Shown here piece after piece: positions 1-64,000 of a DNA stretch of 64,000 bases; the stretch's first letter is position 1, and each line of letters starts with the position of its first letter. Both the position numbers and the translations under genes were made by a program. The stretch covers positions 1-64,000 of the forward strand of contig NZ_JAAWVT010000009.1 of assembly GCF_012271785.1 (NCBI RefSeq), given 5' to 3'. The DNA is from Paeniglutamicibacter terrestris (GTDB taxonomy: Bacteria; Actinomycetota; Actinomycetes; Actinomycetales; Micrococcaceae). Below the pieces are notes generated by a model. The model saw nothing but the letters and a program-made list of their open reading frames with translations. It searched no databases and was not told the origin of the DNA.

Positions 1-262
1 ACACCACCAGCGGGCCGGCCACTGAAATAGCCAGGAACTTTTTCCATCTGCTACATCCAATGCCGTAGTATTGGTCAGTTGCGTTGCGCACTATTGGCAC
101 AATTCACTAAGCCGACTGGGTACCCTCGACTAAGATAGATGAAGGCGTCGAGTGCCCTATGAGGGCAACAAGATTTTAGTGTGGGCTTCCGTGAGATGCG
201 GTGGTCCACTAGTTTATGCGTGGGGTCCAAAACTGAAGACCCTTTTGAGAGGAACACATCTA

Positions 263-2698
263 GTGTCATACGAAAACAAGGGCTTCGGGTCAAAGGACAA
301 CCGCGACCGTGACGGTTCAAAGTCGAGCAACGACGGTGCATTCCGTCGCGGTGGCGACTCCAATCGCGAGGGTGGCTTCAAGCCCCGTGAAGACCGTGGC
401 GGATACCAGGGCGGTGACCGTCGCGAAGGCGGTTTCAAGCCCCGTGAAGACCGTGGCGGATACCAGGGCGGTGACCGTCGCGAGGGTGGCTTCAAGCCCC
501 GTGAAGACCGTGGCGGATACCAGGGCGGTGACCGTCGCGAAGGCGGTTTCAAGCCCCGTGAAGACCGTGGCGGAGACCGCGGTGGTTTCAAGCCTCGCGA
601 AGACCGTGGTGGAATCCGTGGCGGCGACGATCGCCGTGAAGGTGGCTTCAAGCCTCGCGAAGACCGTGGCGGATACCAGGGCGGTGACCGTCGCGAAGGC
701 GGTTTCAAGCCCCGCGAAGACCGTGGCGGAGACCGCGGTGGTTTCAAGCCTCGCGAAGACCGTGGCGGAGACCGCGGTGGTTTCAAGCCTCGCGAAGACC
801 GTGGCGGATACCAGGGCGGTGACCGTCGCGAAGGCGGTTTCAAGCCCCGCGAAGACCGCGGTGGATTCCGTGGCGGCGACGATCGCCGTGAAGGCGGTTT
901 CAAGCCCCGCGAAGATCGCGGTGGTTTCAAGCCTCGCGAAGATCGCGGTGGATTCCGTGGAGGCGACGATCGCCGTGAAGGCGGTTTCAAGCCCCGCGAA
1001 GATCGCGGTGGTTTCAAGCCCCGCGAAGACCGTGGTGGATTCCGTGGCGGCGACGATCGCCGTGAAGGTGGTTTCAAGCCCCGCGAAGACCGTGGTGGAT
1101 TCCGTGGCGGCGACGATCGCCGTGAAGGCGGATTCAAGCCTCGCGAAGATCGCGGTGGATTCCGTGGCGGCGACGATCGCCGTGAAGGCGGATTCAAGCC
1201 TCGCGAAGATCGCGGTGGATTCCGTGGCGGAGACCGTCGTGAAGGCGGATTCAAGCCTCGCGAAGATCGCGGTGGATTCCGTGGCGGCGACGATCGCCGT
1301 GAAGGCGGCTTCAAGCCCCGTGAAGATCGCGGTGGATTCAAGCCTCGCGAAGACCGTGGTGGAGACCGTCGTGAAGGCGGCTTCAAGCCCCGTGAAGATC
1401 GCGGTGGTTTCAAGCCCCGTGAAGACCGTGGTGGAGACCGTCGTGAAGGCGGCTTCAAGCCCCGTGAAGATCGCGGTGGATTCAAGCCTCGCGAGGACCG
1501 TGGCGGAGACCGTCGTGAAGGCGGCTTCAAGCCCCGCGAGGACCGTGGCGGAGACCGTCGTGAAGGCGGATTCAAGCCTCGCGAAGATCGCGGCGGATTC
1601 AAGCCTCGCGAAGATCGCGGCGGATTCAAGCCTCGCGAAGATCGCGGTGGTTTCAAGCCCCGTGGAGAATCCAGCACCGCTGATCTCGAAGCTCTGCGTG
1701 GCGACGAAGCTTCGCGCCGTGCGCACAACCCTTCGGACCTGCGCAGCTCGAATAGCCCGGAACGCGGACGCTCACCGGAAATTGATGACGATGTAACCGG
1801 CAAGGAACTGGACCGCATTACCCGCGCGGAACTGCGTTACCTTGACGACGTCAACAACGAATGGGTCTCCAAGCACTTGGTCATGGCCGGCCGCTTGATC
1901 GCTATCGATCCGCAGTTGGCGTACGAGCACTGCATCGCAGCTTCCCGTCGTGGCGGCCGCGTTGCAGTTGTTCGAGAAGCCGTTGGTCTAGCCGCGTATG
2001 CTGCCGGTGATTTCGCCGAAGCACTGCGCGAATTCCGTACGCACCGTCGCATCAGCGGTAACAACCTGCACCTTCCCCTGATTGCCGATTCCGAACGTGG
2101 AATTGGTCGTCCGGAAAAGGCGCTGGAAATTGCCCACAGCGATGTCATCGAGACACTGGATACCAACGGCAAGGTCGAAATGGCCATGGTCGCTTCCGGT
2201 GCTCAGAACGACTTGGGTAACCTCGACGCAGCCTTGGCCGAACTCGAGATCCCGCAGCTGGATATGAACCGCGCGTTCAGCTACAGCCCGCGTCTCTTCT
2301 CGGCTTACGCCGACGCTCTTGAGAACTTGGGTCGCAATGACGAAGCAGTAACCTGGCGCAAGCAGATCTCCGTAGCCGAGGAAGCTCTCGGTACCGGCGA
2401 ATTTGCCGAGCCGGAGATCGTTGACCTCGGTGAAGACGATGAAAGCGATGCCCGCCGTCCGCGTGCCCGTGATCTCGTTGAGTCTGAGACTCCTTCCTCG
2501 GAAGAGGGCGACGCAACGTCGGAAGACGCCCCTGAAGATGGCATCGCTGACGAAGACGCCGTCGAAGAGGTTGAAGCATCGGTCTTGACCGAAGCAACCG
2601 AGGAATCCAACCCGGAGCTCGACGACGAAGTTTCGGCAGTATCGGATGTCCAGGGTGCTTCCCCGGCCATCGATCAGGACGAAAACGACGAAAAGTAG
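263..2698 (+). CDS. TPR-like protein with long GGFKPREDR repeat tract
   Basis: A GTG start at 263 has the purine-rich box GAGAGGAA eight bases before it; the frame is open from 152 but the extra 37 codons lack such a site. The protein has about 811 residues. Residues 1-36 are polar, then about 430 residues are built from the unit GGFKPREDR separated by short Gly/Arg/Asp spacers. After a linker comes a helical region (about residues 500-710) resembling tetratricopeptide repeats, with Ala/Gly-rich helix pairs, and an acidic Glu/Asp/Ser/Thr tail. It sits directly before the HAD phosphatase gene (15-base gap), as the TPR protein Rv1691 does in M. tuberculosis. The repeat tract is RGG-like, so RNA or protein binding by a disordered region is plausible but unproven. 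No catalytic motif is seen. Confidence 0.85.
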   Translation: MSYENKGFGSKDNRDRDGSKSSNDGAFRRGGDSNREGGFKPREDRGGYQGGDRREGGFKPREDRGGYQGGDRREGGFKPREDRGGYQGGDRREGGFKPREDRGGDRGGFKPREDRGGIRGGDDRREGGFKPREDRGGYQGGDRREGGFKPREDRGGDRGGFKPREDRGGDRGGFKPREDRGGYQGGDRREGGFKPREDRGGFRGGDDRREGGFKPREDRGGFKPREDRGGFRGGDDRREGGFKPREDRGGFKPREDRGGFRGGDDRREGGFKPREDRGGFRGGDDRREGGFKPREDRGGFRGGDDRREGGFKPREDRGGFRGGDRREGGFKPREDRGGFRGGDDRREGGFKPREDRGGFKPREDRGGDRREGGFKPREDRGGFKPREDRGGDRREGGFKPREDRGGFKPREDRGGDRREGGFKPREDRGGDRREGGFKPREDRGGFKPREDRGGFKPREDRGGFKPRGESSTADLEALRGDEASRRAHNPSDLRSSNSPERGRSPEIDDDVTGKELDRITRAELRYLDDVNNEWVSKHLVMAGRLIAIDPQLAYEHCIAASRRGGRVAVVREAVGLAAYAAGDFAEALREFRTHRRISGNNLHLPLIADSERGIGRPEKALEIAHSDVIETLDTNGKVEMAMVASGAQNDLGNLDAALAELEIPQLDMNRAFSYSPRLFSAYADALENLGRNDEAVTWRKQISVAEEALGTGEFAEPEIVDLGEDDESDARRPRARDLVESETPSSEEGDATSEDAPEDGIADEDAVEEVEASVLTEATEESNPELDDEVSAVSDVQGASPAIDQDENDEK
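371..1663 (+). repeat. Coding minisatellite, about 29 copies of GGFKPREDR
   Basis: In-frame array of 28 intact copies of a 27-base unit plus one degenerate last copy. Units are joined directly or through spacers GGYQGGDRRE, GGFRGGDDRRE, GGDRRE or GGDR. Spacer types are clustered: YQGGDRRE in the 5' third, FRGGDDRRE in the middle, GGDRRE in the 3' third, which suggests local tandem duplication. Synonymous differences (for example cgt/cgc, gaa/gag) show the copies are not all recent. Length polymorphism between strains is expected. Confidence 0.95.
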
Positions 2699-2713
2699 GA
2701 ATTCGAATAATCC

Positions 2714-3706
2714 ATGCTGATTTCAGGTTTTGACGCACTGCTTTCCGATCTTGACGGCGTCGTATATGCAGGTAACGGAGCAATCCCCAAGGCTATAGAT
2801 GCCTTGAAGCGGTTGGACGAAAACTCGGTTGTCCTGGCATACATTACGAACAACGCCTCACGATCTCCGGGTGCAGTTGCTCAACACCTGATTCAGCTAG
2901 GTGCACCCGCGTCTGCCGAGCAAGTTTTTGGCTCGGCAGACGCGGGAGCCGAACTCCTCGCACAAAAACTGCCACAGGGCTCCCGAGTCCTTGTGGTGGG
3001 CAGTTCTTACCTGCGCGACTGCGTCAGTTCCTTTGGAATGCAAATAGTCGCCAGCCACCTCGATAAGCCCGTGGGCGTCATCCAGGGATTTGATCCCTCG
3101 ATCGGTTGGCAAGATCTAGCCGATGCCGCCTATGCAATCCACGGTGGCGCCATCTGGATCGCCACCAACACCGATCGGACTATCCCGCGCGCCGAAGGCA
3201 TTGCCCCGGGCAACGGTTCGCTGGTCGAGGCCGTCAGCGCCGCGACCAACACCGAACCGTTGGTCGCCGGAAAGCCTGAACCACTGCTCTTCCGCCGCGC
3301 GGCCGAGACCTTTGAAGCCACGCACCCGCTTGTTGTCGGTGACCGATTGGACACCGACATCCTCGGCGGTAACAAGGCCGGATACAGCACCGTGTTGGTC
3401 CTGACCGGGGTAGATTCCGTTCACAGTGCTCTGGCAGCACGCTCAGCGGAGCGCCCCGATTACATCATCAGCGACCTCTCGGGTCTCTATGAGACATACC
3501 CGATTATCGAAGTCACTGGTTTCGGGATCCGTTGTGGCTCGGCACTCGCTTCGGTCAAAGACGGAACTATCACCGTTGTCGGTGATGAGTCAGACCTCGA
3601 CGCTTGGCGCGCAGCGTGCTCGGCATGGTGGTTGGCCCACCCGCATCAGGACACAGCCGTGCAACCCACCGTGGTCTTCTCACAAACTGTCCTCACCACG
3701 CCGTAG
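2714..3706 (+). CDS. HAD-superfamily (NagD-type) phosphatase
   Basis: A protein of 330 residues of the HAD-IIA/NagD family. Motif I is SDLDGVVY with Asp12 as nucleophile and Asp14 as acid/base; TNNAS is motif II; the GKPEP segment gives the motif III lysine; VVGDRLDTDILGG is motif IV for magnesium binding. The cap lies between motifs II and III. A C-terminal extension of about 70 residues with WWLAHPH has no clear assignment. The M. tuberculosis gene in the same position (Rv1692) is a glycerol-3-phosphate phosphatase that recycles glycerol from phospholipid breakdown, so that substrate is a reasonable guess. First cistron of a run leading to tlyA, nadK and recN. Confidence 0.9.
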   Translation: MLISGFDALLSDLDGVVYAGNGAIPKAIDALKRLDENSVVLAYITNNASRSPGAVAQHLIQLGAPASAEQVFGSADAGAELLAQKLPQGSRVLVVGSSYLRDCVSSFGMQIVASHLDKPVGVIQGFDPSIGWQDLADAAYAIHGGAIWIATNTDRTIPRAEGIAPGNGSLVEAVSAATNTEPLVAGKPEPLLFRRAAETFEATHPLVVGDRLDTDILGGNKAGYSTVLVLTGVDSVHSALAARSAERPDYIISDLSGLYETYPIIEVTGFGIRCGSALASVKDGTITVVGDESDLDAWRAACSAWWLAHPHQDTAVQPTVVFSQTVLTTP

Positions 3707-3716
3707 GCTCAAAGTG

Positions 3717-3938
3717 ATGATGAGTAAGCACCCCAATACACTTCGAAGCAATGGACCGGCCGCTCCGGTACCCGGCCCGCGTCCCGCGGCGCCGCTGAAC
3801 CCGCAGGCACCAAGCACCGACCTTGATGTCTTGGAAACCCTCGCCGAACGACCCGTTGCCGAACATCTGGCCGTTTTCGAGGAGCTGCAGGCGTCCCTGA
3901 CAGCTGATCTTGACTCCACTTCAAAGGACCGCCCGTGA
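3717..3938 (+). CDS. Small conserved-position hypothetical protein
   Basis: About 73 residues, a Pro/Ala-rich N-terminal half followed by a helical, acidic stretch (DLDVLETLAERPVAEHLAVF). Starts GTG 3714, ATG 3717 and ATG 3720 are all possible; the first gene ends 11 bases before. The stop TGA overlaps the GTG start of tlyA (GTGA), so the two are probably translationally coupled. A small protein occupies this slot between the HAD phosphatase and tlyA in mycobacteria too (Rv1693). No domain is recognised; the role is unknown. Confidence 0.75.
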   Translation: MMSKHPNTLRSNGPAAPVPGPRPAAPLNPQAPSTDLDVLETLAERPVAEHLAVFEELQASLTADLDSTSKDRP

Positions 3939-4741
3939 GCCGCCTTGACCAGGAGTTGGTCACCCGCTCCCTCGCCCGTTCTCGCACCGACGCAGCCCGT
4001 CTCATCGCGGAACAGCGCGTCATCGTAAACGGTGCCGTGGCCGCCAAGGCCGCAAAGACCGTCAACGAGACCTCAAAGATCTCCGTGAAGCCTACAGACG
4101 CCGAGGAATTCGTCAGCCGTGCCGGGCACAAGCTGGCCGGCGCCCTAGCGGCGTTCTCGCAGATCGAGGTCGGCGGCAAACGCTGCCTCGACGCTGGTGC
4201 CTCAACCGGCGGATTCACCGACGTGCTCCTACGCCGCGGCGCAGACCACGTTGAAGCAGTAGACGTGGGACACGGACAACTTGTCGCCGAACTACGCGCA
4301 GATGCCCGCGTGCATGTCCATGAGGGCATGAATGTTCGCTACCTCAAGGCCGAGGACATTGGGGGACAAGTAGCCCTCGTTGTGGCCGATCTATCCTTCA
4401 TCTCCCTGACCATGGTCATGAACGCACTGGCCAACGCCACCGAGCCCAACGGCGATCTGGTGCTTATGGTCAAACCCCAATTTGAGATCGGCCGCGAGCA
4501 ACTCGGACGCACCGGTGTGGTCTCCGGCGCCTTCCAACGGCGCAAGGCCGTCGACATTGTGATTACCTCCGCACTCGGTGCCGGCCTAAGTGTGCGCGGC
4601 CTGGCCCGGAGCCCACTGGCTGGACAAGACGGCAATGTGGAATTCTTCCTCTGGCTGCGCCGAACCACGGATCCAAAAACTCAGGCTTCTCCACAATCCC
4701 GCGTCGGGACAGCTGCCTGGCCGGACGTTGACTATTCTTAG
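3935..4741 (+). CDS. tlyA: TlyA-type 23S/16S rRNA 2'-O-methyltransferase
   Basis: 268 residues. An N-terminal S4 RNA-binding domain (about residues 1-60, MSRLDQELVTRSLARSR) is followed by an FtsJ/RrmJ-like SAM-dependent methyltransferase. The SAM-binding motif is DAGASTGGFTDVLL; VVADLSFISL and MVKPQFE carry the expected catalytic Asp and Lys region. The family methylates ribose 2'-OH groups in 16S and 23S rRNA, and in mycobacteria loss gives capreomycin resistance. GTG start, overlapping the preceding stop. The C-terminal 25 residues beyond the domain are polar. Confidence 0.92.
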   Translation: MSRLDQELVTRSLARSRTDAARLIAEQRVIVNGAVAAKAAKTVNETSKISVKPTDAEEFVSRAGHKLAGALAAFSQIEVGGKRCLDAGASTGGFTDVLLRRGADHVEAVDVGHGQLVAELRADARVHVHEGMNVRYLKAEDIGGQVALVVADLSFISLTMVMNALANATEPNGDLVLMVKPQFEIGREQLGRTGVVSGAFQRRKAVDIVITSALGAGLSVRGLARSPLAGQDGNVEFFLWLRRTTDPKTQASPQSRVGTAAWPDVDYS

Positions 4742-4796
4742 ACTTGCCGGCATCTGAATCGATGTCCCAACCTTCGGTCCGCCGAGGAAGGAAATC

Positions 4797-5831
4797 ATGC
4801 GCAGGATCTTGATCCTCACCCATACAGGCCGAACCGATGCCCTTCTCGCTGCCGTGGAAACATGCGCCAAGTTGCGAGCCGCCGGACTGATCCCGGTCAT
4901 GCGTCGATTGGAAATGCAAGCGGTCCGCAATATCCCCGAAGGCGAAAATCTCGAGGTTGAAATTCTCGATGAGGATGTTGCCCTCGAATCGATCGAACTC
5001 GGGATGGTGCTAGGCGGGGACGGAAGCGTGCTGCGCGCAGCCGAACTCGTTCGGAGTGCGGGAGTTCCACTGCTAGGTGTCAACCTCGGGCACGTGGGGT
5101 TCCTCGCCGAAAGCGAACGCACGGCTTTGGAAGAAACTGTCCAATGCATCTGCGACCGACTCTTCACCGTCGAAGAACGTATGACCATTGACGTGCAGGT
5201 TTGGCTCGATAACCGCCGCATTGCCCACACCTGGGCGTTAAACGAAGCCGCGATCGAAAAAGCCAACCGCGAACGCATGATCGAGGTGGTCATGGAGGTC
5301 GACGGGCGTCCGCTGAGTACCTTCGGGTGTGATGGCGTGGTCATGGCCACCCCCACCGGATCCACCGCCTACGCCTTCTCCGCCGGAGGCCCCGTCGTCT
5401 GGCCCGAGGTTGAGGCCCTGGTGATGGTTCCCATCAGCGCGCATGCACTCTTCGCCAAACCATTGGTTGTGGCTCCCACCTCATTGCTGGCCATCGAGAT
5501 CCTCACCCGCACCGATGCTGCGGCGGTGCTGTGGTGCGATGGACGGCGAACCATCGAGCTACCGCCCGGTGCCCGTATCGAAGTGACGCGCTCCGACACA
5601 CCAGTGCGGCTGGCCCGAGTGAATCAGACACCGTTCTCCGAACGTCTGGTCAACAAGTTTGAGCTTCCCATTCAGGGCTGGCGCGGACCGGTTGAGCCGC
5701 GCGAGCGGGAAACCGCCACCACCGCATTGCCGGTGATCACCCCCTCAATGCAAGTAGTTGAACCACGGCACCACGACCCCAAAGCGGAGCCGGATTCCCT
5801 TGCCCACCAGGACCACCGGAGGCAGCTATGA
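4797..5831 (+). CDS. nadK: NAD kinase
   Basis: 344 residues. The diagnostic GGDGS motif (GMVLGGDGSVLRAAE), the NLGHVGFLAE segment and the DGVVMATPTGSTAYAFSAGG signature are all present, so this is an ATP-dependent NAD kinase that makes NADP. The start ATG has the box GAGGAAGG ten bases upstream. The last 40 or so residues, after the usual domain end, are polar and His/Pro-rich and look like a lineage-specific tail. The stop overlaps the recN start (ATGA), as expected for a coupled tlyA-nadK-recN operon. Confidence 0.95.
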   Translation: MRRILILTHTGRTDALLAAVETCAKLRAAGLIPVMRRLEMQAVRNIPEGENLEVEILDEDVALESIELGMVLGGDGSVLRAAELVRSAGVPLLGVNLGHVGFLAESERTALEETVQCICDRLFTVEERMTIDVQVWLDNRRIAHTWALNEAAIEKANRERMIEVVMEVDGRPLSTFGCDGVVMATPTGSTAYAFSAGGPVVWPEVEALVMVPISAHALFAKPLVVAPTSLLAIEILTRTDAAAVLWCDGRRTIELPPGARIEVTRSDTPVRLARVNQTPFSERLVNKFELPIQGWRGPVEPRERETATTALPVITPSMQVVEPRHHDPKAEPDSLAHQDHRRQL

Positions 5832-7561
5832 TCCAAGAAATCCGCATTAGCGACCTGGGCGTCATCTCCCAAGCGACCCTGCCGCTGGGCCCTGGCTTCA
5901 GCGTTGTCACCGGTGAGACCGGTGCCGGCAAAACCATGGTCATCACCGCACTAGGCCTGCTCCTTGGGCGCCGTGCAGATGCCGGGGCAGTGCGCCACGG
6001 AGCTAAGCAAGCCGTCGCGGACGCAACGATTCTGCTCCCGGCCACCAGCAAGGTGCTTGACCGTGCCGAGGAAGCTGGCGCCCTGGTTGAACGCTTTGAT
6101 GACGAAGCCGAACTCATCATCACCCGTACCCTTTCCGCCGAAGGTCGCAGTCGTGCCTCTGTTGGCGGCCGCGCCGCCCCGGTGGGCGTGCTGGTTGAAC
6201 TGGGCGAAGATCTGATTGCCATCCACGGTCAAACCGACCAGCTGCGGCTCAAGGGCGCTGCTGCACAACGCGACTCACTGGATAAGTTTGCTGGCGCCCC
6301 GCTGGCCAAGGTCTTGAGCAGCTACCAGCAGACCTTTGACCGGTGGGGGAGCGCCAGAGCCGAACTTGAGGAGCTCGTGACGGCATCGCGCGAACGCATC
6401 CGCGAGGCAGAATCTCTGCAGAGTGCCCTGGAAGAGATCGACGCTGTTGATCCGCAGCCGGGCGAAGACGTGGATCTGAAAAACCAGTCGTTGAAGCTCT
6501 CCAATGTTGAAGCGTTACGGTCAAATGCCAATCTGGCCCACGAGTCGCTTAATAGCGAGGAATACGAAGCAGCCAGCGTCATTTCCCTGGTCGAGGCGGC
6601 AAAACATGCCCTCGATCAGGTGGCTGCCGACGACGTTGATATCAAGGCACTGGCCGAGCGACTGAACGAGGTCGGCATCTTGGCCGCGGAAATCTCCACG
6701 GATTTGGCCGCATATCTCTCGGATCTGGATGCCGAGGGCCCCGAACGCCTGGCCTCGCTGGAGGAACGCAGGTCGGATTTGAACCGACTGATTCGCAAGT
6801 ATGCACCCAGCATTGATGAAGTGATTGCCTGGGCCAGCACCTCACGTGCCCGGCTCACAGAAATCCAGGGCGATGATGGCCGGATCGAGTCGCTGCAAGC
6901 AGAAACCGAATCACTGCGCACCGAGGTCTTGGAGCTGGCGGGCAAGCTCTCCAAGCTACGCGCCAAGGCCGCCAAAGAACTGGCCACCCGCGTGACGGCC
7001 GAGCTCGCGGCGCTGGCCATGCCGGACGCGAAGTTCGTGCTGGAGATCGAGAAGCTCACCGAACCGCACCGTTACGGTTTGGACTCCATCACCATGCTGC
7101 TCCAACCCCACGCAGGCTCCTCCCCGCGCCCGTTGGGCAAGGGCGCCTCGGGCGGCGAGCTCTCTCGCGTCATGCTGGCCATCGAGGTGGTGCTCGCGGC
7201 CGTTGACCCGGTTCCGACGTTCGTTTTTGATGAAGTTGACGCCGGAGTCGGTGGCAAGGCCGCCGTCGAAATCGGAAAACGACTGGCGATGCTTGCCAAG
7301 CATGTCCAGGTGATTGTGGTCACCCACCTGCCTCAGGTGGCAGCGTATGCCGACCGTCATGTGCGCGTCATTAAGTCCTCCAACGCCCAGGGTGCCGACG
7401 GCGCCGGCTTCACCGCCAGTGACGTAGTGCTGTTGGACGAGGGGGAGCGGGTGCGCGAATTGGCGCGGATGCTAGCTGGCCAAGAGGACTCATCCACCGC
7501 CCAGGCCCATGCCGAGGAACTGCTCGGTGAGGCGCAACTATTGGTGAGTTCACTGAGCTAA
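5828..7561 (+). CDS. recN: DNA repair protein RecN
   Basis: 577 residues, an SMC-like ATPase of double-strand break repair. The Walker A motif GETGAGKT is near residue 30; a coiled-coil region fills about residues 150-370 with an acidic, Ala/Leu-rich heptad pattern; the ABC signature LGKGASGGELSRVMLA and Walker B TFVFDEVDAGVGG follow. The product would act on the nucleoid at broken ends with RecA. The start overlaps the nadK stop by four bases. No LexA box was looked for beyond reading; none is evident inside the coding overlap. Confidence 0.95.
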   Translation: MIQEIRISDLGVISQATLPLGPGFSVVTGETGAGKTMVITALGLLLGRRADAGAVRHGAKQAVADATILLPATSKVLDRAEEAGALVERFDDEAELIITRTLSAEGRSRASVGGRAAPVGVLVELGEDLIAIHGQTDQLRLKGAAAQRDSLDKFAGAPLAKVLSSYQQTFDRWGSARAELEELVTASRERIREAESLQSALEEIDAVDPQPGEDVDLKNQSLKLSNVEALRSNANLAHESLNSEEYEAASVISLVEAAKHALDQVAADDVDIKALAERLNEVGILAAEISTDLAAYLSDLDAEGPERLASLEERRSDLNRLIRKYAPSIDEVIAWASTSRARLTEIQGDDGRIESLQAETESLRTEVLELAGKLSKLRAKAAKELATRVTAELAALAMPDAKFVLEIEKLTEPHRYGLDSITMLLQPHAGSSPRPLGKGASGGELSRVMLAIEVVLAAVDPVPTFVFDEVDAGVGGKAAVEIGKRLAMLAKHVQVIVVTHLPQVAAYADRHVRVIKSSNAQGADGAGFTASDVVLLDEGERVRELARMLAGQEDSSTAQAHAEELLGEAQLLVSSLS

Positions 7562-7642
7562 TCAACACTCTCGAGCCCGTTGCTGTGCACGAGCCTGTAG
7601 AGTCTTTCCCAAACGTCAAACAACGAAAAGGTGATAGGGTAG

Positions 7643-9337
<1,695 letters not shown>

Positions 9338-9341
9338 CATC

Positions 9342-10007
9342 ATGGCAAAAACAGACGGCGAGGCGCTGGGCGATTCGTTCAGCCCTCGCCGCCTGCTTTC
9401 TTCCGAGAAAGTCTATGACGGACGTATCTGGGACGTTGTGCAGGACACCTTCGAATATGCGCCAGAGATGGCGCCGCTGGTTCGTGACTACATCGAGCAC
9501 CCCGGTGCCGTAGCAGTGCTGGTGCTCAACGACGCCAACGAGGTGCTGATGATCAATCAGTACCGTCACCCGGTGCGCATGAACCTGTGGGAAATTCCCG
9601 CCGGTCTCTTGGATATCGAAGGCGAAGCGCCCCATCTGGCCGCCGCGCGGGAATTGGCCGAGGAAGCAGATCTGATCGCCTCGGACTGGGCGGTGCTGGT
9701 AGATCTCTTCCTTTCCCCGGGTTCCTCCTCGGAGGCGATTCGCATTTATCTGGCGCGCAACCCCCGCGAAATTCCGCTGGATCAACGCCATGAGCGTACC
9801 GATGAGGAAGCCGACATGGTCATCTCCTGGGTTCCCTTGGATGACGCCATTAACGCGGTACTGGCCGGGCGGATCCATAACCCCTCGGCGGTGGCCGGCC
9901 TGCTGGCTGCTTCCGCGGCACGGCTTGGCAATTATGCTTCGCTGCGTCCGGTGGATACCCCGTTCGACGTCCATCCGCGGCTGCGTTCGTCCGAACAAGC
10001 TACCTAG
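9342..10007 (+). CDS. NUDIX hydrolase, ADP-ribose pyrophosphatase type
   Basis: 221 residues from ATG 9342, four bases after the pyrG stop. The NUDIX helix is seen in GLLDIEGE followed by seven residues and RELAEEADL. The upstream strand [10 protein letters not shown] and the IPAG sequence before the box are typical of ADP-ribose pyrophosphatases (NudF-like), which split ADP-ribose into AMP and ribose 5-phosphate. Mycobacterial Rv1700, in the same position, is an ADP-ribose pyrophosphatase. The open frame extends upstream through pyrG in a second frame, but that part is antisense to codon bias and has no start signal. Confidence 0.9.
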
Positions 10008-10021
10008 GACCGGGCCCTCAG

Positions 10022-11107
10022 ATGAGCATCGGCACCGAAGACGCGACCCAGAAGTTGGGTTCGATCCCTGCCATGAGCCAAGCCGAGACGATGAAGCTCA
10101 GTATCATCGATACCACCGCGGTGCTGGAGCCGATCAAGGATCCTGTTCCCGAGCTGACGCCCGACCCGGCGCAGCTGCCCATCGGCAAGCACCTGGCTGG
10201 CTACCTCCAACATCTGGCCGTCGAGCGTGGCATGGCCAAAAACACCGTTAGTGCCTACCGGCGGGACCTTTATCGCTACGCCGCGTTCCTCGGTGCTCAG
10301 TCGGTTCACGAACCGGCCCAGGTGAACCTGGGCAACCTGACCGCCTTCGCCCAGGCCGTGCGTGATGGAGCCGATGGCGGTGCCCCACTGAGTGCTCGCT
10401 CCGCGGCACGCACCATCGTTGCCGTGCGTGGACTGCATAAGTTCTGGGAGCTTGAGGGCATCGCCCCGACCAACCCGGCCGTTGACTTACACCCACCGTC
10501 GCCCGGGCGCCGACTGCCCAAAGCCATTTCGGTGGCCGATGTGAGCGCCATCCTGGATTCGGTATCCACCGAAACCTCCGCCGGCCTGCGTGACAAGGCG
10601 ATCCTCGAATTCCTGTATTCCACCGGGGCCCGAATCTCCGAGGCCGTGGGACTCGATGTTGATGACCTGCACCTGGAACGCCCGGCCAGCGGCCCGGCCG
10701 TGGTGCGACTCTTCGGCAAGGGCTCTAAGGAACGCATCGTCCCGTTGGGTTCCTACGCCATCAATGCGCTGAACGCCTACCTGGTGCGCGGGCGGCCCGA
10801 GCTGGTTGCCAAGGGCAAGGGCACGGCTGCCCTCTTCCTGAACCAGCGGGGCGGGCGGCTCTCGCGCCAATCGGCGTGGTCGGTGCTCACCAAGGCCGCC
10901 GAACGCGCGGGCATCGAACAAGATGTCTCACCGCACACCCTGCGGCACTCCTTCGCTACCCACCTCTTGGAGGGGGGAGCCGATGTGCGTGTGGTCCAGG
11001 AGCTGTTGGGCCACGCCTCGGTGACCACCACTCAGGTTTATACCTTGGTCACCGCCGACACGTTGCGGGAAATCTACGCCGCGGCGCACCCCCGCGCCCA
11101 CCACTAG
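10022..11107 (+). CDS. xerD: Site-specific tyrosine recombinase XerD
   Basis: 361 residues. The N-terminal SAM-like core-binding domain ([20 protein letters not shown]) and the catalytic domain are complete. The catalytic set is Arg in [13 protein letters not shown], Lys in [10 protein letters not shown], His305/Arg308 in [12 protein letters not shown], His331 in [13 protein letters not shown] and the nucleophile Tyr340. XerD with XerC resolves chromosome dimers at dif in the FtsK pathway. The product begins about 45 residues before the usual XerD start; ATG 10073 is an alternative. AGGAC, 11 bases upstream, serves ATG 10022. The conserved housekeeping run stops here and resumes with parA at 31.1 kb. 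Confidence 0.93.
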
Positions 11108-11124
11108 GGAAGGTACGCTCCACC

Positions 11125-11682
11125 ATGCCGCACCCACCGCTTGGCACCCCGATCCGGGTGGTCTTGTGTCTGCCGGTGGTACACGGCACCGACGGCACCC
11201 AGATTCTACTGGGGCTGAAACAACGCGGGTTCGGTGCGGGCAAGATGGTGGCACCGGGTGGGAAGATCGAAGCGGGGGAGAATCGCGAGCAGGCGGCAGT
11301 CCGCGAACTATTCGAAGAGACCGCGCTGATAGCCGATGCCGATGAGTTACTGCCAGCGGCCCGGGTCTACTTCCGCTTCCCCGCGAACCCGTCCGCGGAC
11401 ATGGACTGCACGATCTACCTCACCACCGCCTTCAGCGGTCTACCGGCGGCCTCATCCGAGCTGATCCCGCAGTGGTATCCGGCGGATAATTTGCCGTTTC
11501 AACGAATGTGGGACGATTCGGCACTCTGGCTGACTCGAATTCTGGCCGGCGAACGGTTCGACGCCCTGGTGCGCCTTGCCGCCGACAACGAATCGGTAAA
11601 CCACTTTGCCACCATCAACTGGCCGGGAACAAAGATTCCCGCCATCGATGCAACCGAAGCCGACTTCCCGGACATTACCTAG
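11125..11682 (+). CDS. NUDIX hydrolase, MutT/8-oxo-dGTP type
   Basis: 185 residues from ATG 11125, 17 bases after xerD. The NUDIX box is a perfect match: GGKIEAGENREQAAVRELFEET (shown here in parts: GKIEAGE, then NREQAAV, then RELFEET). The N-terminal strand VLCLPVVHGTDGTQILLGLKQR and the KMVAPGGK segment resemble MTH1-like 8-oxo-dGTP diphosphatases, so nucleotide-pool sanitising is likely, though other NTP substrates are possible. It may be the last gene of the xerD transcript or the first of the accessory island. The last codons contain the reverse complement of GGTAATGTCCGG, a 12-mer that also occurs before the caspase gene. Confidence 0.85.
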   Translation: MPHPPLGTPIRVVLCLPVVHGTDGTQILLGLKQRGFGAGKMVAPGGKIEAGENREQAAVRELFEETALIADADELLPAARVYFRFPANPSADMDCTIYLTTAFSGLPAASSELIPQWYPADNLPFQRMWDDSALWLTRILAGERFDALVRLAADNESVNHFATINWPGTKIPAIDATEADFPDIT

Positions 11683-11693
11683 GCATCAGGCAG

Positions 11694-11709
11694 CACCCGA
11701 AACCGGGTG
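11694..11709 (+). other. Short hairpin before the sigma factor gene
   Basis: CACCCG and CGGGTG form a 6-bp stem with a four-base loop, AAAC. It lies between the NUDIX stop (11682) and the sigma factor ATG (11730). No T-run follows, so it is a weak terminator at best or a leader structure. Confidence 0.4.
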
Positions 11710-11729
11710 TCTTGAGGGGGAGGGAACCC

Positions 11730-12248
11730 ATGGGTGCGAGAACCGCGTTGCATGTGGAAGAACTGCACCGGCAGTACTCCCAGCGCGTTTACGGCTACGT
11801 CTACCGGCGGACCACCGATGTGCAATTAGCCCAGCAGATCACCAATGACGTCTTCCGCATCGCCTGGCAGCACCAGAAGGAACCTTCCGAGGATGTGTTG
11901 CCGTGGTTGCTGGTGACGGCACGGAACCTGGTCGCCAATGAATTCCGGGCCACGCGCCGCCAACGCAGCCTCGTTGAGAAGCTTGGTGGTGCCGAACTGG
12001 CCCGCCGCCCGGAGCCGGAGGATGACCCCGGTTCAGGGGTCCGCGACGTTCTGAACACCTTGCGCCCGCAGGAGCGCGAAATCCTCATGCTCGCCTACTG
12101 GGATTTGCTGAGCATCCTCGAAATCTCCTCGATCCTTGAATGCTCGCCCGATTCGGCCAAGTCACGGCTGTTCAGGGCGCGCAAGGCCTTCTCCAAGAAG
12201 GCGCCGAACCAGATGTTGAAGGGTGGAACCTCAGATGGACAACATTGA
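11730..12248 (+). CDS. ECF-like RNA polymerase sigma factor
   Basis: 172 residues from ATG 11730, preceded by GGGGGAGGGA at a spacing of five. Region 2 is recognisable (YVYRRTTDVQLAQQITNDVF and the downstream WLLVTARNLVANEFR, the core-binding and -10 helices) and region 4 is clear (LRPQEREILMLAYWDLLS, then SPDSAKSRLFRARKAF as the -35 recognition helix-turn-helix). There is no region 1 or 3, so this is group 4 (extracytoplasmic function). It overlaps the next gene, whose product has one membrane segment; such pairs are usually a sigma factor and its membrane-bound regulator. The target promoters cannot be told from the sequence. Confidence 0.85.
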   Translation: MGARTALHVEELHRQYSQRVYGYVYRRTTDVQLAQQITNDVFRIAWQHQKEPSEDVLPWLLVTARNLVANEFRATRRQRSLVEKLGGAELARRPEPEDDPGSGVRDVLNTLRPQEREILMLAYWDLLSILEISSILECSPDSAKSRLFRARKAFSKKAPNQMLKGGTSDGQH

Positions 12249-13593
12249 ACAGCTCCTTCGAGACGCCGACCCCCGCATGCACCGGAAATCCGCCGGCCCC
12301 CTTCCCCTGAACCTGGATGAACCCGGCCCGGTCTTTGTCCAGCAGCCGGTGCGCCAAGCATCGAGGCCGCGGCGCTCTTGGGGACCGGTGGCTCTGGGCG
12401 CGATGGTCACCGCCTCCGCGGTGGCCGCGGTGATTTTCTGGTCGCCGTGGAACGCTCCGCTGCCCGAGCCCGGCCCGGCGATCACACCCACCCCGAGCCC
12501 CACGGCGCCCTCGGAAAGCAGCTCGGCGAATCCTACGACGCCACCGGAGTCTGGTGCACTGCCCAACGGGTTGTTCCCCGCCTACGACGGCGTGCACTTT
12601 ACTGACGATCAGGCGTGCCGCGCCCTGTCTTTGCCCCAGATCCAGCTCGCCGACGCCCAAGGAAAGCTCAGCACACCGGGCTACGACACGAGGGCCTTCT
12701 CCCTCATCGGCTGTGTTGAGGGTTTTGCCGCCTTCACGCCCAGTGAGCAGTTTAAGCTCGAAGAGCGGGTCCAGGACACCTCCGGCGGCATGCTGATAGC
12801 AAAGTGGGATCCGGAGGCCGAGCACTGGGTCAGCTCGCCGTCAAACCTCACGGGAGAGGGTGTGGAGGTGTACCAGGAATACCTCAGCTGGCCCCTGCTG
12901 CGTGGCTATACCTATGAAGCGGATCAAACCCCGGAACAACGCATGGACTTGGCCGTCAAGGAAACGGGAATCGACCCAGAGATCGTTGCGGAGCTTTTCG
13001 GTCCCAACGTGCCGTCATGGATGGAAACCGAGACCAGCACCGAACGTGTTCCCTATGGCAATTCGGTCCTCGAAGTCACTCATCCGGTATGGACTCAGGT
13101 TGAGTCGATGAACGCCGCCGACGGCAAAGTATTAGACCCCGCAACCGTGAACCCGAAGGATGCGGCCACCTACCATTTAGGGTTCTTTGATGCGCACGGC
13201 AAGACGGTCTTCAACCTGGCCATTTTCACCGACGACCGACCCGGCGAGGACGGTACCGAAACCTGCAAGGACCCGGCGGGTACCTACACGCTGAACGGGC
13301 TGAGCCCCACCTCCGTCGTGGTTGATGAGGGGAAGCTGGCACTGGGGTTGATCACGCAGACCGACTACTTCGGCATTGAGCGCTCGGCGGTGTCGTTGGT
13401 TCCGGCCGACAGCGCCGCGCAGGGCAAGCTGTGCGACCTGGCCACGGCCTTCCACCTAAACGGGAAGTTGGTCCAATCCGATGCATGGACCGGCTACATG
13501 GGGTTCAAGGACGCGGCAGAACGCAACACCTACCTGGCCTCCAGCGAGTACCTTCGGGCACAGGACGTGGCAGCATCACTGAAGCTCAAGTAG
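12235..13593 (+). CDS. Single-pass membrane protein, probable partner of the sigma factor
   Basis: About 452 residues from ATG 12235 (GTG 12223 is possible); the start overlaps the sigma factor gene by 14 bases. A short cytoplasmic segment (residues 1-49, basic near its end) precedes a transmembrane helix at about 50-69 (PVALGAMVTASAVAAVIFW). A Pro/Ser/Thr linker follows, then a large extracytoplasmic region without a family I recognise. The overlap and topology suggest that it senses something outside and controls the sigma factor, but the cytoplasmic part is too short and divergent to identify a zinc-finger anti-sigma fold (no HxxxCxxC). Anti-sigma function is therefore inference. Confidence 0.7.
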   Translation: MDNIEQLLRDADPRMHRKSAGPLPLNLDEPGPVFVQQPVRQASRPRRSWGPVALGAMVTASAVAAVIFWSPWNAPLPEPGPAITPTPSPTAPSESSSANPTTPPESGALPNGLFPAYDGVHFTDDQACRALSLPQIQLADAQGKLSTPGYDTRAFSLIGCVEGFAAFTPSEQFKLEERVQDTSGGMLIAKWDPEAEHWVSSPSNLTGEGVEVYQEYLSWPLLRGYTYEADQTPEQRMDLAVKETGIDPEIVAELFGPNVPSWMETETSTERVPYGNSVLEVTHPVWTQVESMNAADGKVLDPATVNPKDAATYHLGFFDAHGKTVFNLAIFTDDRPGEDGTETCKDPAGTYTLNGLSPTSVVVDEGKLALGLITQTDYFGIERSAVSLVPADSAAQGKLCDLATAFHLNGKLVQSDAWTGYMGFKDAAERNTYLASSEYLRAQDVAASLKLK

Positions 13594-13602
13594 CTGGAGC
13601 TG

Positions 13603-13648
13603 CAGCGTTACCGTCCGGGGACACCGGAAACACCGGGCGGTAACGCTG
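13603..13648 (+). other. Long hairpin between the sigma operon and the caspase gene
   Basis: CAGCGTTACCG (13603-13613) pairs with CGGTAACGCTG (13638-13648), 11 bp, extended inward by a G-T pair and four more base pairs. It begins ten bases after the stop of the membrane protein gene. There is no T-run, so it may be a transcript end or, because its arms contain inverted CGGTAACG, a protein-binding site. Confidence 0.55.
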
Positions 13649-13670
13649 CGGTAATGTCCGGCGGTCCATG
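13639..13670 (+). promoter_or_regulatory. Candidate SARP-type repeats upstream of the caspase gene
   Basis: GGTAACG (13639) and GGTAATG (13650) are direct repeats with an 11-bp period; a looser GGTCCATG follows at 13663. They resemble the four-copy array at 18288-18327. No good -10 hexamer sits at the matching distance (CATGCT at 13667 or TATCCA at 13683), so this site is weaker than the other. Confidence 0.4.
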
Positions 13671-13715
13671 CTGGTGGAGGGATATCCATAACACGGCACC
13701 TGACAGGAGCGCATC

Positions 13716-15773
13716 ATGGTTTTGCTGACGGCCCGGGAACCAAACCCCGAGAAAGACGGCGCGGCACGAGGCGTCCTTCCGGCAGGAATCGATCCACAGG
13801 CACTCAAGCGGCACCTGATCAACCTGTCGGACGGACGCTTTTCCAGCGGCGGGCAAATGCGCACCACCCCGGAGGACGTCCAAGCGATCTTCGCACGCCA
13901 CCTGCCCGAATTTGTTGCCGCCAACGGCGGACGCGACGTCCCGCTGCTCTTCTGGGCCCATGGCGGGCTGGTGGATGAAAACTCGGGAATTCTCGGTGCA
14001 GCGCGCCAAATCCCATGGTGGCTGGCCAACGGGGTCTATCCGATCTTTTTCATCTGGGAAACCGGGCTCTTTGATGCCATCGCCAGCCTGCTCGGAGCCG
14101 CCCCGCGCGAGGCGCAGCTCGCTGTCCCGGCCGAGCGGGGCTTCCTGCAGGACGCCTGGAACAAGGCCTTGGAACTGCTTGCCCGCCCCGTGGGACCCAA
14201 AATCTGGGGTCAGATGAAACTAAGCGCCGCTCAATCGGTGGCCGACGACGGCGGTGCGCTGTATGTGGCCCGGGAACTGGCCGAATACGTTCAGAAAAAC
14301 CCACAGGCCCTTCAGCTGCATGCGGCCGGGCACTCGGCTGGCGCGATCTTCCATTCACACTTCCTGCCGGCCTACGCCGGGCTGGATGCTGGGCAAGGCT
14401 TCTCCACGCTGAACCTGCTAGCTCCGGCCATCACCACCGAAAACTTCAAGCAACGGCTGCTGCCGCTGCTGGGAACCGCCAACGGGGTAGATCACCTGGG
14501 CATGTTCTCCATGAAGACGGAGCTGGAAGAGGAAGATGACGTCATTGGTCTCTACCGGCGCTCGCTGCTCTGCCTGATTCGGGCCTCGTTGGAGGTCGAG
14601 CCGAACACCCCGATTCTGGGTCTGGCGGAATCGGTAGCCTCCGACGAATCGCTGACCCAGCTCTTCGCCTCGGCGGGGGCCGATGCGACCTGGTCGATAT
14701 CCGCAGGCGGACCCAAGTCAGGACGCAGCGCCGCGCGGTCTCACGGTTCCTTCGATGATGACCCCGATACCATGACCAGCGTGCTGTGCCGGGTACTGGG
14801 CCGCGAGGACGTCATCGGCTACAGCGGCGCCCGGCCGACCCCGGAACCGGCTGCCGCCGTGAACCCCGCGCCGTCAATCGCGGTACCGGTCCTCGGCCAC
14901 GTCGCCAGCTCAGGCCCAAGTGGGGAGCGCTACGCCCTCTGCGTGGGCATCAACGACTTCCAAAACCTACCGCGCGGCTCGTGGCTTAACGGCTGCGTTA
15001 ACGACGCAAAAGACTTTGCCGAGGTCTTGGGAGCTGGGTACGGGTTCGCCGACCACCAGATCGAGGTACTCACCAACGCCGCCGCCACCAAGGCAGCGGT
15101 CATGGACAAACTGAGAGAGGCCATGGACCGGGCGGCAAGCGACGGACTGAAGCACCTGGTCTTTACCTTCTCTAGCCATGGAACCCAGATCCCGGATACC
15201 TCGGGTGATGAAGCAGATCAGTCGGACGAGGCCTTTGCCACCTATGACCTGAACCAAGCCGGGGACCAATGGGACCCTGCCACCCTGATCTCCGATGACG
15301 AACTCCATGACCTCATTTCCCGGGCGCCGCAAGGGATGCTGGTAGAGGTGGTCCTGGACACCTGCCACAGCGGAAGCGGACTCAAGGCGCTGGACCTACT
15401 GCCCGGGCGCCGCCCACGGTTCCTGCCCCCACCCACACCGATCGGCCTGGAGCGCACGGCGACGGCGGATCCACGGGCCTTCCGCGACCTGGTGTCACGC
15501 TCGGGCGCCGGGGCTCGCCCGGTGCTGCTGGCAGGCTGCCGCTCGGACCAGACCTCCGCCGATGCGGTATTTGAGGGGCGTTATAACGGCGCGTTCACCT
15601 ACTACCTGCTGCAGGAGCTGCGCACCGACCCCACCCGCACCCGCAAGGTGATAATGGCCGCCGTCATCAAGTCACTGACCAAGGGCCGCTTTGACCAGCG
15701 CGCGCAACTGGAAGGCCCGGTCGCGGCCAAGAATTCGCCGTGGGGCAGCGCCTTCGCGCCCCACTCGGGGTGA
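13716..15773 (+). CDS. Caspase-like peptidase (C14) fused to an alpha/beta-hydrolase-like domain
   Basis: 685 residues, no signal peptide or membrane segment. Residues about 70-290 look like an alpha/beta hydrolase: the strand VPLLFWAHGGLVDENSG and the nucleophile elbow GHSAG with Ser207. A Pro/Gly linker (about 330-400) leads to a metacaspase-type p20 domain starting at ERYALCVGINDF. Its dyad is complete: His488 in TFSSHGTQIPD and Cys550 in LDTCHSGSG, followed by AGCRSDQTSAD and NGAFTYYLLQEL. Bacterial caspase homologues usually cut after basic residues and occur in signalling and cell-death or defence modules; the specificity and role here are unknown. GACAGGAGCGC precedes ATG 13716. The gluzincin gene begins three bases after the stop, so the two are coupled. 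Confidence 0.85.
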   Translation: MVLLTAREPNPEKDGAARGVLPAGIDPQALKRHLINLSDGRFSSGGQMRTTPEDVQAIFARHLPEFVAANGGRDVPLLFWAHGGLVDENSGILGAARQIPWWLANGVYPIFFIWETGLFDAIASLLGAAPREAQLAVPAERGFLQDAWNKALELLARPVGPKIWGQMKLSAAQSVADDGGALYVARELAEYVQKNPQALQLHAAGHSAGAIFHSHFLPAYAGLDAGQGFSTLNLLAPAITTENFKQRLLPLLGTANGVDHLGMFSMKTELEEEDDVIGLYRRSLLCLIRASLEVEPNTPILGLAESVASDESLTQLFASAGADATWSISAGGPKSGRSAARSHGSFDDDPDTMTSVLCRVLGREDVIGYSGARPTPEPAAAVNPAPSIAVPVLGHVASSGPSGERYALCVGINDFQNLPRGSWLNGCVNDAKDFAEVLGAGYGFADHQIEVLTNAAATKAAVMDKLREAMDRAASDGLKHLVFTFSSHGTQIPDTSGDEADQSDEAFATYDLNQAGDQWDPATLISDDELHDLISRAPQGMLVEVVLDTCHSGSGLKALDLLPGRRPRFLPPPTPIGLERTATADPRAFRDLVSRSGAGARPVLLAGCRSDQTSADAVFEGRYNGAFTYYLLQELRTDPTRTRKVIMAAVIKSLTKGRFDQRAQLEGPVAAKNSPWGSAFAPHSG

Positions 15774-15776
15774 ACG

Positions 15777-17402
15777 ATGTTAGTGCCGACACCGCATCGC
15801 GCCGGGGATCTGAGCTCACTGACGGTGCTGGCCCAGGGACCGCACTTGATAGATGCCGCGGATCAGCTAATGACCCACATCCTTCGTGTCCCCAGCGAAC
15901 GGTTGCTCACCGGTCCGTTGGGCGCACGCCTAGAGGTGGTGGTGCTTGGTCCGCGCGGGCGCCGGGAAAACCAAGTCTTGGCGGAGGGCGACTGGGGAGC
16001 GGAAGACATCACCCCGCCGGCGGATCCCGCTGACCTGCCCACGGACCGTCGATTCTTGGCCCAGCAGGCCTACGCGGTGGCGGCACACACGCTGGCGTCT
16101 TTCGAGCGGGCGCTGGGGCGTCGGATGGGCTGGGCCGGCGGGCGCAGGCTCACGCTGTACGCCAATGATCCGATCGACTACCGCAACACCGGCTACACCC
16201 CAGAAGACTGTTCCATCAGGTTCGGGATGATTCACGATTCGCGGCACCGGAACAAACTCCCGCTGGTGCTCTACCGGGACCTGGTGGCGCACGAGGTCAC
16301 GCATGCAGTGATCGACGGGTACCGGCCGCGCTGGGGTGATGCCCACGCCGGGGCCGATCAGTTGGCCCTGCACGAGGCGCTCGCCGACCTCGTGGCCATG
16401 CTGGGGGTCTTCACCGCCGAATCCGTGGTGGAAAAAATCATCACCGTGGAACTTGAGACACCCGGCGCAACCCTGGAATCCATCGATTCGACGCTGCTGG
16501 CCTCGGGACTCTTTCGCTTCGCCGACAACCTTTTCAGTCACGACAAGGCAGCACGCGATCCGCTGAGCGGGGAGCTGCCGGCGAACTGGCGCCAAGATAC
16601 GGACCCGCATCGGCGTGCCGCCGGGGTCATTCGCGCGGTGCTGGGAACCGTCCTGCGTTTGTGGCGGGCGGAGCTGGGGCGCCCGGGCCGCCGCTCAAGT
16701 GTTCACCAGGTGGCAGCGGCCGGTGCTCGCATTGGCGAGCGGGTGCTGAACATGCTGCTGCGTGGTCTGGCCTACATGGCCCCGGTCGATGTGGGATGGG
16801 AGGATTTGCTGCGCGGGATCCTGGCCGCTGATGCGGTGGTGGTCCCGCAGGATGGGCGCAACTACCGCGGCGCGCTGCGCTCCTGCTTTGCCGAGGTCGG
16901 TATCCTAGCCGGGCCGCCCCATGCCCTAGATGGGCTGACCAAGTTGCGGGAGCTGAACTACCCGGTCCGGCTCTCCGCCCTAGGCTCGGACCCCGACGAG
17001 GTGCTGCGTTTCATTTGGGATAACCCGACATTATTGGATGCGGCCAAACTGGACCCGGCGGCAAAGATCACCATCGACAGGGTGCGCCCCAGCCTCAGGA
17101 TCAGCCCCGACGGGTTTGCCGTCGCCGAAATCGGGGCTTCCTTTGTCCAAGAACTGCGCCTGTCCCCGGCCGAGGCCACGAAGTTGGGCCTGCGCACCAC
17201 GGCGGCGGTGATCGTGCGCGGCGGTGGCCTACTGCGCTTTGACGAGGGCGGACGTCTGTGTTTTGCCGCGTTGAAACCGGTTCTGGATGTGCGGCGGCAA
17301 CAGGAATTGATCGACGGGGTCGATGCCGCACGCGCCGCCGCCCAACGGATGGGTGAGTCGATGTTCCACCCGCCGGCCGCAGCGCTCCCTCCCACATCTT
17401 GA
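15777..17402 (+). CDS. Gluzincin (thermolysin-like) metalloprotease, cytoplasmic by sequence
   Basis: 541 residues. Zinc motif HEVTH (His172, Glu173, His176) within YRDLVAHEVTHAVIDGY, and a likely third ligand Glu200 in LHEALADLVAM, 28 residues after the first His, as in the M4/thermolysin arrangement. Preceding SIRFGMIHDS is compatible with the substrate edge strand. Unlike secreted M4 enzymes there is no signal peptide and no typical propeptide. The C-terminal 200 residues are unassigned, with a possible beta-rich domain. The ATG follows the caspase stop by three bases, with only GGGGTGA as a ribosome site, so translation probably depends on the upstream gene. Its stop overlaps a TTG codon in the frame of the next gene. 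Confidence 0.75.
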   Translation: MLVPTPHRAGDLSSLTVLAQGPHLIDAADQLMTHILRVPSERLLTGPLGARLEVVVLGPRGRRENQVLAEGDWGAEDITPPADPADLPTDRRFLAQQAYAVAAHTLASFERALGRRMGWAGGRRLTLYANDPIDYRNTGYTPEDCSIRFGMIHDSRHRNKLPLVLYRDLVAHEVTHAVIDGYRPRWGDAHAGADQLALHEALADLVAMLGVFTAESVVEKIITVELETPGATLESIDSTLLASGLFRFADNLFSHDKAARDPLSGELPANWRQDTDPHRRAAGVIRAVLGTVLRLWRAELGRPGRRSSVHQVAAAGARIGERVLNMLLRGLAYMAPVDVGWEDLLRGILAADAVVVPQDGRNYRGALRSCFAEVGILAGPPHALDGLTKLRELNYPVRLSALGSDPDEVLRFIWDNPTLLDAAKLDPAAKITIDRVRPSLRISPDGFAVAEIGASFVQELRLSPAEATKLGLRTTAAVIVRGGGLLRFDEGGRLCFAALKPVLDVRRQQELIDGVDAARAAAQRMGESMFHPPAAALPPTS

Positions 17403-17485
17403 CCCCCGCCCCGCTAGGGTGCACGATTCGAATGGTAGCTAAATCATCCAGACGGCAACGGACGGGCGAAGGGGGACTGCCCACG

Positions 17486-18241
17486 ATGAGCATTGAGGGC
17501 GGGCTACGGCAATCCCACTATGGGCTGTGCCTGATGCCATCATGGGGGCTGTGGCGCAACGGATGCGAGATCGAGGTTTCCCTCCGCCAGCAGCGACTTT
17601 TAGCTGTTTTGGCGGTCCAAGGCTGCTGTCGGCGTGAGCTGGTGGCGGGAATGTTGTGGCCAGAGTCGCCCGAAAGCTCCGCCCTGGATAACCTGCGGGT
17701 GAGCATCCACCGTGTGACCAGCGGCCTACCGGATTTGATTCGCGCGGATCGGCATGCGCTCGAACTCTCCGAATGGGTCCGGGTAGACCTGCACCGGGAA
17801 TGGGAGAAGCTCGAGGGATCTGCCGTCGCGGGGGAGCGCAAGCACCCTGGCACCACTCCGCTGCTGTTGGGTTGGTACGAGGACTGGGTGCTCAACGAAC
17901 AGGTCCGTCTGTTACAGGCCCGAACCGCCTACTGGCGCCGGACCGCGGCACAGTGCCTGGCTCGCCACGACTACGCCGGCACCGTGGAATCGGCGGCCCA
18001 GGGGTTGTTCCTTGATGTGTTAGACGAAGCCGCGCTGGAAATTATGGTGGTGGCGCAGCTGGCCCTGGGCCAGTGCGTTTCGGCGTTGCAGGCGATCATC
18101 GGATTCCGCAGCAGGGCCCGGAAGGAGTTGGGCATAGCCGGTTCCCCAACGTTGGATCGACTCGAAACCCAGGTGCGCCGTGTCGCAAATGCTTCATACG
18201 CCGGGTTCTCCGTCGGCGGACCGGATCGGTGGAGCATCTAG
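17486..18241 (+). CDS. SARP-type transcriptional activator (winged helix plus BTAD)
   Basis: 251 residues from ATG 17486, chosen for GAAGGGGGA nine bases upstream; the frame is open back to 17399, and ATG 17432 is possible. Residues about 15-98 form an OmpR/PhoB-like winged helix (LRQQRLLAVLAVQ, ELVAGMLWPE, ALDNLRVSIHRV). Residues about 105-235 form a bacterial transcriptional activator domain, with the typical GWYEDWVLNEQ and ALQAIIGFRSRARKELGI segments. SARPs recruit RNA polymerase by binding direct heptamers with 11-bp periodicity near the -35 region. Such an array lies 47 bases downstream, before the next gene, which makes that gene and possibly the caspase gene its likely targets. Confidence 0.85.
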   Translation: MSIEGGLRQSHYGLCLMPSWGLWRNGCEIEVSLRQQRLLAVLAVQGCCRRELVAGMLWPESPESSALDNLRVSIHRVTSGLPDLIRADRHALELSEWVRVDLHREWEKLEGSAVAGERKHPGTTPLLLGWYEDWVLNEQVRLLQARTAYWRRTAAQCLARHDYAGTVESAAQGLFLDVLDEAALEIMVVAQLALGQCVSALQAIIGFRSRARKELGIAGSPTLDRLETQVRRVANASYAGFSVGGPDRWSI

Positions 18242-18287
18242 AAGCGCTCGCGGATGGTGTGCATCGCCGACACTCCACGCCCCGGCA

Positions 18288-18343
18288 GGTCATGGAGCGG
18301 TAATGGGCAGGTAATTTCCCGGTCACGGGTGCCCGCCTACGCT
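18288..18343 (+). promoter_or_regulatory. SARP-type promoter: four 11-bp phased heptamers and a -10
   Basis: GGTCATG (18288), GGTAATG (18299), GGTAATT (18310) and GGTCACG (18321) start exactly 11 bp apart. Ten bases after the last one is TACGCT (18338-18343), a fair -10. No separate -35 hexamer is seen. This matches the known layout of SARP-activated promoters. Transcription would start near 18350 and leave a leader of about 93 bases before ATG 18443. Confidence 0.65.
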
Positions 18344-18442
18344 GAGGCATCACACGGCGGACGGGTGGGGGCCACCAGGGGCAAGAGGGCGGTTTTGACA
18401 CCGTGGGCGTCTGTTGTGGTGAGTCCACAAGGGGAGAAAACC

Positions 18443-19327
18443 ATGGAGAACATCCAGCAGGGCACCGATGTCGTTTTTGAGCGGCTCGTGGCCGCCCGGC
18501 GCGAGCAAGTTGTTGCCCTCCAGAAGGCGCAGTCCAAGGAGCTGGCGGACCTCGAGACCCGCGGGCAGAGCAGACTGGCCAGCCTGAAGAAAACGTTGCC
18601 CAAGGAACTCGCGGCCTACCTCACCAAGCAGGAAGAGGCCGAGTCCAAGGTAGCAGCGGCAGCGCTCAAGGACAGTGAAACCGCCGCCGCTCGGCTGGCG
18701 GAGGCGGAGGCGAGTGAGTCCACAGCGCTCCAACTGGTGCTCGGCAACGGGCCGGCGGCCGCTGCCGTGGGCTGGCTCAGCCCGTATTACGGAACGCTGC
18801 ACGGTTCCGACGGATCGGTGTACTGGCAGGGCTACAACCCCGGCAACATCGACGCATCGTGTTACGCCAACGGAGCGGGCTCGGGCATCTTCGGCACCGG
18901 CGTCGGTTCGTTCACGGTGTACATGGATTGGTGGTTCACCTTTAATGCACCGGAGAACCGCAACTACGCGCAAACGGTCTATGTGCCGTTTAACGGCTTC
19001 TACATCGTGCGTGCCGATGACGGTTGGTTCGATTCGAAGCAGGCCAGCGTCGACATTTCGCTCTCGGCCACCGGCTACCAGTACAACTACAAGCCCACGG
19101 GAAATGCCAACGTGCTCTCGGTGGGCAACGACAACATCAACGTCAACGACCGCTTCGACGGCTGGCGCACCATGTACTACTCCGACCTCTTGGGAGCGGA
19201 CCGCGCCTACCTGCTGGTGAGCGCCAAGCTATCGGTGTACGCGCGCGGCGGCGGCTCCACCGCACAGCTGGACTTCGCCAGCGGAAACGCCAACTACTTG
19301 GGCGTGCCACTGGTCTACGTCAGCTGA
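18443..19327 (+). CDS. Unrecognised coiled-coil plus beta-rich protein
   Basis: 294 residues from ATG 18443, with AAGGGGAG six bases upstream; the frame is open from 18254 but the earlier part lies across the promoter. Residues about 10-97 are Ala/Glu/Lys/Leu-rich and predicted by eye to be a coiled coil (VAARREQVVALQKAQSKELA). From about residue 105 the protein changes to Gly, Asn, Tyr and Trp-rich alternating strands (GWLSPYYGTLHGSDGSVYWQ). There is a single cysteine, and no signal peptide or membrane helix. I do not recognise the family. The strong ribosome site and the dedicated promoter suggest high induced expression; a structural, scaffold or substrate role beside the proteases is conceivable only. 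Confidence 0.75.
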   Translation: MENIQQGTDVVFERLVAARREQVVALQKAQSKELADLETRGQSRLASLKKTLPKELAAYLTKQEEAESKVAAAALKDSETAAARLAEAEASESTALQLVLGNGPAAAAVGWLSPYYGTLHGSDGSVYWQGYNPGNIDASCYANGAGSGIFGTGVGSFTVYMDWWFTFNAPENRNYAQTVYVPFNGFYIVRADDGWFDSKQASVDISLSATGYQYNYKPTGNANVLSVGNDNINVNDRFDGWRTMYYSDLLGADRAYLLVSAKLSVYARGGGSTAQLDFASGNANYLGVPLVYVS

Positions 19328-19377
19328 AGCACCATTCCACGTGGTGCTGTGCCGGGTCACGTGCCCGGCACAGCACC
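19328..19377 (+). other. Two competing hairpins before the astacin gene
   Basis: GGTGCTGTGCCGGG (19343-19356) and CCCGGCACAGCACC (19364-19377) form a perfect 14-bp stem with loop TCACGTG. The left arm also pairs upstream: AGCACCA (19328-19334) with TGGTGCT (19342-19348), 7 bp. The two structures exclude each other. There is no T-run, so this could be an intercistronic attenuator or an mRNA-stabilising element. Confidence 0.5.
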
Positions 19378-19424
19378 GCACCCACCACCTCATCCCTGCA
19401 CCACCGGCTCGTGAAGGAACCCCC

Positions 19425-20450
19425 ATGAAATACAACAACCAGCCGCTCTGCGTCCCGCGGAACCCGGCACCACGTCAACTGCCCCCGGGCATGCCCATCG
19501 AACGCGACCGCCTCCTGCGACTGTTGGCCAATGTGTGGGTCAACGGCACGGAACTGCACTACTTCCTCATCGATGGGGCGGAACCGCAGCGCAAGGCCGT
19601 GCGTGACGCCTTCGCCGAATGGAAGGCGCTGCCGCTGGGCCTGAACTTCACCGAGACCACTACCCGCGCGGCCTCCGAGGTAAGGATTTCCTTCGACGCG
19701 GCCGACGGTTCCTGGTCCTATGTGGGCCGCGACGTGCTCGGGATTCCCACCACTGAGGCGACCATGAACTTCGGCTGGGATTTGACCGACGACTACGGGC
19801 ATACCACCGCGCTACACGAGATCGGGCACACCCTGGGGTTGCCGCACGAGCACCAGAACCCGTTCTCCGGCATCGTATGGGACGTGGAGAAGGTCTACGC
19901 GTATTTCACCGGATCCCCGAACTTCTGGACCCGCGCGCAGACCGAGTCGAATGTTTTGCAAAAGTTCTCCACCACCGAGGTGGATGGCTCGGCCTGGGAC
20001 CCGGACTCCGTGATGGAGTATTGGTTCCCGGCCGGACTGATCCTGGAGCCCGCGCAGTACAGCAGCGGGCTGATGCCCGCCGGTGGGCTGTCGGCACCGG
20101 ACCGCGAATGGGCCAAGAAGTTCTATCCGGGTTCGACTCCGGGGCCCGAGGTCCTGGTTCCCTTCGTCTCCCGGCCGCTGAGCCTGGGCCCGGGCGCGCA
20201 GGCCGACTTCGTTTTGGAACCGGAGGCCTCACGGCAATACACGATCGCCACCTTCGGCGCCTCGGATGTGGTGCTGGTGCTCTTCGAAGACGACGGGGGC
20301 ACGCTGCGCTACCTGGGCGGGGACGATGATAGCGGCACCGGGCTAAACGCCAGGCTACGTGTGCGGTTGCTGGCCGGGCGGCGCTACGTGGTGCGGCTGC
20401 GTCTGTACTGGGCCGGTGGAAGTGGGGACACCTCGGTCATGTATTGGTGA
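19425..20450 (+). CDS. Astacin-like zinc metalloprotease with C-terminal PPC-like domain
   Basis: 341 residues from ATG 19425, with GAAGGAAC upstream. The extended metzincin motif is intact: HEIGHTLGLPHEH gives His131, Glu132, His135 and His141, and the Met-turn is SVMEY with Met197, 56 residues later. This places it in the M12A/astacin-like group. Residues about 255-341 resemble a bacterial pre-peptidase C-terminal domain (YTIATFGASDVVLVLFED, then GGDDDSGTGLNARLRVRLLAG). Most astacins are secreted with signal and pro-peptides; neither is visible here, so the enzyme is cytoplasmic or leaves by another route. It is the last gene of the island; a bidirectional terminator follows. Confidence 0.85.
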   Translation: MKYNNQPLCVPRNPAPRQLPPGMPIERDRLLRLLANVWVNGTELHYFLIDGAEPQRKAVRDAFAEWKALPLGLNFTETTTRAASEVRISFDAADGSWSYVGRDVLGIPTTEATMNFGWDLTDDYGHTTALHEIGHTLGLPHEHQNPFSGIVWDVEKVYAYFTGSPNFWTRAQTESNVLQKFSTTEVDGSAWDPDSVMEYWFPAGLILEPAQYSSGLMPAGGLSAPDREWAKKFYPGSTPGPEVLVPFVSRPLSLGPGAQADFVLEPEASRQYTIATFGASDVVLVLFEDDGGTLRYLGGDDDSGTGLNARLRVRLLAGRRYVVRLRLYWAGGSGDTSVMYW

Positions 20451-20475
20451 TCCGGATTGGAGATCACCGGGCATA

Positions 20476-20523
20476 AAAATGGCCGCTTGGCCAGAGACAA
20501 CTCTCCCGCCAAGCGACCATTTT
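20476..20523. terminator. Bidirectional Rho-independent terminator
   Basis: AAAATGGCCGCTTGGC and GCCAAGCGACCATTTT form a 16-bp stem with one mismatch. The A-tract on one side and the T-tract on the other make it work in both directions, ending the astacin gene (+) and prpC (-). Confidence 0.85.
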
Positions 20524-20529
20524 CTGCGC

Positions 20530-21666
20530 TTACAGCGCGCGCTGCTCCGGGCCGTTGTAGGCGGAGAGCGGGCGGATCAACGCGTTGGACGCACGCTGTT
20601 CCATGATATGAGCGGTCCAGCCGGTGATGCGAGCGGCGATAAAGATCGGGGTGAACATCTCCGTATCGAAGCCCATCAGGTGGTACGTGGGACCGGCCGG
20701 GTAGTCGAGGTTCGGCTTGATGGCCTTGGCCTCGTCCATCGCGGCTTCCAGACCGTCGTAGAGTCCCAGCATTTCGCCGCGACCATAGTGCTCGATCATC
20801 TTATCCAGTGCGGCCTTCATGGTCGGCACGCGCGAGTCCCCGTGCTTGTACACGCGGTGACCGAAGCCCATGACCTTCTTCTTGGCGGCCAGCGCTTCCT
20901 CCATCCAGGTTTTGGCGCGTGCCGCGGCATCCTCACGAGATTCGTTTTTGTCGATCCCGATTTCGTGGAAGGTGTGCATGACTGCCTCGTTGGCGCCGCC
21001 GTGCAGCGGGCCTTTGAGGGCGCCGATGGCTCCGGTGACGGCCGAGTGCAAATCCGAGAGCGTGGAGGTGATCACGCGTGCGGTGAAGGTGGACGCGTTG
21101 AAGGAGTGCTCCGCGTAGAGCACCATCGAGACGCGGAAGGCATCAACCACTTCCGGTGCTGCCTCCTCGCCGAAGGTCATCCACAAGAAGTTCTGCGAAT
21201 AGTCCAAGTCTTCGCGCGGTTCCACCACTTCAAGACCGCGCCGGCGGCGCTGGTCGTAGGCGACCACGGCCGGGAACGCGGCAAAGAGTTCCTTGGCCTT
21301 GGACAACTCGGCGGCCGGGGAGGACTCCTCGGCCAGGGCGTGGTTGGCACCAATGACCGAAACGGCGGTGCGTCCCACATCCATCGGGTGGCAATTAGTC
21401 GGCAGCAGATCGATGGCTGCCTTGACGTTCGGTGCTAGGGCGCGCCCGGCACGTTCGGCCTTCACGAATTCTGCCAGTTCGCCCGCGGTGGGCAATTCGC
21501 CGGTCCAGAGCAGCAGAGCTACCTCTTCGAAGCTCTTGGCCGCGGCCAGATCCTGAACGGGGTAACCGCGATACAACAGGGAATTGGTGTCCGGGTTGAC
21601 CTTGGAGACGGCCGTGTAGTCGACGACGACTCCGGCCAGACCCTTCTTGATTTCAGTTTCAGTCAT
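20530..21666 (-). CDS. prpC: 2-methylcitrate synthase (citrate synthase family)
   Basis: 378 residues from ATG 21666 (GTG 21669 precedes it), with CAGGAG upstream. The citrate-synthase active-site segments are present: GPLHGGANEAVM, VMGFGHRVYKHGDSR and the Asp in MGFDTEMFTPIF. It condenses propionyl-CoA with oxaloacetate. Assignment to the methylcitrate rather than the citric acid cycle rests on its position as third gene of gntR-prpD-prpB-prpC. Length (about 375) fits short PrpC-type enzymes. The gap to prpB is 17 bases. Confidence 0.93.
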   Translation of the reverse strand: MTETEIKKGLAGVVVDYTAVSKVNPDTNSLLYRGYPVQDLAAAKSFEEVALLLWTGELPTAGELAEFVKAERAGRALAPNVKAAIDLLPTNCHPMDVGRTAVSVIGANHALAEESSPAAELSKAKELFAAFPAVVAYDQRRRRGLEVVEPREDLDYSQNFLWMTFGEEAAPEVVDAFRVSMVLYAEHSFNASTFTARVITSTLSDLHSAVTGAIGALKGPLHGGANEAVMHTFHEIGIDKNESREDAAARAKTWMEEALAAKKKVMGFGHRVYKHGDSRVPTMKAALDKMIEHYGRGEMLGLYDGLEAAMDEAKAIKPNLDYPAGPTYHLMGFDTEMFTPIFIAARITGWTAHIMEQRASNALIRPLSAYNGPEQRAL

Positions 21667-21683
21667 CACTTCGCTCCTGTTTC

Positions 21684-22613
21684 TTACAGATTCGCGTTGT
21701 TCGAATGGATATCTAGATCCGGGACCTGGAAGTTGAAGATCCCGGTGTCGAAGCGGTTGTACGCCTCATAGTCAACCAGCTCGTAGAGTCGGGCACGAGT
21801 CAACATTGAATCTACCCGAGCTTCCTGCGTTCCGTCGGCCTTGATCGCGTCCAAGACGCGCTCGGCCTCACCCATGGCGCTGCGCAGCAGCGTGACGGGG
21901 TAGATGACCATGGCAACGCCGGTATCTGCCAGCTGCGCTCGGGTGAACAAATCCGATTTGCCGAACTCCGTCATATTTGCCAACACTGGTACGTCGACCG
22001 CCTTACAGACGGCCTCAAATTCGCTCAGGTCCTTCATGGCCTCGGGGAAGATGGCATCCGCGCCGGCATCGACCAGCGCCTTGGCGCGGCTGATCACCGC
22101 GTCAAGACCCTCCACACCGCGCACGTCGGTGCGGGCCATGATCAGGAAGTTCGGATCGCGGCGAGCATCGGCTGCCGCGGCGATGCGTTTGACCATGGTG
22201 GCCAGATCCACCACATTCTTGCCATCTAAGTGGCCGCAGCGCTTGGGGTTGAACTGGTCCTCGATGTGGCAGCCGGCCAGGCCCGCGTGCTCAAGTTCTT
22301 GGATAGAGCGCGCCACGTTCATCGGCTCGCCAAATCCGGTGTCCGCGTCAACTAGGGTCGGCAGGTCACTCATGCGGGCGATCTGCCCGGCGCGGGTGGC
22401 CACCTCGGTCAGCGTGGTCAGGCCGATGTCGGGCAGGCCCAGATCGTTGGCCAGCACGGCGCCGGAGACGTACACGCCGTCAAAACCCTTTTCACCAATC
22501 AGTTTGGCCGAGAGCGGGTTGAAGGCTCCCGGGAACTGACGTGCCGTACCGGGGACCAGCATCTCGCGCAGTGCGCGGCGCTTCTGCTCGGGGGTGACCG
22601 TCGAGTACAACAT
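21684..22613 (-). CDS. prpB: 2-methylisocitrate lyase
   Basis: 309 residues, of the isocitrate lyase/PEP mutase barrel family. The active-site loop FNPKRCGHLDGK has Cys126, and VDADTGFGEP supplies the magnesium-binding aspartates. The enzyme splits 2-methylisocitrate into pyruvate and succinate, the last step of propionate use by this cycle. The ATG abuts the prpD stop with no gap, so translation is coupled. The length matches PrpB (about 300) and is shorter than isocitrate lyase. Confidence 0.94.
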   Translation of the reverse strand: MLYSTVTPEQKRRALREMLVPGTARQFPGAFNPLSAKLIGEKGFDGVYVSGAVLANDLGLPDIGLTTLTEVATRAGQIARMSDLPTLVDADTGFGEPMNVARSIQELEHAGLAGCHIEDQFNPKRCGHLDGKNVVDLATMVKRIAAAADARRDPNFLIMARTDVRGVEGLDAVISRAKALVDAGADAIFPEAMKDLSEFEAVCKAVDVPVLANMTEFGKSDLFTRAQLADTGVAMVIYPVTLLRSAMGEAERVLDAIKADGTQEARVDSMLTRARLYELVDYEAYNRFDTGIFNFQVPDLDIHSNNANL

Positions 22614-24131
22614 TTAGAACAGTCCCTTGGGTGCTGCGGCCAGGTCGATGACGCCCGGAGCCGCCACGATGTTCAATTGGTTCAGCTCACCGGCTCCCAA
22701 TTTCTCCAGGTTTTCGGCCGCCGCGATGAAGCGATCGATTTCTTCCTCAGCCACCAGGCCGGTGGCCAGGGTGCGGAATTTGTTGATGTACTGCTCGCGG
22801 GCGAAGGGCCGTGCGCCCAGCGGGTGAGCATCTGCCACGGCGATCTCATCGGTGATCACCGTGCCGTCCATCAACGTGATGACTACTGAGCCGCCGAAGG
22901 CCTTCTCGTTGATGTCCAGCGAGTGGTAACGACGTGTCCACTCCGGGTCTTCTTCGGTGGTGACCTTGTTCCACAGCGCGATGGTCTCTGCTCGACCGGC
23001 ACGCTCGGGGGAGTAGGAATCCACGTGGTGCCAGGCGCCGTCCTGCAGGGCAACGGTGAAGATGTACGGGATCGAGTGATCCAGGGTTTCGCGGCTGGCG
23101 GTCGGATCGTACTTCTGCGGGTCATTCGCGCCCGAACCGATTACGTAGTGCGTGTGGTGACTGGTCTTGATCAGTACCGAGGCGACGTTGTTCGCATCCG
23201 CAGCTTCCGGGTGTTCGCGGTTCAGCTTGCGAGCGAGGTCGATCCAAGCCTGGGCCTGGTATTCGGCCGAGTGTTCCTTGGTGTAGGTGTCCAAGATGGC
23301 GCGCTTGGCCTCTCCGGCGCCCGGCAGCGGCACCGTGTACGCAGCGTCTGCTCCATCGAGCATCCAGGCGATGACTCCGTCTTCACCCTCATAGATCGGC
23401 ACCGGGGAGGTCTGGCCACGCATGGCGCGGTCGGCGGCTTCCACGGCCATCTTGCCGGCGAAAGCCGGAGCGTGGGCCTTCCAGGTGGAGATTTCGCCCT
23501 TGCGTGACTGCCTGGTGGCGGTGGTGGTGTGCAGGCCCTGGCCCACGGACTGGAAGATCGTTTCAACATCCAGGCCCAGCAGGGTGCCGATGCCGGCCGC
23601 GGCCGAGGGGCCCAGATGCGCTACATGGTCAATCTTGTGCTTGTGCAGGCAGATGGCCTTGACCAGGTCAACCTGGATCTCATAGCCGGTGGCGATGCCG
23701 CGGATCAGGTCCTTGCCCGATGCTCCGGTGTGCTGGGCGACGGCCAGGATCGGCGGGATGTTGTCACCCGGGTGGGAGTACTCCGCGGCCAGGAACGTGT
23801 CGTGGTAATCGAGTTCGCGCACTGCCACGCCGTTGGCCCAGGCGGCCCACTCGGGGGAGACCTTCTCCGAGATGCCGAAGACCGAGGCGCCTTCGCCGCC
23901 GGTGGATGGGGCATGGCTCAGTGCCTGAGCACGAGCTGCGATGATCGGGCCACGGTTCAGCGAGGCGATGGCCACCGAGGCATTGTCAATGACGCGGTTG
24001 ATGATCATTTCGGTGACCTCGGCGCTGACCTCTACCGGATCTGCAGCAACGGCGGCGATCTTGTGGGCTAGCTGATCCTCGCGGGGAAGATTCTCTTCAC
24101 TTCGGTAAACACGTACTGGGTGATTGATCAT
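22614..24131 (-). CDS. prpD: 2-methylcitrate dehydratase
   Basis: 505 residues, MmgE/PrpD family. Recognisable segments are [37 protein letters not shown] and [19 protein letters not shown]. It dehydrates 2-methylcitrate to 2-methyl-cis-aconitate. The start ATG directly follows the gntR stop, so regulator and enzyme are made from one message. No iron-sulphur cysteines are expected in this family and none are arranged as such. Confidence 0.94.
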
Positions 24132-24776
24132 TTAGGTGTCCTCTCTGGAACCGGCATGGTTTTTGATGTGTTCAAGACTGTGGTGCAGGTGTAGCTGCGT
24201 GGCCGCCGCTGCGACATCGGGATTTCGGGCGGCGATGGCCGCGGCGATGGAGGCATGTTCGATGGCCGAGGTGGCCAGTCGTTCGGGATCATCCTGCGCC
24301 AGGCGTCGGATGCGGGCTAAATGCACCCGTAAGGATCGCAGCGCCTGCTCGATGTAGGGATTAGCCACCGCTGCATCGATGCTTCGATCGAGTTCGCCAG
24401 CTAATTGGAAGAAGGACTCGCGGGTTTCGATCGTGGCCGATCGGCCCGCCTCGAGGAATCGGGCGCTGAGCGCGGCAAAGACTGCCGGATCGGCAGTATG
24501 TGCGGCGATGCGCGCCGATTCGATCTCCAGCGCACGGCGTAGGGCGAAGAGATTGTCCACGTGTTGAAGTGAAACATCCGAGACCATGGCGCCGCGGCCG
24601 CGCTCCTGGATGGCCAAACCATCGGCCACCAAGCGAGCCAGTGCTTCGCGTAGTGGAGTGCGTGAAACGCCGAGGCGTTCTGCTTGTTCCACTTCGCCGA
24701 GCATGGCACCGGGACGCAGTCGCCATTCGACAATGTCGGTTCTCAAGGCCTCGTAGGCCTTATCGCTTGCCCTCAT
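24132..24776 (-). CDS. GntR/FadR-family regulator of the prp operon
   Basis: 214 residues. An N-terminal winged helix (YEALRTDIVEWRLRPGAML, LGVSRTPLREALARLVADGL) is followed by an FCD ligand-binding domain with helices carrying Arg and His residues for metal or acid ligands (SAIEHASIAAAIAARN). First gene of the prp operon. Two TGTATACA palindromes upstream are probable binding sites, so it likely represses its own operon and the divergent acyl-CoA synthetase gene until an intermediate such as methylcitrate or propionyl-CoA builds up. That inducer is a guess. Confidence 0.9.
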   Translation of the reverse strand: MRASDKAYEALRTDIVEWRLRPGAMLGEVEQAERLGVSRTPLREALARLVADGLAIQERGRGAMVSDVSLQHVDNLFALRRALEIESARIAAHTADPAVFAALSARFLEAGRSATIETRESFFQLAGELDRSIDAAVANPYIEQALRSLRVHLARIRRLAQDDPERLATSAIEHASIAAAIAARNPDVAAAATQLHLHHSLEHIKNHAGSREDT

Positions 24777-24785
24777 GCCACCAAT

Positions 24786-24793
24786 TGTATACA
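24786..24793. promoter_or_regulatory. GntR operator 1 (TGTATACA)
   Basis: Perfect 8-bp palindrome TGTATACA within TTGTATACAG, nine bases upstream of the gntR start codon. Its position would block the leader of the gntR-prpDBC message. This is the core typical of FadR-subfamily GntR operators. Confidence 0.6.
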
Positions 24794-24847
24794 GAAACCT
24801 CCAGAAGTCACGTCACATGCCCCATTTTTCCGAGAATGTTCCATCAA

Positions 24848-24855
24848 TGTATACA
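24848..24855. promoter_or_regulatory. GntR operator 2 (TGTATACA)
   Basis: A second TGTATACA, in AATGTATACAAAT, 62 bp from operator 1 (about six helical turns). It lies about 80 bases before the propionyl-CoA synthetase start, so the divergent promoters are probably controlled together, possibly by looping. Confidence 0.6.
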
Positions 24856-24937
24856 AATACCTTGAAATTGCGTGTGCTGCGTCATAGGCTCTGAGGCACC
24901 AGAACACCCCCGAGACATGAATGGATGGACGGTTCGC

Positions 24938-26839
24938 ATGGCACCGACCTACGCGCAAAGATTTGCCGAAGCCGCCAGCGACCCCGCAGCCTTTTGGCTC
25001 AAGGCTGCCGAGGACATTGAATGGGCAATCAAACCCAGCACAGCTCTTGATGAGAGTCGGGCCCCGATCTACGCCTGGTTCCCGGACGGAACCCTCAATG
25101 TTTGCCGCAATGCCCTTGACCGGCACGTTGCGGCCGGCCGCGGCGAGAGCACCGCACTGATTTACGATTCCGCTGTCCTGAATATCCAGGAGCGATACAG
25201 CTACAACCAGCTGCTGGCCAAGGTTGAGCTGTTCGCCGGAGTCCTGCGCGATGCGGGAATCGGGGTGGGAGACAGGGTACTGATTTACCTGCCGATGATC
25301 CCGCAGGCACATATCGCGATGCTGGCCTGCGCTCGGATCGGAGCCGTGCACACCGTGGTCTTCGGCGGCTTCGCCCCCAAGGAATTGGCCTCACGCATCG
25401 ATGACGCTGCGCCACTCGCCATCCTGACAGCAACCGGCGGCATCGAGCCCTCCCGGCGCATCGAATACCTTCCCGCCGTGGACGAAGCCATCAATCTGGC
25501 CAGTCACAAGGTACCCACCGTCATCGTTGCCCACCGCGACGGTTTCGCCCACGAGCTCTCCGACTACGGAAGCACCGAGACCACCTGGCAGGACTGGGAT
25601 GAGTTGGTGGCCGTGGCCACACCAGCGGCCGCCGTCGCCGTCCCCGCCACCCACCCGCTCTACATCCTTTACACCTCCGGCACCACCGGGGCACCGAAGG
25701 GTGTGGTGCGCGACTCCGGAGGCTACGCCGTGGCCATGGATTACTCTATGACCAACATCTACGGCGTGGGCCCCGGCTCCACCATGCTCACGGCCTCGGA
25801 CGTCGGCTGGGTCGTTGGACACTCCTACATCGTCTACGGGCCACTGATTGCCGGGGCCACCACGGTGCTCTACGAAGGCAAACCCGTGGGAACCCCCGAC
25901 GCCGGCGCCTTCTGGCGACTGATTCAGGATCATCAGGTGGACACCTTCTTCACCGCACCCACCGCGCTGCGCGCCATCCGCAAGGCCGACCCGGAGGCAG
26001 AACTCCTAGAGGGTTACGACATCTCCAGCCTGAAGAACTTCTTCGTGGCGGGGGAGCGACTGGACCCGGACACCTACCACTGGGCCGGAGCCAAGCTGGG
26101 CGTGCCGGTGGTGGATAACTGGTGGCAGACCGAGACCGGCTGGCCGATCGCCTCCAGCCCCGTGGGCATCGAAAACATGATCCTGAAGGCCGGATCTCCC
26201 TCCGTTCCGGTGCCCGGCTACGACGTGCGGATCCTTGACGGGTTAGGCGAGGCAGTTCCCGCGGGGGAGGAGGGCAACATCGCCATCAAGCTCCCCCTGC
26301 CCCCGGGCACACTAGCCACTCTCTGGGGCAACGACCAGCGGTTCATCGAGACCTACCTGCAGCATTTCCCCGGTCATTACGCCACGGGGGACTCGGGCTA
26401 CCTTGATGAGGACGGCTACCTCTTTGTGATGGGTCGTACCGACGACGTCATCAACGTCTCCGGGCACCGGCTCTCCACCGGTGCCATGGAGCAGGTCCTG
26501 GGCTCGCATCAGGCGGTGGCCGAATGCGCCGTCATCGGGGTCGCCGATGAACTTAAAGGCCAGCGGCCCAGCGGGTACGTGGTGCTCAAGAGCGGGGTAC
26601 AGATCTCCGAGGAGGTGCTGGCCAAGGAGCTCGTTTCCATGGTGCGGGCCCACATCGGCCCGGTCGCCGACTTCCGCGAGGTACGCATCGTGGCCGCACT
26701 ACCCAAGACCCGTTCGGGGAAAATTCTGCGCAAGACCATGCGCCAGATCGCCGACGGCAAGCCCTATACGGTGCCCTCGACCATCGAGGACCCCAACGTG
26801 ATTGATGAACTGCTGCCGTTCTTGCGCCCCACTCGCTAA
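24938..26839 (+). CDS. prpE: Propionyl-CoA synthetase (acetyl-CoA synthetase family)
   Basis: 633 residues from ATG 24938 (ATG 24917 possible). It is an adenylate-forming enzyme: YTSGTTGAPKGVVRD is the P-loop motif, WWQTETGWPIA the A5 region, YATGDSGYLDEDGYLFVMGR the hinge and TRSGKILRKTM the catalytic lysine that is often acetylated. The acid substrate cannot be read from motifs; propionate is inferred from the divergent prp operon and the shared operator. Product propionyl-CoA feeds PrpC. It is followed by a terminator-like hairpin shared with the convergent response regulator gene. Confidence 0.85.
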   Translation: MAPTYAQRFAEAASDPAAFWLKAAEDIEWAIKPSTALDESRAPIYAWFPDGTLNVCRNALDRHVAAGRGESTALIYDSAVLNIQERYSYNQLLAKVELFAGVLRDAGIGVGDRVLIYLPMIPQAHIAMLACARIGAVHTVVFGGFAPKELASRIDDAAPLAILTATGGIEPSRRIEYLPAVDEAINLASHKVPTVIVAHRDGFAHELSDYGSTETTWQDWDELVAVATPAAAVAVPATHPLYILYTSGTTGAPKGVVRDSGGYAVAMDYSMTNIYGVGPGSTMLTASDVGWVVGHSYIVYGPLIAGATTVLYEGKPVGTPDAGAFWRLIQDHQVDTFFTAPTALRAIRKADPEAELLEGYDISSLKNFFVAGERLDPDTYHWAGAKLGVPVVDNWWQTETGWPIASSPVGIENMILKAGSPSVPVPGYDVRILDGLGEAVPAGEEGNIAIKLPLPPGTLATLWGNDQRFIETYLQHFPGHYATGDSGYLDEDGYLFVMGRTDDVINVSGHRLSTGAMEQVLGSHQAVAECAVIGVADELKGQRPSGYVVLKSGVQISEEVLAKELVSMVRAHIGPVADFREVRIVAALPKTRSGKILRKTMRQIADGKPYTVPSTIEDPNVIDELLPFLRPTR

Positions 26840-26840
26840 A

Positions 26841-26868
26841 TAAGCGCAGCGTCATTGACGATCGCTTA
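26841..26868. terminator. Imperfect hairpin between convergent genes
   Basis: TAAGCG/CGCTTA outside and CGTCA/TGACG inside form two stacked stems with small internal loops. It sits between the prpE stop and the response regulator stop, which is part of the right arm. No T-run; a modest candidate. Confidence 0.4.
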
Positions 26869-27573
26869 GCTCCGCGGCCAGGAGTATTCGTATTCCGGAC
26901 GGCCCCGCGTCCCATGACGTGGGGCCTTGGTCACCGCCTTGGTCTCGGCCAGATGTTCGAGGTAGCGCCGAGCCGTCACTCGGGAGAGATCCAAGAGCTC
27001 GGAGACCTCGGTGGCGGAGAGTGCCGCGCTCGCCGTGCGCAGGGTCTCGGTGATGGAACCCAGCGTCTCGGAAATTAGCCCCTTGGGTAGCGGTGCGGGG
27101 CCCACCGAACGCAGGGCCGCAAACGCATTATCAATCGACTCCTGCGAGGCCGAGCTGCCAGCGGTGCGCAGGTTGAGCCGGAAGTTGCGGTAGTTTTCCA
27201 GCTTCTCGGAAAACGCCGCGAAGCCGAAGGGCTTGATCAGGTATTGGGTGACGCCGGCGGAGATGGCGGTACGCACCACATTCAGGTCCCTGATCGCGGT
27301 GATGGCGATGATGTCCACGGTATTGCCGCGCCCCCGAACGCGCCGTGCGACGTCCAGACCGTGCAAATCCGGCAGGTTCATATCCAGCAGCACCAGATCG
27401 ATGGGTGTGCCGGCCTCCTGCGCGGCATCAAGGGCGGCAAAGGCCTCCTGGCCGTTGTGGGCGATGCCCTGCACCATGAAGCCGTCAATGCGGGTGACAA
27501 ACTTTGCGTGCGCGGCCGCGGTGGTGGTTTCGTCGTCAACGACGAGAACGCGTAGGTCTCTGTGCTGATCCAT
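26866..27573 (-). CDS. CitB/DcuR-type response regulator
   Basis: 235 residues. A receiver domain (about 1-125) has Asp13/Asp14, phospho-acceptor Asp64 in LVLLDMNLPDLHG and Lys114 in YLIKPF. The C-terminal region carries a helix-turn-helix (LSATEVSELLDLSRVTARRYLEHLAE) of the type found in CitB-like regulators. It lies 70 bases downstream of the sensor kinase gene on the same strand. The pair probably drives the divergent dctA gene. Confidence 0.9.
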   Translation of the reverse strand: MDQHRDLRVLVVDDETTTAAAHAKFVTRIDGFMVQGIAHNGQEAFAALDAAQEAGTPIDLVLLDMNLPDLHGLDVARRVRGRGNTVDIIAITAIRDLNVVRTAISAGVTQYLIKPFGFAAFSEKLENYRNFRLNLRTAGSSASQESIDNAFAALRSVGPAPLPKGLISETLGSITETLRTASAALSATEVSELLDLSRVTARRYLEHLAETKAVTKAPRHGTRGRPEYEYSWPRS

Positions 27574-27643
27574 GGTCCGGGGTTTCCTCGGGGGCTTGTT
27601 GTGTGGCTTGGTGTATGGCGGGGGATGGGTACTGCGGTGTGGC

Positions 27644-29332
27644 TCAGGGACGCAACGAAGGCCCGGGTCTCAGCGGTAGCGTCACGGTGAATATGGCCCC
27701 GGCATCATTATCCACTTCCAGCGAACCACCCAGCCGGGCGACGGCCTGGCGCACCAGCGCCAGGCCCAGCCCACGCGAACCGCTGCCCGGGGTCACCGGC
27801 TTGGAAGAAACACCAAGACGGAAGAATTCATCGAGCAAATCCGGATCCACACCGGGACCGGAATCGGCGACCGAGACCACCACCGATTCCTCATCGGCGG
27901 CAAAATCGGCCCAGACGCGGCGTTGTTCGGAGCCTGCGGCGGCATCAAACGCGTTATCCAGCAGATTCCCGGTGATCGTCACCAAATCCCTAGCATCAAG
28001 GGCCCCGGCCGGCAGATGCCCGGAGGCACTCATGGTCAGGGTGATGCCGCGCTCGTGGGCCTGGGCCGCCTTACCCACCAGCAGCGAGGTCAGGTACGGC
28101 TCATCAACCGCCTGCACAAACTCATCGGTGAGTCGCTGCGATTCCTGCCGGTCTGCCACGGCAAACTCCAACGCCTCACGCTCGCGGCCCAGCTCGATGA
28201 GCGTCGCCACGGTGTGCAGCCGGTTGGCATGCTCGTGGGTCGCGGCGCGCAAGGCCTCGGTGAGCGTGCGCATCGATTCCAATTGCCCGGTCAGCGCCTG
28301 AACCTCGGTGTGATCGCGCAGCGTGGCTACGGTGCCCAGGGTGGATTCCACCTGCTTGCGGCGCAGCGTCCAGCGCACCCGCGCGCCGGGGTCTGAATCG
28401 GGTTGTTCGGCGTTCTGCTGGGAGATGACCAGCACCCGGTCCCGGGTCAAATGGATTTCATCCGTTGCGCGCCGGCCGGAGGAAAAGAGCTCGGCGACGG
28501 TTTCGGGCAGCCCCACCTTGCCCACCGGTAGTGGGCGCAACGAACCGGCAGGGGGCAGCCCCAACAGTCCGGCGGCCTGGTCGTTGTACAGCACCAGTCG
28601 ACCCTTGGCATCAACGAGGACCAGGCCCTCGCGCAGTGAATGCAGGGCGGAAAAGTAGTACGCGTAGAGTCGGCGCAACTCCTCCGGGCCATAACCCAGG
28701 GTGGCGCGGTGTAGATAGCGGCTCAGCGCATAGGTGAAGATGCCACCGAGTCCCACCGCCAGCAGGCCCACCAGCAGCGTTGCCGGGATGAGCGCGGCCT
28801 GGGTGAGGCTCAGGGATTGGAGCGTGACGCCGACGGCCACCATCGCTATGACCGTGCCGTGCTCATCGCGGATGGGGGTGATGGCACGCACCGAGGGGCC
28901 CAGGGTGCCGGGATAGTCTTCCACCTGAGGTGTGCCGGCCAGGGCTTGTTCGACGCTACCCACGTATTCGCGCCCGATCTCACCGGGGGTGGGATGGGTA
29001 TAGCGCGTGCGGTCGGTGTCCATGATGGTCACAAAATCCACCGAGGCATGATCCAAGATTTGCTTGGTAAAGGGTTGTAGCTTCGCCGAGGGTTCCTGCT
29101 GCTGCACCGCGGTGATCACAAAGGGATCGTGCGAGAGGGTTTCGGCGACCGAGAGCACCCGACCGGCGGCAAAATCGTGGGCCTGGGCCCGAGCGTTGAG
29201 ATAGCCTGCCGCACTGACCATGGAGACCACCAGCGCCACCAAGGCCAGCTGCGCGACGAAGATGCGGGTGGCCAATGAGTAGCCGCCGCGCTCGGAGCGC
29301 GCCGTGACGGCGGGTGTGACAAAAGGTGGCAT
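27644..29332 (-). CDS. CitA/DcuS-type sensor histidine kinase
   Basis: About 562 residues from ATG 29332 (a TTG 18 codons upstream also opens the frame). The first membrane helix is at about 22-44; a periplasmic PAS-like sensor with a conserved DRTRYTHPTPGEIG segment follows; the second helix is near 178-200; a cytoplasmic PAS domain contains ALHSLREGLVLVD. The dimerisation helix has His in RAATHEHANRLHTVATLIEL, and the ATPase domain has NLLDNAFDAA and the G boxes DSGPGVD and GSRGLGLALV. The family senses citrate or C4-dicarboxylates outside the cell. The divergent dctA supports a C4-dicarboxylate signal. Confidence 0.9.
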   Translation of the reverse strand: MPPFVTPAVTARSERGGYSLATRIFVAQLALVALVVSMVSAAGYLNARAQAHDFAAGRVLSVAETLSHDPFVITAVQQQEPSAKLQPFTKQILDHASVDFVTIMDTDRTRYTHPTPGEIGREYVGSVEQALAGTPQVEDYPGTLGPSVRAITPIRDEHGTVIAMVAVGVTLQSLSLTQAALIPATLLVGLLAVGLGGIFTYALSRYLHRATLGYGPEELRRLYAYYFSALHSLREGLVLVDAKGRLVLYNDQAAGLLGLPPAGSLRPLPVGKVGLPETVAELFSSGRRATDEIHLTRDRVLVISQQNAEQPDSDPGARVRWTLRRKQVESTLGTVATLRDHTEVQALTGQLESMRTLTEALRAATHEHANRLHTVATLIELGREREALEFAVADRQESQRLTDEFVQAVDEPYLTSLLVGKAAQAHERGITLTMSASGHLPAGALDARDLVTITGNLLDNAFDAAAGSEQRRVWADFAADEESVVVSVADSGPGVDPDLLDEFFRLGVSSKPVTPGSGSRGLGLALVRQAVARLGGSLEVDNDAGAIFTVTLPLRPGPSLRP

Positions 29333-29557
29333 AGGGCGGTGCTCATCCTGATTCTCTCGCGGGTTAACTGCGCCGCAGTGACCCAAAATCGTAGCTGATG
29401 GGGCCCGGCAGGCCCCTTAACGGTGGCACGGCGCAAGCGTCACCATGACCATTATGAACACAAGAGAGATCTGGATCACTTTGGGCCGCACCATGGAGGA
29501 AGAGAAAAGGCACATCCTCGTGCCGACCCGCAGCATCACTCGCATGAAGGAGACACC

Positions 29558-30874
29558 ATGGCAACGACGCCAGAGTCGGCAGGAGTTCTAGATAAGGACC
29601 CGAACGGTAGCGCGGAAACTCCGGTCAAAAAAGACCGGACCCACTGGCTCTACATCATGGTGATTGTTGCCGTGGTCGCGGGCGCCACCATTGGTCTGGT
29701 GGCCCCGGAGCTCGGCAAGGCGCTGAAGCCGCTGGGCACCGGGTTCGTCGCGCTGATCAAGATGATCATCGCACCGGTCATCTTCTGCACCATCGTGTTG
29801 GGCATCGGATCGATTGCCAAGGCCGCCACGGTGGGCAAGGTCGGTGGACTGGCGCTGCTCTACTTCATCACCATGTCCACCTTCGCCCTGGCCATCGGCC
29901 TGTTTGTCGGAAACCTGATCCACCCGGGTGCCGGCCTGAAGCTGGAGAAGTACGAAGGCGCAGCGGGTGGGGCCGAAAACGCCACCGTCAAGTTCCTGCT
30001 GGAGCTGATCCCGGGCGACATTCCGGTGCTCCCGACCCTGGTTCTGGCCCTCTTTGTTGGTTTTGCCCTGCAGTCCATGGGCAAGAGCGGCCAGCCGGTA
30101 CTCGGCGCCATCAAGCACATCCAGGCCGTGGTCTTCCGCCTGATGATGATGATCATGTGGATCGCCCCGATCGGTGCCTTCGGTGCCATCGCCGCCGTCG
30201 TTGGCGCCACCGGCTGGGCAGCCATCGGCTCCATGGCCATCCTCATGGGTGCCTTCTACGCGACCTGCGCCCTGTTCATCATCGTGATCCTCGGCTCGCT
30301 GCTGCGCTCCGTCACCGGCCTGAACATCTTCGCCCTGATGAAGTACCTGGCCCGCGAATACCTGCTGATCTTCTCCACCTCCTCCTCAGAATCGGCACTG
30401 CCGCGCTTGATTGCGAAGATGGAGCACGCCGGAGTCTCCAAGCCGGTGGTGGGCATCACCGTTCCGACCGGTTACTCCTTCAACCTTGATGGCACCGCCA
30501 TCTACCTGACCATGAGCGCATTGTTCGTCTCCACCGCCATGGGCATGCCGATGAACATCGGCGAGCAGATCTCCCTGCTGGTCTTCATGATCATCGCTTC
30601 CAAGGGTGCAGCGGGCGTCACCGGCGCCGGCCTGGCCACCCTGGCCGCTGGCCTGCAGTCGCACCGCCCGGAACTCCTCGATGGCATGGGCGTGATCGTG
30701 GGCATCGACAAGTTCATGTCCGAGGCTCGCGCGCTGACCAACTTCACCGGCAACGCCGTAGCTACGCTGTTGATCGGCAAGTGGACCAAGGAGATCGATA
30801 TGGAGCAGGCCCGCGAGGTACTCGCCGGCAACCGCCCGTTCGACGAACTGTCGCTGACCGCCAACGAACACTAG
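29558..30874 (+). CDS. dctA: C4-dicarboxylate:cation symporter
   Basis: 438 residues from ATG 29558, which has AAGGAGACACC just upstream; the frame is open from 29423 but the extra His-rich segment has no such site. Dicarboxylate/amino acid:cation symporter (DAACS) family: the serine-rich loop STSSSESALPRLI, the VPTGYSFNLDGTAIYLTM motif and VTGAGLATLAAG of the two re-entrant loops are intact. There are about eight membrane helices. It imports succinate, fumarate or malate with protons or sodium. The 225-base gap to the sensor kinase gene should hold both promoters. Confidence 0.93.
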   Translation: MATTPESAGVLDKDPNGSAETPVKKDRTHWLYIMVIVAVVAGATIGLVAPELGKALKPLGTGFVALIKMIIAPVIFCTIVLGIGSIAKAATVGKVGGLALLYFITMSTFALAIGLFVGNLIHPGAGLKLEKYEGAAGGAENATVKFLLELIPGDIPVLPTLVLALFVGFALQSMGKSGQPVLGAIKHIQAVVFRLMMMIMWIAPIGAFGAIAAVVGATGWAAIGSMAILMGAFYATCALFIIVILGSLLRSVTGLNIFALMKYLAREYLLIFSTSSSESALPRLIAKMEHAGVSKPVVGITVPTGYSFNLDGTAIYLTMSALFVSTAMGMPMNIGEQISLLVFMIIASKGAAGVTGAGLATLAAGLQSHRPELLDGMGVIVGIDKFMSEARALTNFTGNAVATLLIGKWTKEIDMEQAREVLAGNRPFDELSLTANEH

Positions 30875-30887
30875 TCACAGCATTTTC

Positions 30888-30932
30888 TGGCCGCTGTCCT
30901 CGCGAAAATGAGGACAGCGGCCAGTGTTGTTT
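30888..30932 (+). terminator. Rho-independent terminator of dctA
   Basis: TGGCCGCTGTCCTC (30888-30901) and GAGGACAGCGGCCA (30910-30923) form a perfect 14-bp stem with an eight-base loop, followed by GTGTTGTTT. Confidence 0.85.
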
Positions 30933-31135
30933 AACCCCGCCGGCGAGAGACACCGCTCCCGCACTGCTCCCGGAGCCCCTCGGAGCAGGCTCGACAGCTT
31001 AAACGTTGGACTTCAACTTCAAGGTAAAGGCTCGCCGTCAGCCGGGAGTGATGGGGCAAAGCGCACCGCAAAACCGATACCCTTGAAGCAAGTAGTCAAC
31101 CAGATCGCACAACGAACGGAAGCGTGGTTCATACC

Positions 31136-32032
31136 GTGAGCGAGGAACAGGGCAGCAAGTCGCGAAGCGCGGGTCTGCTCAAGGAACCCACCCCTTTGGG
31201 CCCCACCGGACGCCCGATGACAATTTTTCCCGAGCCTGCACCGTTGGAGTCCCACGGTCCGGCCCGCGTCATCGCCATGGTCAACCAAAAGGGCGGGGTC
31301 GGCAAAACGACCTCCACCATCAATCTGGCAGCGGCCCTGGCCGAATACGGCCGCAAGGTCCTGCTGGTCGATTTTGATCCGCAGGGTGCGCTCTCGGCAG
31401 GTTTTGGTACCAACCCCCACGAACTGGACGTCACCGTCTACAACGTGTTGATGGACCGCAAAACCGACATCCTTGACGCCATCATCACCACCGACGTTCA
31501 AAACGTTGACCTGTTGCCGGCCAACATTGACCTCTCCGCCGCCGAGGTGCAGCTGGTCAACGAGGTAGCCCGCGAACAGGTCCTGGAACGTGCCCTGCGT
31601 TCGGTCACCGATGATTACGACATCGTCCTGATCGACTGCCAGCCCTCCCTTGGCCTGCTCACCGTCAACGCGCTGACCGCCGCCCACGGCGTCATCATCC
31701 CGCTGACCGCAGAGTTCTTTGCGCTGCGCGCGGTGGCCCTGCTGGTGGAGACAATCGAGAAGGTTCAGGACCGGTTGAACCCGGCCCTGTCCATCGACGG
31801 CGTGCTGGCCACCATGTATGACCCGCGCACGCTGCACGGCCGCGAAGTTGTCGGACGCCTGGTGGAAGCCTTCGGGGACACCGTCTTTGAGACGGTCATC
31901 CGCCGCACCATCAAGTTCGCCGATGCCAACGTCGCCGCCGAGCCGATCACCACCTATGCCGCCAACCACCCCGGAGCCGAGGCCTACCGCCAGCTCGCGA
32001 GGGAACTGATCTCCCGCGGTGGCGCCCCGTAA
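31136..32032 (+). CDS. ParA-family ATPase (scpAB-linked)
   Basis: 298 residues from GTG 31136; GTG 31124 is also in frame but lies too close to the GGAAG box. Walker A KGGVGKTTSTINLA, the LLVDFDPQGALSAG strand with the Walker A' region and VLIDCQPSLGLLTVNAL as Walker B are intact. A 40-residue N-terminal tail precedes the domain. It lies one base over scpA, the place of Rv1708 in mycobacteria. Its stop overlaps the scpA start, so it is expected to work with condensin loading or segregation, although no ParB gene is nearby. Confidence 0.9.
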   Translation: MSEEQGSKSRSAGLLKEPTPLGPTGRPMTIFPEPAPLESHGPARVIAMVNQKGGVGKTTSTINLAAALAEYGRKVLLVDFDPQGALSAGFGTNPHELDVTVYNVLMDRKTDILDAIITTDVQNVDLLPANIDLSAAEVQLVNEVAREQVLERALRSVTDDYDIVLIDCQPSLGLLTVNALTAAHGVIIPLTAEFFALRAVALLVETIEKVQDRLNPALSIDGVLATMYDPRTLHGREVVGRLVEAFGDTVFETVIRRTIKFADANVAAEPITTYAANHPGAEAYRQLARELISRGGAP

Positions 32033-32946
32033 TGACGGCACCCGCCGCCGAGAACACCGCCACCTGCAGCACCGTCCCCGACGATGCGGCAGGTGGCTTT
32101 CGGGTTTCGCTGCAAAACTTTTCCGGCCCCTTTGACCTGTTGCTCTCGCTCATTGCCAAGCGTGAAATGGACATCACGCAGATCGCCATGGCCGAGGTAA
32201 CCGACGAATTCATCGTCTACCTCAAGGTGCTCCAACAAAGCGATGGCGCAAAGTCGCTAGATGAAACCACCGAGTTTCTGGTCATTGCCTCCACGCTGCT
32301 GGAACTCAAGGCCGCCCGGCTACTGCCGAACCATGAGGCGGAGACCGAAGAAGATATGGCGCTGCTCGAGGCCCGCGACCTGCTCTTCGCCAGGCTCCTG
32401 CAGTACAAGGCCTTTAAGCACGCGGCCGGATGGATCTCCGGGACACTCTTTGAGGAATCAACCAGCTTCCCGCGCCAGGTGGGGCTGGAGGCGCACTTCG
32501 CCGCGCTGCTGCCCGAACTCATCTTCTCCACCACCCCCGACCAGCTGGCCCGGCTGGCCCTCGGGGCCTTGACACCTAAGACGCCCGCGCCCACCGAGGT
32601 GGGCATCGAGCACCTGCACGGTGGCAACGTCTCGGTCCGTGAACAAGCAGCCATTATCACCGCATTGCTGAAGGAACACGGCGCACTGGACTTTACCGCG
32701 CTGGTGGCCAACGCCGCCAACCACTTGGAAGTGGTGGCCCGCTTCCTGGCGCTGCTGGAAATGTACCGCGAAAAGGTCATCGCCTTCTCCCAGGATGCGC
32801 CACTGGATGCGCTGAATGTGCGCTGGCTTAATCCCGAACATGGGTGGGATCCCGACGCCCTGCATGAGGAATATGGCCCCGCACCCCACGAATCAACCGA
32901 GACATCCGCCACGCCAAGTGCCGGCACGCAGGAAGAAGCATCATGA
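32032..32946 (+). CDS. scpA: Segregation and condensation protein A
   Basis: 304 residues. The kleisin pattern is clear: NFSGPFDLLLSLIAKREMDI at the N-terminus, then FLVIASTLLELKAARLLP, and a C-terminal winged helix (FLALLEMYREKVIAFSQ). ScpA bridges SMC heads with ScpB to organise the chromosome. The start overlaps the parA stop (TAATG) and the stop overlaps scpB (ATGA). Both tails are longer than usual and Pro/Thr-rich. Confidence 0.94.
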   Translation: MTAPAAENTATCSTVPDDAAGGFRVSLQNFSGPFDLLLSLIAKREMDITQIAMAEVTDEFIVYLKVLQQSDGAKSLDETTEFLVIASTLLELKAARLLPNHEAETEEDMALLEARDLLFARLLQYKAFKHAAGWISGTLFEESTSFPRQVGLEAHFAALLPELIFSTTPDQLARLALGALTPKTPAPTEVGIEHLHGGNVSVREQAAIITALLKEHGALDFTALVANAANHLEVVARFLALLEMYREKVIAFSQDAPLDALNVRWLNPEHGWDPDALHEEYGPAPHESTETSATPSAGTQEEAS

Positions 32947-33593
32947 GCCAAGGCGTCAATGCAGCACCGTCCCCGAACCCCTCGCAGGGGCCCGCAGCCG
33001 TTGATTTGCTGCCCGGGGGACTGGATGCCGGCATCGAGGCGGTGCTGATGGTGATCGATGAGCCGATTGGCGCCCCGGCGCTGGCCGAGGTGCTGGAGGT
33101 GGGTGAGGAACGCGTCACAGCGGCCCTGCTAAGGCTGCGGGCACAGTATGATGGTGGGGATACACCACGCGGTTTTGAGCTGCGTGAATTGGCCGGCGGC
33201 TGGCGCATCTTCTCGCGACGTGATTTTGCTCCCTTCGTTTCACGTTTCGTCATCGACGGTCAAACGGCAAGACTTACCCAGGCTGCGCTGGAAACTTTGG
33301 CAGTGATCGCTTACCGGCAACCGGTCTCCCGCGGAAGGATCGCGGCGATTCGCGGGGTCAACGTCGATTCGGTGGTGCGCACCTTACTCACGCGCGGGCT
33401 GATCCACGAAGCACCCGACGACGGTGAAAGTGGTGCCACGTTGTATCAGACGACCTCATACTTTCTGGAAAGATTGGGATTGGGCAGTATTTCCGAGCTG
33501 CCCAGGCTCTCCCCGCATCTTCCCGGAGTGGGTGACATTGACGACTACGACGTTGATTCGCCCTGGAAATCGGCGAACCACGAAACAACATAA
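32943..33593 (+). CDS. scpB: Segregation and condensation protein B
   Basis: 216 residues with two winged-helix domains: GIEAVLMVIDEPIGAPALAE and TQAALETLAVIAYRQPVSRGRIAAIRGVNVDSVVRTLL (given here in two parts as the most conserved region). It binds the ScpA kleisin as a dimer. The ATG overlaps the scpA stop by four bases; rluB follows nine bases after its stop. Confidence 0.94.
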   Translation: MSQGVNAAPSPNPSQGPAAVDLLPGGLDAGIEAVLMVIDEPIGAPALAEVLEVGEERVTAALLRLRAQYDGGDTPRGFELRELAGGWRIFSRRDFAPFVSRFVIDGQTARLTQAALETLAVIAYRQPVSRGRIAAIRGVNVDSVVRTLLTRGLIHEAPDDGESGATLYQTTSYFLERLGLGSISELPRLSPHLPGVGDIDDYDVDSPWKSANHETT

Positions 33594-33602
33594 GGACAGA
33601 TC

Positions 33603-34709
33603 ATGAACCAGGGATCCCGCCCAAGCCGCGGCAACCAGCGCCCACAAGGCTCCGGCTCCGGCTCCGGCAACGGCCGCGGCCGCGGAGCAACCGGTGCTGG
33701 ACGTTCCAACGACAATCCACGCAGCTCCAGCCCACGCTCGAGCTCCGATCGCAGCTCCAACCCACGTTCGGGTGCGGAACGCGGCACCGAGTCCTCGGCA
33801 GGTTCATGGTCCAAGGCCCATGGCGGACCCAAGCAGGGCAAGAAGTCCGGCGCCCCGGCCAAGAAGTACGGCGGCCCCAAGGCCTTCGGCAAGGAACGCT
33901 TCGGCCAGAACCTTGGCCCGGTAACCTCCGAGCGCACCCGTCCGACCCAGCGTGCCCAGGCAGCTGCCGCACATTCGGATCTTGAGGGTGTGCGCCTGCA
34001 AAAGGTCATGGCCAACGCCGGCGTGGCTTCGCGCCGTGTCTGCGAAGAAATGATTGCCAATGGCCGCGTTGAGGTCAACGGCGTGCTCATCACCGAGCCC
34101 GGCGTACGCATCGACCCGGAGCACGACAGCGTGCACGTGGACGGCATGCGTCTGCAGCTGAACGCCGACTTGAAGTACTTCGTCTTCAACAAGCCGCGCA
34201 ACGTCGTCTCCACCATGGAGGACCCGGAGGGCCGCAAGTGCATCTCCGACTTCATGCGCAAGAAGAACCAGGAGCGCCTCTTCCACGTTGGACGTCTTGA
34301 CTTCGCCACCGAGGGCCTGCTGTTGCTGACCAACGATGGCGAAGCAGCCAACCGTCTGGCACACCCCTCCTTCGAGGTCCCCAAGACCTACCTGGTGCAG
34401 GTCCGTGGCCCGATGGCCAACGGCATCGGTGCCACGATGAAAAAGGGCATCAAGCTCGAAGACGGCTGGCAGTCGGTTGACTCCTTCAAGCTGGTCGACT
34501 CCACCCCGGGCCACGTGCTCGTGGAGGTCGTCCTGCACTCGGGTCGTAACCGCATCGTGCGTCGCCTCTTCGAAGAGGTCGGACACCCGGTGACCCGCCT
34601 GGTGCGCGTCCAGGTTGGCCCGATCCGTCTGGGAGATCAGAAGCAGGGCACCATCCGCCCCCTGGGTAACCAGGAAGTCGGACACCTGCTGGCAATGGTG
34701 GGGATGTAA
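33603..34709 (+). CDS. rluB: RluB/RsuA-type pseudouridine synthase with disordered N-terminus
   Basis: 368 residues. The first 125 residues are a basic Ser/Gly/Arg/Pro-rich tail with no fold. An S4 domain follows (VRLQKVMANAGVASRRVCEEM), then the synthase domain with catalytic Asp in VGRLDFATEGLLLLTNDG, the NKPRNVVSTM segment and HSGRNRIVRRLFE. It isomerises a uridine of 23S rRNA (position about 2605 in E. coli numbering). It has AAGGACAG upstream. It sits in the conserved scpAB-rluB-cmk-der order. The tail may aid RNA binding. Confidence 0.92.
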   Translation: MNQGSRPSRGNQRPQGSGSGSGNGRGRGATGAGRSNDNPRSSSPRSSSDRSSNPRSGAERGTESSAGSWSKAHGGPKQGKKSGAPAKKYGGPKAFGKERFGQNLGPVTSERTRPTQRAQAAAAHSDLEGVRLQKVMANAGVASRRVCEEMIANGRVEVNGVLITEPGVRIDPEHDSVHVDGMRLQLNADLKYFVFNKPRNVVSTMEDPEGRKCISDFMRKKNQERLFHVGRLDFATEGLLLLTNDGEAANRLAHPSFEVPKTYLVQVRGPMANGIGATMKKGIKLEDGWQSVDSFKLVDSTPGHVLVEVVLHSGRNRIVRRLFEEVGHPVTRLVRVQVGPIRLGDQKQGTIRPLGNQEVGHLLAMVGM

Positions 34710-34713
34710 CCAC

Positions 34714-35817
34714 ATGCCCACCACCCACCTGGCCGGGCCCATCCTGGTCATCGGTACCGGGTTGCTGGGCACCAGCGTCGGGCTGGGGCTGAGTCAACGC
34801 GGACTATCCGTTCGCCTTGTTGACCCCTCGCCCAGCGCGCAGGTGGTTGCCCAGGACATCGGCGCCGGCACCATCCATGTTCCGGGGACACCGCTTGCCC
34901 CGGAACTGGTGGTGGTGGGTGCACCGCCCGACGTCACGGCCCAGGTCGTGGTGCAGGCGTTGCTGGATTACCCGATGTCCACCGTGGTGGATATCGCCTC
35001 CGTTAAGGGCTCGATCCTCAACGGAGTGCGCAATGATCCGCGGATCACCACCGAACACCTGAGCCGTTATGTTGGCACGCACCCGATGTCTGGGCGTGAA
35101 AAATCCGGTCCGGCCGCGGCCCGCGGTGAGCTCTTCACCTCGATGCCGTGGGTTATCTGCGCGCACGAGGATTCTCGGGGCGACGCGGTGAAAACCGCCG
35201 AGGCTCTGGCCATCGACTTGGGTGCCACCGTCTCACGAATGAGCGCGGGGGATCACGATCAGGCGGTCGCGCTGATTTCGCACTTCCCGCAGGTCGCCTC
35301 GTCGCTCATCGCCTCACGGTTGCTTAACGCACCGGGTCATTCCCTCGCGTTGGCCGGCAACGGCTTGCGCGATACCACCCGGATTGCGGCGAGTGATCCG
35401 AAGTTGTGGATTCAGATTTTGAGCCACAACGCCGACGCGTTGCTCCCGATCCTGCGCGGAATGCGTGAAGATCTGGATCGACTGGTGCACACGCTCAGCG
35501 CACCGAGTGCGCCAGGTGCCCTGCTGGACCTCGCCCAATTGATGGGGGAGGGCAACGCCGGTCAGGGCCGGATCCCGGGCAAACACGGCGCCCCGCCGCA
35601 GGCCTTTGCCCTGGTCACCATCGTGGTCAAGGACAAACCCGGGCAGGTAGCCCGGCTCCTGGCGGACATTGGCGAGGCAGGCATCAACGTCGAGGATCTG
35701 CGGATGGAACACTCCGCCGGTCACCAGGTCGGACTGGTTGATATCTCCGTCATCCCCGGACGTCGGGAAGAATTGATCACAGTGCTCAGTGCACTTGGAT
35801 GGAAGGTTGCGCAGTAA
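34714..35817 (+). CDS. tyrA: Prephenate dehydrogenase with ACT domain
   Basis: 367 residues from ATG 34714, four bases after rluB. The NAD-binding motif is VIGTGLLGTSVGLGLSQRG; the active-site region is YVGTHPMSGREKSGP; His in ALISHFPQVASSLIA fits the family. A C-terminal ACT domain (ALVTIVVKDKPGQVARLLAD) suggests feedback control by tyrosine. It makes 4-hydroxyphenylpyruvate (or acts on arogenate) in tyrosine synthesis. The frame is open upstream inside rluB. Its stop overlaps the cmk start by one base. Confidence 0.92.
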   Translation: MPTTHLAGPILVIGTGLLGTSVGLGLSQRGLSVRLVDPSPSAQVVAQDIGAGTIHVPGTPLAPELVVVGAPPDVTAQVVVQALLDYPMSTVVDIASVKGSILNGVRNDPRITTEHLSRYVGTHPMSGREKSGPAAARGELFTSMPWVICAHEDSRGDAVKTAEALAIDLGATVSRMSAGDHDQAVALISHFPQVASSLIASRLLNAPGHSLALAGNGLRDTTRIAASDPKLWIQILSHNADALLPILRGMREDLDRLVHTLSAPSAPGALLDLAQLMGEGNAGQGRIPGKHGAPPQAFALVTIVVKDKPGQVARLLADIGEAGINVEDLRMEHSAGHQVGLVDISVIPGRREELITVLSALGWKVAQ

Positions 35818-36479
35818 TGCAGAAACTCACGGTCGCCATTGATGGCCCCTCGGGCAGCGGCAAATCATCGGTCTCCAAGGAGGCAGCACGCCGCCTGGGT
35901 GCTGCCTACCTTGATACCGGTGCCATGTACCGCGCCGTCACTTGGCATGCCCTGGATGCCGGCACCGACCTCAGTGATGCCGCCGCCGTTGAAGCGGCCG
36001 TGAAGGCCGCAGATCTGTTCATCTCCACCGACCCGGATCTTGAGCTTGTCACCATCCACGGCACCGACGTCACCCAGGCGATCCGTGAGCCCTTCGTCTC
36101 CGAGGCCGTCTCCGCGGTGGCCACCAACTTGGCGGCACGAGCAGAATTGGTGTCCCGGCAGCGGGCCATCATCAACGCCCACGAACGCATCGTGGCCGAG
36201 GGTCGGGACATCACCACGGTGGTGGCTCCCGATGCCAACGCCCGGATTTTGCTCACCGCCTCGGAGGAGGCGCGGTTGCGTCGCCGCGGGCTTCAGCTCG
36301 GGGGCACCCAGTCGGCCGAAGCGCTCGAGGCTCAGGTTTTGGCCCGCGATGCCAAGGATTCCACCGTCGTGAACTTCACGGTGGCCGCCGATGGTGTTGC
36401 CACGGTTGACTCCTCGGATCTGGATTTTGAACAAACCGTCACGGCAGTACTTGCGGCCATTTCGGCGCAGGATAAATAG
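35817..36479 (+). CDS. cmk: Cytidylate kinase
   Basis: 220 residues from ATG 35817, overlapping the tyrA stop (TAATG). The P-loop is AIDGPSGSGKSSVSKEAA; LDTGAMYRAVTWHAL and AEGRDITTVVAPDA are the substrate-binding and Asp regions; the LID is seen in ARLRRRGL. It phosphorylates CMP and dCMP. The product length is typical for bacterial enzymes. Confidence 0.94.
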   Translation: MQKLTVAIDGPSGSGKSSVSKEAARRLGAAYLDTGAMYRAVTWHALDAGTDLSDAAAVEAAVKAADLFISTDPDLELVTIHGTDVTQAIREPFVSEAVSAVATNLAARAELVSRQRAIINAHERIVAEGRDITTVVAPDANARILLTASEEARLRRRGLQLGGTQSAEALEAQVLARDAKDSTVVNFTVAADGVATVDSSDLDFEQTVTAVLAAISAQDK

Positions 36480-36492
36480 CTTCACACCCCGG

Positions 36493-36557
36493 TCCGCAGC
36501 GTGCGGATCATCACCCCCGGTCTCTGTGCACAGTGAAAGCTGCGCACCGAGACCGGG
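36493..36557 (+). other. Two hairpins in the cmk-der gap
   Basis: TCCGCA/TGCGGA (36493-36507, three-base loop) is followed by CCCGGTCTC (36516-36524) pairing with GAGACCGGG (36549-36557), extended inward by GTGC/GCAC. There is no T-run, so termination after cmk is uncertain. Confidence 0.4.
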
Positions 36558-36622
36558 TACATGCTTGAATTGATACCGGCTTCCGCGATTGGTGGAGGCA
36601 CGCAACGCAAAGGAACCACACC

Positions 36623-38158
36623 ATGAGTGAGAGCCTGCTTCCGGACGGCGGCGAAGAGTACGTCCCGTTCAACGAGGACCACATCGCCGAACGCCTGGCC
36701 GAAATCAGCGACGAGGATGCCGACGCACGCGCCACAGCGCTGCTCGCCGGCCTCGACGACTACGACCTTGACCCGGAGGACGCCGAATTGCTGGCGCGTC
36801 TGGGCGAGGACTACGATGACGATGCCGACGAGATCATCCCGCCGGTACTGGCCATCATCGGTCGACCCAACGTGGGCAAGTCCACGCTGGTCAACCGCAT
36901 CTTGGGCCGCCGCGAGGCAGTGGTTGAAGACGTCCCGGGTGTCACCCGTGACCGCGTGTCCTACCAGGCCGAATGGGCTGGACGGAACTTCACCGTAGTT
37001 GACACCGGTGGCTGGGAGCACGATGCCAAGGGCATCCACGCCCGCGTCGCCGAGCAGGCCGAGATCGCCGCCGACTTGGCCGATGTCATTCTCTTCGTGG
37101 TTGACTCGCGAGTTGGCGCTACCGCCACCGACGAGGCAGTAGTGAAGATGCTGCGCCGGAAAAAGAAGCCGGTCTTGTTGGTCGCCAACAAGGTTGATGA
37201 CCAGAACCAGGAAGCCGATTCGGCATTCCTCTGGGGCCTGGGCTTCGGCCAGCCGTGGCCGGTATCGGCCCTGCACGGCCGTGGCGCGGCGGACCTCTTG
37301 GACGAAGTTGTCTCCAAGCTGCCTACCCACTCCGCCTTCGGTGGCATCATCCCGCGTGGTGGCCCGCGCCGCATCGCACTGATCGGCCGCCCGAACGTGG
37401 GCAAGTCATCGCTGCTGAACAAGATGGCCGGCTCTGAGCGCGTGGTTGTTGATACCCTCGCCGGTACCACCCGCGACCCGGTTGATGAGCTCGTGGTCTT
37501 GGGCGACGAGGTCTGGCGCTTTGTTGACACCGCCGGCATCCGCCGCCGTCAGCACATGGCTCAGGGCTCGGACTACTACGCTTCGCTGCGTACCCAGGCC
37601 GCCCTAGAAAAGGCCGAGGTTGCCGTTGTGCTGCTGGCCGTTGATGAGGTGCTCTCGGAGCAGGATGTTCGCATCTTGCAGATGACCATCGATTCGGGCC
37701 GCGCATTGGTTCTCGCCTTCAACAAGTGGGACCTGATGGACGATGACCGTCGTCGCTACCTGGAGCGTGAGATCGAAACCGATCTGGCGCACGTGGAGTG
37801 GGCACCTCGCGTGAACATCTCGGCGCTGACCGGTTGGCACAAGGACAAGCTCGTACCTGCCCTGCACACGGCCCTTGAGTCCTGGGACAAGCGCATCTCC
37901 ACCGGCAAGCTCAACACCTTCCTAGGTGAGCTTGTGGGCGCGCACCCGCACCCATTGCGCGGTGGCAAGCAGCCCCGCATCCTCTTCGCCACGCAGGTAT
38001 CCTCACGCCCGCCGCGTTTTGTGCTCTTCACCACCGGTTTCTTGGATCCCGGGTACCGCCGCTTCATCACTCGCCGCCTGCGCGAGACCTTCGGCTTCGA
38101 AGGAACCCCCATCGAAGTAGCGATGCGCGTGCGCGAAAAGCGTCAGCGTTCGAAGTAG
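36623..38158 (+). CDS. der: Ribosome-associated GTPase Der (EngA)
   Basis: 511 residues. It has two GTPase domains, each with GRPNVGKS (near residues 83 and 256), DTGGW or DTAGI as G3, and NKVD or NKWD as G4. A C-terminal KH-like domain follows ([20 protein letters not shown]). An acidic N-terminal extension of about 70 residues is usual in actinobacteria. Der helps mature the 50S subunit. The frame starts at ATG 36623 after AAAGGAACCACACC. It ends the conserved block; tRNA-Pro follows 84 bases later. Confidence 0.95.
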
Positions 38159-38242
38159 TCCAAAAAGTATAGTAAGGTAATCAAGGAGCTTTTCGCAGAC
38201 GGCACCTTCATGCAAATGAGGGAGAACGGCTGCGAAAGCAAC

Positions 38243-38316
38243 CGGGCTATGGCGCAGCTTGGTAGCGCGCCTGACTGGGGGTCAGGAGGCCGTGGGTTCG
38301 AATCCCGCTAGCCCGA
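38243..38316 (+). tRNA. tRNA-Pro (anticodon GGG)
   Basis: A 74-base cloverleaf. The acceptor stem pairs CGGGCTA with TAGCCCG, the discriminator is A, the D-loop is GCGCAGCTTGGTAGCGC, the anticodon arm is CCTGA-CTGGGGG-TCAGG (anticodon GGG reading CCC) and the T arm holds GGGTTCGAATCCC. CCA is not encoded (ACC followed by G). Confidence 0.97.
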
Positions 38317-38322
38317 CCGGTT

Positions 38323-38369
38323 AAAACCCCGGTGATTCAACGAAGTAGCGTTGAATCACCGGGGTTTTT
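38323..38369 (+). terminator. Strong terminator after tRNA-Pro
   Basis: A 19-bp perfect stem between AAAACCCCGGTGATTCAAC (38323-38341) and its complement at 38350-38368, eight-base loop, ending in a run of five T. Confidence 0.93.
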
Positions 38370-38798
38370 CCTTTCTCTAGGCACATTCCCCACTTACGCG
38401 GACTTCCGCGGGTTTCTTCTAGTCTGCGCGAATGGAAAGTGCCCAGGATCTTCCGACCCTCGAGCGGCACCAAAAACCTCCCACTGCGAGCATGATCCGC
38501 CCATTTCATGGCTGCGAGCTCTGGCGCCTTGATCCCTAGCGCTGTGTGGTGGAATTCCTCCCTGCACCGATCCTGCGGGTCACGCGCAACCTTGCGAGCA
38601 GCAGAGCTGCCGCCGGGGGAGGCGTCGTCAAAAAATGAGGCCGCCGCCCGGCCCGATTCTCGAGGAGATAACGGGAGGGGCGACGGCCAGTGAAATCTAG
38701 CGGGGGAATGAGATGTGATCTCATCCCCGGTGGCTATTTCCTGAGTTGAGCCGATCGGTCACTACTTCGGGTGCGGTGAACGAACCGGCAACGGTGAA
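38370..38798. other. Gene-poor 430 bases between tRNA-Pro and the next gene
   Basis: No convincing coding region; short open frames here lack ribosome sites. A hairpin at 38701-38730 (ATGAGAT/ATCTCAT flanked by G and C runs) may terminate the gene at 38799 on the - strand. I saw no copy of the tRNA 3' end that would mark an integrated element. Confidence 0.6.
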
Positions 38799-39485
38799 CT
38801 AGTTAGAGGATCCTGGGTTCTCGGGATTTAGCCCGGTGGGCTCGGGACGCTGTTGTGCATCCAGCTGAGCGCTTCGTTGGGCATCGCGGGCCAACTGCGC
38901 CTGCTTGTCGCTTTCTGCAGCTCTGGCAGTGGCCTGAGACTTCATTTCCGTTTTTAGGCTTTTCATCTTCTTGCCCCGCGCACGCCAGAGGTGCCAGAAG
39001 GTGGCAATACCCACGAACAGAATCAGGGCAGCTGCGGCACCACCCATCGTCCAGGACGGGAACCAGGTCGCACTGATATCAATCATGGACCTAGCCTTGG
39101 CAGCGGCGCCGGAAGAGTTGGCGTAGATACTCAGGGTCAACAGGTTGGGGATGGCCACAATGATGGCCAACACCACGATGACCGCCTTCCATGGCCAGGA
39201 CACCTTTTTGTAGCGTGCTTGCCAAGCGATCAGCAGTGGGACGAAGGTGAAGACAAAGCCGTAGGTAAGGCCCAGGATGATTCCGCTGGTGACGGATCCC
39301 TGTGTTTGGTTGGTGACGCGGGTGGCCCACCACACGGGGAGGAAAAGAAGCACCACGAGATAGACAATGGCCAGAATGATGACGGCGGCAACACCCAAGC
39401 CAATGCGCAGGCCCCAACGGGGTGAGGAATCCTCGCGTTGAGTGTCGGCCGATGAGGACGGGACGGAGTTCTGTGATGCAGACAT
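38799..39485 (-). CDS. Four-helix membrane protein of unknown function
   Basis: About 228 residues from ATG 39485, with GGAAGA upstream; the frame continues nine codons further. There are four membrane helices: GLGVAAVIILAIVYLVVLLFL, then a helix around SGIILGLTYGFVFTFVPLLI, a third VIVVLAIIVAIPNLLTLSIYA, and the fourth GGAAAALILFVGIATFWHLW. The C-terminal 60 residues are charged, helical and Gln/Ala-rich, probably cytoplasmic. Actinobacterial membrane proteins of this shape are common and usually unnamed. It stands alone, between the tRNA and garA, divergent from garA. Confidence 0.8.
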   Translation of the reverse strand: MSASQNSVPSSSADTQREDSSPRWGLRIGLGVAAVIILAIVYLVVLLFLPVWWATRVTNQTQGSVTSGIILGLTYGFVFTFVPLLIAWQARYKKVSWPWKAVIVVLAIIVAIPNLLTLSIYANSSGAAAKARSMIDISATWFPSWTMGGAAAALILFVGIATFWHLWRARGKKMKSLKTEMKSQATARAAESDKQAQLARDAQRSAQLDAQQRPEPTGLNPENPGSSN

Positions 39486-39654
39486 GTGTGCATCTTCCCA
39501 TGCCGAGGGCATAACCGTGGAGATTTAGTACCTCGATATTCAAGAAAACTCCTCGGCGACTAGTAGGCTAATCTGGAGAGTAGGATGCTCAACCCTCTTT
39601 AGGGTTGGACATTGCCAAACGTGAAATATGAAAAGAATTTTTGGAGGACCGGAA

Positions 39655-40119
39655 ATGGCTGAAGCTCAGGTGCCCAAGCAGGGGCACGAAGCATCAACCG
39701 AGACCACAGGCATTGCATTGCCGCCGGTGACGGCGGAAACTGTGGTCTTTTATGGCTTGAGCGCCGAGGAGCGCTCCGCCGTTTCTGCGCTGCCTCACGG
39801 TTCGGCCTTGTTGATCGCACACTCTGGACCAAACCAGGGTGCACGCTTCCTGCTGGATCAGGATATGACCCAGGTCGGACGACATCCAGACGCGGCAGTC
39901 TTCCTTGACGACGTCACCGTCTCCCGTAAGCATGCACAGTTCCTTCGCAACGCCGAAGGCTTCAGCGTCGTCGATAGCGGTTCATTGAACGGGACCTACG
40001 TTAATAACGATCGAGTGGATTCGGTGCGTTTGACCAATGGCGCGGAGGTGCGCATCGGAAAGTTCCGGCTCACCTTCTACATCTCGCTGCCCAACAACCC
40101 GGCCACCGCCCGCGACTAA
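39655..40119 (+). CDS. garA: FHA-domain metabolic regulator of the GarA/OdhI type
   Basis: 154 residues from ATG 39655, with TTGGAGGACC upstream. The N-terminal tail holds the phospho-threonine motif ETTG (Thr17/Thr18), and residues about 60-150 are an FHA domain: VGRHPDAAVFLDD, VSRKHAQF, DSGSLNGTYVNN. In mycobacteria and corynebacteria the unphosphorylated protein inhibits 2-oxoglutarate dehydrogenase and controls glutamate metabolism, and phosphorylation by PknG/PknB releases it. Downstream order MerR-DUF151-MerR is the same as Rv1827-Rv1830. A PASTA kinase gene lies 16 kb away in this window. Confidence 0.92.
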   Translation: MAEAQVPKQGHEASTETTGIALPPVTAETVVFYGLSAEERSAVSALPHGSALLIAHSGPNQGARFLLDQDMTQVGRHPDAAVFLDDVTVSRKHAQFLRNAEGFSVVDSGSLNGTYVNNDRVDSVRLTNGAEVRIGKFRLTFYISLPNNPATARD

Positions 40120-40132
40120 GCAGACCCAGCTA

Positions 40133-40882
40133 GTGATTCAGGCAGCCCGAAACCCGCGACTGGCAGTAGTAGCCGGCGATTCTCAGCGCGCCGTTGCGCT
40201 TAATATCGGCGAGGTCCTCTCTGAGCTACATGAGGAGTTCGCGCAGGTCACCGCCTCGAAGATTCGCTTCCTCGAGGAAAAGGGACTGCTCACACCACAG
40301 CGGACATCGGCCGGGTATCGCAAATACCTGCCCGATGACGTGGGTCGATTGCGCTTCATTTTGGGCCTGCAACGGGACCAATACCTGCCGTTGAAGGTCA
40401 TCAAGGACTACTTGGATGCCGTTGACCGGGGAGATCGCCCCGAGCAGCTCCCTGGCGGACACACCCTTGCCCCGCGTAGCATCAGCGAGCAGATGACCAG
40501 GGATTTGGTGGCGCGCACCCGACCCGTCACCAAGGCTGAGCTGCAGGGTCTGTGCGGTGGCAGCAGCGAATTGATAGAGGACCTGTTGGCCTTCGGCATG
40601 ATTGTGCCGGAAAATGACCGCTTTGATGAGCATGCGCAAAAGATCGCTGTTGCCTCGGCGGCACTGGCCGGCCATGGCATCGAACCACGGCATCTACGCG
40701 CCTTCCGGGCAGCGGCCGATCGCGAAGTAGGACTCGTTGAGGGAGTAGTTGCCCCGCAGCGTAGCCGCGGCGATATGGCCTCACGAGCGCGAGCAGCGGA
40801 AACCGCTCGGGAGATCAGCGACGCTTGCATGGCTCTGCACGGAGCACTTGTTAATGGAGCCATCGCAAAAATGGACCACTAG
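40133..40882 (+). CDS. ftsR: MerR-family regulator, FtsR type
   Basis: About 249 residues from GTG 40133, 13 bases after garA. The MerR helix-turn-helix reads VALNIGEVLSELHEEF followed by KIRFLEEKGLLTPQRTSAGYR and a recognition wing. It continues with LGLQRDQYLPLKVIKDYLD and an unusual C-terminal helical domain without metal-binding cysteines. The position next to garA/odhI is that of Rv1828 and of corynebacterial FtsR, an activator of ftsZ; that function is taken by homology and position. The frame is open from 40037 inside garA. Confidence 0.85.
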   Translation: MIQAARNPRLAVVAGDSQRAVALNIGEVLSELHEEFAQVTASKIRFLEEKGLLTPQRTSAGYRKYLPDDVGRLRFILGLQRDQYLPLKVIKDYLDAVDRGDRPEQLPGGHTLAPRSISEQMTRDLVARTRPVTKAELQGLCGGSSELIEDLLAFGMIVPENDRFDEHAQKIAVASAALAGHGIEPRHLRAFRAAADREVGLVEGVVAPQRSRGDMASRARAAETAREISDACMALHGALVNGAIAKMDH

Positions 40883-40933
40883 TTGGGCCCCGGTGACTGC
40901 CGATAGCAGTTGCCCCGAGTTAGGAGCGGAACC

Positions 40934-41416
40934 ATGCACGAACTTGAAGTTGTGGGAGTACGCATCGAACTTCCCTCCAACCAGCCGCTGGTCCTGCTCA
41001 AGGAAATCCACTCGGCGCGGCACCTTCCCATTTGGATCGGTGCGCCGGAAGCCTCGGCGATTGCCATGTTCCAGCAGGGCATTGTTCCACCCCGCCCACT
41101 GACTCATGATCTGATGATTTCCACCTTCCACGCCCTGGGTGCCCCGTTGATCCGCGTCGAAATCATTTCGGTGCTAAATGCCGTTTTCACCGCCGAATTG
41201 GTGTTTGCCAACGATGTGCGGGTTGATGCCCGGTCCTCGGATGCCATTGCCCTGGCCTTGCGGGCGCAATGTCCCATTCTGTGCGATGACAAGGTGCTTG
41301 ATGAAGCCTCGGTCCTTGTTTCTGATGACGCAGAGGTCGCCGAGGGTGAAGAAGATCAGGTGCGCGAATTCCGTGAATTCCTCAACGAAGTTGAGCCAGA
41401 AGATTTTGATAAATAG
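40934..41416 (+). CDS. DUF151/bifunctional nuclease family protein
   Basis: 160 residues from ATG 40934, preceded by TAGGAGCGG. The BFN domain is clear: QPLVLLKEIHSARHLPIWIG, EASAIAMFQQG, then DVRVDARSSDAIALALRA. Plant and thermophile members have RNase/DNase activity, but in actinobacteria the role is unknown. The C-terminal 35 residues are strongly acidic. It lies between two MerR genes, as Rv1829 does. Confidence 0.9.
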   Translation: MHELEVVGVRIELPSNQPLVLLKEIHSARHLPIWIGAPEASAIAMFQQGIVPPRPLTHDLMISTFHALGAPLIRVEIISVLNAVFTAELVFANDVRVDARSSDAIALALRAQCPILCDDKVLDEASVLVSDDAEVAEGEEDQVREFREFLNEVEPEDFDK

Positions 41417-41457
41417 ACGGCTGTGCGCGACACGCCTCAAGTTAAGCTTGAAGGTCT

Positions 41458-41486
41458 TTGACGCGGCCCCAATGTAGTCGTACCGT
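41458..41486 (+). promoter_or_regulatory. Putative sigma-70-type promoter of the second MerR gene
   Basis: TTGACG (41458-41463) and TACCGT (41481-41486) are separated by 17 bases. The leader to ATG 41606 would be about 110 bases. Not tested. Confidence 0.4.
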
Positions 41487-41605
41487 CGAAGCATAAGTTT
41501 ACTAAGGTTTGCCCTTCTGAGGTTCTCGGTTTCACTCGCAAAGAAATCGTCCCACGCCTGGCAGGCCTCCTTCCCTCACGGGGATGCTTGAGCAAGGAGA
41601 TTCCA

Positions 41606-42190
41606 ATGAATCCCACGGACGACCAACGCGCAACGCCCCTTAGGCATGCCACCTCGCAGCACAATACTCAAGGACTTCTCTTCACCGAGGACCTTCCAGT
41701 GCTTGATGAGGACGCGGGCTATCGCGGTCCCATCGTGTGCAAGGCCGCGGGAATCACCTACCGCCAACTCGACTACTGGGCCCGAACCGGACTGGTTGAG
41801 CCCGCCGTGCGCGAGGCCAGCGGTTCCGGGACTCAGCGCCTCTACGGCTTCCGCGACATCTTGGTGCTCAAGGTCGTGAAGCGCCTGCTGGACACCGGCG
41901 TTTCCTTGCAACAGATCCGCAGCGCCGTGGAACATCTGCGTGAACGCGGTGTTGAAGACCTGGCCCAGATTACGCTGATGAGCGATGGCGCCTCGGTCTA
42001 CGAATGCACCTCAGCAGACGAGGTCATCGACCTGGTGCAGGGCGGACAGGGCGTGTTTGGTATCGCCGTCGGCCGGGTCTGGCGCGAAGTTGAAGGTTCC
42101 CTGTCCCAGCTGCCCAGCGAACGAGCCAGCGAAGAATTACCGCAGGACGAGTTGTCCTTGCGCCGGGCCGCGAAGCGCTCGGCCAGCTAG
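41606..42190 (+). CDS. MerR-family regulator (Rv1830 type)
   Basis: 194 residues from ATG 41606, with AAGGAGATTCC upstream. The winged helix is GITYRQLDYWARTGLVEPAVR, followed by RLYGFRDILVLKVVKRLLDTGVSLQQIRSAV. No effector-binding cysteines. Mycobacterial Rv1830 is in the same position and affects cell division genes. It is followed by a strong hairpin terminator. Ligand and targets are unknown. Confidence 0.88.
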   Translation: MNPTDDQRATPLRHATSQHNTQGLLFTEDLPVLDEDAGYRGPIVCKAAGITYRQLDYWARTGLVEPAVREASGSGTQRLYGFRDILVLKVVKRLLDTGVSLQQIRSAVEHLRERGVEDLAQITLMSDGASVYECTSADEVIDLVQGGQGVFGIAVGRVWREVEGSLSQLPSERASEELPQDELSLRRAAKRSAS

Positions 42191-42222
42191 GGCCTTTGCC
42201 GCTCCGACCCTCGTGAATGAGT

Positions 42223-42276
42223 TGGGCCGGGGTGTTCCTCACATCTACACGTGAGGAACACCCCGGCCCACCTCTT
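42223..42276 (+). terminator. Terminator of the MerR gene
   Basis: A perfect 20-bp stem: TGGGCCGGGGTGTTCCTCAC (42223-42242) with its complement at 42251-42270, eight-base loop, followed by CCTCTTT. Confidence 0.85.
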
Positions 42277-42339
42277 TAACTTCGGCGATCGCTGATGGTC
42301 GATTGCGCCGGACCGGGTGCAGGAAAGCATCGGGACAGC

Positions 42340-42390
42340 AAAAAACCGCTTCTTCGTGAGTTGGTCCTGCTCATCTCACGGAGAAGCGGT
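42340..42390 (-). terminator. Terminator of the ParA-like gene on the - strand
   Basis: ACCGCTTCTTCGTGAG (42345-42360) pairs with 42375-42390 (16 bp including one G-T). Reading the - strand, the stem is followed by TTTTT, the complement of the A-run at 42340-42344. Confidence 0.85.
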
Positions 42391-42411
42391 CTTGTGTGTG
42401 CTGGGATGTAG

Positions 42412-43230
42412 CTACTTCTTGGGGGAGTCGGTGATGTTCCGCAGCAGCTCATCAAAGAGCCCTGCGGTCTTTTGCGCGGGGCGACCTGGCCACTGGTGCA
42501 CCGAATAGGCGGCACCCTGGATCTGCTGCCAATCGGCAAACTCGGGCAACTCCGGGCTCAAAACGGAGGCCCCGAACATGGAGCGCATCTCGGTCAGGCG
42601 GAAGCGGTGCTCATCGGAATCCTTGCGGACGCGGTTAGCGACAACATCGATGCGGCCAAGATCCGGTGCATATTCCTTGCGGAACATTTCTAGGGCGCGC
42701 TGGGTACGTTCTGTACCTGCCACGGAGAAGAGAGAGGGCTCGGCAACCAGCATGATGCGATCACTCGCGCTCCACGCCATTCGAGTCAACCCGTTCAGCG
42801 ATGGTGGGCAGTCAACCAACACCAGGGCGTAACCCGAAGTCTTAGAAAGTAACTGAGTGAGTCGACGCAAATCGCGAGCGCGTAAATCTGGGCGGTCGTA
42901 AATACCGGTGTAGGCATCGCCCACCGCTACATCCAATACCGGAACACGGGTCAGTGAACGTTTGGAGATGGCCTTGGCCTGCCATGAGCTGGAGACGATG
43001 TTGTCAGAGAGATTCGCCTTGCGCGCATTTTTCAGCATGCGCCCGATCGTCAACTTGCCCTCGGCTCGAACTCCCAGACCGGTGCTGGCATCGGCATGTG
43101 GATCAAGGTCGATAACGAGTGTGGGTATACCAGCGGCTAGGGCGGCCGAAGCTAGCCCCAATGTAACGGAGGTCTTGCCTACGCCACCTTTAAGGCTGCT
43201 AATGCTCACTACCTGCACGGAACTGACCAC
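42412..43230 (-). CDS. ParA/MinD-like ATPase without a visible partner
   Basis: 272 residues from GTG 43230, with AAAAGGGC upstream. KGGVGKTSVTLGLA is a deviant Walker A, TLVIDLDPHADASTG and LVLVDCPPSLNGLTRM follow. There is no ParB, and the gene is alone between two terminators and the divergent pyc gene. ParA-like proteins place plasmids, chemosensory arrays, carboxysomes or origins; which applies is unknown. It differs from the scpAB-linked ParA at 31.1 kb (no long N-terminal tail). Confidence 0.85.
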   Translation of the reverse strand: MVSSVQVVSISSLKGGVGKTSVTLGLASAALAAGIPTLVIDLDPHADASTGLGVRAEGKLTIGRMLKNARKANLSDNIVSSSWQAKAISKRSLTRVPVLDVAVGDAYTGIYDRPDLRARDLRRLTQLLSKTSGYALVLVDCPPSLNGLTRMAWSASDRIMLVAEPSLFSVAGTERTQRALEMFRKEYAPDLGRIDVVANRVRKDSDEHRFRLTEMRSMFGASVLSPELPEFADWQQIQGAAYSVHQWPGRPAQKTAGLFDELLRNITDSPKK

Positions 43231-43496
43231 GCCCTTTTCTACTGTTAGTTGCTCGCGACTAAACGATTGGTTCCCTCAACATCATAATCGGGTTCCGGCG
43301 GCTTTGCCGACACCACCCAAAATGAGCGACTGACACCAGTGTTTCGTACCTCACGCAATCTTTTGCGGTGCGTGTGCGCGGTCACTGTATGGTGTGACGT
43401 GGGGCGCCAGCGACTACTGCGGCCCCAACGTCGCAAACTCACGACCTGAGATATGTGTGCGTCATTCACCCCCCTTTATCATTTCGCAGGAGCACC

Positions 43497-46400
43497 ATGT
43501 TTACTAAGATCTTGGTAGCCAACCGCGGCGAGATCGCCATCCGCGCCTTCCGTGCCGGCTACGAGCTGGGCGCGAAGACCGTCGCCGTATACCCCTACGA
43601 GGATCGCAACTCGATCCACCGCCAAAAGTCTGATGAGGCGTACCGCATTGGTGAAGAAGGCCACCCGGTACGTGCCTACTTGGATGTGGACGAGGTCATC
43701 CGTGTCGCCAAGGAAGCCGGCGCGGATGCCATTTACCCGGGCTACGGATTCCTCTCGGAAAACCCTGATCTTGCCCGCGCTGCGGCCGAAGCAGGGATTA
43801 AGTTCATTGGCCCGGCCGCGGAAATCCTCGAGATGGCAGGAAACAAGGTCGAAGCCTTGCGGGCTGCCCGTGCGGCGGGCATCCCCGTGCTGCAGTCCTC
43901 GGAGCCGAGCTCCGATGTTGAGTACCTCACCGCCGAGGCCGACAAGATCGGCTTCCCGGTCTTTGTTAAGGCAGTAGCCGGCGGTGGCGGGCGAGGCATG
44001 CGCCGCGTGGATAGCCGCGACCAATTGGCCGAATCGCTCTCCGCGGCGATGCGCGAAGCCGCAAGCGCCTTTGGTGATGACACGATGTTCGTTGAACAGG
44101 CGGTGCTGCGTCCGCGTCACATCGAGGTCCAGATCCTGGCCGATGAGCATGGCAACGTCGTTCACCTCTTTGAGCGTGATTGCTCGCTGCAGCGCCGGCA
44201 CCAGAAGGTCATCGAGATCGCTCCGGCACCGAACCTGGACGAGAAGATCCGCCAGGCTCTTTACTCCGATGCCGTGAAGTTCGCCAAGTCGCTGAAGTAC
44301 CAGAACGCTGGAACCGTGGAGTTCCTGGTTGATACCGTGGGCGAGCGCGCTGGTCAGCACGTGTTCATCGAGATGAATCCGCGCATCCAGGTGGAGCACA
44401 CCGTCACCGAAGAAATCACCGACGTTGACCTGGTGCAGGCGCAGATGCGCATTGCCGCCGGTGAAACGCTCGAAGAGCTGGGGATCCGACAGGACGAGCT
44501 GCAGATCCGCGGCGTTGCCCTGCAGTCGCGTATCACCACCGAGGACCCGGCCAACGGCTTCCGCCCGGACGTCGGAACCATCACCGTGTACCGCTCGGCC
44601 GGCGGCTCCGGCGTGCGCCTGGACGGTGGCACCATCTACACCGGCGCCGAAGTCTCCCCGCACTTTGACTCGATGCTGGTCAAGCTCACCTGCCGTGGAC
44701 GCGATTTCCCCACCGCGGTGGCTCGCGCCCGGCGTGCCCTGGCAGAATTCCGTGTTCGCGGTGTGACAACGAACATCCCGTTCCTGATGAACGTGCTTGA
44801 TGACCCGACGTTCCTGGCCGGCGAGGCCGCCACCGACTTCATCGACACACACCCGGAGCTGCTCGCGGGCAAGAAGTCACAGGACCGTGGCACCAAGGCG
44901 CTGGCGTTTTTGGCCGACGTGACGGTCAACCAGCCCAACGGTGAACGCATTGACGGCATCGATCCGCGCAAGAAGCTGCCGGCTTTCCCCGGAGATAAGG
45001 CTTCGCAGCCCGAACGTAGCCCGTTTGATGGTCCCTCGGATCAGGTTCCGGCCGCCGGCTGGCGCCAGCGTCTGCTGGAACTTGGCCCGGAGGGCTTTGC
45101 CAAGGCGCTGCGTGACTCCACGGCGGTGGCAGTCACCGATACCACCTTCCGCGATGCGCACCAGTCCCTGCTGGCCACCCGCGTGCGAACCCGTGACCTC
45201 TTGGCCGCGGCGCCCGCCTACGCTCACGTGATGCCGCAGCTGTTCTCCATGGAGGTCTGGGGCGGTGCGACCTACGATGTGTCGCTGCGCTTCCTGGGCG
45301 AGGATCCGTGGAAGCGACTGGCGCTCTTGCGTGCCGAGCTGCCGAACATCCCGCTGCAGATGCTGCTGCGCGGACGCAACACCGTGGGCTACACCCCGTA
45401 CCCGACGGAGGTCACCGACGCGTTTGTGAAGGAAGCCGCTGCCACCGGCATCGACATCTTCCGCATCTTCGACGCGCTGAACGACGTCTCACAGATGGCC
45501 CCGGCCATCAAGGCGGTACGCGATACGGGTACGGCCGTGGCCGAGGTGGCCCTGTGCTACACCGGCAACCTGCTGGACCCCAAAGAAGATCTGTACACGC
45601 TGGATTACTACCTGAATTTGGCACAGCAGATTGTTGACGCCGGGGCACACATCCTGGCGATCAAGGACATGGCCGGGCTGCTTCGCCCGGCGGCGGCCAC
45701 CAAACTGGTCACCGCCCTGCGCGAACGCTTTGATTTGCCGGTGCACCTGCACACCCACGACACCGCCGGTGGCCAGTCGGCCACGCTGATGGCTGCGATC
45801 AACGCTGGCGTCGACGCGGTGGATGTTGCCGCCGCCTCGATGTCCGGGACCACCTCCCAGCCATCGTCCTCGGCCCTGATTGCCGCGCTGGAGAACACCG
45901 AGCGCGACACCGGGATCTCCCTTGAGGCAGCAGCCTCGCTGGAACCGTACTGGGAATCGGTGCGCACCATGTACGCACCGTTCGAATCCGGGCTTACGGC
46001 TCCGACCGGACGCGTTTACCGCCACGAAATCCCCGGAGGCCAGCTCTCCAACCTGCGCCAGCAGGCCATCGCACTGGGCCTGGGGGAGCGCTTCGAGGCC
46101 ATCGAAGACATGTACACCGCGGCCAACGCGATCCTCGGCCGCCTGGTAAAGGTCACCCCGTCTTCCAAGGTGGTGGGCGATTTGGCCCTGCAGCTGGTGG
46201 GTATGGGTGTTGACCCGGTGGAGTTTGAAAAGAACCCGCAGTCCTTCGACATTCCGGATTCCGTCATCCAGTTCCTCTCCGGGGAACTGGGAGATCCTCC
46301 GGGAGGCTGGCCCGAGCCGTTCCGCTCCAAGGCCTTGGAGGGGCGCGTGGTGCGTCCTCACGTTGAGCAATTGCTGGCCGAAGACTCCGCGGCACTGAAC

Positions 46401-46946
46401 GCGGATTCCGAGACTCGTCGCGCCACGCTGAACCGCCTGCTCTTTGCCGGCCCGACGCGTGACTACAACGCGATGGTTGAAAACTACGGCGACGTTTCCA
46501 CGCTGCACACCCGTGACTACCTCTACGGTCTGGTCAAGGGTCGTGAGCATGTGGTGTCTCTAGGCAAGGGCGTCCGCCTGCTGGTGATCTTGCAGTCCAT
46601 CTCGGAGCCCGATGAGAAGGGCCTGCGCACCGTGACCGTCACGCTGAACGGCCAGTCCCGTCAGCTGAGCGTGCGCGATGCGTCGGTGGAGTCCACCGTG
46701 GTCACGGCGGAGAAGGCAGATGCAGCCAACCCCGCCCACATTGCCGCCCCGTTTGCTGGCGCCGTCACCCCGCAAGTTGCCGTGGGTGACACGATTGAAG
46801 TGGGTGGAACCGTTGCCACCATCGAAGCGATGAAGATGGAGGCGGGGATCACCTCCACCGTCGCCGGCACCGTGGCTCGTTTGGCAATTGGCGGAACCAC
46901 TCAGGTACAGGGTGGGGATCTGTTGATCGTCATCGACCCTGCATAG
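43497..46946 (+). CDS. pyc: Pyruvate carboxylase
   Basis: 1149 residues from ATG 43497, with CAGGAG upstream; the frame begins at 43455. The order is complete: biotin carboxylase with KILVANRGEIAIRAFRA, the ATP-grasp loop VKAVAGGGGRGMRRV and EMNPRIQVEHTVTEE (to about 460); carboxyltransferase with DTTFRDAHQSLLATRVRT and metal-binding HLHTHDT (about 540-820); the conserved carboxylase domain; and a C-terminal biotinyl domain with EAMKMEAG, biotin Lys1113. It makes oxaloacetate from pyruvate to refill the citric acid cycle, which also supplies PrpC. Length is typical. Confidence 0.96.
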   Translation: MFTKILVANRGEIAIRAFRAGYELGAKTVAVYPYEDRNSIHRQKSDEAYRIGEEGHPVRAYLDVDEVIRVAKEAGADAIYPGYGFLSENPDLARAAAEAGIKFIGPAAEILEMAGNKVEALRAARAAGIPVLQSSEPSSDVEYLTAEADKIGFPVFVKAVAGGGGRGMRRVDSRDQLAESLSAAMREAASAFGDDTMFVEQAVLRPRHIEVQILADEHGNVVHLFERDCSLQRRHQKVIEIAPAPNLDEKIRQALYSDAVKFAKSLKYQNAGTVEFLVDTVGERAGQHVFIEMNPRIQVEHTVTEEITDVDLVQAQMRIAAGETLEELGIRQDELQIRGVALQSRITTEDPANGFRPDVGTITVYRSAGGSGVRLDGGTIYTGAEVSPHFDSMLVKLTCRGRDFPTAVARARRALAEFRVRGVTTNIPFLMNVLDDPTFLAGEAATDFIDTHPELLAGKKSQDRGTKALAFLADVTVNQPNGERIDGIDPRKKLPAFPGDKASQPERSPFDGPSDQVPAAGWRQRLLELGPEGFAKALRDSTAVAVTDTTFRDAHQSLLATRVRTRDLLAAAPAYAHVMPQLFSMEVWGGATYDVSLRFLGEDPWKRLALLRAELPNIPLQMLLRGRNTVGYTPYPTEVTDAFVKEAAATGIDIFRIFDALNDVSQMAPAIKAVRDTGTAVAEVALCYTGNLLDPKEDLYTLDYYLNLAQQIVDAGAHILAIKDMAGLLRPAAATKLVTALRERFDLPVHLHTHDTAGGQSATLMAAINAGVDAVDVAAASMSGTTSQPSSSALIAALENTERDTGISLEAAASLEPYWESVRTMYAPFESGLTAPTGRVYRHEIPGGQLSNLRQQAIALGLGERFEAIEDMYTAANAILGRLVKVTPSSKVVGDLALQLVGMGVDPVEFEKNPQSFDIPDSVIQFLSGELGDPPGGWPEPFRSKALEGRVVRPHVEQLLAEDSAALNADSETRRATLNRLLFAGPTRDYNAMVENYGDVSTLHTRDYLYGLVKGREHVVSLGKGVRLLVILQSISEPDEKGLRTVTVTLNGQSRQLSVRDASVESTVVTAEKADAANPAHIAAPFAGAVTPQVAVGDTIEVGGTVATIEAMKMEAGITSTVAGTVARLAIGGTTQVQGGDLLIVIDPA

Positions 46947-46965
46947 CTGCCGCTGCTGAACCGTT

Positions 46966-46997
46966 GGTGACCGGCCGATTCCCATCGGCCGGTCACC
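46966..46997 (+). terminator. Hairpin after pyc
   Basis: GGTGACCGGCCGAT (46966-46979) and ATCGGCCGGTCACC (46984-46997) form a perfect 14-bp stem with loop TCCC. No T-run follows. Confidence 0.7.
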
Positions 46998-47048
46998 GAC
47001 ACATGGCAACAGTCGTGGTCGGAACCGACGTCACCTAATCACAACTTC

Positions 47049-47112
47049 AAGCGAGGACGGACCCGTAGCTGCCTTTCCCACCGTGGGGGCGCTGCGGAAT
47101 CCGTCCTCGCTT
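47049..47112 (+). other. Nested inverted repeat between pyc and the next gene
   Basis: AAGCGAGGACGGA (47049-47061) pairs with TCCGTCCTCGCTT (47100-47112). Inside, CCGTAGC pairs with GCTGCGG (one G-T), and in the centre CCCA pairs with TGGG. This gives a 64-base three-tiered stem-loop. It may be a second terminator, an mRNA leader of the gene at 47209 or a small structured RNA. Confidence 0.55.
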
Positions 47113-47208
47113 GCGTGTTATGGTGCGAGAGACGGTGCAAGCACCTCGGCAGATCAAGACAAACCGGCGGACGCCATCATGCGGTGCAGCCAGAAGGAGT
47201 GGGGTCCC

Positions 47209-48366
47209 ATGGCCAGCAATGGGTCAGGATTTTTTGCACGGTTCTTCAAGCGGCGAGAACAGCCAACCACCGTGCAGCAAGAGGTGTCGGCACAAGGGAA
47301 TTACAATCGCGCCGCGGGTCCTGAAGGGGACACGGAAGAAGTTCTGAACACCCCGGTGAGGGACACCGCTGAGATGCCGGTGCCGGATCAGGAGAGCGAT
47401 GTCAGTCCCGAGGCAGTTGAAGTTCCCTTAGGCGGTGGCACCCCCGAGACTCCCACGCCCGAGGTTCCCACTTCCGGTGACGCGGTTCCAGCTGCTGCTC
47501 CAGCGCCGGATTCGGCTGAGGACCTTGAGTCGATTGCCGATGCCGCTGACCCCACGAACGCGGCTACCGATACGGATACCGATACGGATACCGAAGAGTC
47601 GAAGAACGCTACTGGCATCACGGACTCTGCGCAGGATGTGGAGCCCGAAACGACCTCGGCCCCGGCCTCTGCCAGCGACGGAACGGAATCAAAGATCGCC
47701 CCGGAGATGACTTCTACTCCGGAGATCGACCCCGCCCCGAAGGACGACGCTACAACTGGCACGCCGGTTTCTGTCCCGGATAACGCCACTGCTTCGGAGG
47801 ATAACCCCGAAACAGCCGCGCCCGATCCCATCGCTGACACCGCATCGGCCGCAAATGCCCGTATCCCGGCACCTGCCGGTGCGCCAGAACTGCGCGTCGT
47901 CACGATTGTCTCGCTGGCCGAACACGCCGGGGCGGCAACCGTCGCCGCGGCGCTGGGGAACCGGTCGGAGGCCAAACGCTGGCAGATCCGTGCCACCGGG
48001 CCGGGACTGAGTCGCGCGGCGTTCTCCGGGATGCTCACGGACACCGACGCGCTGGTATTGGTCTCCCCGGCGGATCCGTCCAGCACTTCAGCGCTGGACG
48101 AGAAGTTGCGCTGGCTCATCGCAAATAACCGTCCCGCCCTGCCCGGGCGCACGATCTTCGTGATCAACCTCGGTTCCGCGCATGACGCGGGCCTTCAGCT
48201 TCCCGCGGATTTGGAAAACCCTGTGGTCTTGCTGCCGCTGGATCCGGCACTGGCTCTGCCCGCGCTCACTCCGCGGGCCCCGCGCCGGGCCCCGCGCCGG
48301 GCCGCCCGCCGTGCCATCGACCAACTTGTTGAAGAAATTTCGTCCATCCTTGAGGAGCAGAGTTAA
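47209..48366 (+). CDS. Acidic low-complexity protein with a MinD-like C-terminal domain
   Basis: 385 residues from ATG 47209, with AAGGAG nine bases upstream; ATG 47179 and 47083 are in frame. Residues 1-20 are basic and aromatic (GSGFFARFFKRREQ) and could touch the membrane or DNA. Residues about 25-240 are an acidic Pro/Thr/Glu/Ala-rich spacer with the run DTDTDTD from a 12-base tandem repeat (47568-47594). The last 150 residues resemble a Rossmann-like fold (LRVVTIVSLAEHAGAATVAA, GRTIFVINLG) with no P-loop lysine. I do not recognise the family. The mtr start is four bases after its stop, so the two are probably coexpressed. Confidence 0.75.
   Translation: MASNGSGFFARFFKRREQPTTVQQEVSAQGNYNRAAGPEGDTEEVLNTPVRDTAEMPVPDQESDVSPEAVEVPLGGGTPETPTPEVPTSGDAVPAAAPAPDSAEDLESIADAADPTNAATDTDTDTDTEESKNATGITDSAQDVEPETTSAPASASDGTESKIAPEMTSTPEIDPAPKDDATTGTPVSVPDNATASEDNPETAAPDPIADTASAANARIPAPAGAPELRVVTIVSLAEHAGAATVAAALGNRSEAKRWQIRATGPGLSRAAFSGMLTDTDALVLVSPADPSSTSALDEKLRWLIANNRPALPGRTIFVINLGSAHDAGLQLPADLENPVVLLPLDPALALPALTPRAPRRAPRRAARRAIDQLVEEISSILEEQS
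47568..47594 (+). repeat. Short tandem repeat inside the acidic protein gene
   Basis: CGATACGGATAC, 12 bases, repeated 2.25 times, or 4.5 times as a 6-base unit; it encodes alternating Asp and Thr. In frame, so slippage in multiples of six would change length without a frameshift. Confidence 0.7.
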
Positions 48367-48370
48367 CACT

Positions 48371-49783
48371 ATGGCGCACTACGATCTGGCCATTATCGGT
48401 TCGGGATCCGGAAACTCGCTGATCACCGAGTTCTGGGACAACAAAAAGGTGGCGATCATCGATGCCGGCATCTTTGGCGGCACCTGTTTAAACGTCGGCT
48501 GCATCCCCACCAAGATGTTCGTTTACCCTGCCGCGCTGGCGGCTTCCGTGGCCGAAGCGAAACGTCTAGGCGTCTCGATGAGTTTTGCGGGGGCCGACTG
48601 GCCCGCCATGCGCGATCGCATCTTCGGGCGCATCGACGCCATCTCGGAGGCGGGCAAGAACTACCGCGCCAACGAGCTGGAGAACGTCACGCTGTATGCC
48701 GAACACGTCTCCTTCGTCTCGTCCCATGAGCTGCGCACCGCTAGCGGTGCGAGCATCACCGCGGAAAAAATTGTCATTGCTGCCGGCTCGCGCGCCGTGC
48801 TGCCACAGGCGCCGGGCATCAACCTGCCCGGCGTGCACACCTCCGACACCATCATGCGGCTGGAGCGCCTGCCGCAGCGCCTGGTGATCCTGGGCGGTGG
48901 CTACATTGCCAGCGAGTTCGCTGCCGTCTTCTCCGCTCTGGGCAGTGAAGTCACCCAGGTGAACCGCTCTTCTGCCCTGATGCGCGGGCAGGATGCGGAT
49001 ATTTCCGCTGCCTTCACGAAGGCCGCAACCACCCGCTGGGGTGTTGAGCTGAACGCCGCGCTCAGCAGCATCACCCGCGAAGGTGAGGTGCTGAGCATCC
49101 ATCTGGAACGCGATGGGCAGTCCTTGATATTGGAGGCCGATGTGGTCCTGGTGGCCACCGGTCGGACGCCGAACACCGATGGGCTCGGGGTGAGCGAGCT
49201 CGGCTTTGATATGCGCGCGGACGGCTCGCTGGTGGTCGATGATTACCAGCGCATCTTGGCCGACGGTGCGGTGGTGGAGGGTCTCTTCGGGCTGGGCGAT
49301 GTGGCCAACACGCAGCAGCTGAAGCACGTGGCCAATCGCGAGGCCCGCGTGGTGATCAACAATCTTGAGAACCCCGAGTCCCTGCGCACCATGGACCGCC
49401 GGGCAGTTCCGGCGGCGGTCTTCAGCAACCCACAGATCGCCTACGTGGGAGCCACCGAGGAGCAGGCCCGTGCCGAGCACGGTGATCGGGTGCTGAGCGT
49501 GGTGCAGCCCTATGGTTCCACCGCCTACGGCTGGGCCATGGAGGATGAGGAAGGCATCGTGAAGCTGCTGGCTCATCGGGACACCGGTTTGCTGCTCGGC
49601 GCCCACATCATGGGGCATGAGGCATCGTTGTTGATTCAGCCTCTGATTCAGGCGATGTACTCCGGCATGGATGTTAACACCATGGCTCGCGGCCCGTTCT
49701 GGATCCACCCGGCGCTGAGCGAAGTGGTGGAAAACGCGCTGCTTGCTCTGGGCATGAGTCCTTGCGCCAACGACCCGCTGTAG
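48371..49783 (+). CDS. mtr: Mycothione reductase
   Basis: 470 residues from ATG 48371, four bases after the previous stop. A flavoprotein disulfide reductase: FAD motif AIIGSGSGN, redox cysteines in GGTCLNVGCIPTK, NAD(P)H motif LGGGYIASEFAAV, and the dimer-interface His-Glu in FWIHPALSEVVE. Actinobacterial enzymes with this SGSGNS N-terminus reduce mycothiol disulfide (mycothione). The gene supports a mycothiol-making host. Motifs alone do not exclude another disulfide, but length and context agree. Confidence 0.9.
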   Translation: MAHYDLAIIGSGSGNSLITEFWDNKKVAIIDAGIFGGTCLNVGCIPTKMFVYPAALAASVAEAKRLGVSMSFAGADWPAMRDRIFGRIDAISEAGKNYRANELENVTLYAEHVSFVSSHELRTASGASITAEKIVIAAGSRAVLPQAPGINLPGVHTSDTIMRLERLPQRLVILGGGYIASEFAAVFSALGSEVTQVNRSSALMRGQDADISAAFTKAATTRWGVELNAALSSITREGEVLSIHLERDGQSLILEADVVLVATGRTPNTDGLGVSELGFDMRADGSLVVDDYQRILADGAVVEGLFGLGDVANTQQLKHVANREARVVINNLENPESLRTMDRRAVPAAVFSNPQIAYVGATEEQARAEHGDRVLSVVQPYGSTAYGWAMEDEEGIVKLLAHRDTGLLLGAHIMGHEASLLIQPLIQAMYSGMDVNTMARGPFWIHPALSEVVENALLALGMSPCANDPL

Positions 49784-49805
49784 GCCGGCGCCGGAGAGTT
49801 AAGCA

Positions 49806-49853
49806 CACATACCGTGGGGTGGACATCTGCTGATGTCCACCCCACGGTATGTG
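49806..49853. terminator. 22-bp perfect hairpin between convergent mtr and the acyl-CoA ligase gene
   Basis: Arms at 49806-49827 and 49832-49853 are exactly complementary, with loop TGCT. It is probably a bidirectional terminator, although no T-run is present. Confidence 0.75.
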
Positions 49854-49880
49854 GAGCCCGTCACGGGCTTGGTGTTCTGA

Positions 49881-51695
49881 TCAGGCTCGCGGCTTGGAGC
49901 CGGAGTAGATCTCCTGAATGATGGCGTCGTAATCCTTGAGCACCTGGGCGCGCTTGATCTTCAGCGACGGGGTGAGGTGCCCCGAATCCTCGGTGAAGTC
50001 GGTGGGCACGATCCTGAACTCCTTGATCGCCTCTGCCCTCGAGACGGTGGTGTTGGCCTTCTCCACGAGAGCGGAGATCGCCTCGTGGACCTGGCTCAGC
50101 TCCGCGGCCTGGGCAATGGTGGTTTCGGCTGGCAGCTGGTGCCTGGCCAGCCAGCCCGGCAGCGCATCAACGTCCAGGGTGATCAGCGCGGCGATGAACG
50201 GCCGGGCATCACCCACCACAACACATTGGGAGACCAGCGAGTCGGCGCGGATCTGGTCCTCGAGCATGGCCGGGATGACGTTCTTGCCGCTGGCGGTGAC
50301 GATGATTTCCTTCTTGCGCCCGGTGATGCGCAGGAAGCCCTCTTCATCCAGCTCGCCGATGTCACCGGTGCGGAACCAGCCATCAACAAAGGTTTCCGCC
50401 TCAAGATCCGGGCGGTTGTAGTAGCCGCGCATCACGCAGAAGCCCTTGGCCAGGATCTCTCCGTCGTCGGCAATTTTCACGGCGTTGCCCGGCAGCGGCC
50501 GGCCCACGGTACCGATTTTCAGGTGTGTGGGGGTGTTGACGGTGATCGGTGCGGTGGTCTCGGTCAGGCCGTAGCCCTCCAGGATGGTCAGTCCGATGCC
50601 GTGGAAGAAGTGCCCGAGCCGTTCGCCCAGTGGCGCGCCGCCGGAGACGGCGTGCACCACCTTTCCGCCCATGGCGGTGCGGATCTTGGAGTAGAGCAGG
50701 ACATCAAAGAGCTTGTGCTTCAGCTTCAGGGCCAGCGGGATCTTGCCGGCGGCCTCGGCCCGGGAGAACGCAATGGCGACGTCGGCTCCGGCATGGAAGA
50801 TCTTGCCCTTGCCGCCGTCCTCGGCCTTGAGCATCGAGGAGTTGTAGACCTTCTCAAAGACGCGCGGCACCGCCAGAATGAAGTTTGGCTGGAAGGATTG
50901 CAGATCCGGCAGCAGGTTTTTCACGTCGGCGGTGTGGGCCACCCTGACGCCGGCCGCCACGGAAAGTACCGAGATGTAGCGGGCAAAAACGTGGGCCAGG
51001 GGCAGGAACATGATGGTGGAAGCACCGGGATAAACACATTCGGGCAGGGCTGCTGCGGCGTTTTCACTCAGGGCGACGAAGTTCGAGTGGGTCAGCTCGC
51101 AGCCCTTGGGCCGTCCGGTGGTGCCGGAGGTGTAGATGATGGTGGCGAGCGAGTCCATGTTGGTGGAGCTGCGGCGTTCCTCCAAGACCTCGTCGCTGAT
51201 GCTGGCACCGGCCTTGCGGAGCGCGTCCAGGCCGTTGCCGTCCATCTGCCAAATGTCCGTGATCTTTTCCAGTCCCTCCTGGTGAGCTGCCTGGCGGACG
51301 ACGCTCTCGTGGCGTGGCGCCTCGACCACTGCCGCGACGGCGTGGGAATCGCCCAGGATCCAGGCGACTTGGCTGGGGGAGGAGGTCTCGTAAACCGGAA
51401 CCGTGACACAGCCGGCGAACCAGATGGCGAAGTCCACCAGCGTCCACTCGTAGCGGGTGCGTGCCATCAGCCCGATGCGGGCACCGGGTTCGATGCCCGA
51501 GGCGATGAAGCCCTTGGCCAGGGCGGCAGCATCGGCGGCGAATTCTGCGGCGGAGATGTCGATCCAACTGCCATTGGGACCCGGCTTCACCAGCAGCGGC
51601 GGATTGGCCGCGGAGCGAGCGTGGCGCAGCAGAAGATCGGTGATGTTGCTCTGCGGCGGTGTGTCCACCATTGGAGGGACTGCGAGTTCCTGCAT
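49881..51695 (-). CDS. Long-chain fatty-acyl-CoA ligase (FadD15-like)
   Basis: 604 residues from ATG 51695, preceded by AAGGAGCCCC; the frame is open to 51770. AMP-forming domain motifs IIYTSGTTGRPKGCELTH, EGYGLTETTAPITVN, GWFRTGDIGELDEEGFLRITG and KEIIVTASGKNV are complete. It activates fatty acids for beta-oxidation or lipid synthesis. Position beside the acyltransferase, DAHP synthase and kinase genes matches the mycobacterial fadD15 region. Chain-length specificity is not readable. Confidence 0.9.
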   Translation of the reverse strand: MQELAVPPMVDTPPQSNITDLLLRHARSAANPPLLVKPGPNGSWIDISAAEFAADAAALAKGFIASGIEPGARIGLMARTRYEWTLVDFAIWFAGCVTVPVYETSSPSQVAWILGDSHAVAAVVEAPRHESVVRQAAHQEGLEKITDIWQMDGNGLDALRKAGASISDEVLEERRSSTNMDSLATIIYTSGTTGRPKGCELTHSNFVALSENAAAALPECVYPGASTIMFLPLAHVFARYISVLSVAAGVRVAHTADVKNLLPDLQSFQPNFILAVPRVFEKVYNSSMLKAEDGGKGKIFHAGADVAIAFSRAEAAGKIPLALKLKHKLFDVLLYSKIRTAMGGKVVHAVSGGAPLGERLGHFFHGIGLTILEGYGLTETTAPITVNTPTHLKIGTVGRPLPGNAVKIADDGEILAKGFCVMRGYYNRPDLEAETFVDGWFRTGDIGELDEEGFLRITGRKKEIIVTASGKNVIPAMLEDQIRADSLVSQCVVVGDARPFIAALITLDVDALPGWLARHQLPAETTIAQAAELSQVHEAISALVEKANTTVSRAEAIKEFRIVPTDFTEDSGHLTPSLKIKRAQVLKDYDAIIQEIYSGSKPRA

Positions 51696-51878
51696 TTGGG
51701 GCTCCTTCGGTTCCGAGGCGGTGCGGCAGATGCCTGACCAGCCCGATCGTGACGTCCTACCCCTCATCATAGAGTGGTTCGAATCACATTTAATTACTCA
51801 CTAGTAACATACGGTGAATTGCCGTGCCGCGCAAACTTGGACGCTGTCCTCGCGCGAGGTCACGGCACGATGAATGAA

Positions 51879-52412
51879 CTACACGCGCGCTCCGTCATCA
51901 CCCTCGTGGCGCTGCCGGGGCAAACGGGCGAAGAGGAAGACGATGGCAGCTACCGCCAGCACCACCAACCCGATCCACAACGGCATCGGAGCCCGACGCC
52001 AAACGATGGCCAGGATCAGCAACATCAGCGGGGCACCCGCGGCAACGATCCAGGCCAGATTCAGCAACGGGTTGCCCGAACCCAGCGCCGGGGGATCCTC
52101 GGGCACAAAGCCGCCGTCGTGCTCATCCTCGGGTTCCGAATAATCGCGGGGGCCACCCAGCGCCGGGTGAAAGGTGAACAGCTTCGGGTCTACGGGGCCG
52201 CCGGTACCGGGGCGACTTCGCGTAGATGCGTCCGCAGAGGCATCCGTAGCAGCGCCCGTAGCTGCGTCCGCGGGCGCGGCCCCGGACGTGTCGGCGGACG
52301 AGCCCGGGCCATCGGCGGAGGCCGGTGTGTCCTGAAGCCGACGGACCAAATCTTCCCATACGGGGTCATCGGGATCGCCGGACTCCGCCGGCTCGTGAAA
52401 CGGATTGGTCAT
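51879..52412 (-). CDS. Small two-helix membrane protein
   Basis: 177 residues. The N-terminal 100 residues are acidic and Ala/Asp/Ser-rich, with a Thr/Pro linker, and the C-terminal half has two membrane helices (LLNLAWIVAAGAPLMLLILAI and PLWIGLVVLAVAAIVFLFA). Both ends are cytoplasmic by the positive-inside rule. No catalytic motif. The start overlaps the hydrolase stop (ATGA), so the two are expressed together; a membrane partner for lipid turnover is possible. Confidence 0.75.
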   Translation of the reverse strand: MTNPFHEPAESGDPDDPVWEDLVRRLQDTPASADGPGSSADTSGAAPADAATGAATDASADASTRSRPGTGGPVDPKLFTFHPALGGPRDYSEPEDEHDGGFVPEDPPALGSGNPLLNLAWIVAAGAPLMLLILAIVWRRAPMPLWIGLVVLAVAAIVFLFARLPRQRHEGDDGARV

Positions 52413-53179
52413 GGCCGCTGCTGCTGCACTTCCTGAAAGAACGAGATGGTGCGGGCGAAAATGCTCTCCGCCTCATAATCAAGCGTGGCCACGTGGTAGC
52501 TGCGCGTCAATCGATTCACCTCTAGGTGGACATTCTCCGATAGCCCGCGGCGCAGGATGCGCATGCTGGATTCGGGTACCACGTGGTCAGTATCCGAACG
52601 GAAGACCAGCACCGGGGCGGTGATCCGTGGCAACAGCGTGATGGTCTCGGCGAAGAGCTTGCGCAACTGATGCACACCGGCCACCGGAGTGCGGGCATAG
52701 GCATGTTCGTCGCCGCCCGGTTTGGCCATGTCGTTCGCGATGCCCGGCACGCTGGGCAGCAGATGACGCAGCACCCCGGTGAAGGGCGCCAGCGGGGAGG
52801 CGATGCTCAGCCCCGGATTCACCAACGCCAGCCCGGCGACCTGATGCGTCGCGGCAAGATTCAGCGCCAGCGCCCCACCCATCGACAGACCGGCAACAAA
52901 GACCTTCCGGTGAGTAGCGGCAAGAGCCGCGTAACGCTGCTGTGCCGCGGCGAGAATCTCGGTGTACTTTATTCCGGCAAGATCCTGCCAGCTGGTGCCG
53001 TGGCCGGGTAACAACGGCAGATCAACGGTGTACCCGGCAGCGGCCAAGGACCGTGCCCAGGGCAGCAGACCGGCCGGCCCGGCGGTGAACCCGTGCAATA
53101 TCAAGACTGCGGCACCGTTGGAACCCTGCTGGTGGAACGGCGCATTGGGGCCGGTGCCGGCCTCGGGATCAACTGACAT
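52409..53179 (-). CDS. Alpha/beta hydrolase, carboxylesterase/monoacylglycerol lipase-like
   Basis: 256 residues from ATG 53179, with GGAGCG upstream; the frame begins at 53236. The oxyanion segment is VLILHGFTAGPAGLLPWARS, the nucleophile elbow GLSMGGALAL, the acid lies in FRSDTDHVVP and the base His in RSYHVATLDYE. This is the Est30/carboxylesterase shape, acting on short or medium acyl esters or monoacylglycerols. Neighbouring acyl-CoA ligase and acyltransferase suggest a lipid role. Confidence 0.85.
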   Translation of the reverse strand: MSVDPEAGTGPNAPFHQQGSNGAAVLILHGFTAGPAGLLPWARSLAAAGYTVDLPLLPGHGTSWQDLAGIKYTEILAAAQQRYAALAATHRKVFVAGLSMGGALALNLAATHQVAGLALVNPGLSIASPLAPFTGVLRHLLPSVPGIANDMAKPGGDEHAYARTPVAGVHQLRKLFAETITLLPRITAPVLVFRSDTDHVVPESSMRILRRGLSENVHLEVNRLTRSYHVATLDYEAESIFARTISFFQEVQQQRP

Positions 53180-53409
53180 GGGACGCTCCAGGTGGTGTCG
53201 GAGGGGCGCGCATCGAAAATTCCAGCGGAATTCCACCCCTGGAGTGTGACCGATCGCGTTGTTTTGCCTACAGTTAGAGCCTAACGGAGAACCGGATCAT
53301 CGGTGCCGAAGGCCGGGCGCGCTCTTTGCCACCGGCCGACCGCACCAGCTCGCTGCGGTTCTTCGTTCATATGTTCACCATTCACCCGCGCCCGGAAGGC
53401 ACCCACCGC

Positions 53410-54117
53410 ATGTTCTACCTCTTTATGAAGCGGTTTATCGTCGGACCGCTCGTAAACGTGATCTTCCGTCCCTGGGTTAAGGGGATCGAGAACATTCCCG
53501 AGGCCGGCGGGGCAATCCTGGCCAGCAACCACCTCTCGGTATCCGACTCCATTTTCCTGCCCGTGGCGGTGGACCGACCGGTCATCTTCCTCGCAAAAAT
53601 GGACTACTTCACCGGCCGGGGCATTAAGGGACGCATCACCGCCTGGTTCTTCCGGATGATCAACCAGCTCCCCATGGATCGTTCCGGCGGGGCCGCCAGT
53701 GCCAACTCCTTGGGAGCGGGCGCTCAGGCACTGGTTGATGGCAGCCTACTGGGCATCTACCCAGAGGGCACCCGCAGCCCCGATGGCCGGCTCTACCGCG
53801 GCAAACTAGGGGTGGCCAAGCTGGCACTGGAAGCCGGAGTTCCGGTGATCCCCGTGGCCATGATCGGGACCGACAAGGTGCAACCCATTGGCAAGCGCGT
53901 GCCCTCGATTCGTCGTGTTGGCATGATCATCGGTGAACCGTTGGACTTCTCCCGCTATGCAGGGATGAGCGAGGACAGGTTTGTCCAGCGTTCGGTGACC
54001 GATGAAATCATGTACGCGATCATGCGCCTCTCCGGTCAGGAATATGCCGACACCTATGCCGCGACCGTGAAGGCCAAGCTGGACGCCGAACGCCGCGAGG
54101 CAGCCAAGAAAAAGTAG
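53410..54117 (+). CDS. 1-acylglycerol-3-phosphate acyltransferase (PlsC-like)
   Basis: About 235 residues from ATG 53410; the frame is open from 53326 with other Met codons. Acyltransferase motif I is SNHLSVSDS (HxxxxD), motif III is IYPEGTRSPDGRLYRGKLG, and motif IV is VIPVAMIGTD. It would make phosphatidic acid at the membrane, or transfer acyl groups onto another polar lipid. Mycobacterial Rv2182c holds this place upstream of the DAHP synthase gene. The ribosome site is weak (GGAAGG, about 11 bases away). Confidence 0.88.
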   Translation: MFYLFMKRFIVGPLVNVIFRPWVKGIENIPEAGGAILASNHLSVSDSIFLPVAVDRPVIFLAKMDYFTGRGIKGRITAWFFRMINQLPMDRSGGAASANSLGAGAQALVDGSLLGIYPEGTRSPDGRLYRGKLGVAKLALEAGVPVIPVAMIGTDKVQPIGKRVPSIRRVGMIIGEPLDFSRYAGMSEDRFVQRSVTDEIMYAIMRLSGQEYADTYAATVKAKLDAERREAAKKK

Positions 54118-54199
54118 TCCCGCGTAAAGATCTGTGACCCATTCATGTCGCGGATGACGCACTAAATGCTTAAGTGGGCTCCCGGCGGTTTACGCTTGG

Positions 54200-55600
54200 A
54201 TGGTGACTCAGCTATCTTCGACTTCCTCATTGCCCGGACAATCCGCGGTGGGCCCCTCGGCCGACCCCGCACTGGACATCTGGCGCTCCTTGCCCATTGC
54301 CCAGCAACCGACGTGGAGTGAGCACCCACACTACGCGGAGTCGGTGAGTGCCCTTGGCGCGCGCCCTCCGCTAGTTTTTGCCGGTGAGGTTGATGTGCTG
54401 CGCGAGCGGCTGGCCGCTGCCGCACAGGGCAAGGCCTTCCTGCTGCAGGGTGGCGACTGCGCCGAGACCTTCGGCGACGCCACGGCGGATAAGATTTCCG
54501 CCCGCGTGAAGACCATCTTGCAGATGGCCGTCGTGCTCACCTATGGCGCCTCGATGCCGGTGATCAAGATGGGACGTATGGCCGGGCAATTTGCCAAGCC
54601 GCGTTCCTCCAACGATGAAACCCGCGACGGCGTGACGCTCCCGGCCTTCCGCGGCGACATCGTTAATGGTTACGAGTTCACCCCCGAATCCCGCGCCCAT
54701 GATCCGCGCCGGATGGTGGATGCTTACAACACCTCCTCCGCCACGCTGAACCTGATCCGTGCTTTCACCCAGGGTGGTTTTGCCGACCTGCGTTCGGTGC
54801 ACTCCTGGAACGCCGGCTTCATGGCGAACCCAGCGCACACCGCCTACGAGCAGCTTGCCGGCGAGATTGACCGCGCGGTGAAGTTCATGGACGCCTGCGG
54901 AGCCGACTTCGAGGCCCTGAAGCGCACCGAGTTCTTCGCCTCCCACGAGGCCCTGCTGCTGGACTACGAGCGCGCGCTGACCCGCACCGACTCACGCACC
55001 TCTCAGCCGTACGACACCAGCGGGCACTTCCTCTGGATCGGTGAGCGTACCCGCCAGCTCGACGGCGCACACGTTGACTTCCTCTCCCGGGTGCGTAACC
55101 CGATCGGCGTCAAGCTGGGCCCGACCACCACACCTGAGGACGCCCTGGCGCTCATCGAGAAGCTTGACCCGAACCGCGAGCCAGGCCGCCTGACCTTCAT
55201 CACCCGCATGGGCGCGAAGAACATCCGCGAGAAGTTGCCGAACCTGGTCGAGAAGGTCACCGCCTCCGGCGCCCAGGTGCTCTGGGTCACCGATCCGATG
55301 CACGGGAACACCGTCACCTCCGAGAACGGTTACAAGACTCGCAAGTTCGACGACGTCATGGACGAGGTCCGCGGCTTCTTCGAGGTCCACGATTCACTGG
55401 GCACCTTCCCCGGTGGCCTGCACGTGGAAATGACCGGCGACGATGTGGCCGAGTGCCTCGGCGGCGCCGATCCGATTCGTCAAGAACAGTTTGATGACCT
55501 GTACGAGTCGGTCTGCGACCCGCGCTTGAACCACAAACAGTCCTTGGAAATGGCCTTCCTGGTCTCCGGGGCCCTGGCTAAGCGCGGACCACGCGCCTAA
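54200..55600 (+). CDS. aroG: 3-deoxy-7-phosphoheptulonate synthase, class II
   Basis: 466 residues. The plant-type class II fold is shown by RPPLVFAGEVD, FLLQGGDCAETF, GRMAGQFAKPRS, the PTTTPEDALALIEKLDPN region, and the metal-binding DPMHGNT and SLGTFPGGLHVEMTG. It joins PEP and erythrose 4-phosphate as the first step of aromatic biosynthesis. ATG 54200 and GTG 54203 are candidate starts; there is no clear ribosome site, so the message could be leaderless. Ends before a hairpin terminator. Confidence 0.95.
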   Translation: MVTQLSSTSSLPGQSAVGPSADPALDIWRSLPIAQQPTWSEHPHYAESVSALGARPPLVFAGEVDVLRERLAAAAQGKAFLLQGGDCAETFGDATADKISARVKTILQMAVVLTYGASMPVIKMGRMAGQFAKPRSSNDETRDGVTLPAFRGDIVNGYEFTPESRAHDPRRMVDAYNTSSATLNLIRAFTQGGFADLRSVHSWNAGFMANPAHTAYEQLAGEIDRAVKFMDACGADFEALKRTEFFASHEALLLDYERALTRTDSRTSQPYDTSGHFLWIGERTRQLDGAHVDFLSRVRNPIGVKLGPTTTPEDALALIEKLDPNREPGRLTFITRMGAKNIREKLPNLVEKVTASGAQVLWVTDPMHGNTVTSENGYKTRKFDDVMDEVRGFFEVHDSLGTFPGGLHVEMTGDDVAECLGGADPIRQEQFDDLYESVCDPRLNHKQSLEMAFLVSGALAKRGPRA

Positions 55601-55640
55601 ATAAGGACCACCGGCATCGCCTCAGACGATGCACCAGCCG

Positions 55641-55695
55641 ATGGCCGGGGTGCTGCACCTGACTCTTAATGAGTGAGGTGCAGCATCCCGGCCAT
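55641..55695 (+). terminator. Hairpin terminator of the DAHP synthase gene
   Basis: A 20-bp stem (55641-55660 with 55676-55695, one G-T pair); the 15-base loop forms a further ACTC/GAGT stem. Confidence 0.75.
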
Positions 55696-55732
55696 TGCTG
55701 TGTCCGGGATACGCGTGGATCGCCTAAAATTC

Positions 55733-55813
55733 GGGGAGGCCCGAACTCCCCACGATCCGGCAGTACTATCAGGTGCTTGGTCCGTACGCCGAGGGGTCAA
55801 GCTCGGCCCCTCG
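55733..55813 (-). other. Two hairpins downstream of the kinase gene
   Basis: GGGGAG/CTCCCC (55733-55751) and CGAGGGG/CCCCTCG (55790-55813, extended by two more pairs). They lie just past the kinase stop on the - strand and may end its message; no T-run supports this. Confidence 0.4.
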
Positions 55814-55834
55814 TCAAGCGGACCGGCTCAGGGG

Positions 55835-58021
55835 CTAGACCACAACCAGGTGAATCGTTGAGCCCTCCGGCGCGCTACCGTTAGCGGGATCTTGTGAGCT
55901 GACCGTGCCAAAGAAGCCGCCCAAGAATTCCTGCACCTCGAGCTTAAAACCAAGTGCTTCAAGCTCGGTGCGGGCCTGATTCAGCTGCTTACCCTGCACG
56001 TTGGGTACATCGATCATCCGTGGACCGCGCGAAATCACGTACGTGATAGTGGAGCCACGCTCCGCCGTGCCACTCGAGGGTTCCTGTGAGATGACGGTGC
56101 CAACCGGAACGCTGGTGCTGTATTCCTTTGGTGCGGCAGAGCCCTTCAGACCCGCCTTTTTCAACGCGGACTCGGCCTCCTGCGCGCTCATGCCGCCCAC
56201 ATCGGGGACCTCTACCGGTGCCGGTCCACGCGAGATCACCAACGCTACGGGGGCATCGCGGCGCAGCTGCTCACCCTTTTTCGGTTTCTGGCTGACCACC
56301 AGGCCCTCGGCCACGTCCTCCGAGTACTCCTGAGAGACCTTGCCCAGTGTCAGACTGCGGCTCGTGAGCTGTTCGGTGGCGGCAGCTTGTTGCTGACCTT
56401 TGACATCGGGCACGGAAAAAAGCTCCGGCCCCTTGGAAATCATGAGCGTCAGACCTTGAAATCGACGGATCGTTTCTCCTGCGACGGGTTCACTTCCCAC
56501 CACGAGTCCGCGCCCGATCTCTTCGTCAAATATCTCGTTGATGTCGGTCGTCACTCCGGCTTTTGCTAGCCGTTCCACGGCGGCATCCTGCGACATGCCG
56601 CTGAGTCGTGGAATCTGAATGGGTGCGCCGGGTCCCATCCCGAAGAACAGACTGACGGCGGTAACCAGCGCGATGAGCAGCGTCAAGATGATGCCGATCA
56701 GCCATTTGCGCCGTGCCGGGGACCTCGGTGCCAGCTCGTGGGTGGGGATCTGGGCGTTCTTCCGCCACGCCAGCTCGGCGGCCTTCGAATTCTTCTTGGC
56801 CTGCCGGGCGGAGATGGGCCGTTGCGGGGTGACGGCGATCGCCTGGGTTGCCGACGCAGCTGCCGCTGCCGTGTTGGTCTGGTCCCACTGACCCGAAAAG
56901 ACCTGAGTATGCTCGGCATTGCCAAGCACCGTGGTCTGCTCCCCGATGCCCGCCAACGCTCGGGTGGCATCGTCTTGGCCGGTAGCGCCAGCGTGAGTGG
57001 GGGATTGCGCCACGGTGGAGTCCGCGTCAGCGCCCGAGGCCAGAAGGCGTCCGGCGGCCGAATCGCGGTACTCCTGAGCCTGAGCGAGCCGGTCATGCAC
57101 GGAGGTGTGCGGGCTCAGCGCCGGCGGAATCAGGTCCTTGATGCCACCTAAGGTCTGCGAACCCAGATCAAGCTGCGCGCTTGAAAGCGAGTCGTGGATC
57201 TGCTTCAGATCACTGAGGAGGAAGGAAGCATTCTGCGGTCGATCCTCGGGGTCCTTATTGGTGCAGTACGCCACCAGCTCATCGAGCTCGGGAGATAACC
57301 CCGGTACGGCGGCCGACGGGGCGGGCGTCTGATCGTGGATGTGCTTGTAGGCCAGTCCATAGGCGCTTTCCGCGGTGAAGGGCTGGCGGCCGGTGAGCAA
57401 CTCATAGGCGATGATGCCCACGGCATAAATGTCGCTGCGTTCATCCGAGGGTTCACCCTTGGCCAGCTCGGGGGAGATGTAGGCGGCAGTACCGAAGAAG
57501 TTGGTGGCGTTGGTGTGTGCGGAGGAGGCACGAGCCAGACCAAAGTCGGCCACCTTGATGCGGCCCTCATCGGAGATCAGCACGTTGGCTGGCTTCATGT
57601 CACGGTGCACGATGCCTTCCTCGTGCGCCACCGACAGCCCCGTGCAGATGGCCTGGAGCACCACTAGTGCCTGACGTGGGGTGTAACGGCCTCGGCTGTT
57701 AAGCGATTCGCGCAGGTTCAACCCGCGCACAAACTCCATCACCAGGTAGGCGGTATTGCGCGAGACGTGGTGATCAATGATGCCCACGATGTTGTCGTGG
57801 GTGAGACCGGCCGCGATGATCGCCTCGGAAGCGAAACGCTCCAAAACCGCAGGGTCGGAGGTCAGATGGGCATGAAGAATCTTGACTGCCACGGTGCGGT
57901 GAAGTCGCACGTCCATGGCGCGGTACACGGTGGCCATGCCGCCGTCGGCGATGCGTGCGTCGAGGCGGTAACGCTCATCAAGCGTTGTTCCGATGCGGGG
58001 GTCGATGTGTGGTTCACTCAC
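55835..58021 (-). CDS. PASTA-domain Ser/Thr protein kinase
   Basis: 728 residues, GTG start. The kinase domain (about 15-280) has the glycine loop IADGGMATVY, Lys47 in TVAVKI, HRDMKPAN with Asp141 and DFG with Asp159. A Ser/Thr/Ala-rich juxtamembrane segment precedes a membrane helix (about 437-460, IGIILTLLIALVTAVSLFFG), and four PASTA repeats (about 465-728) face outside. It belongs to the PknB/PknL type, binding cell-wall fragments. The position next to class II DAHP synthase matches mycobacterial PknL, though that kinase lacks PASTA domains. Its targets may include GarA. Confidence 0.93.
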   Translation of the reverse strand: MSEPHIDPRIGTTLDERYRLDARIADGGMATVYRAMDVRLHRTVAVKILHAHLTSDPAVLERFASEAIIAAGLTHDNIVGIIDHHVSRNTAYLVMEFVRGLNLRESLNSRGRYTPRQALVVLQAICTGLSVAHEEGIVHRDMKPANVLISDEGRIKVADFGLARASSAHTNATNFFGTAAYISPELAKGEPSDERSDIYAVGIIAYELLTGRQPFTAESAYGLAYKHIHDQTPAPSAAVPGLSPELDELVAYCTNKDPEDRPQNASFLLSDLKQIHDSLSSAQLDLGSQTLGGIKDLIPPALSPHTSVHDRLAQAQEYRDSAAGRLLASGADADSTVAQSPTHAGATGQDDATRALAGIGEQTTVLGNAEHTQVFSGQWDQTNTAAAAASATQAIAVTPQRPISARQAKKNSKAAELAWRKNAQIPTHELAPRSPARRKWLIGIILTLLIALVTAVSLFFGMGPGAPIQIPRLSGMSQDAAVERLAKAGVTTDINEIFDEEIGRGLVVGSEPVAGETIRRFQGLTLMISKGPELFSVPDVKGQQQAAATEQLTSRSLTLGKVSQEYSEDVAEGLVVSQKPKKGEQLRRDAPVALVISRGPAPVEVPDVGGMSAQEAESALKKAGLKGSAAPKEYSTSVPVGTVISQEPSSGTAERGSTITYVISRGPRMIDVPNVQGKQLNQARTELEALGFKLEVQEFLGGFFGTVSSQDPANGSAPEGSTIHLVVV

Positions 58022-58065
58022 TTATTGATCGTAACCAGTGCTGGAAGGGAAGGCGGAACTCGCAA

Positions 58066-58098
58066 CACGATGCTGCACCCGGTTGTTGCAGCATCGTG
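58066..58098. other. 12-bp hairpin between the kinase and whiB genes
   Basis: CACGATGCTGCA and TGCAGCATCGTG, with a nine-base loop. It lies upstream of the kinase GTG and downstream of the whiB terminator, so it is part of the kinase promoter or leader region. Confidence 0.45.
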
Positions 58099-58126
58099 AG
58101 GTTCGCCGCGCCAGATGAAAACAAAA

Positions 58127-58158
58127 GAGGGGCCGGTCCACCTGCGAACCGGTCCCTC
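58127..58158 (-). terminator. Terminator of whiB
   Basis: An 11-bp stem (GAGGGGCCGGT with ACCGGTCCCTC, one G-T). On the - strand it is followed by TTTTGTTTTC. Confidence 0.75.
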
Positions 58159-58188
58159 ATGATGAAATGTGCTGGAGCACCGCTGGAA

Positions 58189-58437
58189 TTAGGAAGCGCG
58201 GCGTGCCCGAGCTGCCCGACGCTTCAGCGCCCGACGCTCGTCTTCGCTCATACCGCCCCAAACACCGGCATCTTGGCCGGATTCGATGGCCCACGCCAAG
58301 CAGGTGTCCACGACGGGGCACCGTCGGCAGACACTTTTAGCTTCTTCAATCTGGAGCAGAGCCGGTCCGGTGTTTCCTACCGGGAAGAATAGTTCCGGGT
58401 CCTTGTCCAGACAAGCCGCGCGGCTACGCCAATCCAT
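58189..58437 (-). CDS. WhiB-family iron-sulfur regulator
   Basis: 82 residues. The four cluster-binding cysteines are Cys9, Cys37, Cys40 and Cys46 (SVCRRCPVVDTC), followed by the GVWGGM turn and a basic tail (RRALKRRAARARRAS) that contacts DNA. Size and motifs fit WhiB1, an essential NO-responsive protein, but other short WhiB proteins look alike. Divergent promoter region lies to the right. Confidence 0.92.
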   Translation of the reverse strand: MDWRSRAACLDKDPELFFPVGNTGPALLQIEEAKSVCRRCPVVDTCLAWAIESGQDAGVWGGMSEDERRALKRRAARARRAS

Positions 58438-58761
58438 GCTTGTTGATGCTCCTTGAATGTAGGAAAATGAGGGGGATCGCCCTAGCTAATCCGCCGGGGC
58501 AAAAGCAATGCGACGGGTGAATTGCTATACCCGAACGACTGCCTAACAAGGTTTTCATGTTACGTTCACGTAAACAAGGGGCCCGTGTCGCAAATAGCTC
58601 CGCATCCTTGAGTGCTTGGTCACAAGGTCAAGTTTCAAGGGTGTGACTAACAGGTTTCCCTCGCTGTGACAAGGGTGTTCTGAGGCACTTTTGACTCACT
58701 TGGTGCCTCGGGCGCTTCGGCCACTTCGCGTCCGGGATGGACTCCGTACTAGATTTGACGG
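58438..58761. other. Intergenic region upstream of whiB, 324 bases
   Basis: No coding region. On the - strand TATAGC (58524-58529) could be a -10 for whiB, about 90 bases before its start. On the + strand TAGATT (58750-58755) lies six bases before GTG 58762 and would give a leaderless message for the next gene. Confidence 0.5.
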
Positions 58762-59205
58762 GTGACTAACCAGCCAGCCTCCACCGCAAATCTCCCCTCG
58801 CCCCAGCACCGCCCGTTCTCGGTGTGGGTCGTTACCGTGCTGTTGCTTCTAGAGGGCCTCGCGGTACTCGGCTATGCACTGAGCTACGCACTGCAACTGG
58901 GAGCTGCCGGCGCGCTGGGTATGGGGGCACGGATCTTCATGCTGGTGCTCATCGTGATCGCGGGCGCCTGGCAATTGCTGGTCGCTCACCATTTCTTCCG
59001 GGGACGGGCCTGGACGCGTGCCGCAGTATTGTTCTGGCAGGTCTTCCAAATTATTCTGGCGATCCCGTATTTCCAATCCGGTGACGCACTCATGGCGTGG
59101 GCTTGGTTGGTTCCTGCTGCCGCCATCACGGTACTGCTCTTTGACCCGAGGGTCACGGCATTCTTGGGCGACCGTCTCGGTACGCAGTCCCCGACGGCAA
59201 ACTAA
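58762..59205 (+). CDS. Small four-helix membrane protein
   Basis: 147 residues, GTG start with no ribosome site, probably leaderless. Four hydrophobic helices (VWVVTVLLLLEGLAVLGYAL, then around MGARIFMLVLIVIAGAWQLL, then AVLFWQVFQIILAIPYF, then AWLVPAAAITVLLF). The second-helix region carries a conserved-looking HHFFRGRAWTRA loop. No family I can name. It converges on the EssC-like gene, 37 bases away. Confidence 0.75.
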   Translation: MTNQPASTANLPSPQHRPFSVWVVTVLLLLEGLAVLGYALSYALQLGAAGALGMGARIFMLVLIVIAGAWQLLVAHHFFRGRAWTRAAVLFWQVFQIILAIPYFQSGDALMAWAWLVPAAAITVLLFDPRVTAFLGDRLGTQSPTAN

Positions 59206-59242
59206 GCACGGCGGCTGTCTCGGTGTCCGCGGAATCGATGAC

Positions 59243-62200
59243 CTACCCGGCTACCGAGGGCGTTTGATTCACACACTGGATCTGTCGGATGATCCCGTGA
59301 TCAAAAACCAACGCCCGACCTCGTATGCTGCGAACCACGGGCGAAAGCCTGAAGCCACTCGGGTCAGCGTCCGCTCCGAATTGCGGGTCAAGTACCAAGA
59401 ACGAGCGCTGATCGCGCACCACCGCCGAGAGTCCCAATTCAAAGAGCAGGCGTGCGGATGGTTCCGCGCTGAGTACCACCTGAAGATTCGCGCCGAGCAA
59501 AACCTGAATGGCCCGCGAAGCTTCGCTCACACGCCTATCTGCACGCTCAATCAGAACCCGCGACACCCCTGGATGCCCGGCGAGGAACTCGGTGGCGTCG
59601 GTGGGAAGCTGCTGTTCTTCGCGAAAACGTACCGTGTGCCCAGCCTCCGAATGTCCCAACATAGCCAGATGGTTCATCAGACGCTCCTTTCCCGCACCCT
59701 CACGCCCGATGACGATCCCACAGGATCCGGGGGACCAGATGAAGGCAGCATTGTCCGGTCCGCACACCCCGATGGCCAAGGCCGGAGGTAACGTGCTTGA
59801 GCTTTCGAGCCGAGAGAGCTCGTGGGAGGAGAGCCGATCTGGCAATTCTAGATTGCGGATCCAGAGCTTCGGAGGCGTTTCGGCCGCCCGGTTGCCATCC
59901 GGGGGCCCATCGAGCAATTGAAACTCAACACCTTTAGCCGGCTCCTGCGGGGCAATCACGATTCCACGCCCCTCATGCGGGGATACTTTGCGCAGTGGGG
60001 GCCAACCCATCAGCACTTCCGGGCCGGCTCCACGGGGCAAATACCATCGGGTTTCGCACAATGAGGCTGCACGCGAACCGGTGAGATCACGATCCCCACA
60101 GATCACCAGCGCACGACCAAGCTGGGGCGCCATACGGGCAAAGCCGGTCAGGAAGGCCTCAAGACGCATGAAGGCATTCGCCTCCAACACCTGCGCCCAA
60201 CCTCCCAGCCCGCAGACCACCAGGAGAACCTGGCCCACACACGCAGGATTTCCCAGTTGAAGCAGCAACTCGTTGATCCGCCAGCTATCCCCGGGACCGA
60301 AATATCCGCCCACGGACCCATGCGCACCGAGTGATTCCAAGGTCCCGTTGCCATCGAGCAGCATGGCGGGAATCGTGAGTCCTCGCTGATTGGCGGCATG
60401 GATCAGCAGTTCTGGAACCCTCTCGATCCCCGACCCGGGTAAACCGCAGACCATCAGTCTGGGGGTGTTGGCAGGGTCGAAAACCAACGCTTCGGCCTGT
60501 GGCAACGCAGGACGATCCACCAGCCCCACGATGCCCTGTTCGGGCGGGACCCGGCGGGCGACCGAACGCGGAATCCGGGCCAGCGTGGCCTTCAGCGCCG
60601 GCGAAAACGGATTGACTGCCGGTTCCACCTCCTGATAGCGGGCCCGAATCGATGCCACCAGCAATTGCAGTTCTCCTCCCGTGGCATCGGCGGAGTCCTC
60701 GTCGGAACCGGGGTTCAAGGCCAGTGCCATACTAAAAAGTTCGGTGCCCAGGCTCGACCCAAAAGCGCGCACCGCGGCCGGAACGCTGGGCCGGGCATTA
60801 ACCCGAGCTCGGAATAACTCCGCGGGGCCCGCTCCTCGACGAAAATACGCCATCCCCGGGACGCTCGGATCCAGCCGGGCGGCCGCCCCGGTGGAGATCA
60901 GATCGTTGGATTCGAACTCGCCGATCGTCCGAAGCGCGATCACGGTACCGATGTTGGCCCGCAGTGGTGCGCTGATGATTCCGGCCGGACGCTGAGTGCT
61001 GAGCACCAGATGAACCCCCAGGGACCTGCCGACCGTGGCAATGTGCACCATGCGTTCCAGGGCTTCGGGGAGCTCCGTGGCAAAGACGCGGAACTCGTCG
61101 ATGACCACCACCAGGCGCGCTAGTGGGGGATCGGATGCAGTGCGCGTGTGGTGGAAATCCTTCCAATCGGTGGCACCGTAGCTGGCCAGAAACTTCTCAC
61201 GCCGCTGCAGCTCGTGTCCCAGAAGTTCTAAAATTCGTTCCCCGGCAGCGGCGTCCAGATCCGTCACAATGTTCTGGACATGAGGTAGCCCGCTCAGCGG
61301 CGCTAATGTCGCTCCACCCTTAAAGTCCACCAACATGAAGGCCAGCTCATCGGGCGCCGTCCCCGCGGCAAAACCCAGTACCAGCGTCCGGAGCAGCTCA
61401 GATTTCCCCGAGCCAGTGGTACCCGCGATCAATAGGTGCGGCCCATCCGCCTCCATGTCCAGATGCAGGGGACCACCCTCGCTATCGCCGATGATGGCAG
61501 TAAGCCGGTGAGCGATCCCGGGCACCTCCTCGATTCCCTCGCCGATCGCACCTCCTTCGACGTCTTGCCCGCTATCTGCATCACGCGTGTTGGCGGTGGG
61601 GATAGAGAGACCGGTGCCCGGAGTTGTACCGAGGTCCGAAGGCAGCAGCAGAGCGATGGCGTTTGCCAGCGCTCGCATCGAGATCGCCTCTAGTTCGGGG
61701 TGAAGTTCGGCATCAAAACCGGCGTTCCGCTGCTCAGATGTATCCCCGGAGCGCGAAGCGCCCGATGAGTTCCCGGCGGGAGAGTAGGCACCGGTGAATC
61801 TACCTCCACGGCCACGTCCACGCCCCGACGCCGATGACCGGGGCCGTCCGCCGCCGGGTGAGGCAGGTAGACCCAACGCCCAGGGGTTATGAGCGCGCCC
61901 TTCGGATCGCAACAGCACGGTCTGTGCGGCTACATCGATGAGTACCTCCGCCTCGGTGCCCGGATCGGGACCACCACAAAACAGCCAGCTGCTGCCCGCC
62001 GAGGGCATCTGCGCCCGCTCATCGTTCGATTTCTGGTACATCTCGGCGGCCCAGCAGCGCAGCACAATGGTGGGCAGCGGTGAGGACGGCAGCGAGGCGC
62101 CGGTTGGGATGACCCTGACGCCGGCCAGCATCAGGAACTCCGCCGGAAGGAAACCGGCTGGACCCAATACCACCAGCCGGAGCGCGCCAGAATTCAGTAG

Positions 62201-63391
62201 CGGAAGCCATCTCACGATGGCTGCCCGCAGCACTGGTCCCCACGTCGTCTCGGTGCCCTTGAACCACACCCCACGTCCGGGAGGCAGACGCAACAGCACC
62301 GGGGAATCGGACAGGACCCCGGGTTCAATGGCCATCGAAGAATCGGTGGCGAGCGCTCGCCGAACATGATCCTGCCGGCGTTTTCGCGCCCGACGCTTCG
62401 CCCCGCGCCGGTGAGAGGCCTTTGGCGGTGGGGGATCTGCACCACCGGTGGTCTTCAACCAGGCGCTGCCCCTGCCGCGACCGATCACCAACGCGGGAAG
62501 CTTATCGGTGCCCACTGCGCTGGACCCAGCAAGGCCTGCCGCCACGGCGCCGACCGGCGGTGCTAGATCCTCACGTCGTGTGGCATCCATCAGCGTCGCG
62601 GCGATCCACGCCCGACGAAAGCGTTTCCGCGCACTCAAAATCATGAGCGCGGGCAAGCCTCCGGTCAGCAGCGAGATGGCCGAAAAAGCCAGAAAGAACA
62701 CGCTATGCGTCATCAAAAATAGCCCGACGCCCAATCCCAGAGGAGCCAACGCGCCAACCAACAACATCGCTAAACGACTTCCTGGTTCGGTTGCGTCGAT
62801 CACTACGGGTTCCGGCGGCCACCGCGGATTTCCCTCGGGCATACCGCGTGCCGGAAGTACGGCAAAGCTGCTAGTTCCGGCGGTGAAGGTGTCTCCCAGG
62901 AGTATCCGTCGTTCGGTGATGGGCAACTGGGCGAAAAACACCCCGTTGGCCGAACCCTCGTCGCTGAGCACGATGGAGGTGTCATTCACCCGCAGCAAAG
63001 CGTGTCGGCGCGAGAGCTGGAGGTCACCAACGGATAGATCAACCTCGCCCCGGCCCAGCGCATAAACACCGCGGCGCAGGTGCAGCGAACCTCCCGGGTC
63101 GGGACCGCGCAGTACCACCAGCACCGGGGAACTACCCCTACGCAGTGACATTGATCCGCGGACCGCTGCCGGGTCCATCGGCGCATCACCGAGCAAGATC
63201 CGGCCCTGGAGCGGCAGCCGCTCTACCTGCTCGAGGTTCCGATCCGACCAAAACCAGCGCACCGTTGGCCAGCGGCGGTGAAGTTCCGCCGCCAACACCG
63301 CCCCGGCAACGGGCTCTGCTGCCGCTACCTCAAGGAGCAACGGCATCCCCAGAACGGGGGAGACAAGCTGGATGTACAGTACTTTTCCCAT
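59243..63391 (-). CDS. Large FHA/FtsK-SpoIIIE ATPase, EssC-like
   Basis: 1382 residues. A forkhead-associated domain lies at about 105-175 (ALGRGEVDLSVGD, LSRRHALL, SANGVFF), two adjacent membrane helices at about 207-253, and three ATPase-like modules. Module 1 is complete: Walker A GTTGSGKS with Lys663, Walker B VVVIDEF with Asp765/Glu766, and TQRPAG. Module 2 has lost the lysine (GLPGSGIE, near 983). Module 3 keeps GREGAGKE with Lys1235 but has no clear Walker B. This is the EssC/EccC order of type VII secretion, with only the first site likely active for motor function. No WXG100 or EccB-like gene is visible here. The gene points away from a Tad-type ATPase gene. Confidence 0.8.
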   Translation of the reverse strand: MGKVLYIQLVSPVLGMPLLLEVAAAEPVAGAVLAAELHRRWPTVRWFWSDRNLEQVERLPLQGRILLGDAPMDPAAVRGSMSLRRGSSPVLVVLRGPDPGGSLHLRRGVYALGRGEVDLSVGDLQLSRRHALLRVNDTSIVLSDEGSANGVFFAQLPITERRILLGDTFTAGTSSFAVLPARGMPEGNPRWPPEPVVIDATEPGSRLAMLLVGALAPLGLGVGLFLMTHSVFFLAFSAISLLTGGLPALMILSARKRFRRAWIAATLMDATRREDLAPPVGAVAAGLAGSSAVGTDKLPALVIGRGRGSAWLKTTGGADPPPPKASHRRGAKRRARKRRQDHVRRALATDSSMAIEPGVLSDSPVLLRLPPGRGVWFKGTETTWGPVLRAAIVRWLPLLNSGALRLVVLGPAGFLPAEFLMLAGVRVIPTGASLPSSPLPTIVLRCWAAEMYQKSNDERAQMPSAGSSWLFCGGPDPGTEAEVLIDVAAQTVLLRSEGRAHNPWALGLPASPGGGRPRSSASGRGRGRGGRFTGAYSPAGNSSGASRSGDTSEQRNAGFDAELHPELEAISMRALANAIALLLPSDLGTTPGTGLSIPTANTRDADSGQDVEGGAIGEGIEEVPGIAHRLTAIIGDSEGGPLHLDMEADGPHLLIAGTTGSGKSELLRTLVLGFAAGTAPDELAFMLVDFKGGATLAPLSGLPHVQNIVTDLDAAAGERILELLGHELQRREKFLASYGATDWKDFHHTRTASDPPLARLVVVIDEFRVFATELPEALERMVHIATVGRSLGVHLVLSTQRPAGIISAPLRANIGTVIALRTIGEFESNDLISTGAAARLDPSVPGMAYFRRGAGPAELFRARVNARPSVPAAVRAFGSSLGTELFSMALALNPGSDEDSADATGGELQLLVASIRARYQEVEPAVNPFSPALKATLARIPRSVARRVPPEQGIVGLVDRPALPQAEALVFDPANTPRLMVCGLPGSGIERVPELLIHAANQRGLTIPAMLLDGNGTLESLGAHGSVGGYFGPGDSWRINELLLQLGNPACVGQVLLVVCGLGGWAQVLEANAFMRLEAFLTGFARMAPQLGRALVICGDRDLTGSRAASLCETRWYLPRGAGPEVLMGWPPLRKVSPHEGRGIVIAPQEPAKGVEFQLLDGPPDGNRAAETPPKLWIRNLELPDRLSSHELSRLESSSTLPPALAIGVCGPDNAAFIWSPGSCGIVIGREGAGKERLMNHLAMLGHSEAGHTVRFREEQQLPTDATEFLAGHPGVSRVLIERADRRVSEASRAIQVLLGANLQVVLSAEPSARLLFELGLSAVVRDQRSFLVLDPQFGADADPSGFRLSPVVRSIRGRALVFDHGIIRQIQCVNQTPSVAG

Positions 63392-63824
63392 GGCCTTCCG
63401 CGCCCACTGTTCCTTCCCTGGCTGCCGCGGGCTATCGCTGGTGGGCCAGTTGTTGATCTGCTGCTGAGTCGCCGGGGTGTTCTCGAGTTTTGACCCGCGA
63501 ACGGGCGGATTTCACGTTGTGCGGCAGGTTTCTAATGTAGGGGTGAGCCGGGGTACCGACCGGGTCACGGGTGCGCGGCTGTGGATCGATGAGGGCTTCA
63601 TCGTGATGACTTCTCCACAGATGTGGCTGGAGCCTTGATGCTGCGGCCGTGCGCGAGTATGGTCACGGTACTGCGCACTACAGCTAACTGGATATCGCCG
63701 ATCGCCAGCACCAACGGGAACCGAACATGCGAGGCAGGCACCCCGTCCCACCCTTCCCGTCCGCTTCGTCGAGCGGCTCCGTTTCCGACCTACCCCGGAA
63801 GCGGTTTACGGGCGGAGAAGCACC
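63392..63824. other. Divergent region between the EssC-like and Tad-type ATPase genes
   Basis: 433 bases with no convincing gene; open frames at 63512-63751 (-) and 63623-63856 (+) lack ribosome sites and normal codon use. It should hold both promoters. CTCATGTTCGG-type repeats or operators were not recognised. Confidence 0.5.
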
Positions 63825-64000
63825 ATGTCAGAAGGATTGGCGATCGTCGAGGATGAGGTACGTGAACTCATCCGCAGGCGGGGACTAGATCCCGCCACAC
63901 AGATTGCCGAGGTCCGCCGACTGATCGATGACGTCGTCGGTGAATACGACCAACGTTCCTTGCTGGGTGTTCTGCCCGCGCTGGGGGACCTGTCATTGGC
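63825..64000 (+). CDS. Tad/Flp pilus ATPase (CpaF/TadA type), 5' part only
   Basis: 59 codons then the window ends. ATG 63825 has GGCGGAGAAG six bases upstream. The N-terminal segment VEDEVRELIRRRGLDP, QIAEVRRLIDDVVGEY and QRSLLGVLPALGDLSL resembles the start of CpaF/TadA secretion ATPases, which power Flp/Tad pili or DNA-uptake pili. The nucleotide-binding part is outside the window, so the assignment is provisional. Orientation suggests a Tad operon continues to the right. Confidence 0.6.
   Translation, partial: MSEGLAIVEDEVRELIRRRGLDPATQIAEVRRLIDDVVGEYDQRSLLGVLPALGDLSL

What the first reader, a model, noticed from the sequence alone, without database searches (positions are those of the whole stretch)
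18288..18343. Four heptamers with exact 11-bp phasing next to a SARP gene
GGTCATG, GGTAATG, GGTAATT and GGTCACG begin at 18288, 18299, 18310 and 18321, and a -10-like TACGCT follows ten bases after the last. SARP activators are known to bind direct heptamers of 11-bp period just upstream of the -10. A SARP-type protein is encoded 47 bases upstream. The regulator and its probable site therefore lie together, and the site drives a gene of unknown function. The heptamer is not one I know from described SARPs.
Basis: partly seen in the sequence, partly recalled or inferred. Interest (0 to 1): 0.85.

Follow-up and report, generated by a model that had tools for sequence, protein, structure and literature searches.

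The report
SARP activator with its own operators
Next to a gene for a small SARP-type transcription activator lie repeated 7-base sites, spaced one DNA turn apart in front of a promoter, and comparison with related bacteria indicates that the activator uses such sites to switch on its own caspase-peptidase operon and a neighbouring gene of unknown function.

Summary
The array alone is not rare in one sequence; comparison carries the case. (1) Array and hexamer align gap-free in six same-genus genomes; shorter versions stand before P0002 relatives in other genera. (2) A second site of the same geometry (13639/13650, CATGCT at 13667) lies before the caspase-peptidase-SARP operon, so autoregulation is likely; exact GGTAAYN5GGTAAY occurs only at these two sites in the 4.34-Mb genome. 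(3) Of 60 SARP loci from other genera of the family, 24 carry three-unit RTAAY boxes at 11 bp; every other period from 7 to 24 except the harmonic 22 gives 0 or 1. A hexamer lies exactly 10 bp on in 22 of 29 deduplicated boxes (7 of 9 flank clusters). (4) Boxes follow SARP presence: 36 of 67 SARP-positive, 10 of 228 SARP-negative genomes. The geometry equals AfsR at afsS. The core also equals published MtrA and GlnR boxes, the serious rival; boxes from SARP-lacking genomes lack the hexamer (0 of 10). One genome (G190) keeps a box without the SARP. Binding is untested.

The parts
17486..18241 (+). SARP-type activator gene (P0001, 251 aa)
   Evidence: BTAD E 1.3e-4; BTAD in 35 of 35 members of family alignment A2; A2 profile matches AfsR 8hvr, E 1.8e-11, over profile positions 14-237 of 251
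18288..18294 (+). operator unit 1, GGTCATG
   Evidence: TCAT invariant in 6 of 6 compared promoters
18299..18305 (+). operator unit 2, GGTAATG
   Evidence: GGTAA invariant in 6 of 6
18310..18316 (+). operator unit 3, GGTAATT
   Evidence: TAA invariant in 6 of 6
18321..18327 (+). operator unit 4, GGTCACG
   Evidence: reads GRTMAYG in 5 and AATAATG in 1 of the 6 compared
18338..18343 (+). -10 hexamer TACGCT
   Evidence: 10 bp after unit 4; TAC and the final T invariant in 6 of 6
18350..18422 (+). conserved leader hairpin that begins at the expected start of transcription
   Evidence: 28 of the 30 consensus pairs; 7 pairs with changes on both sides among six sequences
18443..19327 (+). P0002, target gene, function unknown
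   Evidence: no Pfam family above cut-off and no NCBIfam family; relatives 38-99% identical
19425..20450 (+). P0004, probable second gene of the target unit: astacin/matrixin-like, SCO6992 (AbsR1) relative
13639..13645 (+). second operator, unit 1, GGTAACG
13650..13656 (+). second operator, unit 2, GGTAATG
13667..13672 (+). -10-like CATGCT, 10 bp after unit 2
   Evidence: five of its six bases (C, A, T, C, T) invariant in 7 of 7 aligned sequences
13716..15773 (+). caspase-fold (C14) protein, probable first gene of the operon that ends with the SARP
   Evidence: Pfam Peptidase_C14 E 3.1e-21; NCBIfam caspase_w_EACC1 E 4e-8, below its cut-off
15777..17402 (+). P0003, M4-like peptidase candidate (HEVTH), probable second gene of the operon
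   Evidence: weak Pfam M4 match, E 0.025, below cut-off

Best explanation
The repeats at 18288-18327 are the operator of a SARP-activated promoter. The product of 17486-18241, or a near paralogue, would bind as side-by-side protomers, one per 11-bp unit. The last two units would occupy about -40 to -19, so that the protein replaces a missing -35 element and holds sigma region 4 while RNA polymerase uses TACGCT as -10; transcription would start near 18350 and read P0002 and P0004. A second, two-unit operator at 13639-13656 with CATGCT would let the same SARP activate its own operon (caspase - M4-like peptidase - SARP), giving a positive feedback switch with a very small regulon. Shown here: sequence, geometry, conservation, linkage to SARP genes. 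Inferred: binding, activation, start site, operon structure, feedback. The signal that starts the switch is unknown.
For: Gap-free conservation of four units plus -10 in 6 compared P0002 promoters. P0002 relatives: box read by eye in 9 of 11 named loci, not in L011 or L013. Second site with the same 10-bp distance at the caspase operon, found in 9 of 9 genus genomes that have the caspase gene (G074, first unit AATAATG, by eye). Exact GGTAAYN5GGTAAY occurs at only 2 places in the own genome. 60 SARP loci outside the genus: 24 hold boxes at period 11 (31 boxes; two perfect RTAAY units and a third with at most one mismatch); periods 7-24 otherwise 0, except 16 (1) and the harmonic 22 (4). Without assumed motif, TAAC triples at period 11 in 14 of 60 loci, 0 at the ten other periods tried. 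Hexamer YNNRMT at exactly +10 in 22 of 29 deduplicated boxes, background 2.2%, in 7 of 9 flank clusters. 36 of 67 SARP+ against 10 of 228 SARP- genomes hold a triple box, Fisher 6e-19 uncorrected for phylogeny; 33 of 67 triple matches lie under 6 kb from a SARP hit, about 0.5% of the sequence. P0004: box in front of the gene itself in G028, G145, G171, G200 (all SARP+), 0 of 7 loci in SARP-lacking genomes. Geometry equals AfsR at afsS (with +1 inferred).
Against: No binding or expression data. G190 keeps the caspase-operon box although no SARP relative or P0002 was found in that genome. 36 of 60 SARP loci show no box in the fetched stretch, mostly about 12 kb. Boxes of SARP+ genomes far from a detected SARP have the +10 hexamer in only 6 of the 12 looked at. 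SARP+ genomes G225, G258, G273 and G078 have no box directly before P0004. P0001 alone matches BTAD barely above cut-off, and no Pfam wHTH family matched any of 35 relatives. The core equals MtrA and GlnR boxes. Within the six-genome alignment the unit cores are only moderately more conserved than the rest of the units and spacers (mean 0.84 against 0.72; the 6 bases before the hexamer 0.81). A relaxed own-genome pattern (GRTMAY pairs) gives 34 matches against 6 for the reversed pattern, 30 of them elsewhere, and with two mismatches there is no excess (565 against 700). Genomes are related, so genome counts are not independent.
Confidence: 0.84

Rival explanations
1. The sites are bound by a global OmpR-family response regulator, MtrA or GlnR, and lie near SARP genes only because such genes are common targets of it.
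For: Published boxes have the same core and period: MtrA GtnAcC-n5-GTnAcn, GlnR GTnAC-n6-GTnAC. In four SARP-lacking genomes of genus g22 triple boxes lie before genes that I recognise as ectA (from memory; Pfam of one of them, L230, gives GNAT plus class-III aminotransferase), and in G155 before a LysM-NlpC/P60 gene. Ectoine genes are MtrA/GlnR targets in Streptomyces (title of PMC13189361; ectABCD in a table passage of PMC10704036); cell-wall enzymes as MtrA targets are recalled. G190 keeps a box without the SARP.
Against: 0 of 10 triple boxes from SARP-lacking genomes have the hexamer at +10, against 22 of 29 SARP-linked ones (Fisher 3e-5; flanks not independent). 0 of 7 P0004 loci in SARP-lacking genomes have a box. 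Only 2 exact pair sites in the own genome, both at this locus, few for a global regulator. Linkage to SARP genes. The presence of mtrA and glnR in these genomes was not searched.
Confidence: 0.1
2. Both (compatible with the best explanation): the SARP activates through these sites and MtrA or GlnR competes for the same repeats.
For: Identity of the core motifs; precedent of PhoP overlapping AfsR at the afsS direct repeats.
Against: No direct evidence; fixed +10 geometry and few sites are explained by the SARP alone.
Confidence: 0.2
3. Another SARP paralogue, not the adjacent one, is the binder.
For: G190 keeps the box without a relative of P0001 at E <= 1e-10; two Glutamicibacter-type genomes have their only detected SARP relative 17-18 kb from the P0002 box.
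Against: P0001 itself is the only hit at E <= 1e-10 in the own genome.
Confidence: 0.1
4. Chance array without function.
For: In the single sequence, equal or better scores occur at periods 9, 12 and 15.
Against: Conservation, second site, family-wide linkage and +10 geometry.
Confidence: 0.02

Closest known systems
AfsR and the afs box of the afsS promoter (Streptomyces coelicolor)
   Same: Two 11-bp direct repeats spanning -40 to -19 in front of a poor promoter (passages of PMC10936776). With +1 placed at 18350 (inference), units 3 and 4 here span exactly -40 to -30 and -29 to -19. The family profile aligns with the AfsR SARP domain.
   Different: Other repeat sequence (CGTT(T/C)ATCGNN for AfsR); four units at P0002; small SARP without NOD/TPR; targets are caspase/peptidase-type genes.
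Small SARPs such as ActII-ORF4 and DnrI
   Same: DNA-binding domain plus BTAD; heptameric direct repeats, three at the ActII-ORF4 and DnrI sites (passages of PMC10972967).
   Different: The heptamer GRTMAYG differs from the TCGAG-type heptamers that I recall for these (not confirmed: TCGAG has 0 occurrences in that review); no antibiotic biosynthesis gene recognised among the ten window proteins scanned.
PimR (SARP-LAL) operator
   Same: Three heptamers with 4-nt spacers.
   Different: Heptamer CGGCAAG (recalled); PimR has a large C-terminal half; its site does not overlap the -35 box.
MtrA and GlnR boxes
   Same: GTnAC core repeated at 11 bp.
   Different: Triple boxes found in SARP-lacking genomes lack the +10 hexamer (0 of 10); those regulators are global.

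Membership tests
SARP regulator | C-terminal BTAD domain | tested here: met
   P0001 E 1.3e-4, 22.7 bits against cut-off 22.1; 35 of 35 members of A2, P0001 included
SARP regulator | N-terminal OmpR-type winged helix DNA-binding domain | tested here: inconclusive
   Family profile aligns with AfsR from position 14 to 237, a stretch that includes the N-terminal half, E 1.8e-11; but no Pfam wHTH match in 35 members and no structure prediction available
SARP operator | direct repeats at 11 or 22 bp | tested here: met
SARP operator | 3' repeat at fixed short distance from the -10 (8 bp in the AfsR paper's wording) | tested here: met
   fixed at 10 bp after the 7-mer, that is 6 bp after an 11-nt unit, matching the afs-box coordinates
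SARP operator | binding and activation by the cognate SARP | not testable with these tools
   needs EMSA, footprint, transcription assay
SARP regulator | situated in an antibiotic gene cluster (typical, not defining) | tested here: not met
   the ten window proteins scanned include caspase-fold, peptidase-like, sigma factor, integrase, citrate synthase and PEP mutase family proteins and none recognised as antibiotic biosynthesis; the rest of the window was not scanned
MtrA/GlnR box | GTnAC-n6-GTnAC core | tested here: met
MtrA/GlnR box | presence independent of SARP genes, many sites per genome | tested here: not met
   exception G190
EACC1-caspase conflict system | 5' EACC1 gene paired with a caspase gene | tested here: inconclusive
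   NCBIfam caspase_w_EACC1 E 4e-8 but 33 bits against cut-off 140; no NCBIfam family for the upstream gene 12223-13593 and only DUF6251 below cut-off in Pfam

The most novel reading that the evidence does not exclude
A whole subfamily of small SARPs in Micrococcaceae uses a private promoter code, three to four G(G/A)TAAY units at 11 bp plus a hexamer 10 bp on, that copies the DNA core read by MtrA and GlnR. The SARP could thus act as a local, self-amplifying switch for caspase- and peptidase-type effector genes, while MtrA or GlnR can veto or prime it through the same repeats.
Probability: 0.25. Interest if true: 0.68.

Novelty: new member of a known kind. Interest (0 to 1): 0.55.

Why it matters
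SARPs are known mostly from Streptomyces antibiotic clusters (recalled; the review seen, PMC10972967, deals with these). Here a SARP subfamily with a predictable operator is tied to caspase-fold and metalloprotease-fold genes in Micrococcaceae. The operator rule gives testable regulons in many genomes and a first handle on when a bacterial caspase operon is switched on.

Tried and rejected
Chance array: rejected by comparison. ECF sigma -35 reading (sigma gene at 11508): dropped from spacing alone, because GGTAAY to the hexamer is 11 bp, too short for a -35/-10 pair; not tested further. Rfam match for 13500-20600: none up to E 0.5. PDB match for P0002: none convincing (best E 0.41). PADLOC: of seven proteins only 13716-15773 matched, a generic 'caspase' model. 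Other GRTMAY pairs in the own genome (34 matches): the 30 loci given (L074-L103, two of them overlapping) showed one hexamer at +10, inside coding stretches (L099), so no further regulon member was recognised. The three g3 matches lie beside a terminator-like hairpin (read by eye) and were taken as false positives; the G089 match lies upstream of a glutaminase-like ORF (recognised by eye) and was left open.

Full report
Observation. The four heptamers and TACGCT are where stated. The distance from the last heptamer to the hexamer is 10 bases. The array considered alone is ordinary: in the 64-kb window a score as high occurs at one position at period 11, but also at 9 positions at period 12, 2 at 15 and 1 at 9 (periods 8-20).

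Surroundings. Upstream, 13716-15773 (caspase fold), 15777-17402 (M4-like, HEVTH) and 17486-18241 (SARP) run in one direction with gaps of 3 and 83 bases and probably form one operon. Downstream lie P0002 (18443-19327, no family) and P0004 (19425-20450, astacin/matrixin-like, 423 bits to the NCBIfam model of AbsR1 but below its cut-off of 650). SCO6992 (AbsR1) has a metalloprotease domain but was reported to show no protease activity and strong beta-glucuronidase activity instead (PMC9705864, passages including the abstract). The genus is probably Paeniglutamicibacter: contigs of relatives G094 and G210 have the lengths of P. psychrophenolicus and P. antarcticus records.

The regulator. P0001 matches BTAD, as do 35 of 35 members of its family alignment. 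A profile of the 35 aligns over positions 14-237 with the AfsR SARP domain (8hvr, E 1.8e-11). No Pfam winged-helix family was hit and structure prediction was off, so the DNA-binding domain rests on that alignment.

Conservation. In six same-genus genomes (own included) the four units, spacers and hexamer align without gaps; TCAT of unit 1, GGTAA of unit 2, TAA of unit 3 and TAC...T of the hexamer are invariant. The contrast is moderate: mean majority frequency 0.84 in the unit cores, 0.72 in the rest of the repeats, 0.81 in the six bases before the hexamer, 0.94 in the hexamer. Two Glutamicibacter-type genomes have three units and TACGCT. In L007, L008, L009, L010 and L012 the P0002 promoter keeps two units with a TANNNT hexamer 9-10 bp on (by eye); L011 and L013 show none. 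L003, L004, L005, L006, L009, L010 and L012 have the contig lengths of G050, G210, G094, G051, G145, G078 and G028 and are not counted twice.

Second operator. GGTAACG-ctgc-GGTAATG, 10 bp, CATGCT lies at 13639-13672, 43 bases before the caspase gene. It is present in 9 of 9 genus genomes that have this gene, of 15 searched: 8 by pattern and G074, with AATAATG as first unit, by eye. The exact pair GGTAAYN5GGTAAY occurs at two places in the own genome, both here. Looser patterns are less telling: GRTMAY pairs give 34 matches against 6 reversed, and the pair with up to two mismatches shows no excess, 565 against 700.

Link to SARPs in general. From 60 SARP hits outside the genus (loci L104-L163), 24 loci hold boxes at period 11 (two perfect RTAAY units and a third with at most one mismatch), 31 boxes; periods 7-24 otherwise give 0, except one at 16 and four at 22. 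Without any assumed motif, TAAC is the top 4-mer triple at period 11 (14 of 60 loci) and absent at the ten other periods tried. After deduplication 22 of 29 boxes have YNNRMT exactly 10 bp after the last heptamer, 3 at 9 bp; the remaining offsets 0-29 give 0-5; background 2.2%. The hexamer pattern was written after seeing examples; the offset scan is the control. The 31 boxes fall into 9 clusters of alignable flanks, 7 of them with the hexamer at +10. 36 of the 60 loci show no box.

Genome level. 'SARP-positive' means a P0001 relative at E <= 1e-10. RTAAY triples: 67 matches, some overlapping, against 10 for the reversed pattern, counted from the table. 36 of 67 SARP-positive and 10 of 228 SARP-negative genomes have one (Fisher 6e-19; related genomes, so not a true probability); 33 of 67 matches lie within 6 kb of a SARP hit, about 0.5% of the SARP-positive genomes. 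The stricter pair-plus-hexamer pattern gave 24 matches against 2 reversed: 18 of 67 against 5 of 228 genomes. Of these five, three lie beside a terminator-like hairpin, one upstream of a glutaminase-like ORF, and one is G190 (by eye). Of 12 boxes looked at in SARP-positive genomes but far from a detected SARP, 6 have the +10 hexamer.

Dependence on the SARP. P0004 occurs in 22 of 295 genomes. A box stands directly before it in G028, G145, G171 and G200, all SARP-positive; in G028, G145 and G171 a second, divergent box faces P0002. None of 7 P0004 loci in 6 SARP-lacking genomes has one. In eight SARP-positive genomes P0004 follows P0002 and has no box of its own. Against the reading, G225, G258, G273 and G078 (SARP-positive) have none directly before P0004, and G190 keeps the caspase box although SARP and P0002 were not found in its genome and are missing, with P0004, between the M4-like gene and a citrate-synthase-like gene; a P0004 relative of 63% lies elsewhere in G190, without a box.

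Geometry and mechanism. AfsR binds two 11-bp repeats at -40 to -19 and engages sigma region 4 (PMC10936776, passages). A conserved leader hairpin in six genomes begins at 18350; 28 of the 30 consensus pairs belong to it, and 7 pairs have changes on both sides (0 of 500 shuffles reach this). If it marks +1 (inference), TACGCT spans -12 to -7 and the last two units span -40 to -30 and -29 to -19, the afs-box positions. I therefore infer SARP-type sigma adaptation, plus positive feedback through the second operator.

Rival. MtrA (GtnAcC-n5-GTnAcn, PMC13189361 passages) and GlnR (GTnAC-n6-GTnAC, PMC10704036 passages) read the same core. In SARP-lacking genomes triples stand before genes that I recognise as ectA and before a LysM-NlpC/P60 gene, which I take as probable MtrA/GlnR sites. 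None of the 10 boxes from SARP-lacking genomes has the hexamer at +10. The SARP reading is preferred, but overlap of the two codes is possible. Whether mtrA and glnR are present in these genomes was not searched.

Literature. The listings of searches show no paper that by title or abstract describes this operator for a SARP, or SARP operators in Micrococcaceae; only open-licence PMC papers are held. PMC10972967 and PMC7159879 were seen as passages.

Noticed in passing
window 18350-18422: Long conserved hairpin at the very 5' end of the predicted P0002 transcript, with compensatory changes in six genomes; folded alone the window leader has z -2.35, and two Glutamicibacter-type leaders of different sequence also fold into a long stem with weak z-scores (-0.82, -1.75). 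No Rfam family. Perhaps an mRNA stabiliser.
   Followed up: partly
L013 5001-5894: P0002 relative, 54% identical, in a Dyadobacter record (Bacteroidota, AT-rich flank), which suggests transfer between phyla or a contaminating contig.
   Followed up: no
L188: G190 lacks the SARP-P0002-P0004 segment between the M4-like gene and a citrate-synthase-like gene but keeps the caspase-operon box.
   Followed up: partly
L229-L232: Triple RTAAY boxes before genes recognised as ectA in four SARP-lacking genomes of one genus, probable GlnR/MtrA sites.
   Followed up: partly
L193, L194, L239, L240: Box with TCCACT at +10 before a PALP-fold enzyme gene (Pfam run on one of the four), far from any detected SARP.
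   Followed up: no
L189 5828-5860: In G200 the box stands before a P0004 relative on another contig than the SARP, an apparently unlinked regulon member.
   Followed up: yes
window 10022-11107 and 11508-13593: Tyrosine integrase gene, then an ECF-type sigma factor gene and a gene of unknown function; the latter two accompany the caspase operon in several relatives.
   Followed up: no
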